A stretch of 64,000 bases of DNA from Caldifarciminota bacterium. Lineage in GTDB: Bacteria; Hydrothermota; Tepidihabitantia; Tepidihabitantales; Tepidihabitantaceae. The stretch covers positions 478,398 to 542,397 of the forward strand of contig JAOABP010000001.1 in NCBI GenBank assembly GCA_026418295.1. Reading direction: 5' to 3'. Shown one piece after another: positions 1 through 64,000 of this stretch. Positions within the stretch are counted from its first letter, which is position 1; each line of letters opens with the position of its first letter. A program made the position numbers and the translations under genes. Below the pieces are notes generated by a model that worked only from the letters and a program-made list of their open reading frames with translations, was not told the origin of the DNA and ran no database searches.

Positions 1-838
1 CACCGACATTGAACAGGCTCATCCTGCCGGCGGGAAGCACCTGCTCCTTTGAAAACCATTCCGCCCACGGAAACGGATTGCCGGTCAGGACAAAAGAGTC
101 ACCGGCTGCTGAATACAGCGCATAATAACGACTGGGACGCAGTGTTGGAAACTCCTCCATAATCAGCACCGGTTCTCCAGGATAATCCTCCAGCCGGGCA
201 GAGCCAAGCAGAGAAAAACCGGTCCCGGGCGGTGAATCGGACAGGGCCTGTGTCTCACCCGCTAGAACAAACCGGCTGTCCTGCAGATGCCAGACCCGCA
301 CCCGCCACCGCCTGCCGACCGAATCTGTCTGTCCCTCCAGCGTCACCAGCTCCACCAGCCCGTCCAGCTCAATATTTGCCCCGGCCGCTTCAACCACCAG
401 CCCGAAATCGCCCGCGACCGAATCGGCAATCACCCCGTCGGGTCCGAAATTCACCACCAGCACTCTGTTCCCCTCAGTCAGCACCAGCTCATTCAGACTG
501 TCGCCGTCAAAATCGCCCCATGCCCAGAAATCGGGGAAAATGCCCGCATCAACCGCCTCCCTGCCCACCAGCATTCCGGAACGCCAGCAGACATCCCACC
601 GCTGTCCACTCATTTTCAGCAGTGCCAGCCGGTAGAGCGGCACCCGGATTCCGGCAGAACGATCCGGTTCCGGACAGAGCGTAACCGCTCCTGCCTGCTC
701 TCTGACCAGAAGCTGCGGCTGGGTATCAGGCAGAAACCTGCCGGCAGTGACCTCCACCGCCGAATCAACCGGACATCTGCCCAGCTCCTGAACAGCGCTG
801 ATCAGCACCAGGAGCAACGGAAAAGCAACACCGCTCAC
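1..838 (-). CDS. Secreted FG-GAP-like protein, C-terminus outside window
   Basis: This gene is absent from the ORF track because its stop lies beyond base 1. Reverse-strand translation is open throughout. It begins with a hydrophobic stretch (VAFPLLLVLISA) that looks like a signal peptide or lipoprotein leader, and later contains WGDFDGDSLNELVLTEGN, an FG-GAP/VCBS-type calcium-binding repeat. Three consecutive GTG codons (844, 841, 838) follow a -10 hexamer directly. I chose the GTG at 838 because it lies 6 nt past the -10, as at other genes here; all three are in frame. The product is probably an exported surface protein. Function is unknown. The reading frame is certain, the exact start less so. 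Confidence 0.75.
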   Translation of the reverse strand, partial: MSGVAFPLLLVLISAVQELGRCPVDSAVEVTAGRFLPDTQPQLLVREQAGAVTLCPEPDRSAGIRVPLYRLALLKMSGQRWDVCWRSGMLVGREAVDAGIFPDFWAWGDFDGDSLNELVLTEGNRVLVVNFGPDGVIADSVAGDFGLVVEAAGANIELDGLVELVTLEGQTDSVGRRWRVRVWHLQDSRFVLAGETQALSDSPPGTGFSLLGSARLEDYPGEPVLIMEEFPTLRPSRYYALYSAAGDSFVLTGNPFPWAEWFSKEQVLPAGRMSLFNVG

Positions 839-844
839 CACCAC

Positions 845-872
845 AGCATAAACCGTCCTGCCCGCCTGTCAA
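845..872 (-). promoter_or_regulatory. Promoter of the leftward FG-GAP-like gene
   Basis: On the minus strand TTGACA (872-867) and TATGCT (850-845) are separated by 16 nt. The start codon GTG follows 6 nt after the -10, so the mRNA would be leaderless. Confidence 0.65.
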
Positions 873-886
873 ACCTGAAAACAGAA

Positions 887-914
887 TTGACATTACTGTT
901 AAGCAGGCTATTTT
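887..914 (+). promoter_or_regulatory. Promoter of tRNA-Ser
   Basis: TTGACA (887-892) and TATTTT (909-914) are separated by 16 nt and lie 14 nt before the tRNA. It diverges from the promoter at 845-872 with only 14 nt between the two -35 boxes. Confidence 0.65.
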
Positions 915-928
915 ATTAACTGCGCACC

Positions 929-1016
<88 letters not shown>

Positions 1017-1055
1017 TTGAAAGACCATCAGATCTTCCTTGCTCTGATGGAAATT

Positions 1056-1283
1056 ATGCGTACAAATAAGGGCATTGAAATTCCTGACGAACTGGCAACG
1101 CTATTGATTAAAAACCCTCAGGCACTTGCCGCACTGGAAGCCCTGCCACCTTCCCATCAGCGGGAATGGGTAAAATATATCACCGAAGTGAAGAAGCCCG
1201 AAACCCGGACGCGCCGGGCAGAAAAAGCAATCAGAATACTTCTTAAAAACGCCCGCAGTGAACAGACCCGGCACCGGAGCTGA
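1056..1283 (+). CDS. YdeI/OmpD-associated (OmdA) family protein
   Basis: A 75-residue protein matching the OmdA/YdeI pattern: IPDELATLLIKNPQALAA, then FEALPPSHQREWV-like text and a basic KKPETRTRRAEKAI segment. Family members have been linked to bacteriocin protection or stress, but the biochemical role is unknown. The ORF-track start at 957 falls inside tRNA-Ser and is wrong. ATG 1056 (or 1047) fits the family length, with a weak GATGGA ahead of 1056. The gene sits between tRNA-Ser and the copper ATPase on the same strand and may share the tRNA promoter. Confidence 0.75.
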   Translation: MRTNKGIEIPDELATLLIKNPQALAALEALPPSHQREWVKYITEVKKPETRTRRAEKAIRILLKNARSEQTRHRS

Positions 1284-1325
1284 AACCGTCCGCACCTGCC
1301 CAAGCCCGAGACCGGTCTAACAGTT

Positions 1326-3770
1326 ATGGACCACGAGCCGAATCAGCATATTGATCCGGTCTGCGGGATGACGGTGAGGGAAGGTGAGGAGGCGGGAAAA
1401 TGGGATTATCAGGGCAGGACCTACTATTTCTGCTCCACCGCCTGTCTGAAGAGGTTTCAGGCTGACCCGCAAAGGTTCATTAATAACCCGGCGGTAGAAC
1501 CGCACACCGCTTCCGCCCCGGAACTGCCCAAACCTGAGATCGTAAACACCAAAACCACGGTACTGGGCATCAGCGGGATGTCCTGCGCCGGCTGTGCGGT
1601 GACGATTGAGAAGGCGCTCAACCGCCTGCCCGGAGTGAAAATTGCGCAGGTGAACTTTGCCGCTGAGGAGGCGGTAATCGAGTATGACCCGGAAATCACC
1701 CCGCCGGAGGAGCTGAAAAGGGCGGTTGTCCGTGCCGGGTATGATGTCCGGGAACGGACTGAAGACGAATCGGCGGTAATTGCAGGTGAACTCCGGCGGG
1801 CAAAAACCCGGATGCTCGTCGCCTGGCTCATGGTTCTGCCCGCAATGGTGCTGATGGTGCTCCATCTTGCCCATCTGCTTCATCTGCCAATGAAACTGAT
1901 GACCGCAGTTGAATTTCTGCTGGGCGCAGGGGTGCTCTTTATCCCGGGCTGGCAGGTGCTCAAGACCGCATTCGGCTCGCTCCGCAACCGCTCAGCGACC
2001 ATGGATGTCCTGATTGCACTCGGCACCATTGCCGCGCTGGCCTCTTCTGTCTTTGTCCTTGCCGGCATGGAAGTGGAAAATCTGGGCAGGGTTGCGGGTA
2101 TGCTCGTGGCAATCTATCTTACCGGCAGGTATCTTGAGGCACGGGCAAAGGGCAGGGCGGCGGATGCCATCCGGCAGCTGCTTTCCCTTGGTGCCCGGAC
2201 CGCAAGGATTCTGGTAGACGGCAGAGAGACTGAAGTGCCGGTCAGCCGGCTCAAGCCCGGCGACATCATGCTCATCCGGCCCGGAGAAAAGATTCCGACC
2301 GACGGCATCATCCTTGAAGGCACCACCGAGATTGACGAGTCCATGGCAACCGGTGAGCCACTGCCGGTAGTGAAAAACCCCGGTGATGAGGTGATCGGCG
2401 CAACGCTCAACACCACCGGCTTTATCAAGGTTGCGGTCCGCCGGGTCGGACAGGACACATTTCTGGCACAGGTAATCCGGCTCGTGGAACAGGCACAGCT
2501 GAAAAAAATTCCGGTGCAGGCGCTCGCCGACCGCATCACCGCCCGGTTTGTGCCCGCGATTCTGCTCCTTGCCCTGGTCACCGGTCTGGTCTGGTTTACC
2601 TTTGCACCCGCATTCCGACCGCTTCTGCTTTGGGCGCACACCCTGCTCCCCTGGGTCAATCCGGAACTTTCCCGGTTCTCCCTTGCTCTCTTTGCCGGGG
2701 TTGCGGTGCTGGTCATCGCCTGTCCCTGTGCCCTGGGCCTGGCAACACCAACCGCGCTCGTGGTCGCCACCGGCATGGCAGCGCGGCGGGGAATCATCTT
2801 CCGCTCCGGAGCGGCGCTCCAGCGTCTCAAGGATGTCCGGGCGCTCTGTCTGGACAAGACCGGCACGCTGACCCTGGGGAAACCGCAGGTTCAGGAAATC
2901 ATCCCCCTGCCCGGAGTTGAGCCGGCAGAGGTGCTGAAAACTGCTGCAGCACTGGAACAGGGCTCCGAGCACCCGCTTGCCCGCGCCATTCTCCAGCAGG
3001 CAAATGAGCAGAACCTCAAACTCCCGCCCGCGGAAAACATCACCGCCCTGCCCGGACTGGGAATCACCGGCACAGTTGAGGGCAGACCCGCATGGGCGGG
3101 CAGGCTTGCACTGCTCAGACAGCACGGAATTGACACTGCCGGACTGGAGGCGCTTGCCCGAAGCTATGAAGGAAAACCGGGCACCACACTGTTTGTTGCC
3201 CTCGATTACAGACCGCTCGGCATGCTCACCCTTGCTGATGAGCTCAAACCCGAAGCACGGGCAATGATTGCCGGACTGAAGGAGCTGGACATTGTGCCGG
3301 TGATGCTTACCGGTGACAGCCGGCAGACCGCCGAAGCGATTGCCCGCCAGGCGGGTATTGAGCAGATTTACGCCGAACTCCTGCCTCAGGACAAGCTGGA
3401 ACTGCTGGGCAGGCTGAAGGAAAAATACCGCACCATCGCCATGCTCGGTGACGGCATCAACGATGCTCCGGCACTCAAGGCGGCCGATGTCGGCATTGCG
3501 ATCGGCACCGGCACCGAGATTGCCATTGCTGCCAGCGATGTCACGCTCGTCCGGCCCGACCTCAATGCGGTTCTGGCAGCGGTCCGGCTTTCCCGCGCCA
3601 CCTTCAGAAAGATACGGCAGAACCTGTTCTGGGCGCTATTTTATAACCTGCTCGCGGTTCCGCTGGCGATGCTCGGACTCCTGCACCCGGTGATTGCCGA
3701 AACAGCGATGGCACTCTCCTCAGTCAATGTGGTCGCCAACTCCCTGCGTCTGCGCCGGACCCCTCTATAA
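1326..3770 (+). CDS. copA: Cu+-exporting P1B-type ATPase with N-terminal YHS domain
   Basis: An 814-residue inner-membrane pump that exports monovalent copper (or silver) using ATP. Residues about 8-50 form a YHS metal-binding domain (DPVCGMTV...CSTACLKRF). Residues about 78-140 are an HMA domain with GMSCAGC. The transport motif CPC is near residues 466-468, the phosphorylated Asp in DKTGT near 510, then SEHPLA (HP motif), and the hinge [13 protein letters not shown] in TM7 and MALSSVN in TM8 match the Cu+-selective P1B-1 subgroup. Actuator motif is ATGEP. Length is normal for a CopA with an extra N-terminal domain. No strong Shine-Dalgarno precedes ATG 1326. No copper regulator or chaperone is adjacent. 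Confidence 0.96.
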
Positions 3771-4136
3771 CAGTTAGATCCAGAAGCTGACACAGATTTA
3801 ACACCACCAGCCAGCCCGGATTTTGACCTGTTCATGGAAGTTAAATTTTATCAATATCTTGCCAGCCTGTTCCCAATATCAGCCTCAATTAAAACACGCC
3901 TCCCGGGCAGTTCCCCTATCCGTCTTCCTTTCCTTGTGCTCTGTCCGGACCTGAACCAATGCCGGCTTTCAGCCCCGGCTCAAATCCGCCGGAAACCCGA
4001 ACTCCCCAGACGGGCAGAATTCGCCTTTAACTTTAATATGACCAGCCGCGCTGCTGCCTGATCTCCACTGCTGTCCGCTTGACAAAACCGGATTTAACGC
4101 TATAATTGGTGTGAAACTTCAAACCGGGAGGCAGGT
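3771..4136. other. Intergenic region holding one promoter
   Basis: A 366-base gap. A 75-codon ORF (3834-4061) lacks a Shine-Dalgarno site and has no recognisable family, so I do not call it. The only signal I see is the promoter at 4079-4106. There is no clear terminator after copA. Confidence 0.6.
4079..4106 (+). promoter_or_regulatory. Sigma-70-type promoter with Shine-Dalgarno leader
   Basis: TTGACA, 16 nt spacer, then a perfect TATAAT. Transcription would start near 4113, giving a leader of about 24 nt that contains GGGAGG ahead of ATG 4137. This is the leadered class of promoter in this window. Confidence 0.8.
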
Positions 4137-5594
4137 ATGTCCCGCAATTTTTTTAAAACCCTGATTTTAATCCTTTGTATCAGTCTGCCCGCCCAGGCAG
4201 ATGTCCTGATTCACTCCGGACCGGCTGACTTTATTCTCGGTGGCGATGTCAAAACCGATGAGCAGGATACGGTTGTTGTCGCCGGTGCCATCACTGCCCG
4301 TCCCAATGAGGAGTATCTATATTATTCCAGTAACAATGGTATCATCTGGGAAGAGCTGCTTTACGGCATGACCTCTGATACCATGCTCACTAGAATTTTC
4401 CCGTTCATTGGTGACGGCGACAGCGCTGCCTTTTACTGGCTGTTTGACTGTGAGGAGGATTTTCCGAACACATTAGGGCTTAATATGGAAAGATTATACG
4501 GCTCATCCGGCACATTCATTAACTTCGGTCCTGATGAACTGCCCTGCCATGACTTTGCCGGCTGCACCGACCATTCGGGCGCCCAGCATTACATCTACAT
4601 TGCGGTTTCAGACACCACACCCGGGTCAACCCGTCCCAGGCTGTTTTTCCAGCGCAGCACCGATTATGGACAGGACTGGTTTCCGCCGATTGACTCCTTT
4701 TACCAGCCGGCGCGCAACCTTTACCTTGCGGGTGGCACAGGCAGGTATGTCTATTTTGCCGGTGTTGCCGGACCGAACCGTGACACCCTGCTGGTGTGGA
4801 TCAACCGCAACCGGCTTGAACCCGGAAACTGGACCTTTCACCGGTTCACCTTTGACGGCGACCGGATTGAGAATCCGGCAATTGCCCCCGGTTTCAATGC
4901 TGCGGACTCGCTTGCCACGGTCTGGTGTGCCTTTGCCCGGAACCGGAACAACTCCGGCAACTGGGACATTGACTACATCTACTCCACGAATGGCGGTCAC
5001 AGCTGGAGCGGGGTCCGGACCCTTGCCGGCAATCCGGAGGCAGAGGAGCGGTTCTTTGACCTTCAGCCGCGGAGGTACGGCACAGCCGGGGAAGTAACCG
5101 TCGCCTATCTTAAAAGCTCCAGCGCGGGTAATCAGATTTTTATCTCAAGGGCATTTGCTGCCGAGCCGGAGAACTGGTCCACACCGCTCCGGATCAATGA
5201 GTATGAGGCGGCAGCCGGCTGGGGTGTCCGACCCAAAGTGTGCTATCTGCCCGGTCAGCCTGATATGATGGCAGGCGTGGTATATGTAAAGGAAGACTCG
5301 TCCGGCTGTTACTGGTCAAGCCTTTATCCTGGGATTACCGAGTTTCCCCCTGCCCCAGCATCCCGGACCGCAAAATACCGGATTGTCCCCCGGTGCGGAA
5401 CCGGACCTTTCCGCATCAGCGGTGCCGGTGAGCTGGACCAGATCCGGGTCACCGATGCCTCAGGCCGGGTCGTGGCTAATGGCAGAAACGGATTCTGGGA
5501 CGGAAAGAGAATTGACGGTTCACCCCTGCCTGCCGGAGTCTATCTTGTGCAGGTAAACGGAGAGCCCGCCGGCACGGTTATCATCACCCGGTAG
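4137..5594 (+). CDS. Secreted Asp-box (BNR/sialidase-like) protein with C-terminal sorting-type domain
   Basis: A 485-residue protein. A signal peptide (about residues 1-21, ending PAQA) is followed by an apparent beta-propeller with Asp-box-like motifs (STDYGQDWF, STNGGHSW). The last about 75 residues form a FlgD-like Ig/type IX-style domain (VTDASGRVV...PLPAGVYLVQV) ending in a short basic tail VIITR. The fold suggests an exported carbohydrate-binding or surface protein, but sialidase catalytic residues cannot be confirmed by eye. It is transcribed alone from a strong promoter with a good Shine-Dalgarno site, and converges with the CDF exporter gene. Confidence 0.75.
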   Translation: MSRNFFKTLILILCISLPAQADVLIHSGPADFILGGDVKTDEQDTVVVAGAITARPNEEYLYYSSNNGIIWEELLYGMTSDTMLTRIFPFIGDGDSAAFYWLFDCEEDFPNTLGLNMERLYGSSGTFINFGPDELPCHDFAGCTDHSGAQHYIYIAVSDTTPGSTRPRLFFQRSTDYGQDWFPPIDSFYQPARNLYLAGGTGRYVYFAGVAGPNRDTLLVWINRNRLEPGNWTFHRFTFDGDRIENPAIAPGFNAADSLATVWCAFARNRNNSGNWDIDYIYSTNGGHSWSGVRTLAGNPEAEERFFDLQPRRYGTAGEVTVAYLKSSSAGNQIFISRAFAAEPENWSTPLRINEYEAAAGWGVRPKVCYLPGQPDMMAGVVYVKEDSSGCYWSSLYPGITEFPPAPASRTAKYRIVPRCGTGPFRISGAGELDQIRVTDASGRVVANGRNGFWDGKRIDGSPLPAGVYLVQVNGEPAGTVIITR

Positions 5595-5603
5595 CAGGGA
5601 AGG

Positions 5604-6497
5604 TCAGTTCAGGCAGACACCGGCACCCGATTTACAGGCATCGCATTCCAGCTCAAGGGTGATGTGCTGAATATTGAAGCGGTCTCGGAGTGCACAGTCC
5701 AGCTGTGCCAGCAGAGGCTGAAAACTGCTCACCGTTCCGTCCGCCACCACCAGATGCGCCATCAGTGCCCGTTCCCCCTCGCCGAGCGTCCAGATGTGCA
5801 GGTCGTGGAGGTCCCGGATCGCCGGAGAAAACGAGGTGATGAAGCGGCGCACCTCCTCGTAATTCAGATCCCGGGGCGTGGAGTCAATCAGAATGCTGGT
5901 CGCCTCCCGGAAGACCCGCCAGGTGCCGTAAAGGACCATAATTCCGACCGCAATTGAAAGCACCGGATCAATTACTGTCCAGCCGGTCAGACGGATGACG
6001 ATCCCGCCCAGAAGTACCGCAACAAAGCCGAGCAGATCGTCCAGCAGATGCCACATTGCCGCCCGGATGTTGAGTGAGTGCCGTTCCTGCCTCAGTATCA
6101 GTACCGCGGCACCGTTGACCCCGATCCCCACCAGTGCTGCGAGAATCAGAACCGGACTCTTAACCGGTTCCGGAGTCACAATCCGCCCGATCGCCGCCCG
6201 CACGACCAGCACGGTGAAGACCGCCAGGGCGAGCGCATTGACAAAGGCAACAAGAATCCGCACCTTGCGATATCCGAAGGTCCGGCGCCGGTTCGGGGGC
6301 AGGAGGGAAAGCCGGAGGCCCAGCCAGGAAAGCACCAGCGCCACCGCATCACCGGCATCATGGAGCGCACCGGCTACGAGCACGAGCGAATTGGCAAACA
6401 GCCCGGCAAACAGTTCCAGCAGGGCAAACCCGAGGTTGAGCAGAATCGAAAGCAGCAGACTGCGCCCCTGACGCCGGGAATGTTCATGAACTGCCAT
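5604..6497 (-). CDS. Cation diffusion facilitator (CDF) metal exporter
   Basis: A 297-residue inner-membrane antiporter of the CzcD/ZitB type, expected to export Zn2+ or related divalent ions for protons. About six membrane spans lie in residues 14-205. TM2 carries HDAGD and TM5 carries HLLDD, the HxxxD-type pair forming the intramembrane zinc site. The cytoplasmic domain contains DLHIWTLGEGERALMAHLVV, typical of the family. The C-terminus ends in a Cys-containing ECDACKSGAGVC, possibly an extra metal ligand. It converges with the preceding secreted-protein gene, with a 9-nt gap. Substrate is inferred, not shown. Confidence 0.92.
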   Translation of the reverse strand: MAVHEHSRRQGRSLLLSILLNLGFALLELFAGLFANSLVLVAGALHDAGDAVALVLSWLGLRLSLLPPNRRRTFGYRKVRILVAFVNALALAVFTVLVVRAAIGRIVTPEPVKSPVLILAALVGIGVNGAAVLILRQERHSLNIRAAMWHLLDDLLGFVAVLLGGIVIRLTGWTVIDPVLSIAVGIMVLYGTWRVFREATSILIDSTPRDLNYEEVRRFITSFSPAIRDLHDLHIWTLGEGERALMAHLVVADGTVSSFQPLLAQLDCALRDRFNIQHITLELECDACKSGAGVCLN

Positions 6498-6504
6498 CAG
6501 CTGA

Positions 6505-6532
6505 ATGTTAAAAAAACCGGGCGAAAACGCAA
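6505..6532 (-). promoter_or_regulatory. Promoter of the CDF exporter gene, probably leaderless
   Basis: TTGCGT (weak -35), 16 nt, TAACAT, then 7 nt to ATG 6497 on the minus strand. No Shine-Dalgarno is present. Confidence 0.45.
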
Positions 6533-6578
6533 GATTGATTGTTAACGATTGAGGGGAATCCGGATGTTCCCGGAAAAG

Positions 6579-7406
6579 TTACAGCCCGCGAATTTTGTTT
6601 CTGAAGATTATCGCCTCTGCCTCATCAACCGCAATCCGGTTGACAAAATGGTTGATCTGGGGCGTGCGCAGCAGATAGTTGCCGTTGACCACCAGAAGAC
6701 CTTTTTTTGCCCAATCATGGATGATAAAGGTGTTATTCTTGATCTCCAGATAGGTGCGAAAGTCATTGGTCGGCTTCATCGTATCCGGACTGAGCACAAA
6801 GGCAACCAGCATGAACGGGTCGGAACGCAGGCCGATCTTGAGTGCGGGGGGGCTGCCGTTAACCGCCGGCAGTGCCTCAAGCTCGGTGATGTTATCACCG
6901 CGGATCGCCCGCTCCAGATTCATCTCCGGAGTGAACCCCAGCCGCACTGCAATCACCCCCATGCCGACATTCTGCAGCTCAACCCCGTTCTCGCCGGCTT
7001 TGAGTGAACGGACCATCCGGATCCTGAATGTCGCCACCGTCTGATTGAGCAAAAGCTCCCGGAAGATGATCCAGGTCATAATCGCTGCCAGGCCGTTGCG
7101 CCGGTACTGGGGATGCACCTGTGCATCCCAGAGGATAATTCCCTTGCCCGGCGGATTGCGCTCAATTGAAACCGTGCCGATCAGCCGGCCCTGATCCTGA
7201 AGACTGCACGCAGCATTATTGGCCATCAGCTCGGTCCGGACACCGAGGATTTTGCCCGCGAGCCCGCCCTCAAGCACGCGGATCGTGTCGTGGTCAAGCC
7301 ACTCAAAACCGGGACCGATCTTGACCGGGTCCCAGATGAATCCGGCAGCTGGTCCGGTTTTCGGTCGGACCAGAACGCCGCTTTCCAGTTCGGCTCTCAT
7401 TGCCAT
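6579..7406 (-). CDS. GNAT-like acetyltransferase domain protein, function unknown
   Basis: A 275-residue protein. Residues about 95-150 resemble a GNAT fold: LIGTVSIER, then AQVHPQYRRNGLAAIM, which is close to the acetyl-CoA-binding Q/R-x-x-G-x-G/A motif A, then an alpha-helical segment. The C-terminal half is not recognised. The start ATG 7406 is preceded by GGAGGAGG, the strongest Shine-Dalgarno in this part of the window. A promoter at 7613-7640 would give a leader of about 200 nt. Substrate cannot be inferred. Confidence 0.6.
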   Translation of the reverse strand: MAMRAELESGVLVRPKTGPAAGFIWDPVKIGPGFEWLDHDTIRVLEGGLAGKILGVRTELMANNAACSLQDQGRLIGTVSIERNPPGKGIILWDAQVHPQYRRNGLAAIMTWIIFRELLLNQTVATFRIRMVRSLKAGENGVELQNVGMGVIAVRLGFTPEMNLERAIRGDNITELEALPAVNGSPPALKIGLRSDPFMLVAFVLSPDTMKPTNDFRTYLEIKNNTFIIHDWAKKGLLVVNGNYLLRTPQINHFVNRIAVDEAEAIIFRNKIRGL

Positions 7407-7464
7407 TCTGACCTCCTCCTGCTCATCCGGCAGTTTCTGCCATCATTTAATTATCAAATTACCG

Positions 7465-7486
7465 CTGTTCCTGCGGCAGGAAACAG
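7465..7486. other. Hairpin in the long leader of the GNAT gene
   Basis: CTGTTCCTG and CAGGAAACAG can pair around a 3-nt loop with one bulged base. It lies inside the predicted 200-nt untranslated leader of the GNAT gene (7407-7606). It may be a regulatory RNA structure. No known riboswitch class is recognised. Confidence 0.4.
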
Positions 7487-7612
7487 ACCGCTTTATTTTC
7501 TGATGCGTCGCAGCCTCTGACTGTCGAGCCCCTGCTATCCGGGTATTCTGAAACTAAAACCTAAAAGAAGCTCTGCAACCGAACCCCAAAGCCGCAGTCA
7601 ATGCTCATTTAT

Positions 7613-7640
7613 ATGATACAATTTTGAAAATCGGTGTCAA
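7613..7640 (-). promoter_or_regulatory. Promoter of the GNAT gene
   Basis: On the minus strand TTGACA, 16 nt, TATCAT. Transcription would start near 7606, leaving about 200 nt before ATG 7406. The rest of the 7407-7727 gap holds only the hairpin at 7465 and the rightward promoter at 7693. Confidence 0.6.
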
Positions 7641-7692
7641 GTTTTTTCTTCGATAATTGGGCAACACAGTTTTTATTAATTCGGACGGTCAT

Positions 7693-7722
7693 TTGACAGC
7701 ATACCGGTTGTGCTGGTAAACT
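7693..7722 (+). promoter_or_regulatory. Promoter of the DUF58-BatA operon, leaderless
   Basis: TTGACA (7693-7698), 18 nt, TAAACT (7717-7722), then 5 nt to ATG 7728. The mRNA would start at or within 2 nt of the AUG. This shows that the GTG at 7710 in the ORF track is not the start. Confidence 0.65.
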
Positions 7723-7727
7723 GTTAT

Positions 7728-8624
7728 ATGAGATCTTCAGGAATACCTCTGCTCAGACCGGAACTGATCGCCCGGCTCAAAGGCATTGATTTCAAGGCAC
7801 GGCTTGTTGTTGAGGGCTTCCTCAGCGGTCTGCACCGCTCTCCGTACAAGGGTTTCTCAGTAGAATTTGCCGAGTATCGTCAATATATGCCCGGCGATGA
7901 ACTCAAACGGATCGACTGGCGGGTCTACGGCCGGACCGGACGGTTCTTTGTCCGCGAGTATGAGGAGGAAACCAACCTCCGTGCCTATCTCGTGCTGGAT
8001 GCCTCCGCCTCAATGGACTATCCGGCGGCAGGTTACACCAAGCTGGATTACGGCCGGTGGCTGGCTGCCAGCCTTGCCCTGCTCCTTAACCGGCAGAAGG
8101 ACTCGACCGGGCTGGTCACATTTTCCGCAAAAATTGACCGCTACATTCCACCCCGTGCCACCGGTGCCCATCTGCGGGTACTCTTCCGGGAGCTGGAAAA
8201 CCTGAAACCTGGGGGGGAGACCGACATCAGCACAACCCTCCATGAGCTTGCCGAACGCATCCGGCGCCGGGGACTGGTGATCCTCATCTCCGACCTCTGG
8301 GACGATGCGACCGCCGTAGTTGCCGCTCTGCGCCACTTCCGTGCCCGCAAACATGAACTGCTCGTATTCCATCTGTTCCATCCCGATGAGGCAACTCTGG
8401 GCTTCACCAATCCGGTTCTTCTGCGCGACCTCGAAACCGGACAGGAAATCACCGTTGATCCCCGGCAGATTCAGTACCAGTATCAGAACCGGTTCAACCG
8501 CCGGTGTGAATACTTCCGGCGCGCCTGTGCCGAAGCCCGGGTCGATTATCAGTCACTGAGCACTGCTACACCATTTGAAGAAGCGCTCTTCACTTACCTG
8601 GAACGCCGGCGCCGTCTCCACTGA
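7728..8624 (+). CDS. DUF58 domain protein with vWA-like fold
   Basis: A 298-residue protein of the DUF58 family. Typical blocks are present: YKGFSVEFAEYRQYMPGDE, IDWRVYGRTGRFFVREYEEE, then the vWA-like VLDASASMDY (DxSxS metal-binding motif) and VILISDLWDD. DUF58 proteins usually work with a MoxR AAA+ ATPase and BatA-type membrane proteins, probably in assembling or maturing envelope complexes. Here the BatA-like gene follows with a 1-nt overlap, but no MoxR gene is in the window. ATG 7728 was chosen over GTG 7710 because the promoter -10 lies between them. Confidence 0.9.
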   Translation: MRSSGIPLLRPELIARLKGIDFKARLVVEGFLSGLHRSPYKGFSVEFAEYRQYMPGDELKRIDWRVYGRTGRFFVREYEEETNLRAYLVLDASASMDYPAAGYTKLDYGRWLAASLALLLNRQKDSTGLVTFSAKIDRYIPPRATGAHLRVLFRELENLKPGGETDISTTLHELAERIRRRGLVILISDLWDDATAVVAALRHFRARKHELLVFHLFHPDEATLGFTNPVLLRDLETGQEITVDPRQIQYQYQNRFNRRCEYFRRACAEARVDYQSLSTATPFEEALFTYLERRRRLH

Positions 8625-10498
8625 TGCAGTTTCTCTATCCGTCTTTTCTCCTGCTCCTGCCGCTGGGACTGATCCCGGTTCTGATCCACATTTTTACCCG
8701 GCTGCGGCTCCAGCGCCGGGGTTTCCCCTCGCTGGTACTGCTGGAAAGTGTGCGCCGTGAAAGATGGTCCTGGGTCCGGCTCCGGGAAATTCTGCTGCTT
8801 GTCCTCCGGACTCTGTTTCTGCTTCTGATACCGCTGGCACTGAGCCGCCCGCGGCTTGAGAGCAGACTCCCGTTCCGGCTCGGCTCGGACCGCATGCTGC
8901 TCATCCTTGACCATTCCTACAGTATGGCATATGGCAGCCGCTGGCAGCTGGCACTGGAGGCGGCACGCCGGATCATTCACAGCTCATCCCGGCCCATGCT
9001 GATACTCAGCAGTCATCCCGACACGGTATTCAGCGGCAGACATACCCTCCTCACTCTTCTGGACACACTCTCCGCTTCTACCATTTCCCCGACGCTGCAG
9101 CCGGCACTGACCCGAGCCGCCGAGCTGTATCGTCAGACACCAATGCCGGTTATAATCATCACTGATCTCCAGGCGCGGGCAGTGCCGGAAAATATTCCCG
9201 TTCCCGGAGGTCAGCTCCAGATCATTAATCTCGGCAGTAACAGATTCGACAATGCGGGAATAACCGGGATTACATATGACCGCCGTCGGCTCAGAGTCCG
9301 TATCTTCAATTACGGGGGGACACCGGTAATTAGAACCGTCCGGTTGAAACTGGAAGGCTACCAGGAAGAAAAAGTAGTAAACATCTCCGCTCGCTCCGCA
9401 GTATTTGCTGAATTTTCCCTGCCCCCTGACCTCCGCCATCATTATTCGGGCATTGTCGAACTTTCCAGCGATTCCCTCCTGGTCGACGACCGGCGTTTTT
9501 TTACCCTTGAAACCCCTTCCAGAGTTTCAGTACCGATTTTTGTATCTTCGGAAAACCAGGGGAAATATCTCCGGCTGGCGCTTGTCACCGACACCCTCCA
9601 GTTTCTACCGCTCCTGCTCAATATTTCCGAACTGAGACGCACCGACCTTACCCGATATCAGGCGATTATAATAGCTGATGCCAGCGCGCTCCGGCCGGCT
9701 GACTGGGAACGCCTGGACTTCTATCTCAATTCCGGCGGTTCGGCTTTGCTGTGCGCACCTTCATTAACCAATGGCAATATCCCGCTGCCCATCAGGTATG
9801 AAGGTCCGGTGAGTCATCTCGGCTTTATCACCCCGGCGGAAGTTGACACCACCCATCCAGTGCTCTCAGGTCTGCGAACGGTTGACCTCAATGCTGTGCG
9901 GGTGTATTATCACAGCCGGATAACAGGTGGCAGAACATTAATCCGGCTTGCCAACCAGGACCCGCTGGTCATCGAACTGCCCGGGAAAAATCTCATCATC
10001 TGGACATTCACTCCTGTTCCCGAGGCTTCCGACCTGGTTTACCGGGCGGCATTTGTGCCCCTGCTGTATCAGACATTGAAATACCTCACCGGCATAAACC
10101 GTCGAAATGAATGGCAGACCGGGGACACTGTGGTACTTACAGTTGATACCGCCGAACCGTTCCGTCTGCTCATGCCCGCAGGGGAAAAAACGGTTTTTTC
10201 TGAAGCCGGAGGCATAAAACCGGTGGTAAAGATCACCGACACCCGGCTTCCTGGAATTTACCGTCTGGAAAATGGACAGCATTACGAATTTGCCGTCAAC
10301 CCGCTACCGGAGGAAGGGGATCTGACGCCGGCACCGCTCGAACCGCTAATTCGAAATCGAATCAAAATTTACCCACCGCGCCTTTACGCTGCAAGTGAAC
10401 TGACCGGACCGCTGCTCTATTTCGCAGGGCTTCTGCTAGCGCTGGAACTTCTCCTGCTCGGACTTGAGAGTTACAGAAAAACGCCCGTGCGCAGGTAG
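8624..10498 (+). CDS. BatA-like membrane protein with N-terminal aerotolerance domain
   Basis: A 624-residue protein. The N-terminus (FLYPSFLLLLPLGLIPVLIH...PSLVLLESV) is the BatA/aerotolerance-regulator domain with two membrane spans (about residues 4-22 and 52-72). It is followed by a vWA-like region (LLILDHSYSMAYGSRW), a large periplasmic part, and a final membrane span near 590-612 (LLYFAGLLLALELLLLGL). ATG overlaps the TGA of the DUF58 gene (TGATG). The pair is probably one operon with a shared envelope role. Its last 28 bases overlap the convergent gene on the other strand. Confidence 0.85.
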   Translation: MQFLYPSFLLLLPLGLIPVLIHIFTRLRLQRRGFPSLVLLESVRRERWSWVRLREILLLVLRTLFLLLIPLALSRPRLESRLPFRLGSDRMLLILDHSYSMAYGSRWQLALEAARRIIHSSSRPMLILSSHPDTVFSGRHTLLTLLDTLSASTISPTLQPALTRAAELYRQTPMPVIIITDLQARAVPENIPVPGGQLQIINLGSNRFDNAGITGITYDRRRLRVRIFNYGGTPVIRTVRLKLEGYQEEKVVNISARSAVFAEFSLPPDLRHHYSGIVELSSDSLLVDDRRFFTLETPSRVSVPIFVSSENQGKYLRLALVTDTLQFLPLLLNISELRRTDLTRYQAIIIADASALRPADWERLDFYLNSGGSALLCAPSLTNGNIPLPIRYEGPVSHLGFITPAEVDTTHPVLSGLRTVDLNAVRVYYHSRITGGRTLIRLANQDPLVIELPGKNLIIWTFTPVPEASDLVYRAAFVPLLYQTLKYLTGINRRNEWQTGDTVVLTVDTAEPFRLLMPAGEKTVFSEAGGIKPVVKITDTRLPGIYRLENGQHYEFAVNPLPEEGDLTPAPLEPLIRNRIKIYPPRLYAASELTGPLLYFAGLLLALELLLLGLESYRKTPVRR

Positions 10499-10842
10499 TT
10501 TACATAACGGCGGAAGACAGTTTCGTCCTCAAGAATTGAAACCCGGGAAATCACCACCATACCACTTTCCGCATTCACCTTCAATCCGAATGCCTGATGT
10601 CCCGGCTCCCGGACAATAAACCCGACATCATAAACCTCCTCCGCCTTCTGATAACCACGTCCTGTAACCTGCTCCATAAACCAGCTGAGATTATCTGCCA
10701 CTGCACTCAGTGCTGGAATCGGCGCAAAAGGGTTGACCAGCGGAATCAGAATTACTTCCCCGCCCTTTGCCCGCTCATCGACCACCTCTGCCCGGTCCAG
10801 ATCAACAAACTGACGAAGTTCCTCAGGTGAACGCAGTTCCAT
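10471..10842 (-). CDS. Conserved-looking small protein, function unknown
   Basis: About 123 residues, no recognised family. It is soluble and acidic, with a plausible coding composition and ends in RRYVNYLRTGVFL. The 3' end overlaps the convergent BatA-like gene by 28 nt. A promoter (TTGACT-17-TAAGGT) ends 6 nt before ATG 10842, so what looks like a Shine-Dalgarno (AAGGTG) is largely the -10 box. GTG 10845 is the alternative start given in the ORF track. Confidence 0.6.
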   Translation of the reverse strand: MELRSPEELRQFVDLDRAEVVDERAKGGEVILIPLVNPFAPIPALSAVADNLSWFMEQVTGRGYQKAEEVYDVGFIVREPGHQAFGLKVNAESGMVVISRVSILEDETVFRRYVNYLRTGVFL

Positions 10843-10848
10843 CACTTC

Positions 10849-10877
10849 ACCTTAACTGAAAATCTGTGAAAAGTCAA
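10849..10877 (-). promoter_or_regulatory. Promoter of the small unknown gene, leaderless
   Basis: TTGACT (10877-10872), 17 nt, TAAGGT (10854-10849), then 6 nt to ATG 10842. Confidence 0.55.
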
Positions 10878-10892
10878 TCAGGTCCAGAGGCG

Positions 10893-12134
10893 CTATACCT
10901 GGCTGCCATACAGATAGGCATAAACCTTGGCATTGCCAGCCATATTTTCAATCAGACAGAACTCATTGGGCTTGTGCGCCTGACCGGCATTTCTGCCCCA
11001 GACCACCGCCGGAATCCCCTGGCGTCGGAAAAACGCCGCCACCGTGCCGCCCCCGATACCACGAGTAAATGGTTCTTTTTTGTAAACTGTGCGGACCGCC
11101 TCGGCAAGCAGCCGGACAACTGGTGCATCCGGCGGAGTTGGTGGTGCCGCCTGTGCCTGCTGTTCAATATCAACCCTGACTCTTACCTTGAATTCCTGCT
11201 CAATACCGCTGACCACCTCCTTGACCTTCGTCATCACTGATTCCAGTGGATAACAGGGCAGAATCCGCATGTCAAAGTAAAAAACATCCTCTCCGGGAAT
11301 GGTATTGATATTGGGAACGTTGGCTTCCTTTTTCGTCGGCTCAATCGTGGAATAAGGCGGGGAGAAAAGTTCATCCCGGGCATTGAAATGCTCATGCAGC
11401 TCCTGGTCGAGCCGGACTAACAGATAGGCACCAGCTCGATGGGCGTTATTGCCGTGATGTGGTGTCGAGCCGTGTGCCTGCCTGCCATAAGTTGTGAACT
11501 TCAACCAGAGAATCGACTTCTCGGCAATTTCCAGCAGTGTGCCATCTTCGTTTCCTGCATCTGGAACCACTACCAGATCATCCGCTGCGCATAACTGATA
11601 ATTTTTCAGGAGCCAGTCCACCCCGAACTCGGAACCAGTCTCCTCATCTGCTACCAGCATCAGCGCCACCGGGAGACCGGGCACAAGCCCGAGATTCAGC
11701 AGCGCCCGGAGGGCAAAGATTGAAGCTACCATCTCCTGCTGATTATCCTCCACACCGCGACCGTAAATCCGGTCTGCCTCAACCCTCGCCACAAACGGGT
11801 CAGACTGCCATAACTCGCGCGGTCCGGGCGGAACAACATCCAGATGAGTCATCACCCAAAGTACCGGACCGGATTTTTCCCGGGGGAGCCGGACGATCAG
11901 GTTCGGACGATAGCCACAGGGTGCCAGCGGGTCAGGTGCCCGCAACTCCTCAACCGCCAGCCCCCATGACTCCAGCTCATCCCGGAGATAATCGGCCCGC
12001 GCCTTTTCTCCTTCCCCCCCGGACTTCGGACTGATTGCCGGCAGGGCACACAACCGGCTCTGCATTTCAATCATCGCCGGTACCAGACGGTCAATCTCCT
12101 GACAGATCCTTTCAAAAGTTGATTTTTCCCACAT
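10893..12134 (-). CDS. M20 family metallopeptidase / amidohydrolase
   Basis: A 413-residue cytoplasmic zinc hydrolase of the ArgE/DapE/CPG2 group. Visible motifs: VMTHLDVVPPG (first zinc ligands), GRGVEDNQQE (bridging Asp), ADEETGSEFG (catalytic Glu and ligand), and a late GIGGGTVAAFFRRQG. The dimerisation insert around residues 200-310 is present. It probably cleaves a small peptide or N-acyl amino acid; the substrate cannot be read from the sequence. It is transcribed alone, divergently from the esterase gene, from a leaderless-type promoter. Confidence 0.9.
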   Translation of the reverse strand: MWEKSTFERICQEIDRLVPAMIEMQSRLCALPAISPKSGGEGEKARADYLRDELESWGLAVEELRAPDPLAPCGYRPNLIVRLPREKSGPVLWVMTHLDVVPPGPRELWQSDPFVARVEADRIYGRGVEDNQQEMVASIFALRALLNLGLVPGLPVALMLVADEETGSEFGVDWLLKNYQLCAADDLVVVPDAGNEDGTLLEIAEKSILWLKFTTYGRQAHGSTPHHGNNAHRAGAYLLVRLDQELHEHFNARDELFSPPYSTIEPTKKEANVPNINTIPGEDVFYFDMRILPCYPLESVMTKVKEVVSGIEQEFKVRVRVDIEQQAQAAPPTPPDAPVVRLLAEAVRTVYKKEPFTRGIGGGTVAAFFRRQGIPAVVWGRNAGQAHKPNEFCLIENMAGNAKVYAYLYGSQV

Positions 12135-12139
12135 TGAAT

Positions 12140-12168
12140 AATAATAACGAGCAAAAAAAGATGGTCAA
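12140..12168 (-). promoter_or_regulatory. Promoter of the M20 peptidase gene, leaderless
   Basis: TTGACC (12168-12163), 17 nt, ATTATT (12145-12140), then 5 nt to ATG 12134. It is back to back with the promoter at 12186-12214. Confidence 0.55.
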
Positions 12169-12185
12169 AATTGGCACTGCCCTGA

Positions 12186-12214
12186 TTGACTGACCTGATG
12201 CCAACGGATAACAT
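12186..12214 (+). promoter_or_regulatory. Promoter of the esterase gene, leaderless GTG
   Basis: TTGACT (12186-12191), 17 nt, TAACAT (12209-12214), then 5 nt to GTG 12220. No Shine-Dalgarno is present. Confidence 0.6.
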
Positions 12215-12219
12215 TTAAT

Positions 12220-14721
12220 GTGAGTACGACCCTCAGCAACCTGATCCTCTGCCTGTTTGTGACCGCCGGAAATCAATTTCCCGGTTCAATTGCTGACACA
12301 ATTAAAATCAGCCGGTGGCTGGTCTGCGGTCCCTTCTCGGTAGGCACAAGGGAAGGCATTACTGAAGTAGTTGGGGACCCGAGCCAGCTGAATCCGGTCG
12401 CCGGCGAATCCCTGCCATCCGGACTGGTTTCGGGGGGAGCTGCCATCTGGCGTGAAGTAACCGCTGACGCCGATGGCTGGTTCAGCACCGATTATCCGGA
12501 TGTGCAGTGGGATACGATTCAGAACTATTATGGTATCAGCGGTCTGGTCGCTCTCGGCTACGCCTATGCTGAATTCTATTCTTCCCGGCAGTCGCGGGCG
12601 CTGGCAGCAGCCACGAGAACCGGCAGCTTCCTGCTCAATGGCAGAAATTACCTGGGTGATGTTTACGGGAACAACTGGTTTCTCACGCCAGTAATCATTG
12701 ATTCCGGCATCAACCGGGTCATCCTGCGCCTCTCCGGCTATGGAGATCAGCGGGTGCGATTTATGCTTCTCCCTGCGCCCGCTCCGCTGATCCCAGTAAC
12801 TCAGGATATCACCGCTCCGGATCTGATCGCCGACTCGGCACTGACCGGCTGGCTCGGCATCCCGCTCCTCAACACAACCGCGGAAATGCTCTATCGTGTA
12901 AAACTGAAAATGAAAATCGACACCTTTCTGATCGCCGATACGATTATTGACCGGATTCCGGCTCTGGGTGTTAAAAAACCGGCGATCTTCGTTCATACCC
13001 CAGTTCTCCCGTATGAAAGCACGGGCTATAAAATGGTTCTCACTGTCGGATACCAAGATTTTGAGTTCTCAGATACGATCCTTTTACGCTCCCGGCGGAT
13101 CAACCAGCCACACAAACGGACCTTTGTATCTCAAATCGACTCCTCGTGTCAGTACTACGCAATTCTTTATCCCGCAAATTATGACCCGTCACAAAACTAC
13201 GGATTAATTCTCTCACTGCACGGTGCAGGCGTTGAAGCAAGCGGACTGGCAGAATGTTTCCAGCCCAAGGACTGGGCATTTGTTGTCTGTCCGACCAATC
13301 GCCGACCATACGGGTTTGACTGGCAGGACTGGGGAAGGCTGGATGCCCTTGAAGTGCTGAAGGAGGTCTGCAGCTCGCTGCCGGTTGATTTGGACCGTAT
13401 CTATCTTACCGGTCACTCAATGGGCGGCCACGGAACCTGGCATATCGGTCTGACCCATCCGGATCTTTTTGCTGCAATTGCACCGGCAGCCGGCTGGCCC
13501 TCTTTTCCGCTTTATGTCCCCAATTTCCTGCAGCGGAGCGTTATCTTTGCAGAACCATCAAAACTGGCACTCCGGGAAATGGCTGCACGACCGGACAACA
13601 CACCGGCATTTATAGAAAATGCCTGCAATCTGCCGGTATTCATCCTTCACGGCGGTGAGGACGACAATGTACCGCCAATCCATGGCAGAACATTCGCACT
13701 CTGGCTTAGAAGTCTGGGATATGAGTATGTCTATAAGGAAGTTCCGGGTGTGAAACACTGGTGGAACTATCCTGACGGCACGGTCTGCGTAGACGATGAA
13801 CAACTGATGACTTTTCTGAAAAACAGAAAAAGGCAGAACACTCCCGGGCACATCCGTTTCCGGACCGCAGACATCAATCAGTCAGGAAAAGCCTACTGGG
13901 TAAAAATTGACCGGGTGGCGGTTGTGGGCCGCGATGCATTCATCGAAGCAACGCTGAGCGACTCAACCCTCAAAATCTCCACTGTTAACATTACCCAGCT
14001 GACGATTGATCAGGAAAGGCTGAAAATAGCCGGCAGCCTGCTCCGGCTGAAAATCGATGGCCAGGAATTAGATCTGCCTTTTTCCGGCAAAGATATCACT
14101 CTGCACCGGGATAAGAACGGCTGGCGCCCAGGAGCATACCGAAAAGGCACAGCCATTACTAAAAGACCCGGGCTTTATGGCCCAGCAAAACAGGTACTTT
14201 TTTCTCCGTTTGCAATTGTTTACGGTACCCAAGATCCCAACCTGACGCCGTTTTTGCACCACAGCGCAGTTCAGGAAGGATTGCGCTGGTGGCTCATCGC
14301 CAACGGAACAACTGAAATTTACGCCGATACTGAACATCTGCCACTAAATCGCAATATTGTACTCTTGGGCAGCAGTGAAGATAATATCCAAACCGCCAGA
14401 ATTGCCCGCAGTCTGCCGATTCGAATCCACCAGGGGAGGATGCTGTGTAACCGAGTTGACCTGGGAGAAAGTCTGGCTGCGATCATCACCTATCCCAATC
14501 CTCTGAATCCCCAGCGACTCGTTCTATGCCGTTTTGGCACCGATTCCTCCACCACAAAACTCTCCCTTTTCTGGAATCTGATTGGTTCCGGCACTGCCAT
14601 TCCCGATTTCATGATTTTTGACCACCGGGTCCGCAGGTTCGGATGGAAAGGTGTCCGGGCTGCTGGGTTTTTTTCGTCCGACTGGCAGATTGAACCGGCC
14701 TCCTGCTTTGTCGAAAAGTGA
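12220..14721 (+). CDS. Secreted alpha/beta hydrolase (esterase / prolyl-oligopeptidase-like)
   Basis: An 833-residue protein with an N-terminal hydrophobic segment likely to be a signal peptide. Residues about 20-300 are an unrecognised domain. Residues about 305-535 are an alpha/beta hydrolase: LSLHGAG oxyanion strand, GHSMGGHG nucleophile elbow (Ser), HGGEDDNVPP (Asp) and VKHWWN (His). The final 300 residues are another unrecognised domain. The arrangement resembles large esterases of the PHB-depolymerase/feruloyl-esterase type. Substrate is unknown. The start is GTG, supported by a promoter 5 nt upstream. The ispE gene overlaps its last 4 bases. Confidence 0.82.
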   Translation: MSTTLSNLILCLFVTAGNQFPGSIADTIKISRWLVCGPFSVGTREGITEVVGDPSQLNPVAGESLPSGLVSGGAAIWREVTADADGWFSTDYPDVQWDTIQNYYGISGLVALGYAYAEFYSSRQSRALAAATRTGSFLLNGRNYLGDVYGNNWFLTPVIIDSGINRVILRLSGYGDQRVRFMLLPAPAPLIPVTQDITAPDLIADSALTGWLGIPLLNTTAEMLYRVKLKMKIDTFLIADTIIDRIPALGVKKPAIFVHTPVLPYESTGYKMVLTVGYQDFEFSDTILLRSRRINQPHKRTFVSQIDSSCQYYAILYPANYDPSQNYGLILSLHGAGVEASGLAECFQPKDWAFVVCPTNRRPYGFDWQDWGRLDALEVLKEVCSSLPVDLDRIYLTGHSMGGHGTWHIGLTHPDLFAAIAPAAGWPSFPLYVPNFLQRSVIFAEPSKLALREMAARPDNTPAFIENACNLPVFILHGGEDDNVPPIHGRTFALWLRSLGYEYVYKEVPGVKHWWNYPDGTVCVDDEQLMTFLKNRKRQNTPGHIRFRTADINQSGKAYWVKIDRVAVVGRDAFIEATLSDSTLKISTVNITQLTIDQERLKIAGSLLRLKIDGQELDLPFSGKDITLHRDKNGWRPGAYRKGTAITKRPGLYGPAKQVLFSPFAIVYGTQDPNLTPFLHHSAVQEGLRWWLIANGTTEIYADTEHLPLNRNIVLLGSSEDNIQTARIARSLPIRIHQGRMLCNRVDLGESLAAIITYPNPLNPQRLVLCRFGTDSSTTKLSLFWNLIGSGTAIPDFMIFDHRVRRFGWKGVRAAGFFSSDWQIEPASCFVEK

Positions 14722-15599
14722 AAGTAATCAGACTCCATTCCCCGGCTAAAATCAATCTCGGACTCTGGGTCGGGAGAAAAAGAGCTGATGGCTACCATGA
14801 ACTGGTAACGATCATGGTACCGCTGGAATTCGGAGATCGGGTACGGCTTGAAAAGACCCGCAGTGGAATTTGCGTAAAAACTACCGGCATCAATCTTAAC
14901 ATTCCGGAAAGAGCCAATCTGGCTTATCGGGCCGCCGGACTTTTTTTTACAGCAACCGGAATCACCGGCGGCTGCAAAATTTTCATTGATAAAAATATCC
15001 CCCCAGGAGGAGGACTGGGAGGCGGATCCTCCAATGCTGCTACGGTTCTGCTCGGACTGAATTATCTTTTTGACCACCCGCTCAACCTCACTCAGCTTAA
15101 TCAACTTGCCCGGGAACTGGGAAGTGATGTCCCATTCTTCCTTCAACCTAAACCTTGCGTCGCCCGGGGGCGAGGAGAGAAACTCCGACCGATCACCCTC
15201 CCGGCACTCCGAATTGTCCTCTATTACCCGGGATTCGGAATCTCAACCCGCTGGGCGTATGACAGACTGGACCGGCTGAAGAAAAAATTGACAACCTGGA
15301 GGTTTTGCCCTAAAATTATAGCCTTAAAATTAAGGCGTAAAGAGCCGGCAGGACTGGCAGAACTGATCAGAAACAGCTTTGAAACGGTAGTGTTCCGCCG
15401 GTATCCAGAACTGGCAAAGATAAAGAAACAGTTACTGGAAAGTGGAATGGTGGCTGCCGGTCTCACCGGCTCCGGCAGTACGGTCTATGGGTTGCAATAT
15501 GCAACCGACCCGATGGCCGAATGGTTGCATTCTGGGTCCCCCTGGATTATAACCCGCTATAGACCGTCAACACTGTCCGGCGCCGGAACGACATTATGA
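14718..15599 (+). CDS. ispE: 4-diphosphocytidyl-2-C-methyl-D-erythritol kinase
   Basis: A 293-residue GHMP kinase that phosphorylates CDP-ME in the MEP isoprenoid pathway. Motifs: SPAKINLGLWV, GYHELVTIM, the ATP-binding PPGGGLGGGSSNAA, SDVPFFL, and the C-terminal GLTGSGSTVYG. The start GTG overlaps the esterase stop (GTGA), so translation is probably coupled. A near-consensus promoter lies inside the gene. Three bases after the stop the tRNA-Gln begins. Dxr and IspD are encoded elsewhere in the window, and UppS in the next operon consumes the product pool. Confidence 0.95.
   Translation: MKVIRLHSPAKINLGLWVGRKRADGYHELVTIMVPLEFGDRVRLEKTRSGICVKTTGINLNIPERANLAYRAAGLFFTATGITGGCKIFIDKNIPPGGGLGGGSSNAATVLLGLNYLFDHPLNLTQLNQLARELGSDVPFFLQPKPCVARGRGEKLRPITLPALRIVLYYPGFGISTRWAYDRLDRLKKKLTTWRFCPKIIALKLRRKEPAGLAELIRNSFETVVFRRYPELAKIKKQLLESGMVAAGLTGSGSTVYGLQYATDPMAEWLHSGSPWIITRYRPSTLSGAGTTL
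15288..15316 (+). promoter_or_regulatory. Possible internal promoter within ispE
   Basis: TTGACA, 17 nt, TAAAAT, close to consensus. It lies about 290 bases upstream of tRNA-Gln and prs and could drive them independently of the esterase. It may also be chance within coding sequence. Confidence 0.35.
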
Positions 15600-15602
15600 A
15601 TT

Positions 15603-15675
15603 TGGGGCGTCGTCTAATCTGGCAGGACACAGGACTTTGGATCCTGTCGTGGAGGTTCAAATCCCCCCGCCCCAG
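15603..15675 (+). tRNA. tRNA-Gln (anticodon TTG)
   Basis: Acceptor TGGGGCG pairs with CGCCCCA. The anticodon stem CAGGA/TCCTG encloses CTTTGGA, giving anticodon TTG. T-loop TTCAAAT is normal. The T-stem GGAGG/CCCCC contains one A-C mismatch at positions 51-63. No CCA is encoded. It lies 3 nt after ispE and about 29 nt before prs, so it must be excised from a protein-coding transcript. Confidence 0.93.
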
Positions 15676-15704
15676 TGCTGATCGAGGCGGAAATGGAGCA
15701 GAAA

Positions 15705-16649
15705 ATGAATGGTAAGGAACTGAAGCTTTTTTCCGGGCGGGCAAATCGACCGCTCGCAGAAAAAATTGCCCAACGGCTTGAGGTTCCCTTAGGCAATGCT
15801 GAAATATCAAATTTTGCCGATGGTGAAATCCGAATCAGTATCAACGAAAATGTCCGGGGGGAAGATGTATTCATAGTCCAGCCCACTCCACCGCCAGCCG
15901 ATAATCTGCTGGAATTACTGCTGATGATTGATGCACTGAAGCGGGCTTCTGCCCGGCGTATTACAGCGGTAATTCCCTACTACGGCTATGCGCGCCAGGA
16001 TCGCAAGGACCGCCCCCGAGTACCACTTTCTGCCAAGCTGATTGCCAATCTCCTGACCCGTGCCGGCGTCGACCGGATTCTGACTATTGATCTGCATGCG
16101 GAACAGATTCAGGCATTCTTTGACATACCGGTTGATCATCTTTATGCAACACCGGTACTGGTAGAATACCACCGTCAGTTTGCTGACAACCTAGTTGTCG
16201 TCGCACCAGACACCGGTCGGGCAAACCGGGCACGCGGTTTTGCCCAGCGTCTGGGGAAGGATACGCCGATTGCAATAATCGATAAGCGCCGGACTGCACC
16301 CAATCAGGTTGAGGCCTTGCGGGTGGTAGGCGAGGTTGAAGGGCTGGATGCGTTGATTTTTGATGACATGATTGATACTGGTGGCACCCTGATCCGGGCG
16401 GCCGAAGCACTGGTCAAAGCAGGAGCACGGAATGTCCGGGCTACCGCTACCCATGGGATATTTTCCGGTGATGCGGTGTACCACCTGGCGCAATCACCGA
16501 TCACGGAAATAATAATCACCGACACAATCCTGCAACCCGCAGCCAAGTCCCATCCGAAAATCAAGGTATTGACCATCTCCGCCCTTCTGGCTGAAGCCAT
16601 CTTCCGCATCCACCGGGAAGAGTCGGTAAGTTCATTGTTTATTGATTAA
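15705..16649 (+). CDS. prs: Ribose-phosphate pyrophosphokinase
   Basis: A 314-residue cytoplasmic enzyme making PRPP from ribose 5-phosphate and ATP, for nucleotide, histidine and tryptophan synthesis. Motifs: LFSGRANRPLAEKIA, the flexible ATP loop YYGYARQDRKDRPR, the divalent-metal site TIDLHAEQIQAFFDIP, and the PRPP-binding LIFDDMIDTGGTL. The ORF-track start (15675) sits on the last base of tRNA-Gln. ATG 15705 is preceded by GGAG at 7 nt and matches the family N-terminus. rplY follows 12 nt later. Confidence 0.96.
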   Translation: MNGKELKLFSGRANRPLAEKIAQRLEVPLGNAEISNFADGEIRISINENVRGEDVFIVQPTPPPADNLLELLLMIDALKRASARRITAVIPYYGYARQDRKDRPRVPLSAKLIANLLTRAGVDRILTIDLHAEQIQAFFDIPVDHLYATPVLVEYHRQFADNLVVVAPDTGRANRARGFAQRLGKDTPIAIIDKRRTAPNQVEALRVVGEVEGLDALIFDDMIDTGGTLIRAAEALVKAGARNVRATATHGIFSGDAVYHLAQSPITEIIITDTILQPAAKSHPKIKVLTISALLAEAIFRIHREESVSSLFID

Positions 16650-16661
16650 AAAAGGAGAGTT

Positions 16662-17354
16662 ATGGCACAAATTAAAGCAAGTATCAGAACCGAAACCGGA
16701 AAATCAAAAATTAGAAAACTCCGCCGTGCCGGGATACTGCCGGCGGTAATGTATGGACACGGTGATCCGTCAGTCATGCTTTCCCTCTCTGCCCATGAGT
16801 TCATGATGCTCCTGAAGGAACTGAAGGGTCATGCGCCGATTGTTGATGTTGTCATTGACGGACAGGGGACGACCCGCTGTGTTATCAAGACGATCCAGCG
16901 TAATCCGATTGACGGTTCATTTCTGCATGTAGATTTTCAGAAAGTACATCTCCACGAAAAGATCACAATGAATGTCCCGGTCATTCTTCACGGAACTGCT
17001 GAAGGTGTAAAACAGGGCGGCATGCTCGAACTGTTGTTGCGTGAAATTCCGGTGCGCGCCACAATTGACAGGATACCGGAACATATTGACATCGACATTA
17101 CTCATCTGAAAATGGGACATAGCATTCACATCTCCGACCTGAAGTATCCGGAAATCGAATTTGCGCTCCCGCCGGAATCGGCAATTGTCACAATCCTGAC
17201 GCCACGCAAACTGGCGGCTGCTGCCGAAGCAACCACACCTCAGCCGGAGACCACGGCTGAACCAGAAGTCATCAAGGAAAAGAAAAAGGAAGAAGCGGGC
17301 AGCGAAGAAGGTAAGACAGAAGCAGAAGCCAAGAAGAAAGAAGAGAAAAAATAG
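16662..17354 (+). CDS. rplY: 50S ribosomal protein L25/general stress protein Ctc
   Basis: A 230-residue protein that binds 5S rRNA in the large ribosomal subunit. The N-terminal L25 domain (GKSKIRKLRRAGILPAVMYG, KTIQRNPIDGSFLHVDFQ) is followed by the TL5/CTC beta domain (PVILHGTAEGVKQGGMLE). The last about 45 residues are a Lys/Glu-rich tail, an extension beyond the usual CTC length. AGGAGAG precedes ATG. The prs-ctc-pth-ychF order is a widely conserved arrangement. Confidence 0.95.
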   Translation: MAQIKASIRTETGKSKIRKLRRAGILPAVMYGHGDPSVMLSLSAHEFMMLLKELKGHAPIVDVVIDGQGTTRCVIKTIQRNPIDGSFLHVDFQKVHLHEKITMNVPVILHGTAEGVKQGGMLELLLREIPVRATIDRIPEHIDIDITHLKMGHSIHISDLKYPEIEFALPPESAIVTILTPRKLAAAAEATTPQPETTAEPEVIKEKKKEEAGSEEGKTEAEAKKKEEKK

Positions 17355-17355
17355 C

Positions 17356-17946
17356 ATGACCATTTTCGGACTGGGGAACCCCGGACCTCGATACGCTCAT
17401 ACCCGGCACAATGTCGGTTTTCTGGTCGTTGATACAATCGCCCACCGGCTTGGCATCCGGTTTCATCATCTCCCCGGAAGCCTTGTGGGACGAACGGTTA
17501 TTGACACCCGGCCTCTTACTCTGGTCAAACCACTTCTGTTCATGAACAACTCCGGTGTCGTCGTTAAGGAACATCTTGCCCGAAATCCGGATCATTTTCT
17601 CGTAGTGGTTGACGATATTGCCCTGCCGTTCGGAACCCTGAGGCTGCGTCCCAAGGGTTCTGACGGTGGACACAAAGGACTGGCCTCGATCATCTTTCAT
17701 CTGGAGACTGATAACTTTCCCCGCCTGCGTATCGGCATCGGCAGTCCCGACGGCGTTGAGACGGCTGAATATGTCCTCTCACCCTGGACAGACGAAGAAA
17801 CAAGGCAGTTACCTGAAGTGCTAAACCGTGCAGCTGAGGCCTGTCTGTTCGTCCTCAAGCACGGTCTGGAAATGGCGATGAACCGCTTTAACACATCAAC
17901 CCGGAACTCTACCGTACCCCCCACAGAAAGGATGGTATCCCAGTGA
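17356..17946 (+). CDS. pth: Peptidyl-tRNA hydrolase
   Basis: A 196-residue enzyme releasing tRNA from prematurely terminated peptidyl-tRNA. Motifs: GLGNPGPRYAHTRHNVGF (catalytic His), LVKPLLFMNNSG, VVDDIALPFGTLRLRPKGSDGGHKGLAS with the conserved Asp. Length is normal. It follows rplY with a 1-nt gap and overlaps ychF by 4 nt. Confidence 0.96.
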   Translation: MTIFGLGNPGPRYAHTRHNVGFLVVDTIAHRLGIRFHHLPGSLVGRTVIDTRPLTLVKPLLFMNNSGVVVKEHLARNPDHFLVVVDDIALPFGTLRLRPKGSDGGHKGLASIIFHLETDNFPRLRIGIGSPDGVETAEYVLSPWTDEETRQLPEVLNRAAEACLFVLKHGLEMAMNRFNTSTRNSTVPPTERMVSQ

Positions 17947-18995
17947 AGGTCGGACTGGTAGGTCTGCCCAATGTGGGCAAAAGTTCACTTTTCAATCTGC
18001 TAACCGGTGCGGGCGCCCGGGTCGATCTTTTCCCCTTTACTACAATTGAGAAAAATGTCGGTATTGTTGCCGTACCCGATGAGCGGTTAAAACGGATCGC
18101 TGAGGTCATCAAGCCGAAGAAAGTAACTCCGGCCCACATCGAGTTTGTCGACATCGCCGGACTGGTAAAAGGTGCCAGTTCAGGCGAAGGACTGGGAAAC
18201 AGATTTCTTGCCCATATCCGTGAGGTAGACCTGCTGCTTCATCTTGTCCGCAATTTCTCTACTCCTGACATTCCGCACATCCTTGACTCAATCGATCCGG
18301 ACCGGGATATGGAAATTGTCGAGTCCGAACTGGCAATCGCTGACCTCACCGTCGTGGAAAAAAGACTGGCATCGGCAGTAAAAGAACCGGAGAGTCCTCA
18401 CAAGCACCACCTGATTTCCGCCCTGAAGAAACTGGACGCCGCGCTTCAGCGCTCGTTTCAGCCTCCGGATCTTACACCGGAAGAAAAGCATACAGTCCGA
18501 GATCTCTCTCTCTTCGTGCTGAAACCGGTCCTCTATGTACTGAACTGTTCTGATGCTGAACCGGCAGATATTAACCACTTTCCCAAGCTTGCCCGCCGTC
18601 AGCCGATCCTGTTTTCCGCACTGCTGGAACAGGTGCTGGCAGATCTTCCTGAAACTGACCGGCGGGAAATGCGCCTCAGCCTCAATCTTCATCCCGAAGG
18701 ACCGGGGGCGATTGTGAGTGCCTGTTTTACCACCCTGAATCTCCGCCGATTCTACACTGTGAAGGGAGAAGAAACCCGCGCCTGGTCGGCGCCGGCGGGC
18801 ACTACGGCACTTGATGCTGCCTACATGATACATTCTGACATTGGCAGCGGCTTTATCAAAGCAGAAGTAGTCAACTGGCAGGACCTGATTACCGCCGGCA
18901 GTTTTCTGGCTGCTCATAATACCGGCAAGGTAAAAATTGAGGGTAAAAGCTATCTGATTCAGGATGGCGATGTCCTCTTGATCAGATTCAAATAA
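17943..18995 (+). CDS. ychF: Obg-like ATPase YchF
   Basis: A 350-residue P-loop protein of the Obg family that binds ATP rather than GTP and associates with ribosomes. Motifs: GLPNVGKSSLFN (Walker A), a switch region DLFPFTTIEKNVG, FVDIAGLVKGASSGEGLGN (G3), NCSD in place of the GTPase NKxD, and a C-terminal TGS domain (residues about 265-348). GTG start overlaps the pth stop (GTGA), indicating coupled translation. Confidence 0.96.
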   Translation: MKVGLVGLPNVGKSSLFNLLTGAGARVDLFPFTTIEKNVGIVAVPDERLKRIAEVIKPKKVTPAHIEFVDIAGLVKGASSGEGLGNRFLAHIREVDLLLHLVRNFSTPDIPHILDSIDPDRDMEIVESELAIADLTVVEKRLASAVKEPESPHKHHLISALKKLDAALQRSFQPPDLTPEEKHTVRDLSLFVLKPVLYVLNCSDAEPADINHFPKLARRQPILFSALLEQVLADLPETDRREMRLSLNLHPEGPGAIVSACFTTLNLRRFYTVKGEETRAWSAPAGTTALDAAYMIHSDIGSGFIKAEVVNWQDLITAGSFLAAHNTGKVKIEGKSYLIQDGDVLLIRFK

Positions 18996-19008
18996 GAAAG
19001 GAGGATCG

Positions 19009-19347
19009 ATGAACCAATATGAATTGGCAGCAATAATTGACGGCAATCTGAATGAAGAGTCTGTAATTAGAATCCGTCAAGAGCTGGAACAGTTGCTGAA
19101 AAACCATGGAGGCAGTGTGCTTGACGCCAGAACTGAACGCCGCGCCTTCGCTTATCCCATCCGGAAGCAGCGTGAAGGCACATATATTTTCATCAACTTC
19201 CAGTCCCCCCCCACTACTCCGGAAAACCTCCGGCGCGACCTGCTGCATCGAGAAGAATTACTGCGGCTAGCAATCTTTAGGCTGCCCCAGCGGAAGACAA
19301 CTGAACCAGCGCATAACGAAGCACCTACCCCGACATCAACAGTATGA
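19009..19347 (+). CDS. rpsF: 30S ribosomal protein S6
   Basis: A 112-residue protein binding 16S rRNA in the platform of the small subunit. Pattern: YELAAIIDGNLNEE, then RRAFAYPIRKQREGTYIFINFQ, and RLAIFRLP near the end. A strong AAAGGAGGA precedes ATG. The last 4 bases overlap ssb. The usual rpsR and rplI partners are not downstream, so the operon is shortened to rpsF-ssb. Confidence 0.95.
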   Translation: MNQYELAAIIDGNLNEESVIRIRQELEQLLKNHGGSVLDARTERRAFAYPIRKQREGTYIFINFQSPPTTPENLRRDLLHREELLRLAIFRLPQRKTTEPAHNEAPTPTSTV

Positions 19348-19850
19348 GTATGAACGATCAGAAACCAGGTGCTGCAAATTCATCCCGGGGCGAAGGTTTG
19401 TCGGGTCCGGGACTTCGTCTTGCCTATCTGAATAACGTTGTGGTTATGGGACGGCTGGTTGCCGACCCGGACATCCGTTACACTCCCAAGGGAACTCCGC
19501 ACTGCACCTTCCGGATCGCGGTCAACCGACGATTCAAAGACCAGACCAGCAATGAGTGGCGGGAAGACACTTACTTTTTTACTGTCAGCAGCTGGGGACC
19601 GCTGGCAGACCGGCTCTCTGACCGGCTGAAAAAAGGCTCGGCGGTCCTAGTCCAGGGTGAACTGCGGTCTCGCTCCTGGGAAACTCAAACTGGCGAAAAA
19701 CGGAGCCTAGTAGAGATCCACGGCCGAAGCATTCAACTGCTTGACCGGGGTGCCCCGATTGAGCTTGAAACGGCTGAACCGGAAGCAGACCTGCCCCCCG
19801 ATGAGGAAACTGATATCACCAAGGATCAGCTCGATGACATACCGTTTTAA
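19344..19850 (+). CDS. ssb: Single-stranded DNA-binding protein
   Basis: A 168-residue OB-fold protein protecting single-stranded DNA in replication and repair. Residues about 28-135 carry the OB domain (NNVVVMGRLVADPDIRYTPKG, FRIAVNRRF, YFFTVSSWG, GSAVLVQGELRSRSWE). The C-terminus ends with the acidic partner-binding tip DQLDDIPF. The N-terminal about 25 residues (glycine/serine-rich) are an unusual extension. ATG overlaps the rpsF stop. Confidence 0.96.
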   Translation: MSMNDQKPGAANSSRGEGLSGPGLRLAYLNNVVVMGRLVADPDIRYTPKGTPHCTFRIAVNRRFKDQTSNEWREDTYFFTVSSWGPLADRLSDRLKKGSAVLVQGELRSRSWETQTGEKRSLVEIHGRSIQLLDRGAPIELETAEPEADLPPDEETDITKDQLDDIPF

Positions 19851-19867
19851 CCCCAACTCGGCAGAAT

Positions 19868-19896
19868 TTGACAAAGGGTAAACTTTTTGTTATAAG
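19868..19896 (+). promoter_or_regulatory. Promoter of the rplM-rpsI-rpsB-tsf operon
   Basis: TTGACA (19868-19873), 17 nt, TATAAG (19891-19896), then 10 nt to ATG 19907. The predicted leader is only about 3 nt and has no Shine-Dalgarno. It also shows that the ORF-track TTG start at 19868 is false. Confidence 0.75.
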
Positions 19897-19906
19897 TTTT
19901 GATACA

Positions 19907-20341
19907 ATGAAAATATACGTAGCTAAAAAGGAAAAAGTAAAAGGTGAGTGGTATCTGATCGATGCCCGGGACCAGATTCTTGGCCGGCTTGCAAGCCGGA
20001 TCGCACGGCTTTTAATGGGCAAGCACCGGCCAACCTATACGCCTCATGTCGATGCAGGAGATCATGTTGTCGTTATCAACGCCGGTGCTATCCGTGTAAC
20101 GGGAAACAAATATGAGGATAAGATTTATTACCGGCATATCAACACCAAGCCGGGGCATCTGAAACAGATTACTTACCGCCAGATGGTGGAACGATTCCCC
20201 ACCCGACCATTAAAACTGGCGGTACTGCGCATGCTGCCGAAAAACCGCCTTCAGGCACGGCGCATTCGCCGACTTCATATTTATTTGGGCTCCGATCATA
20301 AGCATCAGGCGCAGAAACTTGTGCCCGTAGAAATAGAGTAA
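19907..20341 (+). CDS. rplM: 50S ribosomal protein L13
   Basis: A 144-residue early-assembly protein of the large subunit. Motifs: WYLIDARDQILGRLASRIARLLMGKHRP, VVINAGAIRVTGNK, YYRHINTKPGHLKQ, and AVLRMLPKNRLQARRIRRLHIYLG. ATG 19907 matches the family N-terminus. It is first in the operon with rpsI 3 nt downstream. In many bacteria L13 represses its own operon, but the near-leaderless mRNA here leaves no room for a leader structure. Confidence 0.96.
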   Translation: MKIYVAKKEKVKGEWYLIDARDQILGRLASRIARLLMGKHRPTYTPHVDAGDHVVVINAGAIRVTGNKYEDKIYYRHINTKPGHLKQITYRQMVERFPTRPLKLAVLRMLPKNRLQARRIRRLHIYLGSDHKHQAQKLVPVEIE

Positions 20342-20344
20342 AAT

Positions 20345-20734
20345 ATGGATTCAAACACTTATTTTGCAACTGGCTCGCGCAAAACCGCCACCGCCAAAGT
20401 ATGGCTAATTTCTGGAGAAACTGAGCATACGGTAAATGGCCGGTCGCTGCTGAGCTATTTCGGCCGGGAGGACCTGGTAAAAGTTGCTCTGACCCCGCTG
20501 CAAGTGACGGGGATAACCAGTTTTGGTGTACGCAGCGTGGTCGCTGGCGGCGGACTGTCAGCTCAGGCGGCTGCGGTTTCCCTGGGCATCGCTCGTGCCC
20601 TTTTGCGGTTTAACCCCGAACTCAGGGGAACATTAAAGGCAGCGGACCTCCTGAAACGGGATCCGCGGGAAAAGGAAAGAATGAAATACGGACTGGCAAA
20701 AAGAAGGAAGCGGTTCCAGTGGACCAAACGTTAA
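20345..20734 (+). CDS. rpsI: 30S ribosomal protein S9
   Basis: A 129-residue protein whose C-terminal tail reaches the P-site tRNA. Motifs: [37 protein letters not shown], and the C-terminal [24 protein letters not shown] ending in the conserved KR. rpsB begins inside its last 16 bases. Confidence 0.97.
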
Positions 20735-21453
20735 CCATCAAACAACTATTGGAAGCCGGGTTACATTTCGGGCACCATGCCCGGCGCTGGAATCCGAAGA
20801 TGAAACCGTACATCTTCGGCAAGCGGAATGGCATCTTCATTATCGACCTCGAAAAGACGCTCGAACGGCTGACCGTTGCCTATAATGCGGCGCGTTCCAT
20901 TACCGAATCTGGAAAAGATATAATTTTTGTCGGAACAAAACAACAGGCAAGACCGATTATTGAGGAGGAGGCACGGCGCTGTGGCGCTCCGTTCGTTACC
21001 GTGCGCTGGGTAGGTGGACTGCTGACCAATTTCAATGTTGTCTCCACCAGAATTACCCGGCTGGCAGAACTGGAGCGCATCCTCAGTAATACCCAGTTGG
21101 CCGCTCCGAAAAAAGAGACCCTGCGACTGCAGCGGGAATACCGGACACTTTCCAAGCTGTTCAACGGTCTGCAGCAGCTGGATCGGCTGCCCGGAGCAAT
21201 TTATGTGGTTGATCCAGTCCGGGAAGCAACAGCGGTGGCTGAAGCCCGGAGGATGAAAATTCCGGTCATTGCCCTGATCGATACTAATGGCAATCCGGAA
21301 CTCATCGACTATCCAATCCCGGGAAATGATGATGCCCTTCGGTCGATCCGCCTGGTCACGAGTCATATTGCCAGTGCGGTAATGGAAGGCAAGAAGCAGT
21401 TTGAAACTGAAGTCGAAGAAAAAACTGAGGCTAAGGCAGATAAGGAAGGATAA
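20719..21453 (+). CDS. rpsB: 30S ribosomal protein S2
   Basis: A 244-residue small-subunit protein. Motifs: [59 protein letters not shown], and [44 protein letters not shown] in the expected order. The start is GTG 20719 inside the end of rpsI (16-nt overlap), which puts KQLLEAG at the usual distance from the N-terminus. The C-terminal tail is Lys/Glu-rich. tsf follows immediately, the common rpsB-tsf order. Confidence 0.96.
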
Positions 21454-21455
21454 CC

Positions 21456-22049
21456 ATGAGTCAACCGATGGACAAAGTTGTTGAATTAAGAAGACGGACC
21501 GGTGCCGGCGTGATGGACTGCAAAACCGCATTAGAAGAGGCAAACGGTAATATCGAGCAGGCAATCGAAATCCTGCGTAAGCGCGGAATTGCCAAAGCAG
21601 CCAAGAAGGCAGAACGGCCCACCGCCGCCGGCGTCATTGACGCATACATCCATCCCGGTGAACGGCTGGGGGTACTGATTGAGGTCGACGTGGAAACCGA
21701 TTTTGTTGCCCGGAATCAGGAGTTCCGACGGTTTGTGCGTGATGTTGCCATGCATATTGCCGCCTGTGACCCGATTGCCATTGACCGCAACGGAGTGCCG
21801 CCCGAAGTGATTGAACGGGAACGCCGAATCTATCAGGAACAGGCAGCGCAGACCGGAAAGCCCCCTCAGGTAGTAGAGAAGATTGTCGCCGGTAAGATTG
21901 AGAAATTTTATGCTGAGGTCTGTCTGCTGGAACAGCAGTTTGTGAAAGCACCGGAAAAAACTGTAGGCGATTATTTGAAGGAAAATATCGCCAAGTTCGG
22001 TGAAAACATCGTAATCCGGCGATTCGCCCGGTTCAAACTGGGTGAGTAA
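21456..22049 (+). CDS. tsf: Elongation factor Ts (short form)
   Basis: A 197-residue guanine nucleotide exchange factor for EF-Tu. The UBA-like N-terminus (VVELRRRTGAGVMDCKTALEEANG) and a single core subdomain (DVETDFVARNQEF) are present. It is about 90 residues shorter than the E. coli protein and similar in size to the short EF-Ts of Thermus. AAGGA precedes ATG. Its last 8 bases overlap pyrH. Confidence 0.96.
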   Translation: MSQPMDKVVELRRRTGAGVMDCKTALEEANGNIEQAIEILRKRGIAKAAKKAERPTAAGVIDAYIHPGERLGVLIEVDVETDFVARNQEFRRFVRDVAMHIAACDPIAIDRNGVPPEVIERERRIYQEQAAQTGKPPQVVEKIVAGKIEKFYAEVCLLEQQFVKAPEKTVGDYLKENIAKFGENIVIRRFARFKLGE

Positions 22050-22722
22050 CTACTACCGACGAATTCTGCTCAAATTATCCGGCACAGTCTTTGCTCACGA
22101 TGGACTGTTATCCTCGGTCATTAAACAACTCTGTGAGTTAAATCAGCATGGCATTCAGGTTGCTGTCGTCCCCGGCGGAGGTAATATCCTGCGGGGCCGG
22201 GAAATCGCCAATATGGACCGTGTAGTTGCAGACAGTATCGGCATGCTGGCAACCGTACTTAATGGCATTCGCCTGGCCGAACTGCTGGAAAAACATCTGC
22301 CAGTGCACCACTTTGCTGCTTTCCCGATAGGAAATCTCGTCCCCGGCTATTCGGTCCACCAGGCCCGGGTACATCTGGACCAGGGAGCATTGCTGATTCT
22401 GTCCGGTGGGACCGGCAACCCATTCTTCTCGACTGACTCGGCGGCTGCATTGCGGGCAGCAGAGCTGAAACTGGATGTAGTGCTTAAAGGGACGAGAGTT
22501 TCAGGTGTGTTTTCTGCCGACCCGGAGACCGAACCTGGAGCGGTCTTTTATCCCCGCCTGACTTATGAAGAAGTAATAAACAGGAATCTGAAGGTGCTGG
22601 ATCGAACCGCTGTTATTCTGTGCCAGCAGCATTCAATACCGATTGTGGTATTTGACATTAATCAGCCGTCGGCTATTTTAGATATAGTGAGAGGGGAAAA
22701 AATCGGGAGTGTGATATGCTAG
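22042..22722 (+). CDS. pyrH: Uridylate kinase (UMP kinase)
   Basis: A 226-residue amino-acid-kinase-fold enzyme phosphorylating UMP to UDP. Motifs: RILLKLSGTVFA (KLSGxxL-like), VVPGGGNILRG, MLATVLNGIRLAE, GTGNPFFSTDSAAALRAAE and LKGTRVSGVFSADPE. Start GTG 22042 lies within tsf (8-nt overlap). frr starts inside its final 7 bases, giving the classic rpsB-tsf-pyrH-frr order. Confidence 0.96.
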   Translation: MSNYYRRILLKLSGTVFAHDGLLSSVIKQLCELNQHGIQVAVVPGGGNILRGREIANMDRVVADSIGMLATVLNGIRLAELLEKHLPVHHFAAFPIGNLVPGYSVHQARVHLDQGALLILSGGTGNPFFSTDSAAALRAAELKLDVVLKGTRVSGVFSADPETEPGAVFYPRLTYEEVINRNLKVLDRTAVILCQQHSIPIVVFDINQPSAILDIVRGEKIGSVIC

Positions 22723-23273
22723 AAAAACTTTACAGTGAATGTCGGAATAAAATGGCCCGTGCCGTCGAAGTGCTGGCGGCAGAGTTCGCCCGTATTCGGA
22801 CCGCCCGAGCCAACCCGGCAATTCTGGACGGAGTCAGGGTAGAGTATTATGGCACCCCGACTCCGCTCCGCCAGGTCGCCAATATCTCGGCGCCTGAACC
22901 GCGCCAGCTGGTCGTGCAGCCGTGGGATCGCACCCTGCTGCCGGAAATTGAAAAGGCAATCCTGAAGGCAGAACTGGGACTGACTCCAAAAGTGGAAGCT
23001 AATCTTGTCCGGATTCCAATCCCCCCCCTCACTGAAGAACGGCGCCGGGAACTGGCTAAACTGTGTTCCAAACTTACTGAAGATGCCCGGGTGGCTGTGC
23101 GTAATGTGCGCCGGGACTTCATAGAGGAAATAAAGAAACTGGAAAAGGAAAAGAAAATTTCTGAAGATGATGCCAAAGGAGCACAGAAAAAGATCCAGGA
23201 AATTACTGACGAATTTATCAAAAAACTCGATGACCTTTTGGCAAAAAAGCAGGGCGAAATAATGGAAAGATAG
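22716..23273 (+). CDS. frr: Ribosome recycling factor
   Basis: A 185-residue protein that, with EF-G, splits post-termination ribosomes. Motifs: FARIRTARANPAILDGVRVEYYGTPTPLRQVANIS, QPWDRTLLPEIEKAI, IPPLTEERRRELAKL and VRNVRRDFIEEIKKLEKEK. ATG overlaps the pyrH stop. A hairpin spans its stop codon and the gap to uppS. Confidence 0.97.
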   Translation: MLEKLYSECRNKMARAVEVLAAEFARIRTARANPAILDGVRVEYYGTPTPLRQVANISAPEPRQLVVQPWDRTLLPEIEKAILKAELGLTPKVEANLVRIPIPPLTEERRRELAKLCSKLTEDARVAVRNVRRDFIEEIKKLEKEKKISEDDAKGAQKKIQEITDEFIKKLDDLLAKKQGEIMER

Positions 23274-23293
23274 ACGCACCCCTTGGGGCGTCT
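23272..23293 (+). other. Hairpin between frr and uppS
   Basis: AGACG...CGTCT and CCCC/GGGG can form an interrupted stem with a TT loop directly after the frr stop. No T-run follows, so it is more likely an mRNA processing or stability element, or a partial attenuator, than a terminator. Confidence 0.4.
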
Positions 23294-23308
23294 GTATAGA
23301 TAATCCTG

Positions 23309-24034
23309 ATGCCCAGCGCCAATGAGCTCAAAATTCCGGTCCATATTGCGGTTATTATGGATGGCAACGGCCGGTGGGCTCGCCAGCGGGGACTACCTCG
23401 GCAGCTGGGTCATCGGCAGGGAGTCAAGGCGCTGCGCGAAATTGTCCGGACCTGCGGTGAAATTGGAGTAAAATTTCTCACCGCTTTTACCTTCTCCACC
23501 GAAAACTGGCAGCGGCCGGCTCAGGAGATTGAGAGCCTGATGAAACTTCTGGCACGGGCGATAGAACAGGAACAGGCTGAGTTAATAAAAAACAATGTCC
23601 GGGTCCGGGCGATTGGCAGGTTGACAGACCTCCCTGAATGGGTTCAGAAAAAACTCCGTACGCTCATTTCCGAAACCAAGACCAACACTGGACTGAATCT
23701 GACACTGGCACTCAGCTATGGTGGCCGCGCAGAAATTATCGACGCGCTGAAAAAGGCATATGCACTCTGGCGCAGTGGCCGGCTCAACCGACCGCCCCGC
23801 ACTGAAGAGGAATTTACTCAGCTGCTTTACGATCCGGAATTGCCCCCAGTAGACCTGCTTATCCGCACCGGCGGTGAACAGCGGATTTCCAATTTCCTGC
23901 TCTGGCAAAGTGCCTATGCCGAACTGTTGTTTACTGAAACACTCTGGCCTGATTTCCGCCGGGAACAACTGATGGCAGCAATCGCTGATTTCTCCCGGCG
24001 CCAGCGCCGGTTTGGAAGGATCGATGAAAAGTAA
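23309..24034 (+). CDS. uppS: Isoprenyl (undecaprenyl) diphosphate synthase
   Basis: A 241-residue cis-prenyltransferase adding isopentenyl units to farnesyl diphosphate to make the lipid carrier for peptidoglycan and O-antigen. Motifs: IPVHIAVIMDGNGRWARQRGLPRQLGHRQG (catalytic Asp), FTFSTENWQRP, LALSYGGRAEI, LLIRTGGEQRISNFLLWQSAYAEL. The second last motif usually reads RTGGE-R-SNF, so it is intact. No clear Shine-Dalgarno precedes ATG. It overlaps cdsA by 11 nt. Confidence 0.96.
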   Translation: MPSANELKIPVHIAVIMDGNGRWARQRGLPRQLGHRQGVKALREIVRTCGEIGVKFLTAFTFSTENWQRPAQEIESLMKLLARAIEQEQAELIKNNVRVRAIGRLTDLPEWVQKKLRTLISETKTNTGLNLTLALSYGGRAEIIDALKKAYALWRSGRLNRPPRTEEEFTQLLYDPELPPVDLLIRTGGEQRISNFLLWQSAYAELLFTETLWPDFRREQLMAAIADFSRRQRRFGRIDEK

Positions 24035-24833
24035 TTTCAGGGAAAGACTGATTATCGGGCTGCTTCTCGCTCTGCTGATCAGTTTTATCATTCTCCGGCT
24101 TCATCCGTTGGTCCTTGCAGTGTTTACGGGTGCATGGAGCATTCTGGCGACGCTGGAATTTCTGAATCTGCTGCGCCGGGCGGAAATTATGCTCCCCAAC
24201 TGGCTGATACTGATGCTCGAAGTACTGATCATGTGCTCTGCCTATTTCCAGAGGCTGCAAGAATTTCTGATTCTGCCCATCGCCTTTCTCTTCATTGCTC
24301 CGCTTTTCTGCCGTGCACCTCTGCCCCGAATCCCGGTCTATTCACTGTTTACGGTCATCTATCTTGGTTACCTGCCGGCACATCTGATTCTGATCCGGCG
24401 GTTCGCCGGTGAGAAAAATTACAGTGCCTGGCTCGTACTTTTCCCCCTCGTGCTCACCTGGCTGAGTGACACGGCAGCGTATGCGGTCGGAAAAATTCTC
24501 GGGCGGAAAAAGATCGCCCCAAAAATCAGTCCGAACAAGACTCTGGAGGGTACAATCGCCGGTCTGGCAACTGCTGCTGCCGTCAGCAGCCTCTGGCTGC
24601 CGAAATTGACACCCTTCAGTTCCCAACCTTTCTGGATTGCACCGCTTACCGGTATCTCCCTGTCCGCTGCCGGCCAAACCGGAGATCTGTTCGAATCCAT
24701 TTTTAAACGGGCAGTGGATATCAAAGACAGCAGTCGGACACTTGGGGAGCATGGAGGATTTCTGGACCGTGTCGATTCATTGCTTTTCGCCCTGCCTGCA
24801 TTTTACTATCTGCTTCTGCTCATCGCCAGATGA
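24024..24833 (+). CDS. cdsA: Phosphatidate cytidylyltransferase
   Basis: A 269-residue polytopic membrane enzyme forming CDP-diacylglycerol from phosphatidate and CTP. About seven or eight membrane spans cover the chain. The C-terminal signature is present: KISPNKTLEGTIAGL, SAAGQTGDLFESIFKRAVDIKDSS, LGEHGGFLDRVDSLLFALP. ATG 24024 was chosen over the listed TTG 24012 because GGAAGG lies just upstream. It overlaps both uppS and the following gene. Confidence 0.95.
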   Translation: MKSNFRERLIIGLLLALLISFIILRLHPLVLAVFTGAWSILATLEFLNLLRRAEIMLPNWLILMLEVLIMCSAYFQRLQEFLILPIAFLFIAPLFCRAPLPRIPVYSLFTVIYLGYLPAHLILIRRFAGEKNYSAWLVLFPLVLTWLSDTAAYAVGKILGRKKIAPKISPNKTLEGTIAGLATAAAVSSLWLPKLTPFSSQPFWIAPLTGISLSAAGQTGDLFESIFKRAVDIKDSSRTLGEHGGFLDRVDSLLFALPAFYYLLLLIAR

Positions 24834-25873
24834 ACCCCAGTCATGTAATTGCAGCCGGATCAAAGCTGAAGGCGGAGCTGGTAGCATTTGATTCATTCGG
24901 GGTCAAGGGAATGTGCACCTGCATCCACACGCCGGAAATTACCATCGTCACTGACCCCGGCGTCTCAGCTCAGACTGAACAGTTCCCGCTTCCTGCCGAA
25001 GTCCGGGAAAAATTACGGGAACAGTATGAACATCAGGTAAAGACCCGCTGCGCTGAAGCAGAAGCAATCGTCATTTCTCATTACCATCTCGATCACTTTT
25101 TTGACCTCCGGGACCCCGCAATTTACGGGGGGAAAATCATCTTTCTGAAATCATTTGATGATCAGCCGGCAGCACAGCAGGAAACTGCCCGGCGCTTTCT
25201 GAAGACAATTGACGGACTGCCGCGGGAGATTGTCATCGCAGACGGACGCCGTTTCCAATTCGGCAGAACAGAAATCGGCTTTTCTCCTCCTGTGTGGCAT
25301 GGCGCAGCAGAGGCAGAACCGGGAAAAGTGATTATGACCGAAGTATGTCGGGGACGGAACCGGATACTGATTAGTTCTGATGTTGCCGGACCGGTAGATG
25401 TTGAAACAACCGATTTGATCGCCAAAATCAAACCTGACGTGTTAATCATTGATGGTTATCCCACCATGCTTCATGCCTATCCGACTACCAGCATTCCGTT
25501 TGTAATCAGCCTGGTCAATATAATCTATTTGCTGCTTTTACCCTCGGTAGAGGTGCTGGTCCTTGACCACCACCCGGCTCGCGACTACCGCTATCCGGCA
25601 CTTCTGCTGCCCTTGTATCAAATCGCCCGGAAATTCAAAAAAAAATTCGGCACGGCCGCTGAGATGTCGGGAATAAAAAGTGCTGTACTGAGTGCACTTG
25701 AGAACTATGGCACCACCCGATGGCACCGCTGGCAACCACTGACGACAGAAATGTTTTCCCGGCTCCTTGAAGAAGCACTGAATTCCGGAAACATCAGACC
25801 GGCTTGGCTGCAACAGCGGCTCGGAATTGACTCTGGCACGGTAAAAGACCGGCTCCGGCAATTGTTCACTTAG
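24830..25873 (+). CDS. UPF0282-like metallo-beta-lactamase superfamily hydrolase
   Basis: A 347-residue protein. The N-terminus VAFDSFGVKGMCTCIHTPEITIVTDPGVS and metal-binding VISHYHLDHFFDL (HxHxDH) identify a metallo-beta-lactamase fold of the UPF0282 type, best known from archaea. Further ligands include PPVWHG, ISSDVAGP and LDHHPARDY. The C-terminal about 60 residues look helical (LQQRLGIDSGTVKDRLRQL), perhaps a winged-helix-like extension. Reaction unknown. The ATG overlaps the cdsA stop, so it ends the rplM operon. Confidence 0.75.
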   Translation: MNPSHVIAAGSKLKAELVAFDSFGVKGMCTCIHTPEITIVTDPGVSAQTEQFPLPAEVREKLREQYEHQVKTRCAEAEAIVISHYHLDHFFDLRDPAIYGGKIIFLKSFDDQPAAQQETARRFLKTIDGLPREIVIADGRRFQFGRTEIGFSPPVWHGAAEAEPGKVIMTEVCRGRNRILISSDVAGPVDVETTDLIAKIKPDVLIIDGYPTMLHAYPTTSIPFVISLVNIIYLLLLPSVEVLVLDHHPARDYRYPALLLPLYQIARKFKKKFGTAAEMSGIKSAVLSALENYGTTRWHRWQPLTTEMFSRLLEEALNSGNIRPAWLQQRLGIDSGTVKDRLRQLFT

Positions 25874-25918
25874 AACCGGTGGTCACTTAACTCGGTAACC
25901 GGTACCGGCCGAGCAGGT

Positions 25919-25947
25919 TTGACAAACTCAACATTACCCGTTAGGAT
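25919..25947 (+). promoter_or_regulatory. Promoter of the lipoprotein gene, leaderless
   Basis: TTGACA (25919-25924), 17 nt, TAGGAT (25942-25947), then 5 nt to ATG 25953. No Shine-Dalgarno is present. Confidence 0.65.
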
Positions 25948-25952
25948 TATCT

Positions 25953-26600
25953 ATGAGCAAACAGTTGAGGACCAGTCTGATTTTTTTATTGATTGTACTG
26001 CTGACCCCATTCTCTGCCTGCCGGCGCAAACTCGCAGCAGATTACTTCCCGTTGATCCCGGGTGCGGTCAGAATCATGGAAATTACTGAACGCCGCATAA
26101 CCGGTCAGGATACTGCCATCACCCGGGAGACAAAGGTAGTGGAGGTAGTCAAGGGCTTGAAAGATATTCCGGGGCTGGGGAAGGTCTGGGTGGTAGAGGT
26201 ACCGCTCGGCTCCCAGAAGTCAGCCATGTTCTACTTTCAGCGTCAAGGTGATACAGTTTTCAAGTTTGTTCCCGGTGCGGGCGGCAGAATTGAAAGAATT
26301 GTCTACTTAATTCAGCCTTTAACCATTGGAAAAAAGTGGTTTGATTCTGAACAGGAACGGGAAGAAAATGAGGTCACCGGCTGTGAAGACGTCACCGTCC
26401 CCGGTGGCACCTTCCGGCAGTGCTTCCGTGTTGAATCCCGAAGCAGCCGGGTTGACTTTACACAAACTGTATGGCTTGCCAGCGGCTTGGGGGTAGTCAA
26501 ACGCATTAAAACCCAGCGCTGGGCTCAAGGAGACACCGTTCGGGAACTGTTCCGCCAGGAAGAGTTAGTTGAGTACCGGATTATTAAAAAGGAAAAATGA
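25953..26600 (+). CDS. Lipoprotein of unknown function
   Basis: A 215-residue protein with a signal peptide and a lipobox-like FSAC near residue 25, so it should be lipidated and processed by Lgt, LspA and the Lnt encoded at 36.6 kb. The mature part is a beta-rich domain beginning DYFPLIPGAVRIMEITERR and containing CEDVTVPGGTFRQCFRVE, a pattern common in poorly characterised outer-surface lipoproteins of FCB bacteria. It is a single-gene unit with a leaderless promoter. Confidence 0.75.
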   Translation: MSKQLRTSLIFLLIVLLTPFSACRRKLAADYFPLIPGAVRIMEITERRITGQDTAITRETKVVEVVKGLKDIPGLGKVWVVEVPLGSQKSAMFYFQRQGDTVFKFVPGAGGRIERIVYLIQPLTIGKKWFDSEQEREENEVTGCEDVTVPGGTFRQCFRVESRSSRVDFTQTVWLASGLGVVKRIKTQRWAQGDTVRELFRQEELVEYRIIKKEK

Positions 26601-26643
26601 CCACTTCGCCGGCTTTGGTTTCCCAAGTATTATCCTGCCTTGC

Positions 26644-26671
26644 TTGACTTTGACTGAATAATAGTTATCAT
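26644..26671 (+). promoter_or_regulatory. Promoter of the PP-loop/Nfu operon
   Basis: TTGACT (26644-26649), 16 nt, TATCAT (26666-26671). Start near 26678 gives a leader of about 27 nt with GAGGG before ATG 26705. A second TTGACT overlaps at 26650. Confidence 0.5.
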
Positions 26672-26704
26672 TACATATATAAGTACCAGGAATGAGGGCC
26701 AGCT

Positions 26705-27787
26705 ATGATTAACAGCCGCAACTCCAAAGCGGTAGGGCTTTTTGCCGGCAGTCTGGACAGCATCCTGGCATTCAGGCTGATCGCCGAACAGGGAATAGCC
26801 GCGGTGGCGCTGCATTTCAGACTGCCGTTTGCAATTCCGGGCAGAACTCCAACCGACGATCAGCTGCAGAGTCAGGCAAAAATGCTGGGAGTATCCCTCG
26901 TGACCTTTGATGCCGGTGCAGATTATCTGGAGATCGTGCGCAACCCTCAGCACGGCTACACTGTCAAAATGGCGCCATGCATTGACTGCATGGCATATAT
27001 GCTGAAGCAGGCAAAGCTACTGATGCAGGAAATCAGGGCTGATTTCGTTTTCACCGGTGAGGTACTGGGTCAGCGTCCCTTTTCCCAGAGCAAACGATCA
27101 CTGAAACTGCTGGAAAAACTCACCGGGCTTGAAGGCAGAATTCTGCGTCCGCTATCGGCAAAACTGCTGGAACCGACAATCCCGGAACTGTCCGGACTGA
27201 TTCGCCGGGAACGGCTGCTTGACTTTCACGGCCGGAATCGACGCCGCCAGATCCGGTTGGCACGCGAATTCGGAATCGTTGACTATCCCATTCCGGGAGG
27301 TGGCTGTCTCTTGACCGATACTAATTTTGCCACCCGGTGCCGGGATGCAATTGACAGGAACGAATTTCAAACTCTGACTGATATCCGGCTGCTGAACTAC
27401 GGCCGTCATTTTCGTCTCCCGGGAAAATCAAAGCTGATTGTCGGCCGGAATGAGGAGGAAAACAGGATTCTGGAAAACCTGACCGACTCCGACCAGCTGA
27501 TTTTGAAACCGGTAGAAACAGTAGGTCCGGTGTGTATTCTGCGGGGGGCGAAACCGACAAAGAAAGAAATTGAGCTGGCAGCACAGATTTGCGCCCGGTA
27601 CTGTGACCATCCCGGTGAACAACTGGTAAAAGTGGCTGCTAACGGGAAAATTTATAAGGCGCGACCGTGTGCTGAGGAGGAACTTATCCAGTGGCGGATT
27701 GGCGGTCCAATTACCAGACCATCCCCCGTACTGGAACTTGACCGAAAGGGGAAAAACCATGACCGAAGAAACTCGGCAGCAGATTAA
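26705..27787 (+). CDS. PP-loop ATPase, probable tRNA thiolation enzyme (ThiI/MnmA-like) with NFACT-type C-terminus
   Basis: A 360-residue protein. The N-terminal PP-loop is GLFAGSLDSILAFRLI, a variant of SGGxDS that binds ATP and adenylates a tRNA uridine. APCIDCMAYMLKQA offers a catalytic or cluster-binding cysteine pair near residue 97. The segment VDYPIPGGGCLLTD is typical of the ThiI/MnmA-like enzymes that carry an NFACT-R type RNA-binding region. The next gene, overlapping by 29 nt, encodes an Nfu Fe-S protein, which suggests an Fe-S-dependent thiolase. The modified base is unknown. Confidence 0.75.
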   Translation: MINSRNSKAVGLFAGSLDSILAFRLIAEQGIAAVALHFRLPFAIPGRTPTDDQLQSQAKMLGVSLVTFDAGADYLEIVRNPQHGYTVKMAPCIDCMAYMLKQAKLLMQEIRADFVFTGEVLGQRPFSQSKRSLKLLEKLTGLEGRILRPLSAKLLEPTIPELSGLIRRERLLDFHGRNRRRQIRLAREFGIVDYPIPGGGCLLTDTNFATRCRDAIDRNEFQTLTDIRLLNYGRHFRLPGKSKLIVGRNEEENRILENLTDSDQLILKPVETVGPVCILRGAKPTKKEIELAAQICARYCDHPGEQLVKVAANGKIYKARPCAEEELIQWRIGGPITRPSPVLELDRKGKNHDRRNSAAD

Positions 27788-27998
27788 ACAGGTGATTGAA
27801 CAGAAAATCAAACCGTCTCTTGCACTTGATGGCGGGAGCATTGAACTGGTAAGTATTGAAGACAACGGCATTGTGCGGGTTCGCCTAACAGGTGCCTGCG
27901 CCCATTGTCCGTTTTCCAGTCTGACTCTGGCAGCGGGTGTGGAAAAAACGCTCAAGGAACTGATTCCGGAAGTCCAGCAGGTGGAACCGGTCCTTTAA
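27759..27998 (+). CDS. NifU C-terminal domain (Nfu) Fe-S carrier protein
   Basis: A 79-residue stand-alone Nfu domain. It has the conserved IKPSLALDGGSIELVSI and the cluster-binding CAHC (CxxC), followed by a helix LAAGVEKTLKELIPEV. Such proteins carry [4Fe-4S] clusters to targets. ATG 27759 follows AAAGGGG and lies inside the end of the PP-loop gene; the ORF-track start at 27669 is too early. Coupled translation with the thiolase suggests that enzyme is its client. Confidence 0.92.
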   Translation: MTEETRQQIKQVIEQKIKPSLALDGGSIELVSIEDNGIVRVRLTGACAHCPFSSLTLAAGVEKTLKELIPEVQQVEPVL

Positions 27999-28008
27999 AG
28001 CCGACAAG

Positions 28009-29229
28009 TCAGGGGCGATCCAGACCTTCAAGAAAATTCTGGCGGTATGCCAGACTGTAGGGTATCAGGTACCAGATAGTGGAATAAAAGCCGACGCGGC
28101 GGGGACGACGGACAAAGCGGTCTACCAGGGAATCAAAGGCATAAAACCGGCTTTTAATCCAGGCAGGCTCATCAGTCTGAACCATCGGATGATATCTCAC
28201 TGATACGAACCGACAGTTCTGATCGAGAAAACGGGTTTCAATGAAATCCAGGTCGCTCTGGACGAGAAGACCGGCGATGCGGCGGTAGTCCGCACCTGAA
28301 TCAGGCAGCGTAATCCGTGCACCCACAAGAATGCGCCGTGCATGAAGAAACTTTACCCGGCGGTAAATTTGCTTTGCCAATGCCGGACTTTTCAGTGCCT
28401 CCTCCAGCCAGGGATCAAGAAAACTTTCATTGAGGTAAATAATTTTCACACCGGCTTTAGCCAGCATCCGGACCAGCTGGGGATATTCAAAAAGCCGGCT
28501 GCCGGCATTAACGGTCCAGTGGCGTCGGAATCGCCAGAGGATACGAAAGAGCGCGTAATAGTATTCAGGATACCGGGCAATATCTTCGTCCAGCAGCCGG
28601 ATGTGTTTTTTCGGCAGGGCCAGCACTTCGCCAATAATTTCATCCTTCGGCCGGAATGCTACCTGTTCACCATAATAAAGGAATTCCGGACACACTGATC
28701 GGACACGATTGGGACAGGCACAACCGCGCACAAATTGCACTGCCTGATAGTTAACGTTCATCATACCGGGCTTGGGGAATATCAGTTTGGGAACGACATA
28801 GTGTGGTCGCTGGGGAGCAGAGTAACAGGAAAGCAGTCTACCTCGCCGGGCATCTTCAAGAACCCGGTCCCAGACGAGCACGATATCGCCACAGACGCGA
28901 GACCGGACCCAGCCCGGTGGATTATCTCCCCAGGCAGTCACCTGCGGTCCGAAAAGCACCACCGGCACCTGCACCTCATAGAAACGCTCAGCCAGTACCC
29001 GGGCTGAATTTTCACAATTAAAATCCACCCGCACCACCACCAGCTCGTAGCCGCTGGTGGTTATTACTTGCAACCGCTCATCCTGGTAGTCAAACTCATC
29101 ATCCGGAGTCAGTGCTGCCAGACGGCAGATTTCCAGGTCCGGACACAGAAAAAGCCGGGCACCCCGAGGCGGGAACCCCTCAATAAACTGCTGCGGCTCC
29201 GGGGCAGCCGCTACGCCAAGAATTCTCAC
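28009..29229 (-). CDS. Radical-SAM/B12-type protein with degenerate cluster motif
   Basis: A 406-residue protein whose layout matches B12-binding radical-SAM proteins: an N-terminal Rossmann-like part (YELVVVRVDFNCEN, VPVVLFGPQVTAWG), then QFVRGCACPNRVRSVCPEF where CxxxCxxC would be expected, a K-I-R-L-L-D-E-D-I strand, and TIM-barrel-like elements (NAGSRLFEYPQLVRMLAKAG). The cysteine spacing is C-x-C-x7-C, so a standard SAM-binding 4Fe-4S cluster is doubtful. It is last in the trpS-ispD-dxr-rseP transcript and overlaps rseP by 4 nt. Function is unknown. Confidence 0.6.
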   Translation of the reverse strand: MRILGVAAAPEPQQFIEGFPPRGARLFLCPDLEICRLAALTPDDEFDYQDERLQVITTSGYELVVVRVDFNCENSARVLAERFYEVQVPVVLFGPQVTAWGDNPPGWVRSRVCGDIVLVWDRVLEDARRGRLLSCYSAPQRPHYVVPKLIFPKPGMMNVNYQAVQFVRGCACPNRVRSVCPEFLYYGEQVAFRPKDEIIGEVLALPKKHIRLLDEDIARYPEYYYALFRILWRFRRHWTVNAGSRLFEYPQLVRMLAKAGVKIIYLNESFLDPWLEEALKSPALAKQIYRRVKFLHARRILVGARITLPDSGADYRRIAGLLVQSDLDFIETRFLDQNCRFVSVRYHPMVQTDEPAWIKSRFYAFDSLVDRFVRRPRRVGFYSTIWYLIPYSLAYRQNFLEGLDRP

Positions 29230-30494
29230 TTAAAAAGCAGCCGTCTGAGATCATTAAAAAGCGTGAGCGCCACCAGAATTCCAATAACAGCCCAGCCGAT
29301 ACTGTTCGCCCAAGTAAGTTCCCGGTCGGAAAGCGGACGGCGTCGGACACCGGCAATGACATCCAGCAGAATTCGTCCACCATCAAGCACCGGTACCGGC
29401 AGCATATTGACTACAAACAGATTAATGGAAAGTAGCGCCCAGAGTGCCAGAAAATACTCCCATCCCCAGCTCGCCCCCTCCCAGGCAATTTTGGCAACCA
29501 TGATTGGCCCGCCGATCGCCCGGGAGGATATTTTCCGGGTAATCACCTTGTAAATAATTACGAAGGTCTGAACCGTTATGTAACCGGTGCGCCTCGCTCC
29601 TTCCCAGACCGCCTGCGGTAGAGACATGGCCCTGCGCGGCAGACGCACCCAGACCCCGATCTGACCAAATCGTTCCCGGCTGAGTTGATCCTGTTCCAAT
29701 GCCGGAACGATTGAATCGACGTACAGAGATTCCCCCCGCTGCCAGCAAAGCTCGATCGACATTCCGCCGTGCTCCCGGACCACACGGACAAACTGTTCCC
29801 AACTCCGGACCTCATTACCCCCGACCGTCAGTATACGGTCGCCGGGGCGAAGCCCGAGTCTTGCCGCCGGACTGCCGGCACGCACCCGGTCAATCACCGG
29901 TGGAATGAACGGCTCCATTTCCAGTGATTCGGGAACCAGATACTGGAAAACCAGCGTGCTGTCCCCCCGTCGGGTCATGACTGTAACCTCTTTCCCCCGA
30001 TACTTCATCAGGAGCTGCTGCAAGGTTTCAAAATCCGGAACAGTATCACCGGCAACGGCAAGTATCCGGTCTCCTGCCCGCAAACCCGCGCCCTCTGCTC
30101 CACTGCCAGGTAAGGGGGTTACCAGCGGTGACACTGAAGTAACTCCGAAAATAAGATACATAGCTACAATCAGAACAAACCCCAGTACAAGATTGAAGAA
30201 CGGACCGGCAGCGACCACCGCTACCCGGACTCCGACCGGCTTACTGCTGAACCCACCCTGCGCCGGATTGTCCTCTCCAACCATTTTAATGTATCCACCG
30301 AGCGGCACGAGCGAAAGCCGGTACTCAGTTTCACCGATACGCCTCTTCAGTATTACCGGACCGAAACCGATGGAAAATGAATCAACCGGAATCCGACCCA
30401 GCTTGGCTACGATCAGATGTCCGAATTCATGAATAGTGATCAGTACGCCGATCAAAATCGCCACCAGCCCGAGCGTACTCAAGGATGTAAACAT
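29226..30494 (-). CDS. rseP: Site-2 intramembrane metalloprotease (RseP family)
   Basis: A 422-residue inner-membrane zinc protease that cleaves transmembrane anti-sigma factors or signal-peptide remnants. HEFGH at residues 22-26 is the zinc site; the third ligand region is NMLPVPVLDGGRILLDVI near 375-390. Two PDZ domains lie between (GAGLRAGDRILAVAGD and AARLGLRPGDRILTVGGN). About four membrane spans. The dxr-rseP order, 10 nt apart, is common in bacteria. RBS-like AAGGAGA lies upstream. Confidence 0.95.
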   Translation of the reverse strand: MFTSLSTLGLVAILIGVLITIHEFGHLIVAKLGRIPVDSFSIGFGPVILKRRIGETEYRLSLVPLGGYIKMVGEDNPAQGGFSSKPVGVRVAVVAAGPFFNLVLGFVLIVAMYLIFGVTSVSPLVTPLPGSGAEGAGLRAGDRILAVAGDTVPDFETLQQLLMKYRGKEVTVMTRRGDSTLVFQYLVPESLEMEPFIPPVIDRVRAGSPAARLGLRPGDRILTVGGNEVRSWEQFVRVVREHGGMSIELCWQRGESLYVDSIVPALEQDQLSRERFGQIGVWVRLPRRAMSLPQAVWEGARRTGYITVQTFVIIYKVITRKISSRAIGGPIMVAKIAWEGASWGWEYFLALWALLSINLFVVNMLPVPVLDGGRILLDVIAGVRRRPLSDRELTWANSIGWAVIGILVALTLFNDLRRLLFK

Positions 30495-30504
30495 CTCCTT
30501 CCTT

Positions 30505-31665
30505 TCAGTTAATTCCGATCAGCTTGCGGGCAAACTCTCCCGCCCTCTGCTCCAGCTGCTGCAGCAGGGGGATAGAAAACCTCTTTCTTTTCTTCTCGCC
30601 AGTAAACTGCGCTAATGTCTGTCTGATTATATCCGGGATCTCCCCGAAGGCAATCTGCCCCTGAAGAAACGCTTCCACTGCCACATCATTAGCAGCATTA
30701 AGTACACAGGTCCCGCCGCTGCCGGCAGCCAGTGCCCGGTATGCCAGCTGAACGCAGGGAAATCGCGCCTGATCAACCGGCAGAAAGTGCAGTTTCATCC
30801 TCTGCTCAAAATCCAGAAACTGTACAAGCGAACCCTCTCGTTCTGGCCAGGTCAGACAGTATTGTATTGGCAGGCGCATATCCGGCACTGACAACTGAGC
30901 CAGCAGTGAACCGTCCCGGAATTCAACCAGCGCATGCACCACCGATTCCGGGTGAATTACCGCTGTCACCTGATCCGGCGTAAACCCGAAAAGCCGGACA
31001 GTCTCGATCACCTCCAGCCCTTTGTTCATCAGCGTCGCCGAATCAACGGTGATCTTTTTACCCATTTTCCAAACCGGATGGCGCAGCACCTGCCGCACCT
31101 GAGCATCTGCCGGCGGTCCGGTCCGGCGAAACGGCCCTCCTGAAGCGGTGAGGATGACGCGGCGGACCTGGGAAAAATCTCGACCTTCAAGACATTGATG
31201 AATGCCAGCCAGTTCGGAGTCAACCGGCAGTACTGTGCCGTGATAACGCCGAGAAAATCTCATCAGTGGCTCACCATAGACAACCAGTAACTCCTTGCTT
31301 GCCAGCGCCACCTTTTTCCCCTGACGCAGTGCCGCCAGCACCGCACCGAGTCCTGCGGTCCCGGACATTGCCATCACCAGCGTATCAATCTCATGACTGT
31401 CCGGGAACTGCTCCAGCGCCTCCTTGCCGCCCAGCACGCGAAAACGCCTCCCCAGCCGTGACTTTACTCTTTCAGCTGCCTGTTTATCACTGAGAAGCAC
31501 ATACCGGGGCTGATACCGCTCAGCCTGAAGGCAGATCTCCGCCACCGACTGATGAGCCGCAATTGCTACCAGTTGAAACCGGTCTGCAAGATGTTCAATT
31601 ACTGCCAGTGCTGACTTACCCACCGAACCGGTAGAACCGAAAACAGCAATTTTTGCTCTCCTCAT
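30505..31665 (-). CDS. dxr: 1-deoxy-D-xylulose 5-phosphate reductoisomerase
   Basis: A 386-residue NADPH enzyme making MEP, the first committed step of the MEP pathway. Motifs: KIAVFGSTGSVGKSALAVIEHL (NADPH-binding), ALASKELLVVYGE, LPVDSELAGIHQCLEGR (metal ligands), TASGGPFRRTG, HPVWKMGKKITVDSATLMNKGLEVIE, and the substrate-side IHPESVVHALVEF. Complete and of normal length. Overlaps ispD by 4 nt. Confidence 0.97.
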   Translation of the reverse strand: MRRAKIAVFGSTGSVGKSALAVIEHLADRFQLVAIAAHQSVAEICLQAERYQPRYVLLSDKQAAERVKSRLGRRFRVLGGKEALEQFPDSHEIDTLVMAMSGTAGLGAVLAALRQGKKVALASKELLVVYGEPLMRFSRRYHGTVLPVDSELAGIHQCLEGRDFSQVRRVILTASGGPFRRTGPPADAQVRQVLRHPVWKMGKKITVDSATLMNKGLEVIETVRLFGFTPDQVTAVIHPESVVHALVEFRDGSLLAQLSVPDMRLPIQYCLTWPEREGSLVQFLDFEQRMKLHFLPVDQARFPCVQLAYRALAAGSGGTCVLNAANDVAVEAFLQGQIAFGEIPDIIRQTLAQFTGEKKRKRFSIPLLQQLEQRAGEFARKLIGIN

Positions 31666-32339
31666 AACAGTGCTTCACACAGTCGCAGGTCCTCAGGATA
31701 AGTTACCTTCAAATTCGGCCGGGTGTTGATAATCACGGCGGGAGAAAGTCCCAGCAGTTCCACCGCCTGACAGTCATCGGTTATCAACATTCCCTGATTA
31801 CTGCCTTTTGCATATCCCCGGCGCAAAATTCCCAGATCAAAGAACTGGGGTGTCTGAATTGCCACCAGACCGGAGCGGTCAACGGTGCGCACAATCCTGC
31901 CTTCAATCACCTCCTTAATAGTATCAGTTACTGGTGCACCAAAGGCAACCGCACCGGTTTTGCGTACCGCTTTCAACCCCCGCGTCAGCATTGGAACAGT
32001 AATCAGCGGCCGTGCTGCATCATGAACCGCTACATATCCATCCTCCGGCAGCACTGCCAACCCCAGTATCACCGAGTCCATCCGCTCCCTGCCCCCCCAA
32101 ACCACATCCAGGACTTTCCTTAACCGCAACTCCGCCACCATCTTTCGGACCTGTCTGATTTTACTCGGATTGGTAACTACGACATACCCTTGGATTGCCG
32201 CACAGCGCTCAAACACCCGCAGACTGTAATAAATCACCGGCCGCCCCCGAAGCAGGGCGAACTGCTTCAGTCCCCCGAATCTCCTGCCCCGGCCTGAGGC
32301 CAAAATAATTCCGTAGCCGGACCCCTCACTCTTAACCAC
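31662..32339 (-). CDS. ispD: 2-C-methyl-D-erythritol 4-phosphate cytidylyltransferase
   Basis: A 225-residue nucleotidyltransferase forming CDP-ME from MEP and CTP. Motifs: IILASGRGRRFGGLKQFALLRGRPVI, VWGGRERMDSVILGL, YVAVHDAARPLI, VAIQTPQFFDLGILRRGYA, and the C-terminal NLKVTYPEDLRLCEALL. The start is GTG 32339, 4 nt after the trpS stop. Together with dxr downstream it puts two consecutive MEP steps in one transcript. Confidence 0.96.
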   Translation of the reverse strand: MVKSEGSGYGIILASGRGRRFGGLKQFALLRGRPVIYYSLRVFERCAAIQGYVVVTNPSKIRQVRKMVAELRLRKVLDVVWGGRERMDSVILGLAVLPEDGYVAVHDAARPLITVPMLTRGLKAVRKTGAVAFGAPVTDTIKEVIEGRIVRTVDRSGLVAIQTPQFFDLGILRRGYAKGSNQGMLITDDCQAVELLGLSPAVIINTRPNLKVTYPEDLRLCEALL

Positions 32340-32342
32340 TTT

Positions 32343-33350
32343 TTATCTGTCTTTTCCCGGCATCGGAAAATAGTTAATCTGCACCGCCTCCCGGACTAAC
32401 GCCATTGTCCTCTCACCTTCAGCCCGGGCACGAGCGGTTCCTTTCTGCAGGATGTCCCAGACCAGATCCGGATTTCTCTCCAGTTCTGCCCGGCGCTCCC
32501 GGATCGGCTCCAGAAACCGGATCAGCACCTCGGTCAAACGCCCTTTACACGGTACACAGCCGATCTTTCCTGCCCGGCATCGTGCTTCAATCTCGGACAC
32601 CTCATCTCGATTAAATGTCTGATGATAGGCATAGACAACACACACCTCCGGATGACCCGGATCGGTCGGGTGAATCCGTGCCGGATCGGTCACCGCCGTT
32701 CCCACCTTCCGCTTCACCTCAGCCGGGGTATCCGAAAGATAAATTGCGTTGCCCAGACTTTTGGACATCTTCGCATTGCCATCCAGTCCGATCAGCCGGG
32801 GATTGAGAATCTGCTCCGGCTCAGGAAATACCGGCGCATAAATTGCATTGAACTTGCGGGCAATCTTTCTGGTCAGCTCAATATGCGGTGCCTGATCCTC
32901 TCCAACCGGCACCAGGTGCGCCCGGCAGAAGAGAATATCTGCCGCCTGACTTACCGGATACCCCAGAAACCCGTAGGGCATGGATTCCTCAAAATTATAC
33001 TGCCGTGCCTCGGTCTTGATTGTCGGATTATGTAAAAGCTGCTGCACGGTAACCAAGTTGGCAAAGATAACAGTCAGTTCGGCAATTGCCGGCACCATGG
33101 ACTGGACAAAAATAGTCGCCTTCTCGGGATCAACGCCGCAGGCAATATTGTCCATTGCCACATTCAACACATCCTGACGCAACCGCTCCGGCTGATCAAA
33201 ATTGGTGGTCAGTGCCTGAACATCGGCAATGATAATGAAGGTATCATACTGGTCCTGAAGTTGCACCCGGTTGGCAACCGAGCCGACATAATGTCCCAGA
33301 TGCAACGGACCGGTAGGACGGTCCCCAGTGAGAATCCGTTTTCTTTCCAT
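32343..33350 (-). CDS. trpS: Tryptophanyl-tRNA synthetase
   Basis: A 335-residue class I synthetase charging tRNA-Trp. Signature motifs: TGDRPTGPLHLGHYVGSV (HIGH), GYPVSQAADILFCRAHLVPVGEDQAPHIELTRKIA, and KMSKSLGNAIYLSD (KMSKS). It is first in the minus-strand transcript trpS-ispD-dxr-rseP-radical-SAM-like. The promoter TATAAT ends 7 nt before ATG with no Shine-Dalgarno, so the mRNA should be leaderless. Confidence 0.97.
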   Translation of the reverse strand: MERKRILTGDRPTGPLHLGHYVGSVANRVQLQDQYDTFIIIADVQALTTNFDQPERLRQDVLNVAMDNIACGVDPEKATIFVQSMVPAIAELTVIFANLVTVQQLLHNPTIKTEARQYNFEESMPYGFLGYPVSQAADILFCRAHLVPVGEDQAPHIELTRKIARKFNAIYAPVFPEPEQILNPRLIGLDGNAKMSKSLGNAIYLSDTPAEVKRKVGTAVTDPARIHPTDPGHPEVCVVYAYHQTFNRDEVSEIEARCRAGKIGCVPCKGRLTEVLIRFLEPIRERRAELERNPDLVWDILQKGTARARAEGERTMALVREAVQINYFPMPGKDR

Positions 33351-33357
33351 TTATCCG

Positions 33358-33385
33358 ATTATACGGAGAACAGAAAAGGGGTCAA
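33358..33385 (-). promoter_or_regulatory. Promoter of the trpS operon, leaderless
   Basis: TTGACC (33385-33380), 16 nt, perfect TATAAT (33363-33358), then 7 nt to ATG 33350. This is the clearest leaderless promoter in the window. Confidence 0.8.
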
Positions 33386-33678
33386 GAATGAAGAGAACAC
33401 AATATGCCTTAACCGCAGAATTTTTTACCTGCTGACAGTTTTCCCATCATAAAATTGGAGCCTGCCCGCAGGGCTTTTAACGTGTCAACTTAACCGGTAT
33501 GTCTAACACATTTAACCTCAATTACTTGAAATAATGCACCCGGAAGAACCGTTACTTTTCCGGTCATGTGCCGTTCTCTGCATAACTATACCGCTTGACC
33601 GCACCGGCAGCACCTCATAAATCCCCGGTTGCAGGGCAAAAATCCCGTCCGTCTCGAAGCCATTCATTCCGGTATGAT

Positions 33679-33706
33679 TTGACTGATACACCCGGGCAAA
33701 TAAAAT
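33679..33706 (+). promoter_or_regulatory. Promoter of the solute-binding protein gene, leaderless
   Basis: TTGACT (33679-33684), 16 nt, TAAAAT (33701-33706), then 7 nt to ATG 33714. The ORF-track GTG at 33708 would precede the transcription start. Confidence 0.7.
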
Positions 33707-33713
33707 TGTGCTG

Positions 33714-34970
33714 ATGGACCGCTACCTTCTGGTCATACTTGCTTTTATTTTCATAACCGGCTGTGGTAACCGCCAGAAAAGACCGGCCGCGGGCAGAAAG
33801 ATTATTGTAACCTTCTGGCATGCGATGGGCGGACCGCTGGGGGATGCGCTGGAGGCAATGATTCAGGAATTTGAAACTCAGCATCCGGAAATTGACATTC
33901 AACCGGTATCAATGGCAAACTACTCCAGCCTTTCCCAGAAGCTGATGGGTGCTGTTCAGGTCAACGCCCCTCCCAATCTGGCTCAGATGTATGAATCCTG
34001 GACGAGCCAGTTCTATGCACTGAACAAACTGGTGCCCGTGGATTCACTCATCCATACATCTGACGGTCTGACACCCGAGGAGCTCGCCGATTTCTTTCCC
34101 CCATTCATTGAGAACAACACCTGGAACGACCGGCTGGTCACCCTGCCCTTCAACAAATCAATCCCGGTCTTTTTCTACAACATTGAACAGCTCAAACAGG
34201 CCGGCTATGACCAGTTTCCCCAAACCTGGACTGAACTCCGGACCATGCTCAGACGCCTGACCAGCCGGAAGGCCGGGAGATACGGTGGTGCCGGCATTGT
34301 CAACGAAGGAATTTTCGGCACTCTACTCCTCCAGCAGGGTGGCAGGTTTCTCAACGAAAGCACCGGCGTACCTGAGTTTAATTCCCCGGCCGGGGTGCGC
34401 GCTGCCCGGTTTCTGGCTGCACTGGTCAATGAAGATTCCAGCGTCTATTACGGTGCCGGCTACGAACCCCAGAACGACTTCCTTGCCGGCAGGATCGCCT
34501 GCATTCAGTCCACCTCGGTCTCCTACGCATTTCTCAAGCCGAACCTGACCTTCCGGCTCGGTATTGCGCCCCTGCCTGTTGAAGGCCGACCCGCAGCAAT
34601 CGGCTATGGCACCAACATCGGCATCTTCCGCACCGGAACCCCAGAACAGATCGCCGCCGCCTGGAAATTTGTCAAATGGTTTATCGAACCGGAACAGCAG
34701 GCGAAATGGGCAGTCCGGACTGGCTATGTGCCGGTGCGGCGCAGTGCACTTGCGCACCCCGAATACCGGAAATTAATTGCTGAACTTCCCGGGCTGGAAC
34801 GTGCCCTGAAACAGCTGGACTACCTCGCATTTGAGCCGAAAACTGAGATCTGGTTTGCCGGCAGAAGGACGCTCGGTGATGCCCTGGAGAAAATCATCCG
34901 CACCGGAACTGATGCCCAGACAGTACTTGACGAAGCTGCCCGTCAGATTACCGGGGCAAACAGAAAATGA
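33714..34970 (+). CDS. ABC transporter solute-binding lipoprotein (sugar type)
   Basis: A 418-residue family 1 extracellular solute-binding protein. Signal peptide with lipobox ITGC near residue 18, then KIIVTFWHAMGGPLGDALEAMIQEFETQHPEIDI, LPFNKSIPVFFYN, and the family-typical GYGTNIGIFRTGTPEQIAAAWKFVKWFIEPEQQAKWAVRTGYVPVRRSA. It resembles UgpB/MalE-type binding proteins for glycerol-3-phosphate or oligosaccharides. No ABC permease or ATPase gene is next to it; instead a secreted OB-fold protein follows with a 4-nt overlap. Confidence 0.9.
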   Translation: MDRYLLVILAFIFITGCGNRQKRPAAGRKIIVTFWHAMGGPLGDALEAMIQEFETQHPEIDIQPVSMANYSSLSQKLMGAVQVNAPPNLAQMYESWTSQFYALNKLVPVDSLIHTSDGLTPEELADFFPPFIENNTWNDRLVTLPFNKSIPVFFYNIEQLKQAGYDQFPQTWTELRTMLRRLTSRKAGRYGGAGIVNEGIFGTLLLQQGGRFLNESTGVPEFNSPAGVRAARFLAALVNEDSSVYYGAGYEPQNDFLAGRIACIQSTSVSYAFLKPNLTFRLGIAPLPVEGRPAAIGYGTNIGIFRTGTPEQIAAAWKFVKWFIEPEQQAKWAVRTGYVPVRRSALAHPEYRKLIAELPGLERALKQLDYLAFEPKTEIWFAGRRTLGDALEKIIRTGTDAQTVLDEAARQITGANRK

Positions 34971-36607
34971 ACCGCCATCAAATCGTCAGATTAACTTTGA
35001 TTGGTGCTGTTCTGATGACCGTCACACTCTACGCCCAGCCGGTACCAATTCGCTGGGCAATTGAGGATGCGGACGGCAACGGCAAGCCCGACCGCCGGGG
35101 ACAGGAAGTCACTCTCACTGGAATTGTCACCGCACCCGACTCCATTTTTGACACCCGTTACACTGACATCTATATTCAGGACACCAGCGCCGGCATCAAT
35201 GTCTTCAGCTTCACATTCCAGAATGCCGATCTGGGAGACAGCGTGCTCGTAAACGGACGGATCGACTGGTACCGGGGTAAAACCGAGCTCACCAGCGCCA
35301 CCATCACCGTTCTGGCGAAAAACCGCCCCCTGCCTGAACCGAGACTCCTCGCCTGCCGCGAAATCAACCGCGAACTTTATGAAGGTGAACTGGTGAAGAT
35401 CCCCGGTGTCCGTATCAGCAGTCTTTTCCTCCAAGGGAGCACCAATTACATCCTGGAGGACTCGACAGGCACCACTCAGGTCCGGATCGATGCTGAAACC
35501 CCTCTGCCCGGCTTCATATGTTATCCGGATACTTTCACCATCATCGCCATCAAAAGTCAGTACACCGGTGATACGACTCAGCCGCTCACCGGCTATCAGC
35601 TCCTGCCCCGGTTCCGCACCGACTTCTCCCGCTCGGCAGAAAGTATTCCTCTCTTTACCATTGCTCAGGTCCAGTCGCCCGGTCCGGATGGCGTCACCCC
35701 CCAGCTTCTCAATCAGTGGGTCCGGGTTCAGGGCCGGCTCACCGGCCCGGCTCGGGTATTTACCACCGGCACTAACACCAGCCTTTATGTTCAGGACCAG
35801 ACCCGTGGCATCAACATCTACAACTGCGCTACCGCGGCTGAACAGTCCCGCTATCTTGATTCGCTGGGTACTGAACTTGCCGTCATTGGCAGAGTCACTG
35901 AATACAACGGACTTACAGAAATCGCCGATGGCGCAATCTGGATTACTGATAGTCTGCCTCAACCCGTCCAGCCCCGCATCCTTCCCTTTAACACCCCGCT
36001 CACGGAAGCGATGGAAAGCGACCTGCTGACGGTAGTCGGAGATGTCGTTGCGGCACCAGTGCGCTCCGGCTCCGGCTGGAACCTGACGATCAAGAACGGA
36101 ACCCCGGCAATCGCAATCCGCATCGGCGATAACACCGGTATTCCGGTAACCTGGCTCACCACCGGCAGACGTCTGCGGATTACCGGTATTGTGGGCCAGT
36201 ATGACCCCGAAGAACCCTACAATACCGGCTATCAGCTCCTGCCCCGGTTCGCCGCCGACATTATCGACACCACCGCTGCCTTTGAACCCGCAGAAAAACT
36301 GACTGTCGACACCATCTTCCCCAACCCGTTTGTGCCTGAAGACGGTCAGTTTCTGACCCTGCGGTTTAACTCACCGCGTGCCGGTTACCGGCTGACTGTG
36401 GAAATTTACGACCTCCGAGGCCGGCGGGTACGCCAGTTGTTAAGAGATGCGCCCGGCGGTTATTATGACCTCAAATGGGACGGCACTGATGACCGGCTCC
36501 GGCCTCTGCCCGCCGGAATCTATCTGCTGAATATCCGCGCTGCCACCAGCAACGGCACTAACGAAGCCTGTACCCGGCCCGTCGCCCTAGGGGTAGATCT
36601 GCGCTGA
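34967..36607 (+). CDS. Secreted protein with repeated OB-fold-like domains and FlgD-like C-terminus
   Basis: A 546-residue protein with a signal peptide ending LYAQ. Several repeated OB-fold-like units follow (GQEVTLTGIVTAPDSIF...YIQDTSAGINVF; NQWVRVQGRLTGPARVF...YVQDQTRGINIYN; a third near residue 350), similar to domains in secreted nucleases and lamin-tail proteins. GYQLLPRF occurs twice after these units. A FlgD-like/type IX-style domain closes the protein (TIFPNPFVP...VEIYDLRGRRVRQL...PLPAGIYLLNI). No catalytic domain is visible. The ATG overlaps the binding-protein stop. Its last 50 bases overlap the convergent lnt gene. Confidence 0.7.
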   Translation: MNRHQIVRLTLIGAVLMTVTLYAQPVPIRWAIEDADGNGKPDRRGQEVTLTGIVTAPDSIFDTRYTDIYIQDTSAGINVFSFTFQNADLGDSVLVNGRIDWYRGKTELTSATITVLAKNRPLPEPRLLACREINRELYEGELVKIPGVRISSLFLQGSTNYILEDSTGTTQVRIDAETPLPGFICYPDTFTIIAIKSQYTGDTTQPLTGYQLLPRFRTDFSRSAESIPLFTIAQVQSPGPDGVTPQLLNQWVRVQGRLTGPARVFTTGTNTSLYVQDQTRGINIYNCATAAEQSRYLDSLGTELAVIGRVTEYNGLTEIADGAIWITDSLPQPVQPRILPFNTPLTEAMESDLLTVVGDVVAAPVRSGSGWNLTIKNGTPAIAIRIGDNTGIPVTWLTTGRRLRITGIVGQYDPEEPYNTGYQLLPRFAADIIDTTAAFEPAEKLTVDTIFPNPFVPEDGQFLTLRFNSPRAGYRLTVEIYDLRGRRVRQLLRDAPGGYYDLKWDGTDDRLRPLPAGIYLLNIRAATSNGTNEACTRPVALGVDLR

Positions 36608-38072
36608 ACCGGCGCCGGGCAAAAATCCCCACGATCAGTGCCAGCAAATAAAAAAGCACCACCCGGTCCCCAAGAATCCGGTAAACGGTCGGACCGAGCG
36701 GCTGCGGCACACTGCCGGAAAGCACCGTCTGCTCAAACAGCCGGGTCTGCTTCAGCACCCGGCCATACGGATCGACAATAAATGAAATACCGTTATTTGC
36801 TGAGCGCACCATCGGCACCCCATTCTCGACCGTGCGCATTACCGCCAGCTCAGCGTGCTGGTAGGCACCGGGCAGCCTGCCAAACCAGCCATCGTTTGTT
36901 ACCACCACGAGCAGTCTCGCCCCCCGGTGCACAAACTCCCGTGCCAGGTCCGGAAAAATCGCCTCATAACAGATCAGCCCGGACAGCAAACCGACCCGGG
37001 ACTGGAAGACTGTGTATTCCCAGCCCCGATCCCAGTTACCCATATCTGCGGTGCCAATGAGCTTCCGGATCACCGGCAGTTCATCGCTGTAGGGAATCTT
37101 TTCCGAAAACGGCACCAGCCGGAGTTTGTAATACCGCTGAGTAATCGGCTGTCGGGGCCTGACCAGCACCGCCCCGTTGTGCCAGGAACGGTGAGAGTCA
37201 TCATAAACCGGCGTGCCGGTAAAAATCTCCAGATCGAGGGAATCTACCAGCCGCTGGAGCATCGGACCCATCTCGGTGGAATGGGTAATGTCTACCAGCG
37301 TTGCCGTCTCCGGGAAAATTAACAGTGCCGGCTTCCCTTCTGCTGCCTGCCGGCTCAGCCGGAAAAGGTCCTCCTGAATCCTCTGCCGTGAATTCAGATC
37401 CCCCTTGTCGAGCGGTGACACATTCGGCTGAACAACTGCCACATTAAACCAGTGACGGCAGGGACGCATCCGGACCAGCCCGAAACCGGCAACAATAAGA
37501 AAAACTGCCACGAGCCCGGCAAGATATGGCCGCCGCCGGGGACGGAAAAGCAGTCCGTAAATCAGCAGATTCACCAGCACCACCCAGAGCGAAAGGAGAT
37601 ACACCCCGCCCACCGAAGCGATCTGAATGAAAACAGGCCAGGAGGTCATTGTGTAACCCAGAAAATCCCAGGGAAATCCGATCTGCCCTCTGGTTTTCAG
37701 AAACTCCAGCAACGCAACCACGAACGGCGCACTCCAGAGCCCGAACCGCCGTACCGCAACTCCCACCACACCCCAGTAGAGCCCGAGATAACCGAAAAGC
37801 AGAACTACACCGATGTTCAGCAGAAACCGGGTCACCGGTTCTACCGGCACTACAAGAAACCACAGCCACCAGAGATGGAACATTGCGGCAAAAAAACCGA
37901 AAATCCATCCCCATAAAAATGACCGGCGGGACCGCTCAAGCACCCAGAAAAGGGGCACCAGAGCAAAAAAGGCAAGAAACCGGAACGGAAAAGGGGCAAA
38001 CGCCAGACCCAGCCCCGCTCCGGCGAAAAAAAGCAGGCCGATGCGGCGCCAGTTAGAAACCCGAATGGGCAT
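36558..38072 (-). CDS. lnt: Apolipoprotein N-acyltransferase
   Basis: A 504-residue inner-membrane enzyme adding the third acyl chain to lipoproteins. About six membrane spans lie in residues 10-205, then a nitrilase-like domain: catalytic Glu in LLIFPETATL, Lys in YYKLRLVPFSEKIPY, Cys in SGLICYEAIFPDL, plus VVTNDGWFG and AELAVMRTVENGVPMVRSANNG. A final membrane span lies at 470-488. This supports a diderm envelope and matches the LolCD genes in the neighbouring transcript. The 3' end overlaps the convergent OB-fold gene by 50 nt. Confidence 0.95.
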   Translation of the reverse strand: MPIRVSNWRRIGLLFFAGAGLGLAFAPFPFRFLAFFALVPLFWVLERSRRSFLWGWIFGFFAAMFHLWWLWFLVVPVEPVTRFLLNIGVVLLFGYLGLYWGVVGVAVRRFGLWSAPFVVALLEFLKTRGQIGFPWDFLGYTMTSWPVFIQIASVGGVYLLSLWVVLVNLLIYGLLFRPRRRPYLAGLVAVFLIVAGFGLVRMRPCRHWFNVAVVQPNVSPLDKGDLNSRQRIQEDLFRLSRQAAEGKPALLIFPETATLVDITHSTEMGPMLQRLVDSLDLEIFTGTPVYDDSHRSWHNGAVLVRPRQPITQRYYKLRLVPFSEKIPYSDELPVIRKLIGTADMGNWDRGWEYTVFQSRVGLLSGLICYEAIFPDLAREFVHRGARLLVVVTNDGWFGRLPGAYQHAELAVMRTVENGVPMVRSANNGISFIVDPYGRVLKQTRLFEQTVLSGSVPQPLGPTVYRILGDRVVLFYLLALIVGIFARRRFSADLPLGRRAGYRLR

Positions 38073-38096
38073 CTGTCCGAACAGGCGGTTGACCGC

Positions 38097-39146
38097 TCAA
38101 TTCAAACCCTCCGTGCTCTCGGATTCCAGCCGCACCTCGGAACCAGTCGCATTGGACCGATAGAATGCATCAGCAATCTGATTAATGAGGAGCGCATCCC
38201 CGACCGCCATTTCGGGCGGCACATCGTTCAGTAACGACTCCACCCAGTTTTTAATCAGCAGCTCATAAGCCCGGCGTACCGGGGCGCGAGTTGTCACCGG
38301 TGGTGTGACATTGACCAGCCGGCCATGGATCTCGCGCGTTATCGTCAGCGGATCTATCACTGCTGCACCCTGAGTGCCGAAAAGATTACAATAGATAAAA
38401 TCCCGTTCCAGAAGCAGACTCCAGCCCACCTCCAGAGTCATGACCAGCCCCGAATCAAATCGCAGCAGGGCAAATGCGGTATCCTCAACAACCTGCTGTC
38501 CGCGCTGATGATTTTTGCGGTGCGATCCTGCCACACCAATCACGGAAACCGGCTTTGCCGGTGCCACCAGCCAGAGGGCGGAATCCAGAAGTGCGCTCCC
38601 CAGATTGAGAAATACGCCTCCGCCCGCAAAATTCCACTCCCTCTGCCAGCTCATCGGTGACCACTGCTGTCTGCCCCGGAGCCAACCGGTCTTCGCATAA
38701 TAAAGCTGGCCCAGATCTCCGCGCAGCACATATTCGCGGACTGTCTGGACATCGATGCGCAATCTCGTAACCAGACAGGGCATCAGACGGCGCCGCTCCC
38801 GCCTGGCGGCTGCCACCATTTCCCGGACCTCAGCCGCATTCATTCCCAGCGGCATTTCGCACAACACATCCTTACCACTTTCAAGCGCAGCAATGGTCAT
38901 CGGGGCATGAAGATAATTCGGCGTCGCAATCACAATTGCATTGATATCCGGCTCATCCTTCAGCCGGTCAAAATCGGTGTAATACCGCTTGATATTGTAA
39001 CGGGCACAGAGGGTGTGGAGCTTGCGGATATCAGAGTCACACAGGGCAACAAGATCAATCGCCGGATGGGATTTCAGTGCGGGCAGAAGTGCCACCTGAG
39101 CCTGAACACCACAGCCTGCCAGTGCCACCCGGAGCCGGCCGTTCAT
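38097..39146 (-). CDS. Gfo/Idh/MocA family oxidoreductase
   Basis: A 349-residue NAD(P)-dependent sugar-type dehydrogenase. N-terminal Rossmann fold: LRVALAGCGVQAQVALLPALKSHPAIDLVALCDSD. INAIVIATPNYLHAPMTIAALESGKDVLCEMPLGMNAAEVREM contains the EKP-like motif, here EMP, lacking the usual catalytic Lys. The C-terminal domain (GGGVFLNLGSALLDSALWLVA) has the family pattern with GxxxD/H weakened. Either the chemistry differs or it acts as a non-catalytic sugar binder. It overlaps purN by 4 nt and precedes lnt by 24 nt. Confidence 0.88.
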   Translation of the reverse strand: MNGRLRVALAGCGVQAQVALLPALKSHPAIDLVALCDSDIRKLHTLCARYNIKRYYTDFDRLKDEPDINAIVIATPNYLHAPMTIAALESGKDVLCEMPLGMNAAEVREMVAAARRERRRLMPCLVTRLRIDVQTVREYVLRGDLGQLYYAKTGWLRGRQQWSPMSWQREWNFAGGGVFLNLGSALLDSALWLVAPAKPVSVIGVAGSHRKNHQRGQQVVEDTAFALLRFDSGLVMTLEVGWSLLLERDFIYCNLFGTQGAAVIDPLTITREIHGRLVNVTPPVTTRAPVRRAYELLIKNWVESLLNDVPPEMAVGDALLINQIADAFYRSNATGSEVRLESESTEGLN

Positions 39147-39769
39147 TGAGCGCGAACCAGCACCCGCCTGCCCGCCAGAATAAGCCGGTCTTCGCAGAAC
39201 AGCCGGACCGCCAGGGGATACGCCTGATGCTCCTCAACCAGCACCCGTACCGCCAGCGATTCCGGTGTATCTTCATCCCGCACCGGAATCGCCCGCTGGA
39301 CAATAATCGGACCGGCATCCAGATCGCCAGTGACAAAATGGACGGTGCAGCCGGTAACCTTCACTCCATATTCAATCACTGCCCGGTGCACCTCCAGTCC
39401 CTGCAGTCCGGCAAATGCGGGCAGCAGTGAGGGATGAATGTTCATGATCCGCATCGGAAACCGTTCGAGAAAACAGCCGGTAAGGATGCGGTTGAAACCT
39501 GCCAGACAGACCAGATCGATCCCGTGGGGCTCAAGCACTCTGATTACCTCAGCTTCGAAATCTTTCCGTTTTCTGAACTGCCGGTGGTCCACCACCGCTG
39601 TCGTAATCCCGTAGTTGTCTGCCCGGGCAAGCACCGGCGCATCCGGAACATTTACCACCAGGATTTTCAGCTCGGCGGGAAAATCTGGATGCTGGCAGGC
39701 ACGGGCAAGCGCCTCAAAATTGGTTCCCCGGCCCGATGCCAGCACCGCGATATTCTTTTTTATTGCCAC
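39143..39769 (-). CDS. purN: Phosphoribosylglycinamide formyltransferase
   Basis: A 208-residue enzyme transferring formyl from 10-formyl-THF to GAR in purine synthesis. Motifs: IAVLASGRGTNFEALA, VVVD-like strand, LVCLAGFNRILTGCFLERFPMRIMNIHPSLLPAFAGLQG with catalytic Asn-His, and TGCTVHFVTGDLDAGPII with catalytic Asp. Start is GTG 39769, supported by a -10 that ends 6 nt upstream. It heads a three-gene transcript with the oxidoreductase and lnt. Confidence 0.95.
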   Translation of the reverse strand: MAIKKNIAVLASGRGTNFEALARACQHPDFPAELKILVVNVPDAPVLARADNYGITTAVVDHRQFRKRKDFEAEVIRVLEPHGIDLVCLAGFNRILTGCFLERFPMRIMNIHPSLLPAFAGLQGLEVHRAVIEYGVKVTGCTVHFVTGDLDAGPIIVQRAIPVRDEDTPESLAVRVLVEEHQAYPLAVRLFCEDRLILAGRRVLVRAQ

Positions 39770-39775
39770 CTAATC

Positions 39776-39803
39776 AGTGTATTAAACGATAAACTGCTGT
39801 CAA
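39776..39803 (-). promoter_or_regulatory. Promoter of the purN operon, leaderless GTG
   Basis: TTGACA (39803-39798), 16 nt, TACACT (39781-39776), then 6 nt to GTG 39769. It lies in the 86-nt gap after selA. Confidence 0.7.
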
Positions 39804-39855
39804 CCCGCACTCGATATACTGAACCGCCACTGCCGGTCAGACCGCTGACTGCGAT

Positions 39856-41253
39856 TTAAGCCAGTGCCTGAATCAATGCCTCGGCAACAATTGCAATCTC
39901 ATCCGCGCGAATGGTGCGAAAGTCAAGCAGATACTCATCCTGCACCACCCGGCCGAAAACCGGTGGCCGGAACAGCCGCATCCGCCGTGCCAGCTCGTCC
40001 ACACTGATATCCACCGGCTTGACCGCCACTGCGACCGACTCCAGACTTTCAGTTGCCAGCGAACCTCCACCCACCTCGGCACGGGTCGGTTTAATCTCAA
40101 ACCGCGCCCGGCCTGCCAGCCGTTTCTGCACTGCGTTAAGCAGCTGTCGCGCCTGCTTCTGCATCTCGCTTGGCGACTTGAGCAGAATTTGAAACAACGG
40201 ATGCTCCCGCACCACCCGCTCCTCATCGAGAAACAGCTCCAGGGTCCGCTCCAGCACCGCATAGGTCAGCTTGTCACAGCGCAATGCCCGGGTCAGCGGA
40301 TGTTTCTTCATCTTCGAAATCAGCTCCCTTTTCCCGACAATGATCCCTGCCTGACCGGCACCAATCAGCTTGTCCCCGGAAAAGCAGACCACATCTGCGC
40401 CGGCAGCGATTGACTCGCTCACTACCGGTTCCTTGGGCAGCCCGTACCGCGAAAGGTCAAGCAGTGCTCCGGACCCCAGATCATCAATTACCGGAATTGA
40501 GTACTTCCGGCCCAGCGCCACCAGCTCCTCCAGCGGGACCTCCTTGGTGAAACCGATAATCCGGTAATTTGAGGTGTGAACCCTCAGAAGTGCTCCGGTC
40601 TCCGATGTAATCGCATTTTCATAATCCCGGAGATGAGTACGGTTGGTCGTTCCCACCTCCACCATCCGGCAGCCGCTCTGGAGCATCACATCCGGAATCC
40701 GGAACGAACCCCCGATCTCAATCAGCTGCCCGCGGGAGACAATCACCTCCCTGCCTTTGGCAATCGTGGAGAGAATGAGCAGTGTCGCCGCACAGTTGTT
40801 ATTCACCACCAGTGCCGCCTCGGCACCAGTCAGTTCGCAGAGCAGCGGTTCAACATGCTGATACCGGCTGCCCCGCCGGCCGTCAAGCAGACTGATCTCC
40901 AGTGCCGAAAAATGCTCACTGACATCAATCAGCGCCTCCTGCGCCACCTTGGGCAGCGGTGCCCTTCCCAGCCCGGTGTGCAGGACCACTCCCAGCCCGT
41001 TGATTGCCCGGGTAAGGGTCGGCTTGCGGGCAACAAGCAGTCGGAGCTCCAGTTCCTCAAAACTGAATTGAGCATCCCGGCCGTTAATGATTTCACTGCG
41101 CACCTCATGGAGATAATCCCGGATGATCCGTTTAATCAGCCGGGGATGAAGAGTTCCAGCCGCCTTCCGGACCCGTTCATCATTAAATAACCTTTCCACT
41201 GCGGGCAGCTGCTGCAATCTCGCCTGTCTTCCGTTATCCAGCAGCATCTTCAC
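39856..41253 (-). CDS. selA: L-seryl-tRNA(Sec) selenium transferase
   Basis: A 465-residue PLP enzyme converting Ser-tRNA(Sec) to selenocysteinyl-tRNA. Motifs: LPAVERLFND, INGLGVVLHTGLGRAPL, SALEISLLDGRRGSRYQHVEPLLCELTGAEAALVVNNNCAATLLIL, VEVGTTNRTHLRDYENAI, DLGSGALLDLSRYGLP, and the PLP Lys in FSGDKLIGAGQAGII. Length is normal. It is last in the lysS transcript and overlaps mcsB by 4 nt. No selB, selD or selC is in the window, and I found no clear in-frame UGA selenoprotein here. Confidence 0.95.
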   Translation of the reverse strand: MKMLLDNGRQARLQQLPAVERLFNDERVRKAAGTLHPRLIKRIIRDYLHEVRSEIINGRDAQFSFEELELRLLVARKPTLTRAINGLGVVLHTGLGRAPLPKVAQEALIDVSEHFSALEISLLDGRRGSRYQHVEPLLCELTGAEAALVVNNNCAATLLILSTIAKGREVIVSRGQLIEIGGSFRIPDVMLQSGCRMVEVGTTNRTHLRDYENAITSETGALLRVHTSNYRIIGFTKEVPLEELVALGRKYSIPVIDDLGSGALLDLSRYGLPKEPVVSESIAAGADVVCFSGDKLIGAGQAGIIVGKRELISKMKKHPLTRALRCDKLTYAVLERTLELFLDEERVVREHPLFQILLKSPSEMQKQARQLLNAVQKRLAGRARFEIKPTRAEVGGGSLATESLESVAVAVKPVDISVDELARRMRLFRPPVFGRVVQDEYLLDFRTIRADEIAIVAEALIQALA

Positions 41254-42293
41254 CTCACCAGTTTCTGGCGGATAAATGTTGCCCGTCGCTCATCCCGCTC
41301 TGCCGGTGTCAGCTTCTCACCGATAATCACCTGCAGATTTGCCGGCCGGATGAGCACCAGCAGCTGGGAAACCTCGCTTACCTTCAGTTCATTGATGATA
41401 CCCAGAATCACCCCGAACCGCACGGTCGCCAGCAGATTGGTTGCCTCGTCCGATGAGATGATGCGCGCCCCGCGCAGAATCCCGAGCGACCGGAATACCT
41501 TGTCCTCAATCTCCACCCGCAGGTTATGCATCAGATATTCGCGTGCCTTCCGCTCATAGTCGATGATCTGCCGGCTCACACTGGTCAGCACCTCAATGAT
41601 CTCCGCCTCCGACTGCCCGAGGGTCCGCTGATTGGAAATCTGAAACAGATTGCCCCGGGTCTCACTGCCTTCGCCATAGATTCCGCGCACCAGCAGACCG
41701 ACCGCATACGCCCCGCGCAGCACCTTTTCAATTTCGCGCGTCAGCACCAGTGCCGGAAGATGCAGAAACACCGAGGCTCTCATCCCGGTTCCCAGATTGG
41801 TTGGACAGGCGGTCAGAAATCCGAAATCCTGAGAAAATGCATATTCCAGCTGGCTCTCCAGCCTTTCATCCAGATCAGCCGCCAGCTTGAAGGCAGTGGC
41901 AAAATCCAGCCCCGCAGCCAGCGCCTGAAACCGCAGATGGTCCTCTTCGTTAATCATTACACTCAGCCGTTCATCAGTGGAAACAAACAGCCCCCGCGGG
42001 TTTCTGCTGGCAATAAAATCGGGCGATGCCAGATGCCGTTCAACAAAGTAAAGACCATCATCCTGCTCCAGCATCCCCTGCTCAAAAAACTTGCCTTCCT
42101 TCAGATATCCGGTTTCCTCAAGCGCCCAGTGCACCGTATCCAGCACCAGCTCCGCCTCAGTTGTCTTCATCCTGCCCGGAAAAGGTACATCCTCGATATT
42201 TCGGGCAAACCGGACCCGGGTCGAAATCACCACATCCCCCTCCGGTCCGGTATCACTCAGCCATGCCCCGACCTTTTCCGGCACCAGACTCAT
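41250..42293 (-). CDS. mcsB: Protein arginine kinase McsB
   Basis: A 347-residue phosphagen-kinase-fold enzyme that phosphorylates arginines on proteins, marking them for ClpCP in Firmicutes. Motifs: VVISTRVRFARNIEDVPFPGRM, SVMINEEDHLRFQALAAGLDF, DFGFLTACPTNLGTGMRASVFLHLPAL (catalytic Cys in CPTN), and RGIYGEGSETRGNLFQISNQRTLG. mcsA is immediately upstream (4-nt overlap). The ctsR and clpC neighbours of Firmicutes are absent. Confidence 0.96.
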   Translation of the reverse strand: MSLVPEKVGAWLSDTGPEGDVVISTRVRFARNIEDVPFPGRMKTTEAELVLDTVHWALEETGYLKEGKFFEQGMLEQDDGLYFVERHLASPDFIASRNPRGLFVSTDERLSVMINEEDHLRFQALAAGLDFATAFKLAADLDERLESQLEYAFSQDFGFLTACPTNLGTGMRASVFLHLPALVLTREIEKVLRGAYAVGLLVRGIYGEGSETRGNLFQISNQRTLGQSEAEIIEVLTSVSRQIIDYERKAREYLMHNLRVEIEDKVFRSLGILRGARIISSDEATNLLATVRFGVILGIINELKVSEVSQLLVLIRPANLQVIIGEKLTPAERDERRATFIRQKLVR

Positions 42294-42787
42294 AATGCGC
42301 TCTCTCCTTCTGCCCGTTTCAGCCGGTCACGCAATATCGCCGCCCGCTCATAATCCTCATCCTGAATCGCCTGTTCCAGCTCCGCCCGCAGCCGTGCCAC
42401 CTCCAGCCGCTCCTGCGCCCGTTTTCTCCCTCCCTGTCTTCCCTTACCCACATGCTGAACCGAACCGTGCAGACGCCGCACCAGCGGCTGCAACAGCTCG
42501 GCAAAAGTCCGGTAACATTCTGCACAGCCGAGCCGGCCTGATTTCTTGAAATCGGCATAACTGAGCTTGCAGCGTGGACATACCGTCGTCTCGTCCTGCT
42601 CACCGACCTTCGCCTTGAGTTCTGCCAGAATTTCAGCCGCATTCTTCTTCAAATCCTCCACGCTGGTAAAACCCCGCTTCTTGGCACACTCGGCACAGAT
42701 TGCCAGCTCGGTCGCCCGGCCCTCCTTGTCCAGCTGCCGGACGCTCAAGGACGCCTCCCGCTTCCCGCAGAGATCACAGATCTTCAT
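42290..42787 (-). CDS. mcsA: McsA, activator of protein arginine kinase
   Basis: A 165-residue protein with two zinc-binding CxxC pairs at the N-terminus (MKICDLCGKREA; AICAECAKKRG), a second zinc module (CPRCKLSYADFKKSGRLGCAECYRTF), and a C-terminal UvrB/C-type motif (LEQAIQDEDYERAAILRDRLKRAE). McsA activates McsB and binds client complexes. It lies 22 nt after lolD. The DNA upstream of ATG contains GGAGG. Confidence 0.93.
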   Translation of the reverse strand: MKICDLCGKREASLSVRQLDKEGRATELAICAECAKKRGFTSVEDLKKNAAEILAELKAKVGEQDETTVCPRCKLSYADFKKSGRLGCAECYRTFAELLQPLVRRLHGSVQHVGKGRQGGRKRAQERLEVARLRAELEQAIQDEDYERAAILRDRLKRAEGESAL

Positions 42788-42809
42788 CCTCCACCTCCCT
42801 CAGCCATCG

Positions 42810-43496
42810 CTATACCAGCCTTCCATCCTTCAGCTCCAGTTTCCGGTCTGCCCGCTGTGCCACCCGCTCATTATGAGTGACGACCAGCATCGTCCTGCCG
42901 TTGTGGCACAGCCGGACCAGCAGTTCAACCAGCATCTCGGTTGACCGGCTGTCCAGGTTGCCGGTCGGCTCATCGGCAAACACAATTGCGGGTGAATTTG
43001 CCAGTGCCCGGGCGACCGCCACCAGCGCCCGTTCCCCGCCGGAAAGTTCTGCCGGCCGGTGCTGCCACCGGGCAACAAACCCGACCTCATTCAGCACTGC
43101 CGCCGCCTGTTCCAGCGCCCGTTTCCGCTCCACTCCGGCAACGAGCAGCGGTATTGCCACATTCTCCAAGACGGTAAACTCGCTCAGCAGATGATGAAAC
43201 TGAAACACAAAACCGACCTTCCTGCTTCTGAACTCCGGTAACCTGTCTTCAGGATACTGGAAAATATCGCAGGAATCAAGCACCACCCGGCCCCGGTCCG
43301 GCCGGTCCAGCCCGCCCAGAATATGCAGGAGTGTTGACTTGCCTGAACCAGATGGTCCGACAATCGCCACCAGCTCGCCCGGCGCTACGGTCAGGTTCAC
43401 CCCCTTGAGCACCTCCAGCCGCTCCGGTCCGGTCTGAAAACTCCGCCAGATATCCTCAGCAATCAGCACCGGCACAGCGCCTCCCTTTTCATTCAT
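42810..43496 (-). CDS. lolD: Lipoprotein-releasing ABC transporter ATPase
   Basis: A 228-residue ABC ATPase. Walker A GPSGSGKSTLLHILGG, Q-loop FVFQFHHLLSEFTVLENVAIPLL (typical of LolD/MacB-type), signature LSGGERALVAVARALAN, Walker B IVFADEPTGNLD, and H-loop VVTHNERVA. It powers extraction of outer-membrane lipoproteins together with the LolC/E protein upstream. Listed ATG 43496 overlaps lolC, but AAGGGAGG lies inside the frame just ahead of GTG 43475, so the true start may be 7 codons later. Confidence 0.92.
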   Translation of the reverse strand: MNEKGGAVPVLIAEDIWRSFQTGPERLEVLKGVNLTVAPGELVAIVGPSGSGKSTLLHILGGLDRPDRGRVVLDSCDIFQYPEDRLPEFRSRKVGFVFQFHHLLSEFTVLENVAIPLLVAGVERKRALEQAAAVLNEVGFVARWQHRPAELSGGERALVAVARALANSPAIVFADEPTGNLDSRSTEMLVELLVRLCHNGRTMLVVTHNERVAQRADRKLELKDGRLV

Positions 43497-44715
43497 AGCG
43501 GATCGCCTCCACCGGCTGCAGTCTTGCCGCCCGGTATGCAGGATAGAATGTCGCTACAAAGGTAATCACCAGCGCCGAGGTGCAGACAATGGCAAAATCC
43601 TGCCACTGCATCTGCACCGGCAGATTCTTGATGAAATACACATCTCCCGGCAGATTGACAAACCGGTAACGGTTCAAAAGCCAGGACACCACAAACCCGA
43701 AGATTGCACCCCCTGCAGTTCCCAGGATACCGATCATCAGCCCGACCAGCATGAAAATCCGGGTGATGCTTGGTGAGCGGGCACCGATCGTCTTCAGAAT
43801 TCCGATCTCCCGGGTCTTGCGCATTACCATCATCGTCAGCATCCCGACGATGTTGAACGCCGCCACGAGCACAATCAGCACCAGCACAATGAATGTCACC
43901 ACCTTCTCCAGGCGCAATGCGGTGAACAGATTCTTGTTCTGGGCGATCCAGTCGGTTGCCCGGAACGGCATCCCCAGCACACTGGCAACCCTTCTGGCAA
44001 CCCGGCTCGCATCCAGCGGTTCAGCACACCGCACCTCATATCCGCTCACCATCCCCCGTATCCCCAGAAACTGCTGCAGATCCCGCAAACCGACAAACAC
44101 AAAACTGGCATTGTATTCATACATCCCGGCATCAAAAATCCCCCGCACCCGGAAGGTCTTCGTCCGGGGCAGATAACCGACCGGTGTTGCGGTACCGGCC
44201 GCCGGCGTAAAGAGCACAATCTCATCGCCGACAAAAACACCCAGACTCCGCGCCAGCTCACTGCCGATCACCGCGCCGGCGGAATCCAGCACAAATTCGC
44301 CCTCAATCACACTGCCCGCAAGCTGGGTCATTTTCCTTTCCAGCTCCGGCTCCACACCCTTGACCACACCTCCCTCCACCAGCGAGCCGGCTCGGATCAG
44401 AATCTTTGTATAGATGAAAGGTGCCACCTCAACAACTCCCGGCACCTGCCGGATTTTGCGGACAAGTGAATCCTGTTCACCCTGATAGACCACCGGCTGG
44501 TAACCGAACTGGGAAACCGTAATATGGGGTGATGCGCCCAGAATCCGGTCCCGGAGCTCCTTGTGAAACCCATTTTCCACCGAAAGGACAATGATGATCG
44601 CCGCTACCCCGACAAACACACCGCCCATCGCAATCGCACTCGGACCGGAAAGCAGATGCCGGCTCCGGCCCCGGAGATAGCGCCGGGCGATGAAAAACTC
44701 AAAACCGGAAATCAT
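43489..44715 (-). CDS. lolC: Lipoprotein-releasing system membrane protein (LolC/LolE type)
   Basis: A 408-residue protein with four membrane spans (about 25-45, 270-300, 320-345, 375-395) and a periplasmic domain, of the LolC/E/FtsX-MacB family. N-terminus FEFFIARRYLRGRSRHLLSGPSAIAMGGVFVGVAAIIIVLSVENGFHKEL is characteristic, as is MMVMRKTREIGILKTIGARSPSITRIFMLVGLMIG. With one LolC/E gene only, a homodimeric LolF-like arrangement is likely. Stop of lysS reading is separate; ATG overlaps the lysS gene end by 4 nt. Confidence 0.92.
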   Translation of the reverse strand: MISGFEFFIARRYLRGRSRHLLSGPSAIAMGGVFVGVAAIIIVLSVENGFHKELRDRILGASPHITVSQFGYQPVVYQGEQDSLVRKIRQVPGVVEVAPFIYTKILIRAGSLVEGGVVKGVEPELERKMTQLAGSVIEGEFVLDSAGAVIGSELARSLGVFVGDEIVLFTPAAGTATPVGYLPRTKTFRVRGIFDAGMYEYNASFVFVGLRDLQQFLGIRGMVSGYEVRCAEPLDASRVARRVASVLGMPFRATDWIAQNKNLFTALRLEKVVTFIVLVLIVLVAAFNIVGMLTMMVMRKTREIGILKTIGARSPSITRIFMLVGLMIGILGTAGGAIFGFVVSWLLNRYRFVNLPGDVYFIKNLPVQMQWQDFAIVCTSALVITFVATFYPAYRAARLQPVEAIRYE

Positions 44716-46187
44716 CCGCTGGCTTTCTTCAGCTGGGGAAAGAGAATCACATCCCGGATTGAGTCCTGATTGGTAAACAGCATCACCAGCCGGTCAATCC
44801 CAATTCCCAATCCACCGGTGGGTGGCAGACCGTATTCCAGTGCAGTACAGTAGTCCTCATCCACGGTGGCAAACTCCTCATTCCGCTTCACCCCCTCGAT
44901 AAACCGCTCCCGCTGCTCCAGCGGGTCGTTCAGCTCGCTGAAGGCATTGCCGATCTCCATCCCGCAGACCACCGGCTCAAACCGTTCCACCAGCCTCGGG
45001 TCCTGGCGGTGCGGTTTGGCGAGCGGGGTCGTCTCCTTCGGATGGTCAAGGACAAAGGCCGGGGCAATCAGCCGGTCCTGAATCAGTTCACTGAACAGCT
45101 TGTCCAAGAGCTTTGCCCGCGTCGTCCCGGGCTTGACCTCAATCCCGGCGGTCTGCGCCGCTGTCCGCAGCTGTTCATCGCTCAGCGCCAGCGGGTCAAC
45201 CCCGAGCCTCTCCCGGAGCGCCTCCACAAACCGCACCCGCTGCCACGGTTTGCCGAAATCCACCCGCTGACCGCAGTATTCAATTTCAGTGCTACCGAAA
45301 AGGCTCTGCGCCAGAAACCGGAACAGCTCCTCCACCAGTGCCATCATATCATGATAATCGGCATACGCCTGATACAGCTCGAGCTGGGTAAACTCCGGGT
45401 TGTGGGTCCGGTCCAGCCCCTCATTCCGGAAATCCTTGCCGATCTCATAGACCCGCTCCAGCCCGCCGACGATCAGCCGTTTGAGATACAGCTCATCCGA
45501 GATCCGGAGAAACATCTCCTGCTCCAGCACATTGTAATAGGTAACAAACGGCCGGGCAGCGGCACCGCCATAAATCGGCTGGAGCACCGGCGTCTCCACC
45601 TCAACAAAGCCCCGTTCATCCAGAAACTGCCGGATCAGCCGGATGATCCGGGAACGCAGTTCAAACACCCGCCGGGAATCGGCATTGACAATCAGGTCCA
45701 CATACCGCTGCCGGTAGCGCTGCTCCACATCCCTCAGCCCGTGAAACTTCTCCGGCAGGGGCAGGAGCGCCTTGCTCAGAAGTGTCCACTCCCGGACATT
45801 GACGGTAACCTCGCCGGTCTTCGTCCGGAAGACCTCACCTGCCACGCCGATGATATCGCCGATATCCACCAGCTCCAGCTGTTCGTAATTCTCTGTGCCC
45901 AGCACATCCTGCCGGAAATAAAGCTGGAGCCGTCCCGCGCCATCCAGAATATGCGCAAACCGGGTCCGGCCGTGCCGGCGCCAGGACATCACCCTGCCGG
46001 CAACCCGTACCTCTTTCCCGTTCAGCTCCTCAAAACTGCCAATCACCTCCTGACTCAGATGAGTCCGCCGGTAGTGATAGGCATAGGGCAGAATACCACC
46101 TGCCCGCAGCTGATTCAGCTTCTGCAGCCGGATCTCCCGCTGCTGTGAAGACGGTTCAAAATCATCCGGTAGCTTTGCTTCGTCCAT
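44712..46187 (-). CDS. lysS: Lysyl-tRNA synthetase, class II
   Basis: A 491-residue class II synthetase. An N-terminal OB-fold anticodon domain (EVRVAGRVMSWRRHGRTRFAHILD) precedes the catalytic core: motif 1 RQFLDERGFVEVETPVLQPIYGGAAARPFVTYYN, motif 2 FRNEGLDRTHNPEFTQLELYQAYADY, and motif 3 GLPPTGGLGIGIDRLVML. It heads the transcript lysS-lolC-lolD-mcsA-mcsB-selA. The promoter is 9 nt upstream with no Shine-Dalgarno. Confidence 0.97.
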   Translation of the reverse strand: MDEAKLPDDFEPSSQQREIRLQKLNQLRAGGILPYAYHYRRTHLSQEVIGSFEELNGKEVRVAGRVMSWRRHGRTRFAHILDGAGRLQLYFRQDVLGTENYEQLELVDIGDIIGVAGEVFRTKTGEVTVNVREWTLLSKALLPLPEKFHGLRDVEQRYRQRYVDLIVNADSRRVFELRSRIIRLIRQFLDERGFVEVETPVLQPIYGGAAARPFVTYYNVLEQEMFLRISDELYLKRLIVGGLERVYEIGKDFRNEGLDRTHNPEFTQLELYQAYADYHDMMALVEELFRFLAQSLFGSTEIEYCGQRVDFGKPWQRVRFVEALRERLGVDPLALSDEQLRTAAQTAGIEVKPGTTRAKLLDKLFSELIQDRLIAPAFVLDHPKETTPLAKPHRQDPRLVERFEPVVCGMEIGNAFSELNDPLEQRERFIEGVKRNEEFATVDEDYCTALEYGLPPTGGLGIGIDRLVMLFTNQDSIRDVILFPQLKKASG

Positions 46188-46196
46188 ATCGGGCTA

Positions 46197-46224
46197 AATA
46201 TATCCGAACCGGCGTCAAAGTCAA
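46197..46224 (-). promoter_or_regulatory. Promoter of the lysS operon, near-leaderless
   Basis: TTGACT (46224-46219), 16 nt, TATATT (46202-46197), then 9 nt to ATG 46187. Confidence 0.6.
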
Positions 46225-46244
46225 AAAACATTGCCTTTCACCAC

Positions 46245-46273
46245 TGGACAGAAACCGGGTTCTGGGCTAAACT
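46245..46273 (+). promoter_or_regulatory. Promoter of ruvX-mltG, near-leaderless
   Basis: TGGACA (46245-46250), 17 nt, TAAACT (46268-46273), then 8 nt to ATG 46282. It diverges from the lysS promoter. Confidence 0.5.
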
Positions 46274-46281
46274 TTTATCCG

Positions 46282-46737
46282 ATGTCCCGGATCCTCTGCC
46301 TTGATTACGGTGAAAGGCGCACCGGTGTTGCCATCTCGGACCAAACCCGCACCATCGCCCAGAGCCTCACAACCATCACCCACAAGAACGACGAGGAACT
46401 CATATCTGCGGTCAGCCGGCTGGTGAAACAGTATGAAATTGACCTGATTGTGATCGGTCTCCCGCTGAGCCTTTCCGGCAAACCCAGCACCCGGAGTGAA
46501 AAGATCCGCCAGCTCGCCTCCCGCCTTGCCCGTCAGCTCCATCTGCCGGTGGAACTGTTTGACGAACGCCTTTCCACCCGCTATGCCCAGCAGATCTACG
46601 CCGAGGTGCACGGCACGCCGTTCCGCCAGCGTCCGGGTGCGGAATCACCGCTTGACCGCATCGCCGCCACCATCATCCTTGAGGACTACCTCAACTGGAT
46701 CCGGAGCTGCCGCAGGGCAACCGGAGTTGAAGAATGA
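46282..46737 (+). CDS. ruvX: Holliday junction resolvase-like protein YqgF/RuvX
   Basis: A 151-residue RNase H-fold protein implicated in 16S rRNA 5'-end processing. Motifs: RILCLDYGERRTGVAISD (first catalytic Asp), IVIGLPLSLSGKPS, LFDERLSTRYAQQ (Glu), and SPLDRIAATIILEDYL (final Asp). ATG 46282 was preferred over 46231 because a -10 box lies between them. mltG overlaps by 4 nt; this pairing is common. Confidence 0.93.
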   Translation: MSRILCLDYGERRTGVAISDQTRTIAQSLTTITHKNDEELISAVSRLVKQYEIDLIVIGLPLSLSGKPSTRSEKIRQLASRLARQLHLPVELFDERLSTRYAQQIYAEVHGTPFRQRPGAESPLDRIAATIILEDYLNWIRSCRRATGVEE

Positions 46738-47696
46738 CCGCCCGCTGCCTGCTGTCCGCCCTGCTCTGTTTCTGCCTTTTCTGCTCCGAACCGGTTCCGC
46801 CCGACTACACCGGACCGAAAAGGGAGGTGGTCATCAAACCCGGCATGTCAATTCTGGAAATTGCCACCGCCCTCAAGGAAAAGGGCATCATCAGTTCCGC
46901 CCTGATCTTTCAGCTCATTGCCCGGCTTGACCGCTACGACCAGCGCATCCAGCCCGGACGCTACCGGTTCATCCCCAACTCCGACCCGAAACTGGTGCTC
47001 AAGATGCTTGCGCGCGAAACCCCGGCATTCCTCTTCGTCACCATTCCGGAAGGAGCAACCACCCGCCAGATTGCGAAAATCCTCGCCGAAAACGGCATCT
47101 GCCCGGCAGACTCCTTCCTTACCGCCTGCGCCGACACGGTCCTGCTCCGCTCCCTTGACATTCCATTTGCCACTGCGGAAGGCTGGCTCTTTCCCGAGAC
47201 CTACGAATTCCAGACCGGCTCTGACCCCCGCGGCCTCATCCGCCGGCTCGTCCACCAGTTCCGCACCACCTATGAATCGCTCCGCCGGGAAAGCCGGACC
47301 ACCCTGACCGAACCGCAGGTGGTCATACTGGCATCAATTGTGGAAAAGGAGGCGCGGGTGCCGGAGGAGTTTCCGGTCATCGCCGGTGTCTTCCTCAACC
47401 GCCTCCGGCGCCACATCCCGCTCCAGTCCTGTGCCACCGTCCAGTTCATCCTGCCCCAGCCCAAGGAACGGCTCTCCAACGGCGACCTGAAGATTGACTC
47501 CCCTTATAACACCTATCTCCACCCGGGCCTCCCGCCCGGACCGATCTGCAACCCCGGCAGACTGGCACTGCGTGCGGTCCTCCACCCGGCGCAACATGAT
47601 TACCTGTTTTTTGTCTCCAAGGGCGACGGCACTCACATCTTTTCCCGCACCCCGCAGGAGCACGAAGCCGCACTGCGTCAGGTCCGCTCCAGATAA
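46734..47696 (+). CDS. mltG: Endolytic murein transglycosylase MltG
   Basis: A 320-residue YceG-family enzyme that cleaves nascent glycan strands, setting peptidoglycan chain length. An N-terminal membrane segment, possibly lipidated (LCFCLFCSE), precedes a LysM-like region (VVIKPGMSILEIATALKEKGIIS) and the catalytic domain with ILASIVEKEARVPEEFPVIAGVFLNRL (catalytic Glu), LQSCATVQFIL, SPYNTYLHPGLPPGPICNPG and YLFFVSKGDGTHIFSRT. ATG overlaps the ruvX stop. Confidence 0.95.
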   Translation: MTARCLLSALLCFCLFCSEPVPPDYTGPKREVVIKPGMSILEIATALKEKGIISSALIFQLIARLDRYDQRIQPGRYRFIPNSDPKLVLKMLARETPAFLFVTIPEGATTRQIAKILAENGICPADSFLTACADTVLLRSLDIPFATAEGWLFPETYEFQTGSDPRGLIRRLVHQFRTTYESLRRESRTTLTEPQVVILASIVEKEARVPEEFPVIAGVFLNRLRRHIPLQSCATVQFILPQPKERLSNGDLKIDSPYNTYLHPGLPPGPICNPGRLALRAVLHPAQHDYLFFVSKGDGTHIFSRTPQEHEAALRQVRSR

Positions 47697-47841
47697 CCGG
47701 ATTCCCTGAGCCATTCCCGGCATGGTAAAAAAACCGCGGCTCGGTAATTACCCTGTTCCTCCTCGCTGTCCGGCGCCGGTTTTCCAGATGACACTCAATA
47801 TATAGACACTGCTTTAAAATTAAACCCAATATGTTGTGGTG

Positions 47842-47853
47842 GGGGCATGCCCC
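47842..47853. other. Short palindrome after the methyltransferase gene
   Basis: GGGGCATGCCCC is a perfect 12-base palindrome just past the methyltransferase stop codon on the minus strand. No T-run follows directly. The rest of the 161-base convergent gap holds nothing I recognise. Confidence 0.35.
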
Positions 47854-47857
47854 GGGC

Positions 47858-48526
47858 TTATATCAGGGCTGTCCGGATATAATCTGTCTGGCTTCTGCCC
47901 ACTATGACCACAAAGCTCGCACCCGGATGGAAACCCTCCTTCGGCTCATCGCCGGCTGTATCCTCACCCGGTCCGGAAAACAGGGCGGAGACGGTGCGGA
48001 CGACATCAAAGCCCGACTCCCGGGTGATTCGGATAACCTCATTATAATCATAGAACCGTGCCCGGCTGAAGAGCGGATGTCCTGCCTCTGCCTTGCGGAG
48101 ATACAGCTTTGCCCATTTACCACCCCGGTCCAGATAGGCGTTGACCAGCATCCCGCCGGGCTTGAGTATGCGCCGGATTTCCAGAAGCGCCCGCTCGGGT
48201 TCAGAAAGAAACTCCCAGGTGGTCAGGAGAAACACGGTGCCGAACTCGCCATTAGCAAAGGGCAGGCTCTCGGCAACCGCCTGAACCGTCCTGATTCCCC
48301 GCGCCTGTGCCAGCTTGAGCATCTCCGCGGACGGGTCAACACCCAGCGGAATGCCGAGCGCCCGGGCAAACCTGCCCGTGCCAACTCCGACCTCAAGCCA
48401 GGGGTGGGGCAGCTCCGCCACCACCCGCCGCAGCGCTGCCAGCTCAACTGCAAACGCCTCCCTGCCCTCCTCATCATACCAGCGGTCGTATTTTTCTGCC
48501 AGCAGATCAAACGGGTTATCCGCCAT
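47858..48526 (-). CDS. Class I SAM-dependent methyltransferase
   Basis: A 222-residue protein with a Rossmann-type methyltransferase fold (Methyltransf_11). Motif I is LEVGVGTGRFARALG, motif II GVDPSAEMLKLAQ, then VQAVAESLPFANGEFGTVFLLTTWEF (motif IV region) and RRILKPGGMLVNAYLDR. The substrate is not identifiable. Its ATG overlaps the stop of the DsrE-like gene, so the two are probably translated together. Confidence 0.88.
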   Translation of the reverse strand: MADNPFDLLAEKYDRWYDEEGREAFAVELAALRRVVAELPHPWLEVGVGTGRFARALGIPLGVDPSAEMLKLAQARGIRTVQAVAESLPFANGEFGTVFLLTTWEFLSEPERALLEIRRILKPGGMLVNAYLDRGGKWAKLYLRKAEAGHPLFSRARFYDYNEVIRITRESGFDVVRTVSALFSGPGEDTAGDEPKEGFHPGASFVVIVGRSQTDYIRTALI

Positions 48527-48879
48527 CAGAAGATCAGCACCTGACAGCCCTGCTCAATATACCGGCCGATGCTCGGATGGCCCTCCAGCTCATTGCACAG
48601 CTTCAGCCCCTGCTCCCGGACCGCGGGCACAACCGTGTTCTTGCGGGCGCAAGCCTCACAGACACAGTCAATAATGCCCGCACTTTTCGCCTTCTGCCAC
48701 AGAGCGGCAAAGGGCTTGGTCTCATTGCGCAAAAGCGAGACCTGTTTGGTCGCATCCCCCTCAATCACAACCTTCACCTCCCAGCCCTGCGCCTGCATCC
48801 CCAGCCCGTTGAGCAGACAGTGGGCAAATACCACCGGCTCGGAATTAAAGGCGAAGATGGCAACCCGGCGTTTCTCCAT
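48526..48879 (-). CDS. DsrE-family-like small protein
   Basis: A 117-residue protein with a DsrE/F-like fold: VAIFAFNSEPVVFAHCLLNGLGMQ, then VKVVIEGDATKQV, CVCEACARKN with clustered cysteines, and HPSIGRYIEQGCQVLIF. DsrE-like proteins often handle sulfur on cysteines, which is possible but not shown. AAGGAGCTGAA precedes ATG 48879; the ORF-track start (48984) lies inside the upstream palindromic repeat and is wrong. It is coupled to the methyltransferase gene. Confidence 0.75.
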   Translation of the reverse strand: MEKRRVAIFAFNSEPVVFAHCLLNGLGMQAQGWEVKVVIEGDATKQVSLLRNETKPFAALWQKAKSAGIIDCVCEACARKNTVVPAVREQGLKLCNELEGHPSIGRYIEQGCQVLIF

Positions 48880-48898
48880 TTCAGCTCCTTTCTGGATA

Positions 48899-48927
48899 AA
48901 ATTACCACTGCTCTGCCTCACTGTCAA
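48899..48927 (-). promoter_or_regulatory. Promoter of the DsrE-methyltransferase pair
   Basis: TTGACA (48927-48922), 17 nt, TAATTT (48904-48899), then 19 nt to ATG including AAGGAG. The leader is short but carries a Shine-Dalgarno. Confidence 0.6.
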
Positions 48928-48936
48928 CGGTAGCAG

Positions 48937-49009
48937 AAGGGATTTCTCCACTCCGGTCGAAATGACTGGGAAAAGAGGGGTCATTCCGAGCGCAGTCGAG
49001 GAATCCCTT
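48937..49009. repeat. Imperfect inverted repeat, 30-nt arms (STEVEKS-type palindromic element)
   Basis: The arms at 48937-48966 and 48980-49009 are imperfect reverse complements around 13 nt. The right arm reads GTCATTCCGAGCGCAGTCGA then GGAATCCC. From memory, this type of sequence recurs as an intergenic palindrome in many bacterial genomes, where it is often mistranslated as VISTEVEKS. It is the likely remnant of a REP/MITE-like element lying between two divergent promoters. Confidence 0.7.
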
Positions 49010-49055
49010 TCCGGTCACTGTCTGCCTGAAGACCGCAACCGGACATCCGCCGTGC

Positions 49056-49086
49056 TTGTCTTGCCGGGTTCACGATGTTTAATAAT
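49056..49086 (+). promoter_or_regulatory. Promoter of the zinc dehydrogenase gene, leaderless
   Basis: TTGTCT (49056-49061), about 18 nt, TAATAA/AATAAT (49080-49086), then 5-6 nt to ATG 49092. Confidence 0.5.
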
Positions 49087-49091
49087 CTCCG

Positions 49092-50102
49092 ATGCGGGCG
49101 ATGGTGTTGCGCAAAATCGCACCGGTGGAAACTGCACCGCTGGAGAGGTCAGAACTGCCCGTTCCTGAACCCGGACCGGATGAACTGCGCGTCCGGGTCC
49201 TTGCCTGCGGTGTCTGCCATACCGACATCCACGAGATTGAGGGGGACATCAAGGTCCCGCGCCTGCCGCTCATCGTCGGCCACGAAATTGTCGGCATCGT
49301 TGACAAGCTGGGAGAAAATGTGGCACAGCCACTGCCGGGCACACTGGTCGGCATCCCCTGGCTTGCCCGGGTCTGCGGAGCCTGCAGATTCTGCCTCAAA
49401 GGGCGGGAAAACCTCTGTGAAAACATCCGTTTTACCGGTTTTCATACTGACGGCGGCTATGCCCAGTTTACCCTGGTCCATGCCGGATTCTGCTACCCAC
49501 TGCCGGAAAACCTGCCTCTGCCCAACCTCGCACCACTGCTCTGTGCGGGTGTGATCGGCTACCGGAGCCTGAGGCGGGCGCAGATTCAGCCCGGCGACCG
49601 GGTCGGGCTGTGGGGCTTTGGCGCCTCTGCCCATATCTGCCTGCAGGTTCTCAAATACTGGGGCTGTCCGGTTGCGGTCTTTACCCGCAGTCCGCTCCAT
49701 CAGCAGCACGCCCGGGAGCTGGGCGCTGACTGGGTCGGCACTGCTGATGAACAGCCCCCCTTTAAGCTGGACACCGGAGTCATCTTTGCGCCTGCCGGCG
49801 AGCTGGTGCCGAAGGCGCTTGCCCGGCTGGAGCGGGGCGCTACCCTTGCCCTTGCCGGCATCCATATGAGCCCGGTCCCGGTGCTGGACTATGATTTGAT
49901 CTACCACGAACGGCAGCTGGTATCGGTTGCCAACAGCACCAGGCAGGATGTAACCGAACTGCTTCAGCTGGCAGAGAAAATTCCACTCCAGACCACCGTC
50001 ACCACCTTCCCGCTTGAGGGGGCAAACGAAGCCCTGCTTGCGGTCAAGCACAGCCGGCTCAACGGCGCCGCAGTGCTGATGCCCGCCGGTGTCCAATCTT
50101 GA
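49092..50102 (+). CDS. Zinc-dependent alcohol dehydrogenase
   Basis: A 336-residue medium-chain dehydrogenase. The catalytic zinc site includes CGVCHTDIHEIEG and GHEIVG; the structural zinc cysteines are CGACRFCLKGRENLC. The NAD(P)-binding segment is VGLWGFGASAHICLQVLKY. It resembles AdhA/YahK-type enzymes acting on primary alcohols or aldehydes. Substrate and direction are unknown. It is read just before the decarboxylase gene, which has its own promoter overlapping the end of this gene. Confidence 0.93.
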   Translation: MRAMVLRKIAPVETAPLERSELPVPEPGPDELRVRVLACGVCHTDIHEIEGDIKVPRLPLIVGHEIVGIVDKLGENVAQPLPGTLVGIPWLARVCGACRFCLKGRENLCENIRFTGFHTDGGYAQFTLVHAGFCYPLPENLPLPNLAPLLCAGVIGYRSLRRAQIQPGDRVGLWGFGASAHICLQVLKYWGCPVAVFTRSPLHQQHARELGADWVGTADEQPPFKLDTGVIFAPAGELVPKALARLERGATLALAGIHMSPVPVLDYDLIYHERQLVSVANSTRQDVTELLQLAEKIPLQTTVTTFPLEGANEALLAVKHSRLNGAAVLMPAGVQS

Positions 50103-50127
50103 CCCGCAAAGCTGACCGGCAATAATT
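50099..50127 (+). promoter_or_regulatory. Promoter of the decarboxylase gene, leaderless GTG
   Basis: TTGACC (50099-50104), 17 nt, ATAATT (50122-50127), then 5 nt to GTG 50133. The -35 overlaps the end of the dehydrogenase gene. Confidence 0.6.
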
Positions 50128-50132
50128 GAGGC

Positions 50133-51278
50133 GTGAACACAAATGTTAAAAATCAGAACGGCTATCTGAAAAAACTGCGCGCCTCATTTCCCAGGCTCGC
50201 AAAAAGACACGGCACGCCGCTGTTTGTCATCAGCCGCACCCTGCTTTTAGCCCAGCTGGCAAAGTTCCGCAAACTCCTGCCCCGGGTGGAACCCTTCTAT
50301 GCGGTCAAGGCAAACCCCAATCCTGATGTCATCAGAACACTTGCCGCTGAAGGCTGCGGATTTGATGTCGCCTCGGTACCGGAGATTGAATGGGTGCTTG
50401 CTGCCGGTGCGGATCCGAAACGGGTAATCTTTGCCAACACGATCAAACGGCCGGAGGCGATTAAATATGCGATCCGGCACCGGGTCCGGCTGATGACCTT
50501 TGACTCCGAATATGAGCTGAACAAGATCGCCCGCCATGCACCAAATGCCCAGGTGGTGGTAAGAATCAAGGTGCCCAATGTCGGCTCGGTGGTGGAACTG
50601 TCACTCAAGTTCGGTGCCGAACCGGCTGATGCCATCCCCCTGCTGCTCAAGGCAAAGCGGCTCGGACTGGAACCGGCCGGCATCTCCTTTCATGTCGGCT
50701 CCCAGTGTCTGCAGGGCAATAACTACCTTGATGCGCTGGAACTCACCCGGATGATTCTTAACGAGGCAGAAAACAAGGGGCTGAATCTGAAACTGGTGGA
50801 CATCGGCGGTGGATTTCCGATCCGGCACTTTGACTCTGACCCGGACTGGTTTGCCGAGATCGCACCCGCACTCAATATGGAACTTTCCCGGCTTTTCCCG
50901 GATGATATCCGGATCATCGCCGAGCCGGGACGGGCAATTGTCGGACCATCGGGCTTTCTGCTGATGTCGGTAATCGGCAAGTCAATCCGTAACAACAAGC
51001 ACTGGTATTACCTTGATGACGGTGTTTATGGCGCACTTTCGGGCACCGTTTTTGACCACTGCAAATATCAGTTTGCGACCCTGAAGCAGGGACCGACCCA
51101 GCTCACCACCCTTGCCGGACCCACCTGTGATTCGCTGGACATCATCTCCACCGCCGAGGAACTGCCGGAGCTGGAGCTGGGAGATCTGGTGTATGCCCAG
51201 AATATCGGTGCCTATTCCATTGCCCACGCAACCCACTTCAACGGCATTCCGCCGGCAAAGACCATTTTTGTCCCATAG
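50133..51278 (+). CDS. Ornithine/lysine decarboxylase-like PLP enzyme (fold III)
   Basis: A 381-residue enzyme of the eukaryotic-type ODC group. The PLP Lys is K59 in FYAVKANPNPDVIRTL, then GFDVASVPEIEWVLAAGADPKRVIFANTIKRPEAIKYA, SFHVGSQC, VDIGGGFP, and RIIAEPGRAIVGPSG. The catalytic Cys is C332 in GPTCDSLDIIS, the ODC form rather than the diaminopimelate decarboxylase pattern. It should make putrescine or cadaverine; diaminopimelate is less likely. The deoxyhypusine-synthase-like gene follows 10 nt later, suggesting the amine feeds that enzyme. Confidence 0.88.
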   Translation: MNTNVKNQNGYLKKLRASFPRLAKRHGTPLFVISRTLLLAQLAKFRKLLPRVEPFYAVKANPNPDVIRTLAAEGCGFDVASVPEIEWVLAAGADPKRVIFANTIKRPEAIKYAIRHRVRLMTFDSEYELNKIARHAPNAQVVVRIKVPNVGSVVELSLKFGAEPADAIPLLLKAKRLGLEPAGISFHVGSQCLQGNNYLDALELTRMILNEAENKGLNLKLVDIGGGFPIRHFDSDPDWFAEIAPALNMELSRLFPDDIRIIAEPGRAIVGPSGFLLMSVIGKSIRNNKHWYYLDDGVYGALSGTVFDHCKYQFATLKQGPTQLTTLAGPTCDSLDIISTAEELPELELGDLVYAQNIGAYSIAHATHFNGIPPAKTIFVP

Positions 51279-51288
51279 GAGGTGAAAA

Positions 51289-52458
51289 ATGAAGAAGAAA
51301 AATTACCGTTACCGTCCTGATCTCAGCGAACTGCCGGACTGGCTGCGGAAACGCCGGACCCCGCGCAAGCATCTCTATCTCTCGGGCAAGCGGATTCTGC
51401 CCAAAGGTATCACCGGCAAAGAGTCAGCGGTCTATCTGATTGAAGAAACCTTTCTTGCCTACAACTCCGCCCGGCTGCGTCAGGCATGCCAGCTGTTTGT
51501 CCAGAAGATGCTCAAACCGAAGACGATTATCGGGATGTCCCTTGCCGGTGCTCTTACCCCTGCCGGTCTCGGCTGTTCCTGCATTGTCCCGCTGATCAAG
51601 GCGGGATTTGTTGACTGGATTGTTGCCACCGGCGCCAACATGTATCACGACCTGCACTTTGCCTTCAACTTTCCGCTCTATGCCGGTTCACCCGCAGTTG
51701 ATGACACCGACCTGCGCAAGAATGATGTGGTCCGGATCTACGACATCTTTCTGGGCTATACCGACTGCCTCTGTGCCACTGATGAAATCCTGCGGAAGAT
51801 TCTTCTCCAGCCCGAGTTTCAGAAGGAGATGGGCACCGCCGAGTTCTACCATCATCTCGGGAAGTATGCCGCTGAATACGAGGAGAAAAACGGACTCAGG
51901 GATGTATCAATTCTTGCTGCTGCCTACCGCTGTGGCGTACCGATCCACACCAGCTCACCGGGAGACTCCACGATCGGAATGAACATCGCCGGGCTGGAAC
52001 TGAAGGGGCTGAAACTGCGGATCAATCCGTCAATTGATGTCAATGAGACCACCTCCTATGTCCTCTATGCCAAGCGTTCAGGTGGTGAGTCGGGAGTTGT
52101 GCTGGTCGGCGGCGGTTCGCCCAAGAACTTCATGCTGCAGACCGAACCCCAGATTCAGGAGATCCTGATGCTGCGTGATGTCGGTCAGGACTACTTCATC
52201 CAGTTCACCGATGCCCGGCCTGATACTGGCGGACTTTCCGGTGCAACCCCGCACGAAGCGGTCTCCTGGGGCAAGGTGGATCCGAACCGGCTGCCGGATG
52301 CGATCGTCTGCTATCTGGACGCCACTGTGGCACTGCCGCTCTTTACCCATTATGCACTGGCAAGGCACAAACCGCGCAAGCTCCACCGGCTCTACGACCG
52401 CCGGGCAGAAATGATGGAACGGCTGAAACAGGAGTTTTTCCAGCACACCCGGATCTGA
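51289..52458 (+). CDS. Deoxyhypusine synthase-like protein, probable homospermidine synthase
   Basis: A 389-residue NAD-dependent aminobutyl transferase of the DHS family. Motifs: [59 protein letters not shown], and [23 protein letters not shown], whose Lys329 matches the catalytic lysine of human DHS. Bacteria lack eIF5A, so such proteins are thought to use putrescine and make homospermidine. The preceding decarboxylase supports this. AGGAGGTG precedes ATG. A different acceptor is possible. Confidence 0.85.
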
Positions 52459-52467
52459 AGCAGTAAT

Positions 52468-54216
52468 CTAACTGTCAAGCTTTTCCAGCTCCTCCCTGAG
52501 GAGCTGGCGCTCATAGAGCCGGTAATAGAGACCGGATCTTGACAGAAGTTCGGCAGGTGTGCCCTGCTCGCTGATTTCGCCCCGGTCCAGGACATAGATG
52601 TAATCACAGGCGGAAAGCACCTTGAGCCGGTGGGAAACGATGATAAATGTCCGGTCGGGAAGTGCGGTAAAGAGCCGGGCAAAAAACTCCTGCTCGGTAT
52701 CCGCATCCAGCCCGGAAGTGGCATCATCGAGAATGACTATCTCCGGCTGAGTCAGCAGCGCCCGTGCCAGCGCCACCCGCGCCTTCTGACCACCGGAAAG
52801 ACCTGTACCCCTTTCCCCTAAGGGTTCATCCAGCCCCTGGGCAAATTCGCGGACATCACCATCCAGCTGCACCAGCTGTAACAGCTCCCATAACCGCGCC
52901 TCATCCGCCTGCCGGCCGAAGAGGATGTTGTTACGCAGGGTATCCGAAAACAGAACCGGCTCCTGCGGTGCATATCCGAACAGCTGACGATAGGCGGTCA
53001 GGTTCAGCTCCCGGATGTCGGTGCTGTTCAACTTCACCATCCCCGCATCCGGCTCCATCAGCCGCAGTATCAGCCGGAGCAGCGTGCTCTTGCCCGAACC
53101 GACCGTGCCGGCAATGCCGATCTTTCTGCCGGGCGGAATTACCATTGACACATTTCTGACCACCGGCACCTGCTCATAACTGAAGGTCACCCGCTCGAGC
53201 CGGATTTCACCCGGCACCGGATTGAGCTCGGCAGCACCGCGCCGGATGCTGAAATCCTCGCTCACCAGCTCCCGAATCCGCTCTTCTGCTCCCCTTGCCC
53301 TTCTGCCGGTAACAAACAGATTGCCGATATCAAACATCGTCGGCAGGAGCATCAGCTGATAGACATTGAAGGCAACGAATTCTCCCAGCGTCAACCGCCG
53401 GGCAATCACCAGCCCTCCGCCCACCCAGAGCACGAGCAGCAGCGCCAGCTCGGCAATCGCCATATACAGCACCTGGAGCCGGGCTTCAAACCGGGTCTCG
53501 CGCACCGCCAGCCCGACCCGCCGGTTGAGCGTTTCGGTGAATCGGCGGCTCATCCCGTCTGCCGTAACAAACGCCTTGACCAGCCGGATGCCGGCAAATG
53601 CCGACTGCAGCTGATTGTTGATCTCCGCAATCTGCTCCCGCCAGCGCATGAACAGCCCGTAGATCTTCGGACCGAGCCGGAGCCAGCCGAAGACCCCAAG
53701 ACTCACCGGCACCACTGTCACCAGCGTCAGCAGCCAGTTCATGCGCAGGAGCATCACCAGCGTAAACAGGGCAAGCAGGGCACCGGCGACAAACCGGAAG
53801 ATACCGGAACAGGCAAACCAGGACAGCTCCTGGAGGTCATGGTCCAGCCGTTCCATCGCATCCCCGCTCGGAAACCGGTTCGTGAACCGGTAGTCAAAGT
53901 AGAGCAGCCGGCTGAAAACACCGCTCCGCACCTCCCACTGAAACCTCTCATTCGTCCTGCCCCGGATAAACGGCAGCAGGACATCAGCCACCGCCCGCGC
54001 CAGCCCGAACCCGGAAAGTATCAGCACATAACTCAGCAGTTTCCGGCCTGTGATCTCCGACTTGATCCCGTCAATGATCAGCCGGAGCAGATAGGGAAAG
54101 GCAACCGCCACCGCACTGGCAAAAGCGGTCAGAACTACCAGCAGCACCGCCAGCGGGATGTGGCGGCGCCAGAAATCGTAAACCAGCTTCAGCCCGCCCG
54201 TTCTGCCCTTAGCCAT
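52468..54216 (-). CDS. ABC exporter half-transporter (second of pair)
   Basis: A 582-residue fused permease-ATPase. Six membrane spans occupy residues about 15-300. The ATPase has Walker A GIAGTVGSGKSTLLRLIL, Q-loop FGYAPQEPVLFSDT, signature LSGGQKARVALARALL, Walker B IVILDDATSGLD, and an H-loop VSHRL. The switch Glu is Asp (LDDATSG), so this subunit probably holds the degenerate site of a heterodimer. ATG 54216 follows CAGGAGG; the ORF-track start is 16 codons too early. It overlaps the first exporter gene by 8 nt. Confidence 0.92.
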   Translation of the reverse strand: MAKGRTGGLKLVYDFWRRHIPLAVLLVVLTAFASAVAVAFPYLLRLIIDGIKSEITGRKLLSYVLILSGFGLARAVADVLLPFIRGRTNERFQWEVRSGVFSRLLYFDYRFTNRFPSGDAMERLDHDLQELSWFACSGIFRFVAGALLALFTLVMLLRMNWLLTLVTVVPVSLGVFGWLRLGPKIYGLFMRWREQIAEINNQLQSAFAGIRLVKAFVTADGMSRRFTETLNRRVGLAVRETRFEARLQVLYMAIAELALLLVLWVGGGLVIARRLTLGEFVAFNVYQLMLLPTMFDIGNLFVTGRRARGAEERIRELVSEDFSIRRGAAELNPVPGEIRLERVTFSYEQVPVVRNVSMVIPPGRKIGIAGTVGSGKSTLLRLILRLMEPDAGMVKLNSTDIRELNLTAYRQLFGYAPQEPVLFSDTLRNNILFGRQADEARLWELLQLVQLDGDVREFAQGLDEPLGERGTGLSGGQKARVALARALLTQPEIVILDDATSGLDADTEQEFFARLFTALPDRTFIIVSHRLKVLSACDYIYVLDRGEISEQGTPAELLSRSGLYYRLYERQLLREELEKLDS

Positions 54217-56002
54217 CTGTCCTGGCCTCCTGTTCCACAAACTGCAGCCGGAAGAACCGGGCATAGATGCCGTCTTTTCTTAACAGCTCCTCATGCGTGC
54301 CCTGCTCGGCGATCCTGCCCTTGTGGACCACAACAATCCGGTCCACCAGCTGAATCGTTGCCAGCCGGTGGGCGATAATGATTGCGGTCCTGCCGGCAAG
54401 CAGCTCCCTGAGCCCCTCCTGAATCAGCTGTTCGGTATGGGGGTCAACTGCGGAGGTCGCCTCATCAAGAATCAGAATCTGCGGGTCCCGCACCAGCGCC
54501 CGGGCAAATGCCAGCAGCTGCCGCTCACCCAGCGAAAGATTGGCACCGGCTTCAGTGACCGGAGTATCATACCCCTGGGCAAATCGTCGAATTGATTCAT
54601 CAATCCGGACCCGCTCTGCCGCCCGGATCACCTGCTCCGGCGCAACGGCCTGGTCAAACAGCCGGAGATTATCCAGCACCGTGCCCGGAAACAGCACCAC
54701 CTCCTGGGGCACAAATCCGGTCAGCCGGCGCAATGAATCATTGTCAATCTCCTGCAGATCAATACCGTCAAACAGAATTTTCCCCTGCTGCGGGCGGTAA
54801 AATTTCAAAATCAGACCGATGAGTGAACTCTTGCCCCCGCCGGTTTCGCCGACCAGCGCCACCTTCTCGCCCCTGCCGATTCTTAAATTGATATCCCGGA
54901 GCACATACTCCTCACCCTCATAGGCAAACCACACCCGCTCAAACTCAATCGCCCGGTTGAACCCGAGCGGACCGGTTATTCTGCCGGCAGGTTCAGGCTG
55001 CTGATCCAGAATCTTCAGCGCCCGCTCCGCTGAGGCAAACGCCCGCTGCATGATGTTAATCTGGTCCGAAATCGCCCGCAGGGGTGCAAACAGCTGGCTG
55101 ATATAGGAGATAAAAAGCACGAGCGTGCCGACGGTCAGCGCACCCTTCAAAGCCCAGCTCCCGCCGACCGCCAGCACCAGCCCGATCCCCAAAAGTTCAC
55201 CGAAATCAACCAGAAACCAGACCGCATACCAGAGATAGGACGCCTTCAGCTCACCCGTGAACTTCTGCCGGTTCAGCCGGTCCATCCGGGCAGCAAAATT
55301 CCCCTCCTGATTGAACACCTGAATCACCGGCAGTCCGCGCAGCGCCTCCACGACCAGATTGTTGATATCAGCCACCCGGCGCCGGACCTCAAGATAAACC
55401 GGCCGGACCTTCTTCTGAAACAGGTAAAAGGCAAGCACAAACGGCGGCAGCAGCATCGCCACCAGCAGATAAAGCCGCCAGCTGGTAATGCCCATGATTA
55501 CGCTCATTCCGACAAGCATCAGCCCGCTCTGGAGCAGCACCACCGAAGTCCGGGTGAAAAGCATCTTCAGCGCCTCGGTGTCGCTCTCAACCCGGGAAAT
55601 CAGTCTGCCGCTGGGATTCTGGTCAAAGAATGACATCGGCAGTTTCAGGATGTGCTCAAAAAGCCGCCTTTTCAGATTAGCCGCACCCCGCTCTCCCACC
55701 TGCGCCAGCCAGACAAGCTGAAAATAGGTGGCAGCAAAGATGCCCGCCTGGACCGCCAGATACAGAAGCGAGGTCACCGCCAGCCCGCGCAGATCACCCC
55801 GGGCGAGATTAACATCAATCGCCCGTTTCAGAAGCACCGGACCAAGCAGAGAGAGCCCGCTCGAAACCAGCAGCAGCAGACCGGCAGCGACAATCCTGCC
55901 AAGATATGGAGAAAAGAAGGGCCAGAGCCGGCGCAGATAATCAATTGCCCGGCCCTGCGCCCGCTCCTCCTCCTCGGGCGGCATGAACTCACCATGAAAC
56001 AT
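54209..56002 (-). CDS. ABC exporter half-transporter (first of pair)
   Basis: A 597-residue permease-ATPase fusion. Membrane spans lie at about residues 35-335. ATPase: Walker A LVGETGGGKSSLIGLIL, Q-loop GFVPQEVVLFPGTV, signature LSLGERQLLAFARALV, Walker B ILILDEATSAVD with catalytic Glu, and H-loop IAHRLATI. The canonical Glu here and Asp in its partner fit a heterodimeric exporter of the TM287/288 type. Substrate may be a lipid or drug. A promoter ends 8 nt before ATG. Confidence 0.93.
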   Translation of the reverse strand: MFHGEFMPPEEEERAQGRAIDYLRRLWPFFSPYLGRIVAAGLLLLVSSGLSLLGPVLLKRAIDVNLARGDLRGLAVTSLLYLAVQAGIFAATYFQLVWLAQVGERGAANLKRRLFEHILKLPMSFFDQNPSGRLISRVESDTEALKMLFTRTSVVLLQSGLMLVGMSVIMGITSWRLYLLVAMLLPPFVLAFYLFQKKVRPVYLEVRRRVADINNLVVEALRGLPVIQVFNQEGNFAARMDRLNRQKFTGELKASYLWYAVWFLVDFGELLGIGLVLAVGGSWALKGALTVGTLVLFISYISQLFAPLRAISDQINIMQRAFASAERALKILDQQPEPAGRITGPLGFNRAIEFERVWFAYEGEEYVLRDINLRIGRGEKVALVGETGGGKSSLIGLILKFYRPQQGKILFDGIDLQEIDNDSLRRLTGFVPQEVVLFPGTVLDNLRLFDQAVAPEQVIRAAERVRIDESIRRFAQGYDTPVTEAGANLSLGERQLLAFARALVRDPQILILDEATSAVDPHTEQLIQEGLRELLAGRTAIIIAHRLATIQLVDRIVVVHKGRIAEQGTHEELLRKDGIYARFFRLQFVEQEARTDG

Positions 56003-56010
56003 AGACCTAA

Positions 56011-56038
56011 ATTATCAGCAAATTCTGAGAGGTGTCCA
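56011..56038 (-). promoter_or_regulatory. Promoter of the ABC exporter operon, near-leaderless
   Basis: TGGACA (56038-56033), 16 nt, GATAAT (56016-56011), then 8 nt to ATG 56002. Confidence 0.5.
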
Positions 56039-56067
56039 GTAAGGAAATTGCTCCGGGAAAATCGCAG

Positions 56068-58635
56068 TCAGCGAATCAGAACCAGCCTCCCCCTTTTTGG
56101 TGATCCTGCCACCCGGACAAAATAAACGCCCGCTGGAACAGTATTGCCTTTCTCATCTCTGCCGTCCCAGTGCCACTCCGTTTCTGCGGCTTTAACCGCC
56201 GGCTTCAGTCTCCGGACCACCCTGCCGGCTTTATCATAAACCACCAGGAGCGATGCCGGCAGTGAACCGCGAATAACACAATTTTCCCAAACCGGATTGG
56301 GACTAACCGTCACCGCACTGACTCCAAGCCCATCACCTTCACCTATTCCCGGTGGCGTCAGTCTGATCGTATAAATCCGGCTCCTGCTTTGGGCAAAGAG
56401 ACGGTGTCCCTCACGGTCAACATCAACAAATAAGTTGAAGTACGGTGCTCCAATCGGAAATTCTATGTAACCGATAATCCGGTCATTAATGCAGTCAACG
56501 ACGGTCACCCCGATAGTGTCCAACATCCCCGCCTCAGGCCTCTGCTGAATGTCTGTGGGGATAAACAGCTTATTATCGTAGAATGCGGTCGTCAAAGAAC
56601 TCCAAAAATGTGCCGCCGGATAAATCACCTTTATCAGGCTCTCCTGCGCACAGTCTATTACTCCGATCACCTCATCATACCCCTGCGGCGACGGAAGTGT
56701 ATGGGCTCTGTAATATACCTTATTATTAGCACCGGTTACCCAGCCCTCAGCCCTCAACTCCGGAAACAGCTTCAGCACTGTATCAGCACCGGCGTCAATT
56801 GAAAAAAGCACCCCGTCAAGGTGAATTGGCGAGACATAAACACGGTTGAAAACAGTATCGCAGTACAGGTACCAGACAGGATAAGGCACCCGAATAACAT
56901 GAGTAACCCGTTTCAATGAACAATCATACACCGAAATAACAGGCCTGAAGTGATGGGCAATATAAACCTTGTTCACACCCGCATGCCAGTAACACCCTAC
57001 CGCCCCGTCGAAATCAAGCGGAACCGTTTGCACCACGCTGTCGGCTTCGGTGTCAATGACGGTCAATCTGCTCGGAGCGGCAAAATGAACACAGTAAAGG
57101 TATTTATCCCGGGTTGTCCTGGTCAGCATCCAGGGGTCGGGTGGCACCGGAATCTCACGGAGCACCGTATCGGCAATGCAGTCAATTACCTTCACCATCT
57201 GATCCCCATTGACTATCACATAAATCTTGTTTCCCGATTTATCCGGTAAACAGACATTTATTTCGTCATAAATCAGCGCGCCGACTGGAAATGATTTCAG
57301 CAGCCTGCCGGTCTCGTCAAGAACCGAACACAGCGACCTCTCAAAATCATTGCCAAAAACATAAAGTTTCCGCACCGCCGGATTCCAGAAGACAGCGCTG
57401 ATCTCAACGCCGCCCCGAATGCTGTCCACCAGCTGATGCGCTGCCGCATCAAATACATATATCCGGTTCATACTGCTGATGTAAAGACGATTGTTGTTGG
57501 GATTGTAGCAGACTGTGCCCTGGGAGCCGTAGTTATTAACAGTGAGCAGGGCAATTAACGAATCTGTCTGGCAGTCAATTACCGCAACCCCGGGATCAGA
57601 ATAAAGATAGAGCCTTTTTAGTTCCGGAACCGGAATCAGTCCGTAAGACCGCTCAGGTGTAATACAAGGCAGAATCAGCCGGCCCAGTATGCTGTCACTT
57701 GCGGCACTGATTACATAAATTGTTGATGCGCCTCCTGTGGTTACGGCATAGATTTTATCCAGACCGGGGTCATAAGCGAGCAAATTGGCAGCGACATTTA
57801 ACCGACGGCATACCGAATCACCCTGACAGTCAAAAACCACCAACTCATTCCCCAAAGCCAGGTAAACCTTCCGGTGCTGATTGACATAAATCATATCTGA
57901 AGTTCTTACTTCCCACGCGGAATCGCTGATAAGAACCTGCTCAGGAACCGAAGGCCTGGTCCGGGCATCAATGATATTCAGCCAGTAGGTGTAATATATT
58001 GAACCTAAATGGATTGAACTTAGAACATAGTACTTCTGGAGCTCAGGTGCCCAGACAATCCGCACCGGGATTCCGGACACTATCTGAACATAATCAATCA
58101 GACGATGGGTCAGCCCGTCAAAAAATATCACCTCATTACGCCTTCTCACTCCATCACTCTCATTACAAACCGCCAGACAATCCATTGAATCGTCATAAAC
58201 CATACCCTGAAAACTTTCGTTGGTAGTCCAGAGTTGGGCAATCAGACTGTCATTGTGAAAGTCAATCACATCCACCCCACCCAGCGCATAGAGATATGCC
58301 CGGTTGGTTCTCCTGTGCCAGAATCCGGCATAACCATAGGTATCATCAAGTCGTCGAACATACGGAATTTCTTTGATAATACGGTTTGTTTCGCAGTCAA
58401 TCACCGAAATCCAGTGATCACTGACACAGTACAATTTATTCTCGGTTTGCGAAAGAACAAGTTCCTTAGCCACGACACAATACGGCTCCAGCGCTCCGTT
58501 ATAATCCAGCCAGGGAAGTGGCGTCATCCGTTCAATAACCTGAGCATAAAGAACTGCATTAAGAACCGATACCAGCACTGCAAAAACCGCCAGCTTTAAA
58601 TTACCGCTTATGGATACGGCCCTTCCCGGATGCAT
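56068..58635 (-). CDS. Secreted YVTN/beta-propeller protein with sorting-type C-terminus
   Basis: An 855-residue protein with a signal peptide (LAVFAVLVSVLNAVLYAQ). Many repeats of the form I-x-V-I-D-C-x-T-D-S-L-I (WISVIDCETNRIIKEI, VAVIDCQTDSLIALL, VKVIDCIADTVLREI, VIDTEADSVVQTV) are YVTN-type blades, probably two propellers. The last about 80 residues are a FlgD-like domain (VVYDKAGRVVRRL...TVPAGVYFVRV) ending RLVLIR. Likely a surface or matrix protein. ATG 58635 follows AAGGAGG by 8 nt. It lies 15 nt after the frameshifted kelch gene and shares its promoter. Confidence 0.78.
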   Translation of the reverse strand: MHPGRAVSISGNLKLAVFAVLVSVLNAVLYAQVIERMTPLPWLDYNGALEPYCVVAKELVLSQTENKLYCVSDHWISVIDCETNRIIKEIPYVRRLDDTYGYAGFWHRRTNRAYLYALGGVDVIDFHNDSLIAQLWTTNESFQGMVYDDSMDCLAVCNESDGVRRRNEVIFFDGLTHRLIDYVQIVSGIPVRIVWAPELQKYYVLSSIHLGSIYYTYWLNIIDARTRPSVPEQVLISDSAWEVRTSDMIYVNQHRKVYLALGNELVVFDCQGDSVCRRLNVAANLLAYDPGLDKIYAVTTGGASTIYVISAASDSILGRLILPCITPERSYGLIPVPELKRLYLYSDPGVAVIDCQTDSLIALLTVNNYGSQGTVCYNPNNNRLYISSMNRIYVFDAAAHQLVDSIRGGVEISAVFWNPAVRKLYVFGNDFERSLCSVLDETGRLLKSFPVGALIYDEINVCLPDKSGNKIYVIVNGDQMVKVIDCIADTVLREIPVPPDPWMLTRTTRDKYLYCVHFAAPSRLTVIDTEADSVVQTVPLDFDGAVGCYWHAGVNKVYIAHHFRPVISVYDCSLKRVTHVIRVPYPVWYLYCDTVFNRVYVSPIHLDGVLFSIDAGADTVLKLFPELRAEGWVTGANNKVYYRAHTLPSPQGYDEVIGVIDCAQESLIKVIYPAAHFWSSLTTAFYDNKLFIPTDIQQRPEAGMLDTIGVTVVDCINDRIIGYIEFPIGAPYFNLFVDVDREGHRLFAQSRSRIYTIRLTPPGIGEGDGLGVSAVTVSPNPVWENCVIRGSLPASLLVVYDKAGRVVRRLKPAVKAAETEWHWDGRDEKGNTVPAGVYFVRVAGSPKRGRLVLIR

Positions 58636-58650
58636 CACGATTACCTCCTT

Positions 58651-59551
58651 TTACTTTATGATCACACGGACAGTCTGTGCCTCATTACCGGTGGCGAACC
58701 GGACCAGATAAACCCCGGCGGGAACGGGCCTGCCGGCATCATCACGGGTATCCCATTCCACAGCCGGAGAACCGGAGCCAGACTGTCCGATGATCAAGCC
58801 CCTGATTTTCCTGCCGGAGATTGAATAGACATCACTCTTGATCCAGCCCGGCTCTGCCACCCGGCAGGGCAATCTGACCATTTCCCCCCTGACGGACCCA
58901 GATTGAATTGCCCGGATAACTATTGTCAAGTAATACACCCTCCGACTGTCCACCGCTCTCAGGTAACTCATAGCTGCTCCACAATCGTAGGGTGCGTCTG
59001 TCAACTTGTACCATTTCGGGATCGCCTTGATACCGTTCATGCCGGGATATTCCACCGGTCCGTATCTGTAGAAATGCGGACTGTTACCCCCGACAATCGC
59101 ATAAACCCAGGCGCAGGCGCCAGGTGATGCCGGATTGTCGTAGGCAAATGCCAGTGCCGCTCCGCTGACAGCCGGTTCCGGCAGGTCCGGATAACGGAGC
59201 CAGGAGTTCTGACTTATGCTGTAACGCCAGAACTGCCTGCTGCCCCCCCCACCAGAGCGTAAATATGGTCTCTGAGGTCAGAGGTGAGCGCTCCACCTGC
59301 CTGCACCGGCACCGCTTCTGCCGGCAGGTCAGCGACACTGGCATCATCCCACTGGTCATTGGCACAGTTATGCTTCAGGAACTTTTTTGTGCCGCCACCA
59401 ACGAACGCATAGATAACTCCGGGCAGTCCAGTAGTGAGTGCAGCACCGGGCTGTTCAGGATATGGACAGGGAGCAACCGGTTCCCAGGCAAAACTGAGAA
59501 CCACAGTCCTGATGAAATCAGGACTGTCATAATGCGGGATCTGTCTTTCAT
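58651..59551 (-). pseudogene. Kelch-like secreted protein gene, frameshifted
   Basis: Strong upstream signals (perfect promoter, AAAGGAGGAG, ATG 59551) lead into MKDRSRIMTVLISSGLWF, a likely signal peptide. The kelch-type sequence, however, is in another frame (PGAALTTGLPGVIYAFVGGG, DHIYALVGG) and after a run of eight G (59250-59243) shifts again to SRQFWRYSISQNSWLRYPDLPEP. The C-terminal part (58651-59055) has the FlgD-like domain ending VRVIIK. Two frame changes are needed for one protein. It may be a decaying gene, a phase-variable gene at the G8 tract, or a sequencing error. Confidence 0.7.
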
Positions 59552-59598
59552 AAACTCCTCCTTTACTGCCGCTCCCGGGACAGCCCCTATCCAGAGTA

Positions 59599-59627
59599 AT
59601 TATAATCTATGATTCTATTTCTGTCAA
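59599..59627 (-). promoter_or_regulatory. Perfect-consensus promoter of the kelch/YVTN operon
   Basis: On the minus strand TTGACA (59627-59622), 17 nt, TATAAT (59604-59599). The leader to ATG 59551 is about 40 nt and has a strong Shine-Dalgarno. Confidence 0.85.
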
Positions 59628-60718
59628 TAGTATTTGACGCTGGAACGCGTTTACTTATACTTCCTATCATCACATCAGGAAACCGGCTTGTTGCCCTTTC
59701 CGCCGGAATCGGGCGGGGACATCCGAACTATCTTGATGCTGTACTCTCATTTCTCCCCGGCGTGCCCCGACAGACAGCTTCCGGATGGAGTTGGCAGTTT
59801 TTAAGACAGCTCTACCGGCTCGGCGGCAGAGGCGGACCGCTGACCGGAATTTACAACCGGTTCCGTCGGTCCGGAGCAGTTTCCGCATCGGTATTATCAA
59901 TACTTGAGCATAAACTGAGGAGAGAACTTCGCAGTTTCCCCGGAACCGTGCTTGTTGACCATCCGCTCCTTGCCCGGCTGCTGGGACCGGTCTGCCGGGT
60001 CGTCTATCTGCACGGTGAAGTCGCCGCTCCGGAAAGCGCCGCAATCGCTGAGGCGGAACTGATTCTTGTCCCGCTGGAGCCGACCGCCCGGCGGTTTGAG
60101 GCGCTGGGCATCAGCCGGGCAAAACTGGCGGTCACCGGACTGATCATTGAACCGCAACTGCTGGCGCGTGCAGAAACCGCCTTCCATAATCGTCTGGCGC
60201 GCTACCGCACTGACCAGCCGCTGACCGTTGCCTTCTTCACCTCCGGCGCCTATCCCCGACCCCATATGACAGCCATCTGCCTTGCCGCCCGCTCCTGTCT
60301 TGATGCCGGACACCGGATGCTGGTGTTTGCCGGCACCGAAGGCAGATATGCCCCCAGACTTCCCGGCACCATGGTATTTTCATCCCGGGCTGAGGAAAAT
60401 GAAAAAACCGCCGGGCTTTTCCCCGAAATTGACCTGATGGTGGCGGCAGCGCACGAGCGGATAAACTGGGCGCTTGGCCTGGGCCTGCCGATGTTTGCCC
60501 TGCTGCCCCATATCGGACCGTTTGCGCCCGAAAACTTCGCCTTTGCCGCAGAACAGGGGGTATGCCTGCCCCTGACTCAACCGCAGAAACTGGGCTCAAT
60601 CATCAATACCCTGCGCCACTTCGGCAGACTGGCAGAAATGGCACAGGCGGGCTGGGGAAAATTACCGATCACCGGTGCGGAAAACGCTGCCCGGCTGGTG
60701 AGCGACTGTCTTCAGTAG
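59609..60718 (+). CDS. Glycosyltransferase-like protein (GT-B, MurG/MGDG-synthase type)
   Basis: Up to 369 residues. The first conserved element is LVALSAGIGRGHPNYLDAV, resembling the glycine-rich acceptor loop of MurG and diacylglycerol glycosyltransferases, and the C-terminal half has TVAFFTSGAYPR, HERINWALGLGLPMFALLPHIGPFAPENFAFA, typical of nucleotide-sugar binding in GT-B folds. It could glycosylate a lipid. ATG 59609 is the only canonical start, but the apparent promoter lies between it and the first conserved motif. No ATG, GTG or TTG occurs in frame between 59669 and the motif, so an ATC start at 59669 is possible. Confidence 0.65.
   Translation: MILFLSIVFDAGTRLLILPIITSGNRLVALSAGIGRGHPNYLDAVLSFLPGVPRQTASGWSWQFLRQLYRLGGRGGPLTGIYNRFRRSGAVSASVLSILEHKLRRELRSFPGTVLVDHPLLARLLGPVCRVVYLHGEVAAPESAAIAEAELILVPLEPTARRFEALGISRAKLAVTGLIIEPQLLARAETAFHNRLARYRTDQPLTVAFFTSGAYPRPHMTAICLAARSCLDAGHRMLVFAGTEGRYAPRLPGTMVFSSRAEENEKTAGLFPEIDLMVAAAHERINWALGLGLPMFALLPHIGPFAPENFAFAAEQGVCLPLTQPQKLGSIINTLRHFGRLAEMAQAGWGKLPITGAENAARLVSDCLQ
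59634..59661 (+). promoter_or_regulatory. Promoter inside the annotated N-terminus of the glycosyltransferase gene
   Basis: TTGACG (59634-59639), 16 nt, TATACT (59656-59661). Transcription would start near 59668, after the ATG at 59609 and directly before an in-frame ATC at 59669. Confidence 0.55.
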
Positions 60719-62298
60719 TTGGTCCAGGGACCGGCGACGATACGCCTTCCACCGCCCTTGACATCGCTGACATAGACCGCAGGACGATTAAGTCCGTTTC
60801 TCTGCCCGGCATCACCGATCCACGCCTTCAGTCTGCGGTCCGGAGAGACGACCTGCTCCTCACGAACCGCTGATGCTGAAGCACCGCTGAACACTCCTGG
60901 ATAGCGCCACATCCTGCCGGTATTGACATTGACACACCACCATTGCCGCTGCTCCGGATATCTGACTTCAAGCTGTGTGCCCGTGGCCTGATAGACACCG
61001 GTACCGGCGGCGAAAATCACGGTGGTGTCATCAAGCCATTCCGGCGCAAAACCGCTGGTAATCAGGTTTATCAGCTGCAGTTCACTGGAAGTAAAGTCAT
61101 ACCTGCCAAATCCGGTCGCAGTCCTGAAGAATGCCCGGTTGCCATTCAGCCATCGGGGCTGGTAACCGTTGCCGATAATCCGGAAATGAGCCGAATCCGG
61201 CTCGGCAACCGCCACCAGACTTGTATCCGCCTGCATCAGTTCCAGAAGCAGCCGGTTGCCCTCCGGTGCCGGGACAATTGCACTGACCTCAAACCCCTTA
61301 ATTGAAAAGAGATATTTAATCCGGCCGTCAAGCCCAAAATGAACGATGCTGTCCTGATGGAATATCAGCAGTCCGCTGCCGTCTGCCTGCCAGGCATACG
61401 GTCCAGCAAACGGCAGTTGCCGGTTTTCACTGCCATCGGTTTTTACCAGCCAGAGCGTCTGTCCCGACTCATCAGAGTGGATATAGGCGATATGCCGGAA
61501 ATCAGGAGCAAATTTTACGCTCTCAATTTTTCCGCCCGGCTGCAGTTTCAGCCTGCGCACCGGCACCCCCAGACTTTCCAGCTCAATCACACCCTCAGCC
61601 GACACGCGGTAACTCATCAGAGGAAACGTCCCGGACCTGATCTGCTCTGCAGTCAGCGGTTCCTTCCTGCCCCTGTCCGGCACCAGCCGCCAGAAACTGA
61701 CCGGAACCGTAGAATCAGTTTGTGGTCTTTCAGCAATAACCAGCGCGCTGTCCCCCTCATAATAAAGCACCGCCAGCCAGTCGGCATCGGTTAAACCCTG
61801 CGCCGGCAGGCGGGTATTGCCCCTGCTGAGATTCAGCTCCCGGAGCTGAAACCGGTTGCTGCTGTAGTCAAATACAGTCAGCGCTAACCTGGTGCCGGAA
61901 TCGGACCAGACGCCGTCTTCAATGTAGTTCCGGCGGTCACCCGGCTCATCCACCAGAAGCAGCTGACGCACCGAACCATCAGCAAGGTTGAGCACAAACA
62001 GCCCCCAGCCGCTAACCAGCGCCAGCTGCTCACCGGAGTGATCAGGAATCACACGGTTAATCACCGATGGTGTCAGAATCCGCACCGGCAACTGGCTGTC
62101 AACCCGCACAACCGCAATCACATCTTCACTCTCCAGACCCTCAACATCACTCCCTTCATCATAATAACGGGCAGTAAAAGCCAGCCAGCGACTGTCAGGC
62201 GACCAGCGCAGGTGCTGGAATTCAACCCGGGTCGCATACCAGCCGAATACCAGCTGAATACCGGCAAGTAGCAGAAAAGCGGTTTTATTTCTGACGAT
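60712..62298 (-). CDS. TolB-like beta-propeller protein with N-terminal membrane anchor
   Basis: The ORF track starts at GTG 62121, but the same frame is open further upstream and encodes VRNKTAFLLLAGIQLVFGWYATRVEFQ, a membrane anchor, then LRWSPDSRWLAFTARYYDEG, a TolB/WD40-type blade that belongs to the protein. The full frame begins just after the TGA of the preceding gene, with AAAGGA, 6 nt, then ATC. No ATG, GTG or TTG is available, so I place the start at this ATC (528 residues). More blades follow (VKFAPDFRHIAYIHSDESGQTLWL, VVSPDRRLKAWIGDAG). Function is unknown; the neighbour is a secreted Asp-box protein. Confidence 0.65.
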   Translation of the reverse strand: MVRNKTAFLLLAGIQLVFGWYATRVEFQHLRWSPDSRWLAFTARYYDEGSDVEGLESEDVIAVVRVDSQLPVRILTPSVINRVIPDHSGEQLALVSGWGLFVLNLADGSVRQLLLVDEPGDRRNYIEDGVWSDSGTRLALTVFDYSSNRFQLRELNLSRGNTRLPAQGLTDADWLAVLYYEGDSALVIAERPQTDSTVPVSFWRLVPDRGRKEPLTAEQIRSGTFPLMSYRVSAEGVIELESLGVPVRRLKLQPGGKIESVKFAPDFRHIAYIHSDESGQTLWLVKTDGSENRQLPFAGPYAWQADGSGLLIFHQDSIVHFGLDGRIKYLFSIKGFEVSAIVPAPEGNRLLLELMQADTSLVAVAEPDSAHFRIIGNGYQPRWLNGNRAFFRTATGFGRYDFTSSELQLINLITSGFAPEWLDDTTVIFAAGTGVYQATGTQLEVRYPEQRQWWCVNVNTGRMWRYPGVFSGASASAVREEQVVSPDRRLKAWIGDAGQRNGLNRPAVYVSDVKGGGRRIVAGPWTNY

Positions 62299-62310
62299 AT
62301 TCTGTCCTTT

Positions 62311-63642
62311 TCAGCGCACAATGGCTAACCGGTGCAACTCCACCCCGGATTTTAGGAAATAAATTCCGCGCCGGAGCCGGCTCAGATTGTTGAACCCGGG
62401 TCCGAGGTCAAGGATCCGGCGCCCGCTGATATCAAGAACAACCCCACCCGGCTGAGGAATGAGAAGAAGGGAGCCATCATTGACAAGCTTTGAACACTGC
62501 CTTGCGGTCGGCTTCAGTTCCGTCTCCTCAATTCCGACCGGATAGCCGAAAAATCCCCACATCACCTTGTAAGGCCAGGTATCACCCTGGGTCCACACCG
62601 CCAGTGCAGCAAGACCGCTGGGAGCAAAGACCGGTTCCCCGATACCAAACAGCCGGCGCACCGTGCCCCGGGTCCAGCCGGCCATGAAATAGTATAAATG
62701 ATAGTAGATGTCCTGATACCCGGCTGAATCCTCCTCCCAGAAAAGATAGGACCAGACCGTGCCCACCGTTGCCACCACCGGCGCCGTTGACATACCGGCT
62801 GTATGATAACCGCCACCATTGCCACCGGCAAAATGGGCATCATAATTCCCGCCGGAACAAACCTCCCACGCTGCGGAAAACCAGTCGCCGCTGGCAAAAT
62901 CAAGACTGGGGTGATCAAGCGGCTCCGAATTCTCCATCAGCACCTGCACCGGCAGCCAGGTGCCATTCACCTGACGCCGCTGGACAATCCGGTAGGGTGC
63001 AGGCTGTGCCGGGTTGAACTCCTGCCAGAGGACATAAATGGTATCCCGGAAGCATTCGATCGCCGGAAACCGGCACTGAGCAGTGCTGTCCGGTGAAACC
63101 CGAAACCGCCCGCTGATCACCCCGTTCTCATTGACGGTGCGATACCAGATCTGCGGATGATCCGCACCTTCCTCCCAGACAACATGGGCAACACCGGCGC
63201 TGTCCGCATAGACATCCGGATGACCGCAGTGAATTCCGCTGGTGCTCACATTCACCGGCAGCATCCGGAATTCCAGATTCCGGTAGTAAACATTGGCCAC
63301 ACCAGTTCCGGTATCAGTCATCACCCAGACCAGGTGCCGGTCTCCGTCTCTGCCCCAGGTGATCCCCGGATCCCGCCCGGGATAAAGGGCAACCGGACGG
63401 CTCCAGGGCTGAACCGGACCGTTTCCGGATAGACAGTAATAGATACTCTCCCGCGACTGGAAAACGAGTGTAATCGTATCCCGGTCCGGATAAAGCATCT
63501 CGCCGCGGTAAGCAAGTTTGTGACTGTTGCTGGGACCGGTTGCGGACCGGGAGGAGGTGGAACAGATAACTCCGAACTCATACTGTCCGGCAGCCATTCC
63601 TGACAGCAGTGCCACGCTCAGCAGCACTCTGCCGATCTTCAT
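62311..63642 (-). CDS. Secreted Asp-box-like protein with sorting-type C-terminus
   Basis: A 443-residue protein. Signal peptide MKIGRVLLSVALLSGMAAGQ. The mature region has repeated strands such as GDRHLVWVMTDTGTGVANVYYRNLEF and VAHVVWEEGADHPQIWYRTVNENG, like BNR/sialidase-type propellers. The end (VVLDISGRRILDL...LRRGIYFLKSGVELHRLAIVR) is the FlgD-like/type IX-style tail. ATG 63642 follows GGGAGG; the ORF-track start two codons earlier is a GTG. It precedes the TolB-like gene by 12 nt in one transcript. Confidence 0.75.
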   Translation of the reverse strand: MKIGRVLLSVALLSGMAAGQYEFGVICSTSSRSATGPSNSHKLAYRGEMLYPDRDTITLVFQSRESIYYCLSGNGPVQPWSRPVALYPGRDPGITWGRDGDRHLVWVMTDTGTGVANVYYRNLEFRMLPVNVSTSGIHCGHPDVYADSAGVAHVVWEEGADHPQIWYRTVNENGVISGRFRVSPDSTAQCRFPAIECFRDTIYVLWQEFNPAQPAPYRIVQRRQVNGTWLPVQVLMENSEPLDHPSLDFASGDWFSAAWEVCSGGNYDAHFAGGNGGGYHTAGMSTAPVVATVGTVWSYLFWEEDSAGYQDIYYHLYYFMAGWTRGTVRRLFGIGEPVFAPSGLAALAVWTQGDTWPYKVMWGFFGYPVGIEETELKPTARQCSKLVNDGSLLLIPQPGGVVLDISGRRILDLGPGFNNLSRLRRGIYFLKSGVELHRLAIVR

Positions 63643-63682
63643 AAACACCTCCCTGAGGTTTTAACTGAACTACCGCGTAATA

Positions 63683-63711
63683 ATCATAACCGGGATATTC
63701 ACCTCTGTCAA
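63683..63711 (-). promoter_or_regulatory. Promoter of the secreted-protein/TolB-like operon
   Basis: TTGACA (63711-63706), 17 nt, TATGAT (63688-63683). Leader of about 34 nt with GGGAGG. Confidence 0.75.
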
Positions 63712-63738
63712 TCTGCCGGTAAAACATGAACTATCCGC

Positions 63739-63766
63739 TTGACAGCGGTCAGCAGAGATTTACAAT
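63739..63766 (+). promoter_or_regulatory. Promoter of tRNA-Ala
   Basis: TTGACA (63739-63744), 16 nt, TACAAT (63761-63766). Start near 63773, about 58 nt before the tRNA. It diverges from the promoter at 63683-63711. Confidence 0.65.
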
Positions 63767-63794
63767 TCTAACCGGTGAATTATAATTACACTGG

Positions 63795-63822
63795 GAGGTC
63801 ACGGCTTTGAAGCCGGCACCTC
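63795..63822 (+). other. Stem-loop in the leader of tRNA-Ala
   Basis: GAGGT pairs with ACCTC and CGGCT with AGCCG around a TTGA loop, with a 2-nt internal loop on each side. It ends 8 nt before the tRNA. It could guide 5' processing or be a degraded RNA gene. Confidence 0.45.
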
Positions 63823-63830
63823 GAAATTGT

Positions 63831-63903
63831 GGGGCAGTAGCTCAGTTGGGAGAGCGCCAGAATCGCACTCTGGAGGTCGCCAGTTCAAATCTGGTCTGCT
63901 CCA
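63831..63903 (+). tRNA. tRNA-Ala (anticodon CGC)
   Basis: Acceptor GGGGCAG pairs with CTGCTCC and includes the G3-U70 wobble that identifies alanine tRNA. The anticodon stem CCAGA/TCTGG encloses ATCGCAC, anticodon CGC. T-loop TTCAAAT, discriminator A. No CCA is encoded. It reads GCG. Confidence 0.95.
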
Positions 63904-63926
63904 CTTTTTGTTTTTAAGGAGGGAAA

Positions 63927-64000
63927 ATGGTCATCCTGCCCCGCTATGTCTTTCTCACCAAAGGGGTCGGTATCCACCGGGACTGTCTCTTATACACATC
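63927..64000 (+). CDS. Pyruvoyl-dependent arginine decarboxylase, 5' fragment
   Basis: AAGGAGGG precedes ATG 63927. The first about 19 residues, MVILPRYVFLTKGVGIHRD, match the conserved N-terminus of PvlArgDC (FFLTKGVGxHKE). That enzyme makes agmatine, a route to polyamines. The reading frame runs to the window edge, but the last 18 bases are adapter, so native sequence ends by 63982. It is not close to the decarboxylase/DHS-like pair at 50-52 kb but may serve the same pathway. Confidence 0.8.
   Translation, partial: MVILPRYVFLTKGVGIHRDCLLYT
63983..64000. other. Nextera transposase adapter at contig end (artefact)
   Basis: CTGTCTCTTATACACATC equals 18 bases of the reverse complement of the 19-bp Nextera/Tn5 mosaic end. 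It is untrimmed library sequence, not genome. Confidence 0.95.

Follow-up and report, generated by a model that had tools for sequence, protein, structure and literature searches.

Probable AUC start codons, one Shine-Dalgarno-led and one leaderless, in two convergent genes of a Caldifarciminota bacterium

Two convergent neighbouring genes with overlapping ends, one for a TolB-like beta-propeller protein and the other for a GT-B fold glycosyltransferase, are likely both translated from AUC rather than from AUG, GUG or UUG. AUC starts are known, though rare. For the first gene the AUC would follow a Shine-Dalgarno (SD) sequence, and for the second it would lie at or very near the 5' end of a leaderless transcript. 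That the two genes adjoin each other is probably a coincidence.

Both genes lie in a stretch of 64,000 nucleotides (the window, to which all positions below refer unless a contig is named) that forms the last part of a 542-kb contig from the source genome (G000), which comprises 1.8 Mb. The principal comparison was with the sister species, G001, which differs from the source genome at about 10% of sites (about 90% DNA identity); more distant relatives included G002, from the same genus, and G020, from another family. The glycosyltransferase was aligned with 20 relatives and the ortholog search for the TolB-like gene took in 61 genomes, while scans of GTDB contigs yielded no additional orthologs of either protein. 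The terminus of the contig, positions 63983-64000, reads CTGTCTCTTATACACATC, a Nextera transposase adapter, and these last 18 bases are probably non-genomic.

The glycosyltransferase gene and its promoter

The glycosyltransferase gene, read from ATC 59669, occupies 59669-60718 on the plus strand. Its product matched nothing in sequence searches of Pfam, NCBIfam and the PDB. However, its AlphaFold model (pLDDT 89) contains two Rossmann-like domains in a GT-B fold, and Foldseek returned the galactolipid synthase MGD1 as the best PDB match (E 3e-11), along with many other GT-B enzymes. The promoter described in the initial annotation is indeed present: a -35 element TTGACG (59634-59639), a 16-nt spacer, a -10 element TATACT (59656-59661) and, 7 nt further on, ATC 59669-59671. 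The absence of a canonical start between this ATC and the first conserved motif was also borne out, as the frame from this ATC onward has no canonical codon until GTG 59762, which lies behind the conserved motif GIGRGHPNYLD.

The entire TTGACG-16-TATACT-7-ATC arrangement is retained in G001. Across relatives, the -35 element is kept as TTGAC followed by G, C, T or A (G001, G002, G003, G009, G013 and G020), and the -10 element, identical in G001, reads TATCCT, TAACAT or TAGTCT in others. It was proposed that relatives carrying a canonical codon exactly at the ATC would make a strong case, and for the glycosyltransferase this is what the alignment gave: behind the equivalent promoter the orthologs begin with ATG at 6 nt (G003, G009, G020), 7 nt (G013) or 8 nt (G025 and G026, whose -35 elements are weaker) and with TTG at 6 nt (G002), which makes six relatives with ATG and one with TTG. 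For the TolB-like gene, the sole ortholog itself has ATC.

The source genome thus has a -35/-10 pair with the -10 element at the leaderless distance of about 5-8 nt from the proposed start, and has no canonical codon there. Such a codon at the 5' end of leaderless mRNAs is usual, not strictly defining. Within our survey of starts (see below), this is the sole leaderless-type promoter that has no canonical codon nearby; all others have one. The exact start codon is ambiguous, since a second ATC (59666-59668) stands directly before the first, 4 nt behind the -10 element. Conserved leaderless starts in the lineage mostly lie 5-8 nt behind the -10 element, most often at 6 nt, and this favours ATC 59669, without amounting to proof. 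In one related family (L032, L033 and L034; G022, G019 and G024), the initiator tRNA gene is located directly upstream of the glycosyltransferase gene.

The most serious competing reading confines AUC initiation to the TolB-like gene and lets the glycosyltransferase begin at the in-frame ATG 59609-59611, adding 20 residues that include ILFLSIVFDAGTR. This frame is open and carries the ATG in both G000 and G001, with no intervening stop, and the 60 nt from the ATG onward differ at a single position between the two. Such near-identity can be explained by two back-to-back promoters, as the ATG is covered by a perfect divergent promoter, TTGACA-17-TATAAT (59599-59627, minus strand), which points to a gene starting at 59551 and which in G001 has an identical -35 element and TATAAA as its -10 element. 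The ATG also has no SD sequence and lies 25 nt upstream of the -35 element of the only good promoter. Moreover, residues 1-17 of the long reading are modelled with pLDDT below 50 and ordered structure begins at residue 27, while the 20-residue extension is missing in relatives, the closest of which have stops or no start codon in this region. We therefore judge that ATG 59609 is not the start and regard this alternative as unlikely, whereas an AUC start of the glycosyltransferase, taken singly, appears quite probable.

The divergent gene itself (58651-59551, minus strand) has an SD sequence and ATG 59551 and is split over three frames: the reading frame breaks once near the beginning of the gene and again within a tract of eight C (59243-59250). 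It may be a pseudogene, contain a phase-variable tract or reflect an assembly error.

The TolB-like gene and the stretch before it

The TolB-like gene, read from ATC 62298, extends over 62298-60712 on the minus strand as an open frame and encodes a protein of 528 aa of the TolB/DPP-IV beta-propeller type. It matches the DPPIV_N profile (E 4e-6) and, weakly, TolB; assignment to TolB of the Tol-Pal system was rejected (TIGR02800, 17.5 bits against a cut-off of 343), so that the protein is propeller-like only, and its structure model (pLDDT 39) is too poor for use. The preceding gene, for a secreted protein, runs from ATG 63642, with GGGAGGTG upstream, to a TGA stop at 62313-62311. Behind this stop come AAAGGA (62310-62305), the hexamer CAGAAT and ATC 62298-62296, exactly as first noticed, which places the ATC 6 nt after the SD sequence and 12 nt after the TGA. 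The frame is open from the TGA onward, and contains no ATG, GTG or TTG ahead of GTG 62121, which is 59 codons downstream of the ATC.

The only ortholog among the 61 genomes is that of G001, which has the same neighbours and 86% protein identity. Its start region reads TGA AGGACGGGATT ATC, with AAGGA as the SD sequence, 7 nt before the ATC, and with ATT immediately before the ATC where G000 carries AAT. In normalised terms the SD spacing is 1 in G000 and 2 in G001, which is the mode of SD-led genes in the lineage. The ATC is thus kept, though at about 90% DNA identity a given codon is often retained by chance, and there is a single ortholog. The coding character of the region upstream of GTG 62121, claimed in the initial annotation, was corroborated by the substitution pattern: between G000 and G001, synonymous changes in codons 2-59 number 11.5 and non-synonymous ones 8.5, which gives a dN/dS of 0.19, compared with 0.87 and 9.5 in the shifted frames. 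The distance from stop to ATC differs by 1 nt between the two species, i.e., by a net 1-nt indel upstream of the ATC, so the frame that they share cannot start upstream of the ATC in both. Together, the coding signal and the indel just upstream place the start of translation at about ATC 62298. The N-terminus read from there, VRNKTAFLLLAGIQLVFGWYA, looks by its composition like a signal-peptide segment.

A start further downstream, either at codon 9 (CTG) or at GTG 62121, is improbable. CTG does serve as the infC start in this lineage, and GTG 62121 is the first canonical codon common to both species (in G001 the first one lies 16 codons downstream, where G000 has GTA). However, neither codon has an SD sequence, with CTG as the start the signal peptide would lose its charged n-region, and the codons that either choice would surrender wholly or in part are those under purifying selection at the protein level. 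Fusion to the preceding gene by readthrough or frameshifting, with no new start at all, is highly improbable: the TGA at 62313 and the TolB-like gene share a frame in the window, but in G001 the two genes are intact and in different frames owing to the indel, which makes a readthrough fusion impossible there. That ATG was turned into ATC by sequencing or assembly errors, an objection raised at the outset, has a negligible chance of being correct, because the separate genome of G001, with about one site in ten different, has ATC at both places, a strong argument against error even though the two frameshifts in the adjoining divergent gene might reflect errors in this assembly (or a pseudogene).

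As no relative carries ATG at this position, the case for the TolB-like gene depends on the exclusion of alternatives, the coding signal and the SD spacing. Taken singly, AUC initiation in this gene is very probable.

Start codons and initiator tRNA in the lineage

To place the two ATCs in context, start codons were surveyed over about 540 kb of G000 against G001, i.e., about 30% of the genome and 427 ortholog pairs. Conserved signals assigned starts in 295 pairs, 247 of them SD-led and 48 leaderless, and the two modes of initiation reported earlier for the window are thus well represented. Because of how the count was constructed, both species have ATG, GTG or TTG at nearly all of these starts. 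An unconditioned scan also revealed strong enrichment of ATG and GTG about 6 nt behind promoter-like sites, and on these sequences leaderless initiation is an ordinary mode in this lineage. The 132 pairs with no assigned signal were checked only for a coding signal upstream of the first canonical codon, and a few more non-canonical starts could therefore be missed.

Among the 427 pairs, only the TolB-like gene and the glycosyltransferase remained as AUC-start cases. Both ATCs stand apart from chance occurrences by position, 62298 at the modal SD spacing and 59669 within the leaderless spacing. General use of AUC, AUU or CUG starts in the genome was rejected, as other near-cognate codons at the place marked by a start signal lie a few codons at most from a canonical start or in an overlapping gene; similarly, an apparent ACG start opposite an ATG (ORF A185) resolved to a GTG one codon on.

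Near-cognate starts are nevertheless found in infC. The source genome encodes IF3, and in G000, G001 and G002 infC begins with CTG 6 nt behind AGGAGG, a layout that G003 and G009 share. CTG behind AGGAGG accounts for two genera, and the other genera of the family apparently use ACG or ATA. In other families infC has ATT, ATC or ATA starts. Across these infC loci (L145, L147, L150, L143, L146 and others) no canonical start fits. The infC starts fit the known class of IF3-autoregulated starts (PMC5472188), and, to judge from the infC CTG, the lineage is one that tolerates near-cognate starts.

The genome contains 44 tRNAs. A search among them for an initiator-type tRNA with anticodon GAU gave no hit, since the one GAU tRNA is an ordinary tRNA-Ile; the sole initiator tRNA has the anticodon CAU. 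Reading of AUC would therefore involve a mismatch at the third codon position, as it does at known AUU and AUC starts. The initiator tRNA gene (G000, contig C8, 414532-414605; loci L210 and L235) has the anticodon stem TGAGG/CCTCA, in which an A29:U41 pair leaves two G:C pairs instead of three. Variants of these G:C pairs are known in some bacteria. The three pairs are described as highly conserved (PMC7949028). The A29 side is present in 33 of the 37 matched genomes of the class (L212-L241), and U41 in every sequence read over its full length; A29:U41 extends throughout the order and to part of the class, whereas GGG/CCC is retained in families f9 and f10. It is conceivable, and in our estimate rather doubtful, that this variant tRNA loosens start selection enough for AUC to act as a natural start codon, even where the mRNA is leaderless.

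In the mechanism that we propose, the ordinary CAU initiator tRNA would read AUC in both genes. The TolB-like gene would rely on its SD sequence, and its initiation would probably be coupled to termination at the stop of the preceding gene, 12 nt upstream. The 5' end of the glycosyltransferase mRNA would lie at AUC 59669 or 1-3 nt from it, and initiation would be leaderless. As in infC and sigR, the weak AUC codon may keep expression of both genes low and subject to control by IF3.

Relation to known systems and significance

Genes with non-canonical starts are a known kind, with infC and sigR as examples, and among them a leaderless AUC start would be unusual. The infC gene of Streptomyces starts with ATC (PMC5472188). 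Like infC genes with AUU or AUC starts, the TolB-like gene has a near-cognate codon behind an SD sequence. The spacing is normal, and the first canonical codon comes 59 codons later (16 in G001). Unlike infC, which autoregulates IF3, neither the beta-propeller protein nor the glycosyltransferase has a known tie to translation. Closer in this respect is Streptomyces sigR, a gene outside the translation machinery with a GTC start that is repressed by IF3 and lowers expression, and whose annotated start had been placed wrongly at an upstream canonical codon (PMC5472188). However, the codon of sigR is different and has been proven experimentally, whereas the AUC starts described here are predicted from sequence.

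The glycosyltransferase is best compared with leaderless genes of Deinococcus-Thermus, in which the start codon follows a -10 hexamer by a few nt and has no SD sequence (PMC12340547). The same layout is found in the 48 leaderless gene pairs of this lineage. The glycosyltransferase differs in having AUC at its proposed start; no non-canonical leaderless start is noted in the part of that source used here (PMC12340547). With respect to coupling, re-initiation in Escherichia coli involves a preceding stop and an SD sequence near the next start; re-initiation, like leaderless initiation, is sensitive to IF3 (PMC2268962). The TolB-like gene resembles this arrangement in its stop and SD layout, but differs in its AUC start, and its coupling is suggested by position only.

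Gene callers accept only ATG, GTG and TTG, and genes with AUC starts are consequently missed or misannotated. Here, the effect would be to trim the TolB-like protein, with loss of its signal peptide, and to extend the glycosyltransferase wrongly. A leaderless AUC with ATG or TTG in the equivalent place of its orthologs offers a natural experiment in replacing a start codon, one that would probe how much weight codon identity carries when no SD sequence assists. The variant initiator tRNA in these genomes offers a concrete molecular candidate for a contributing factor.
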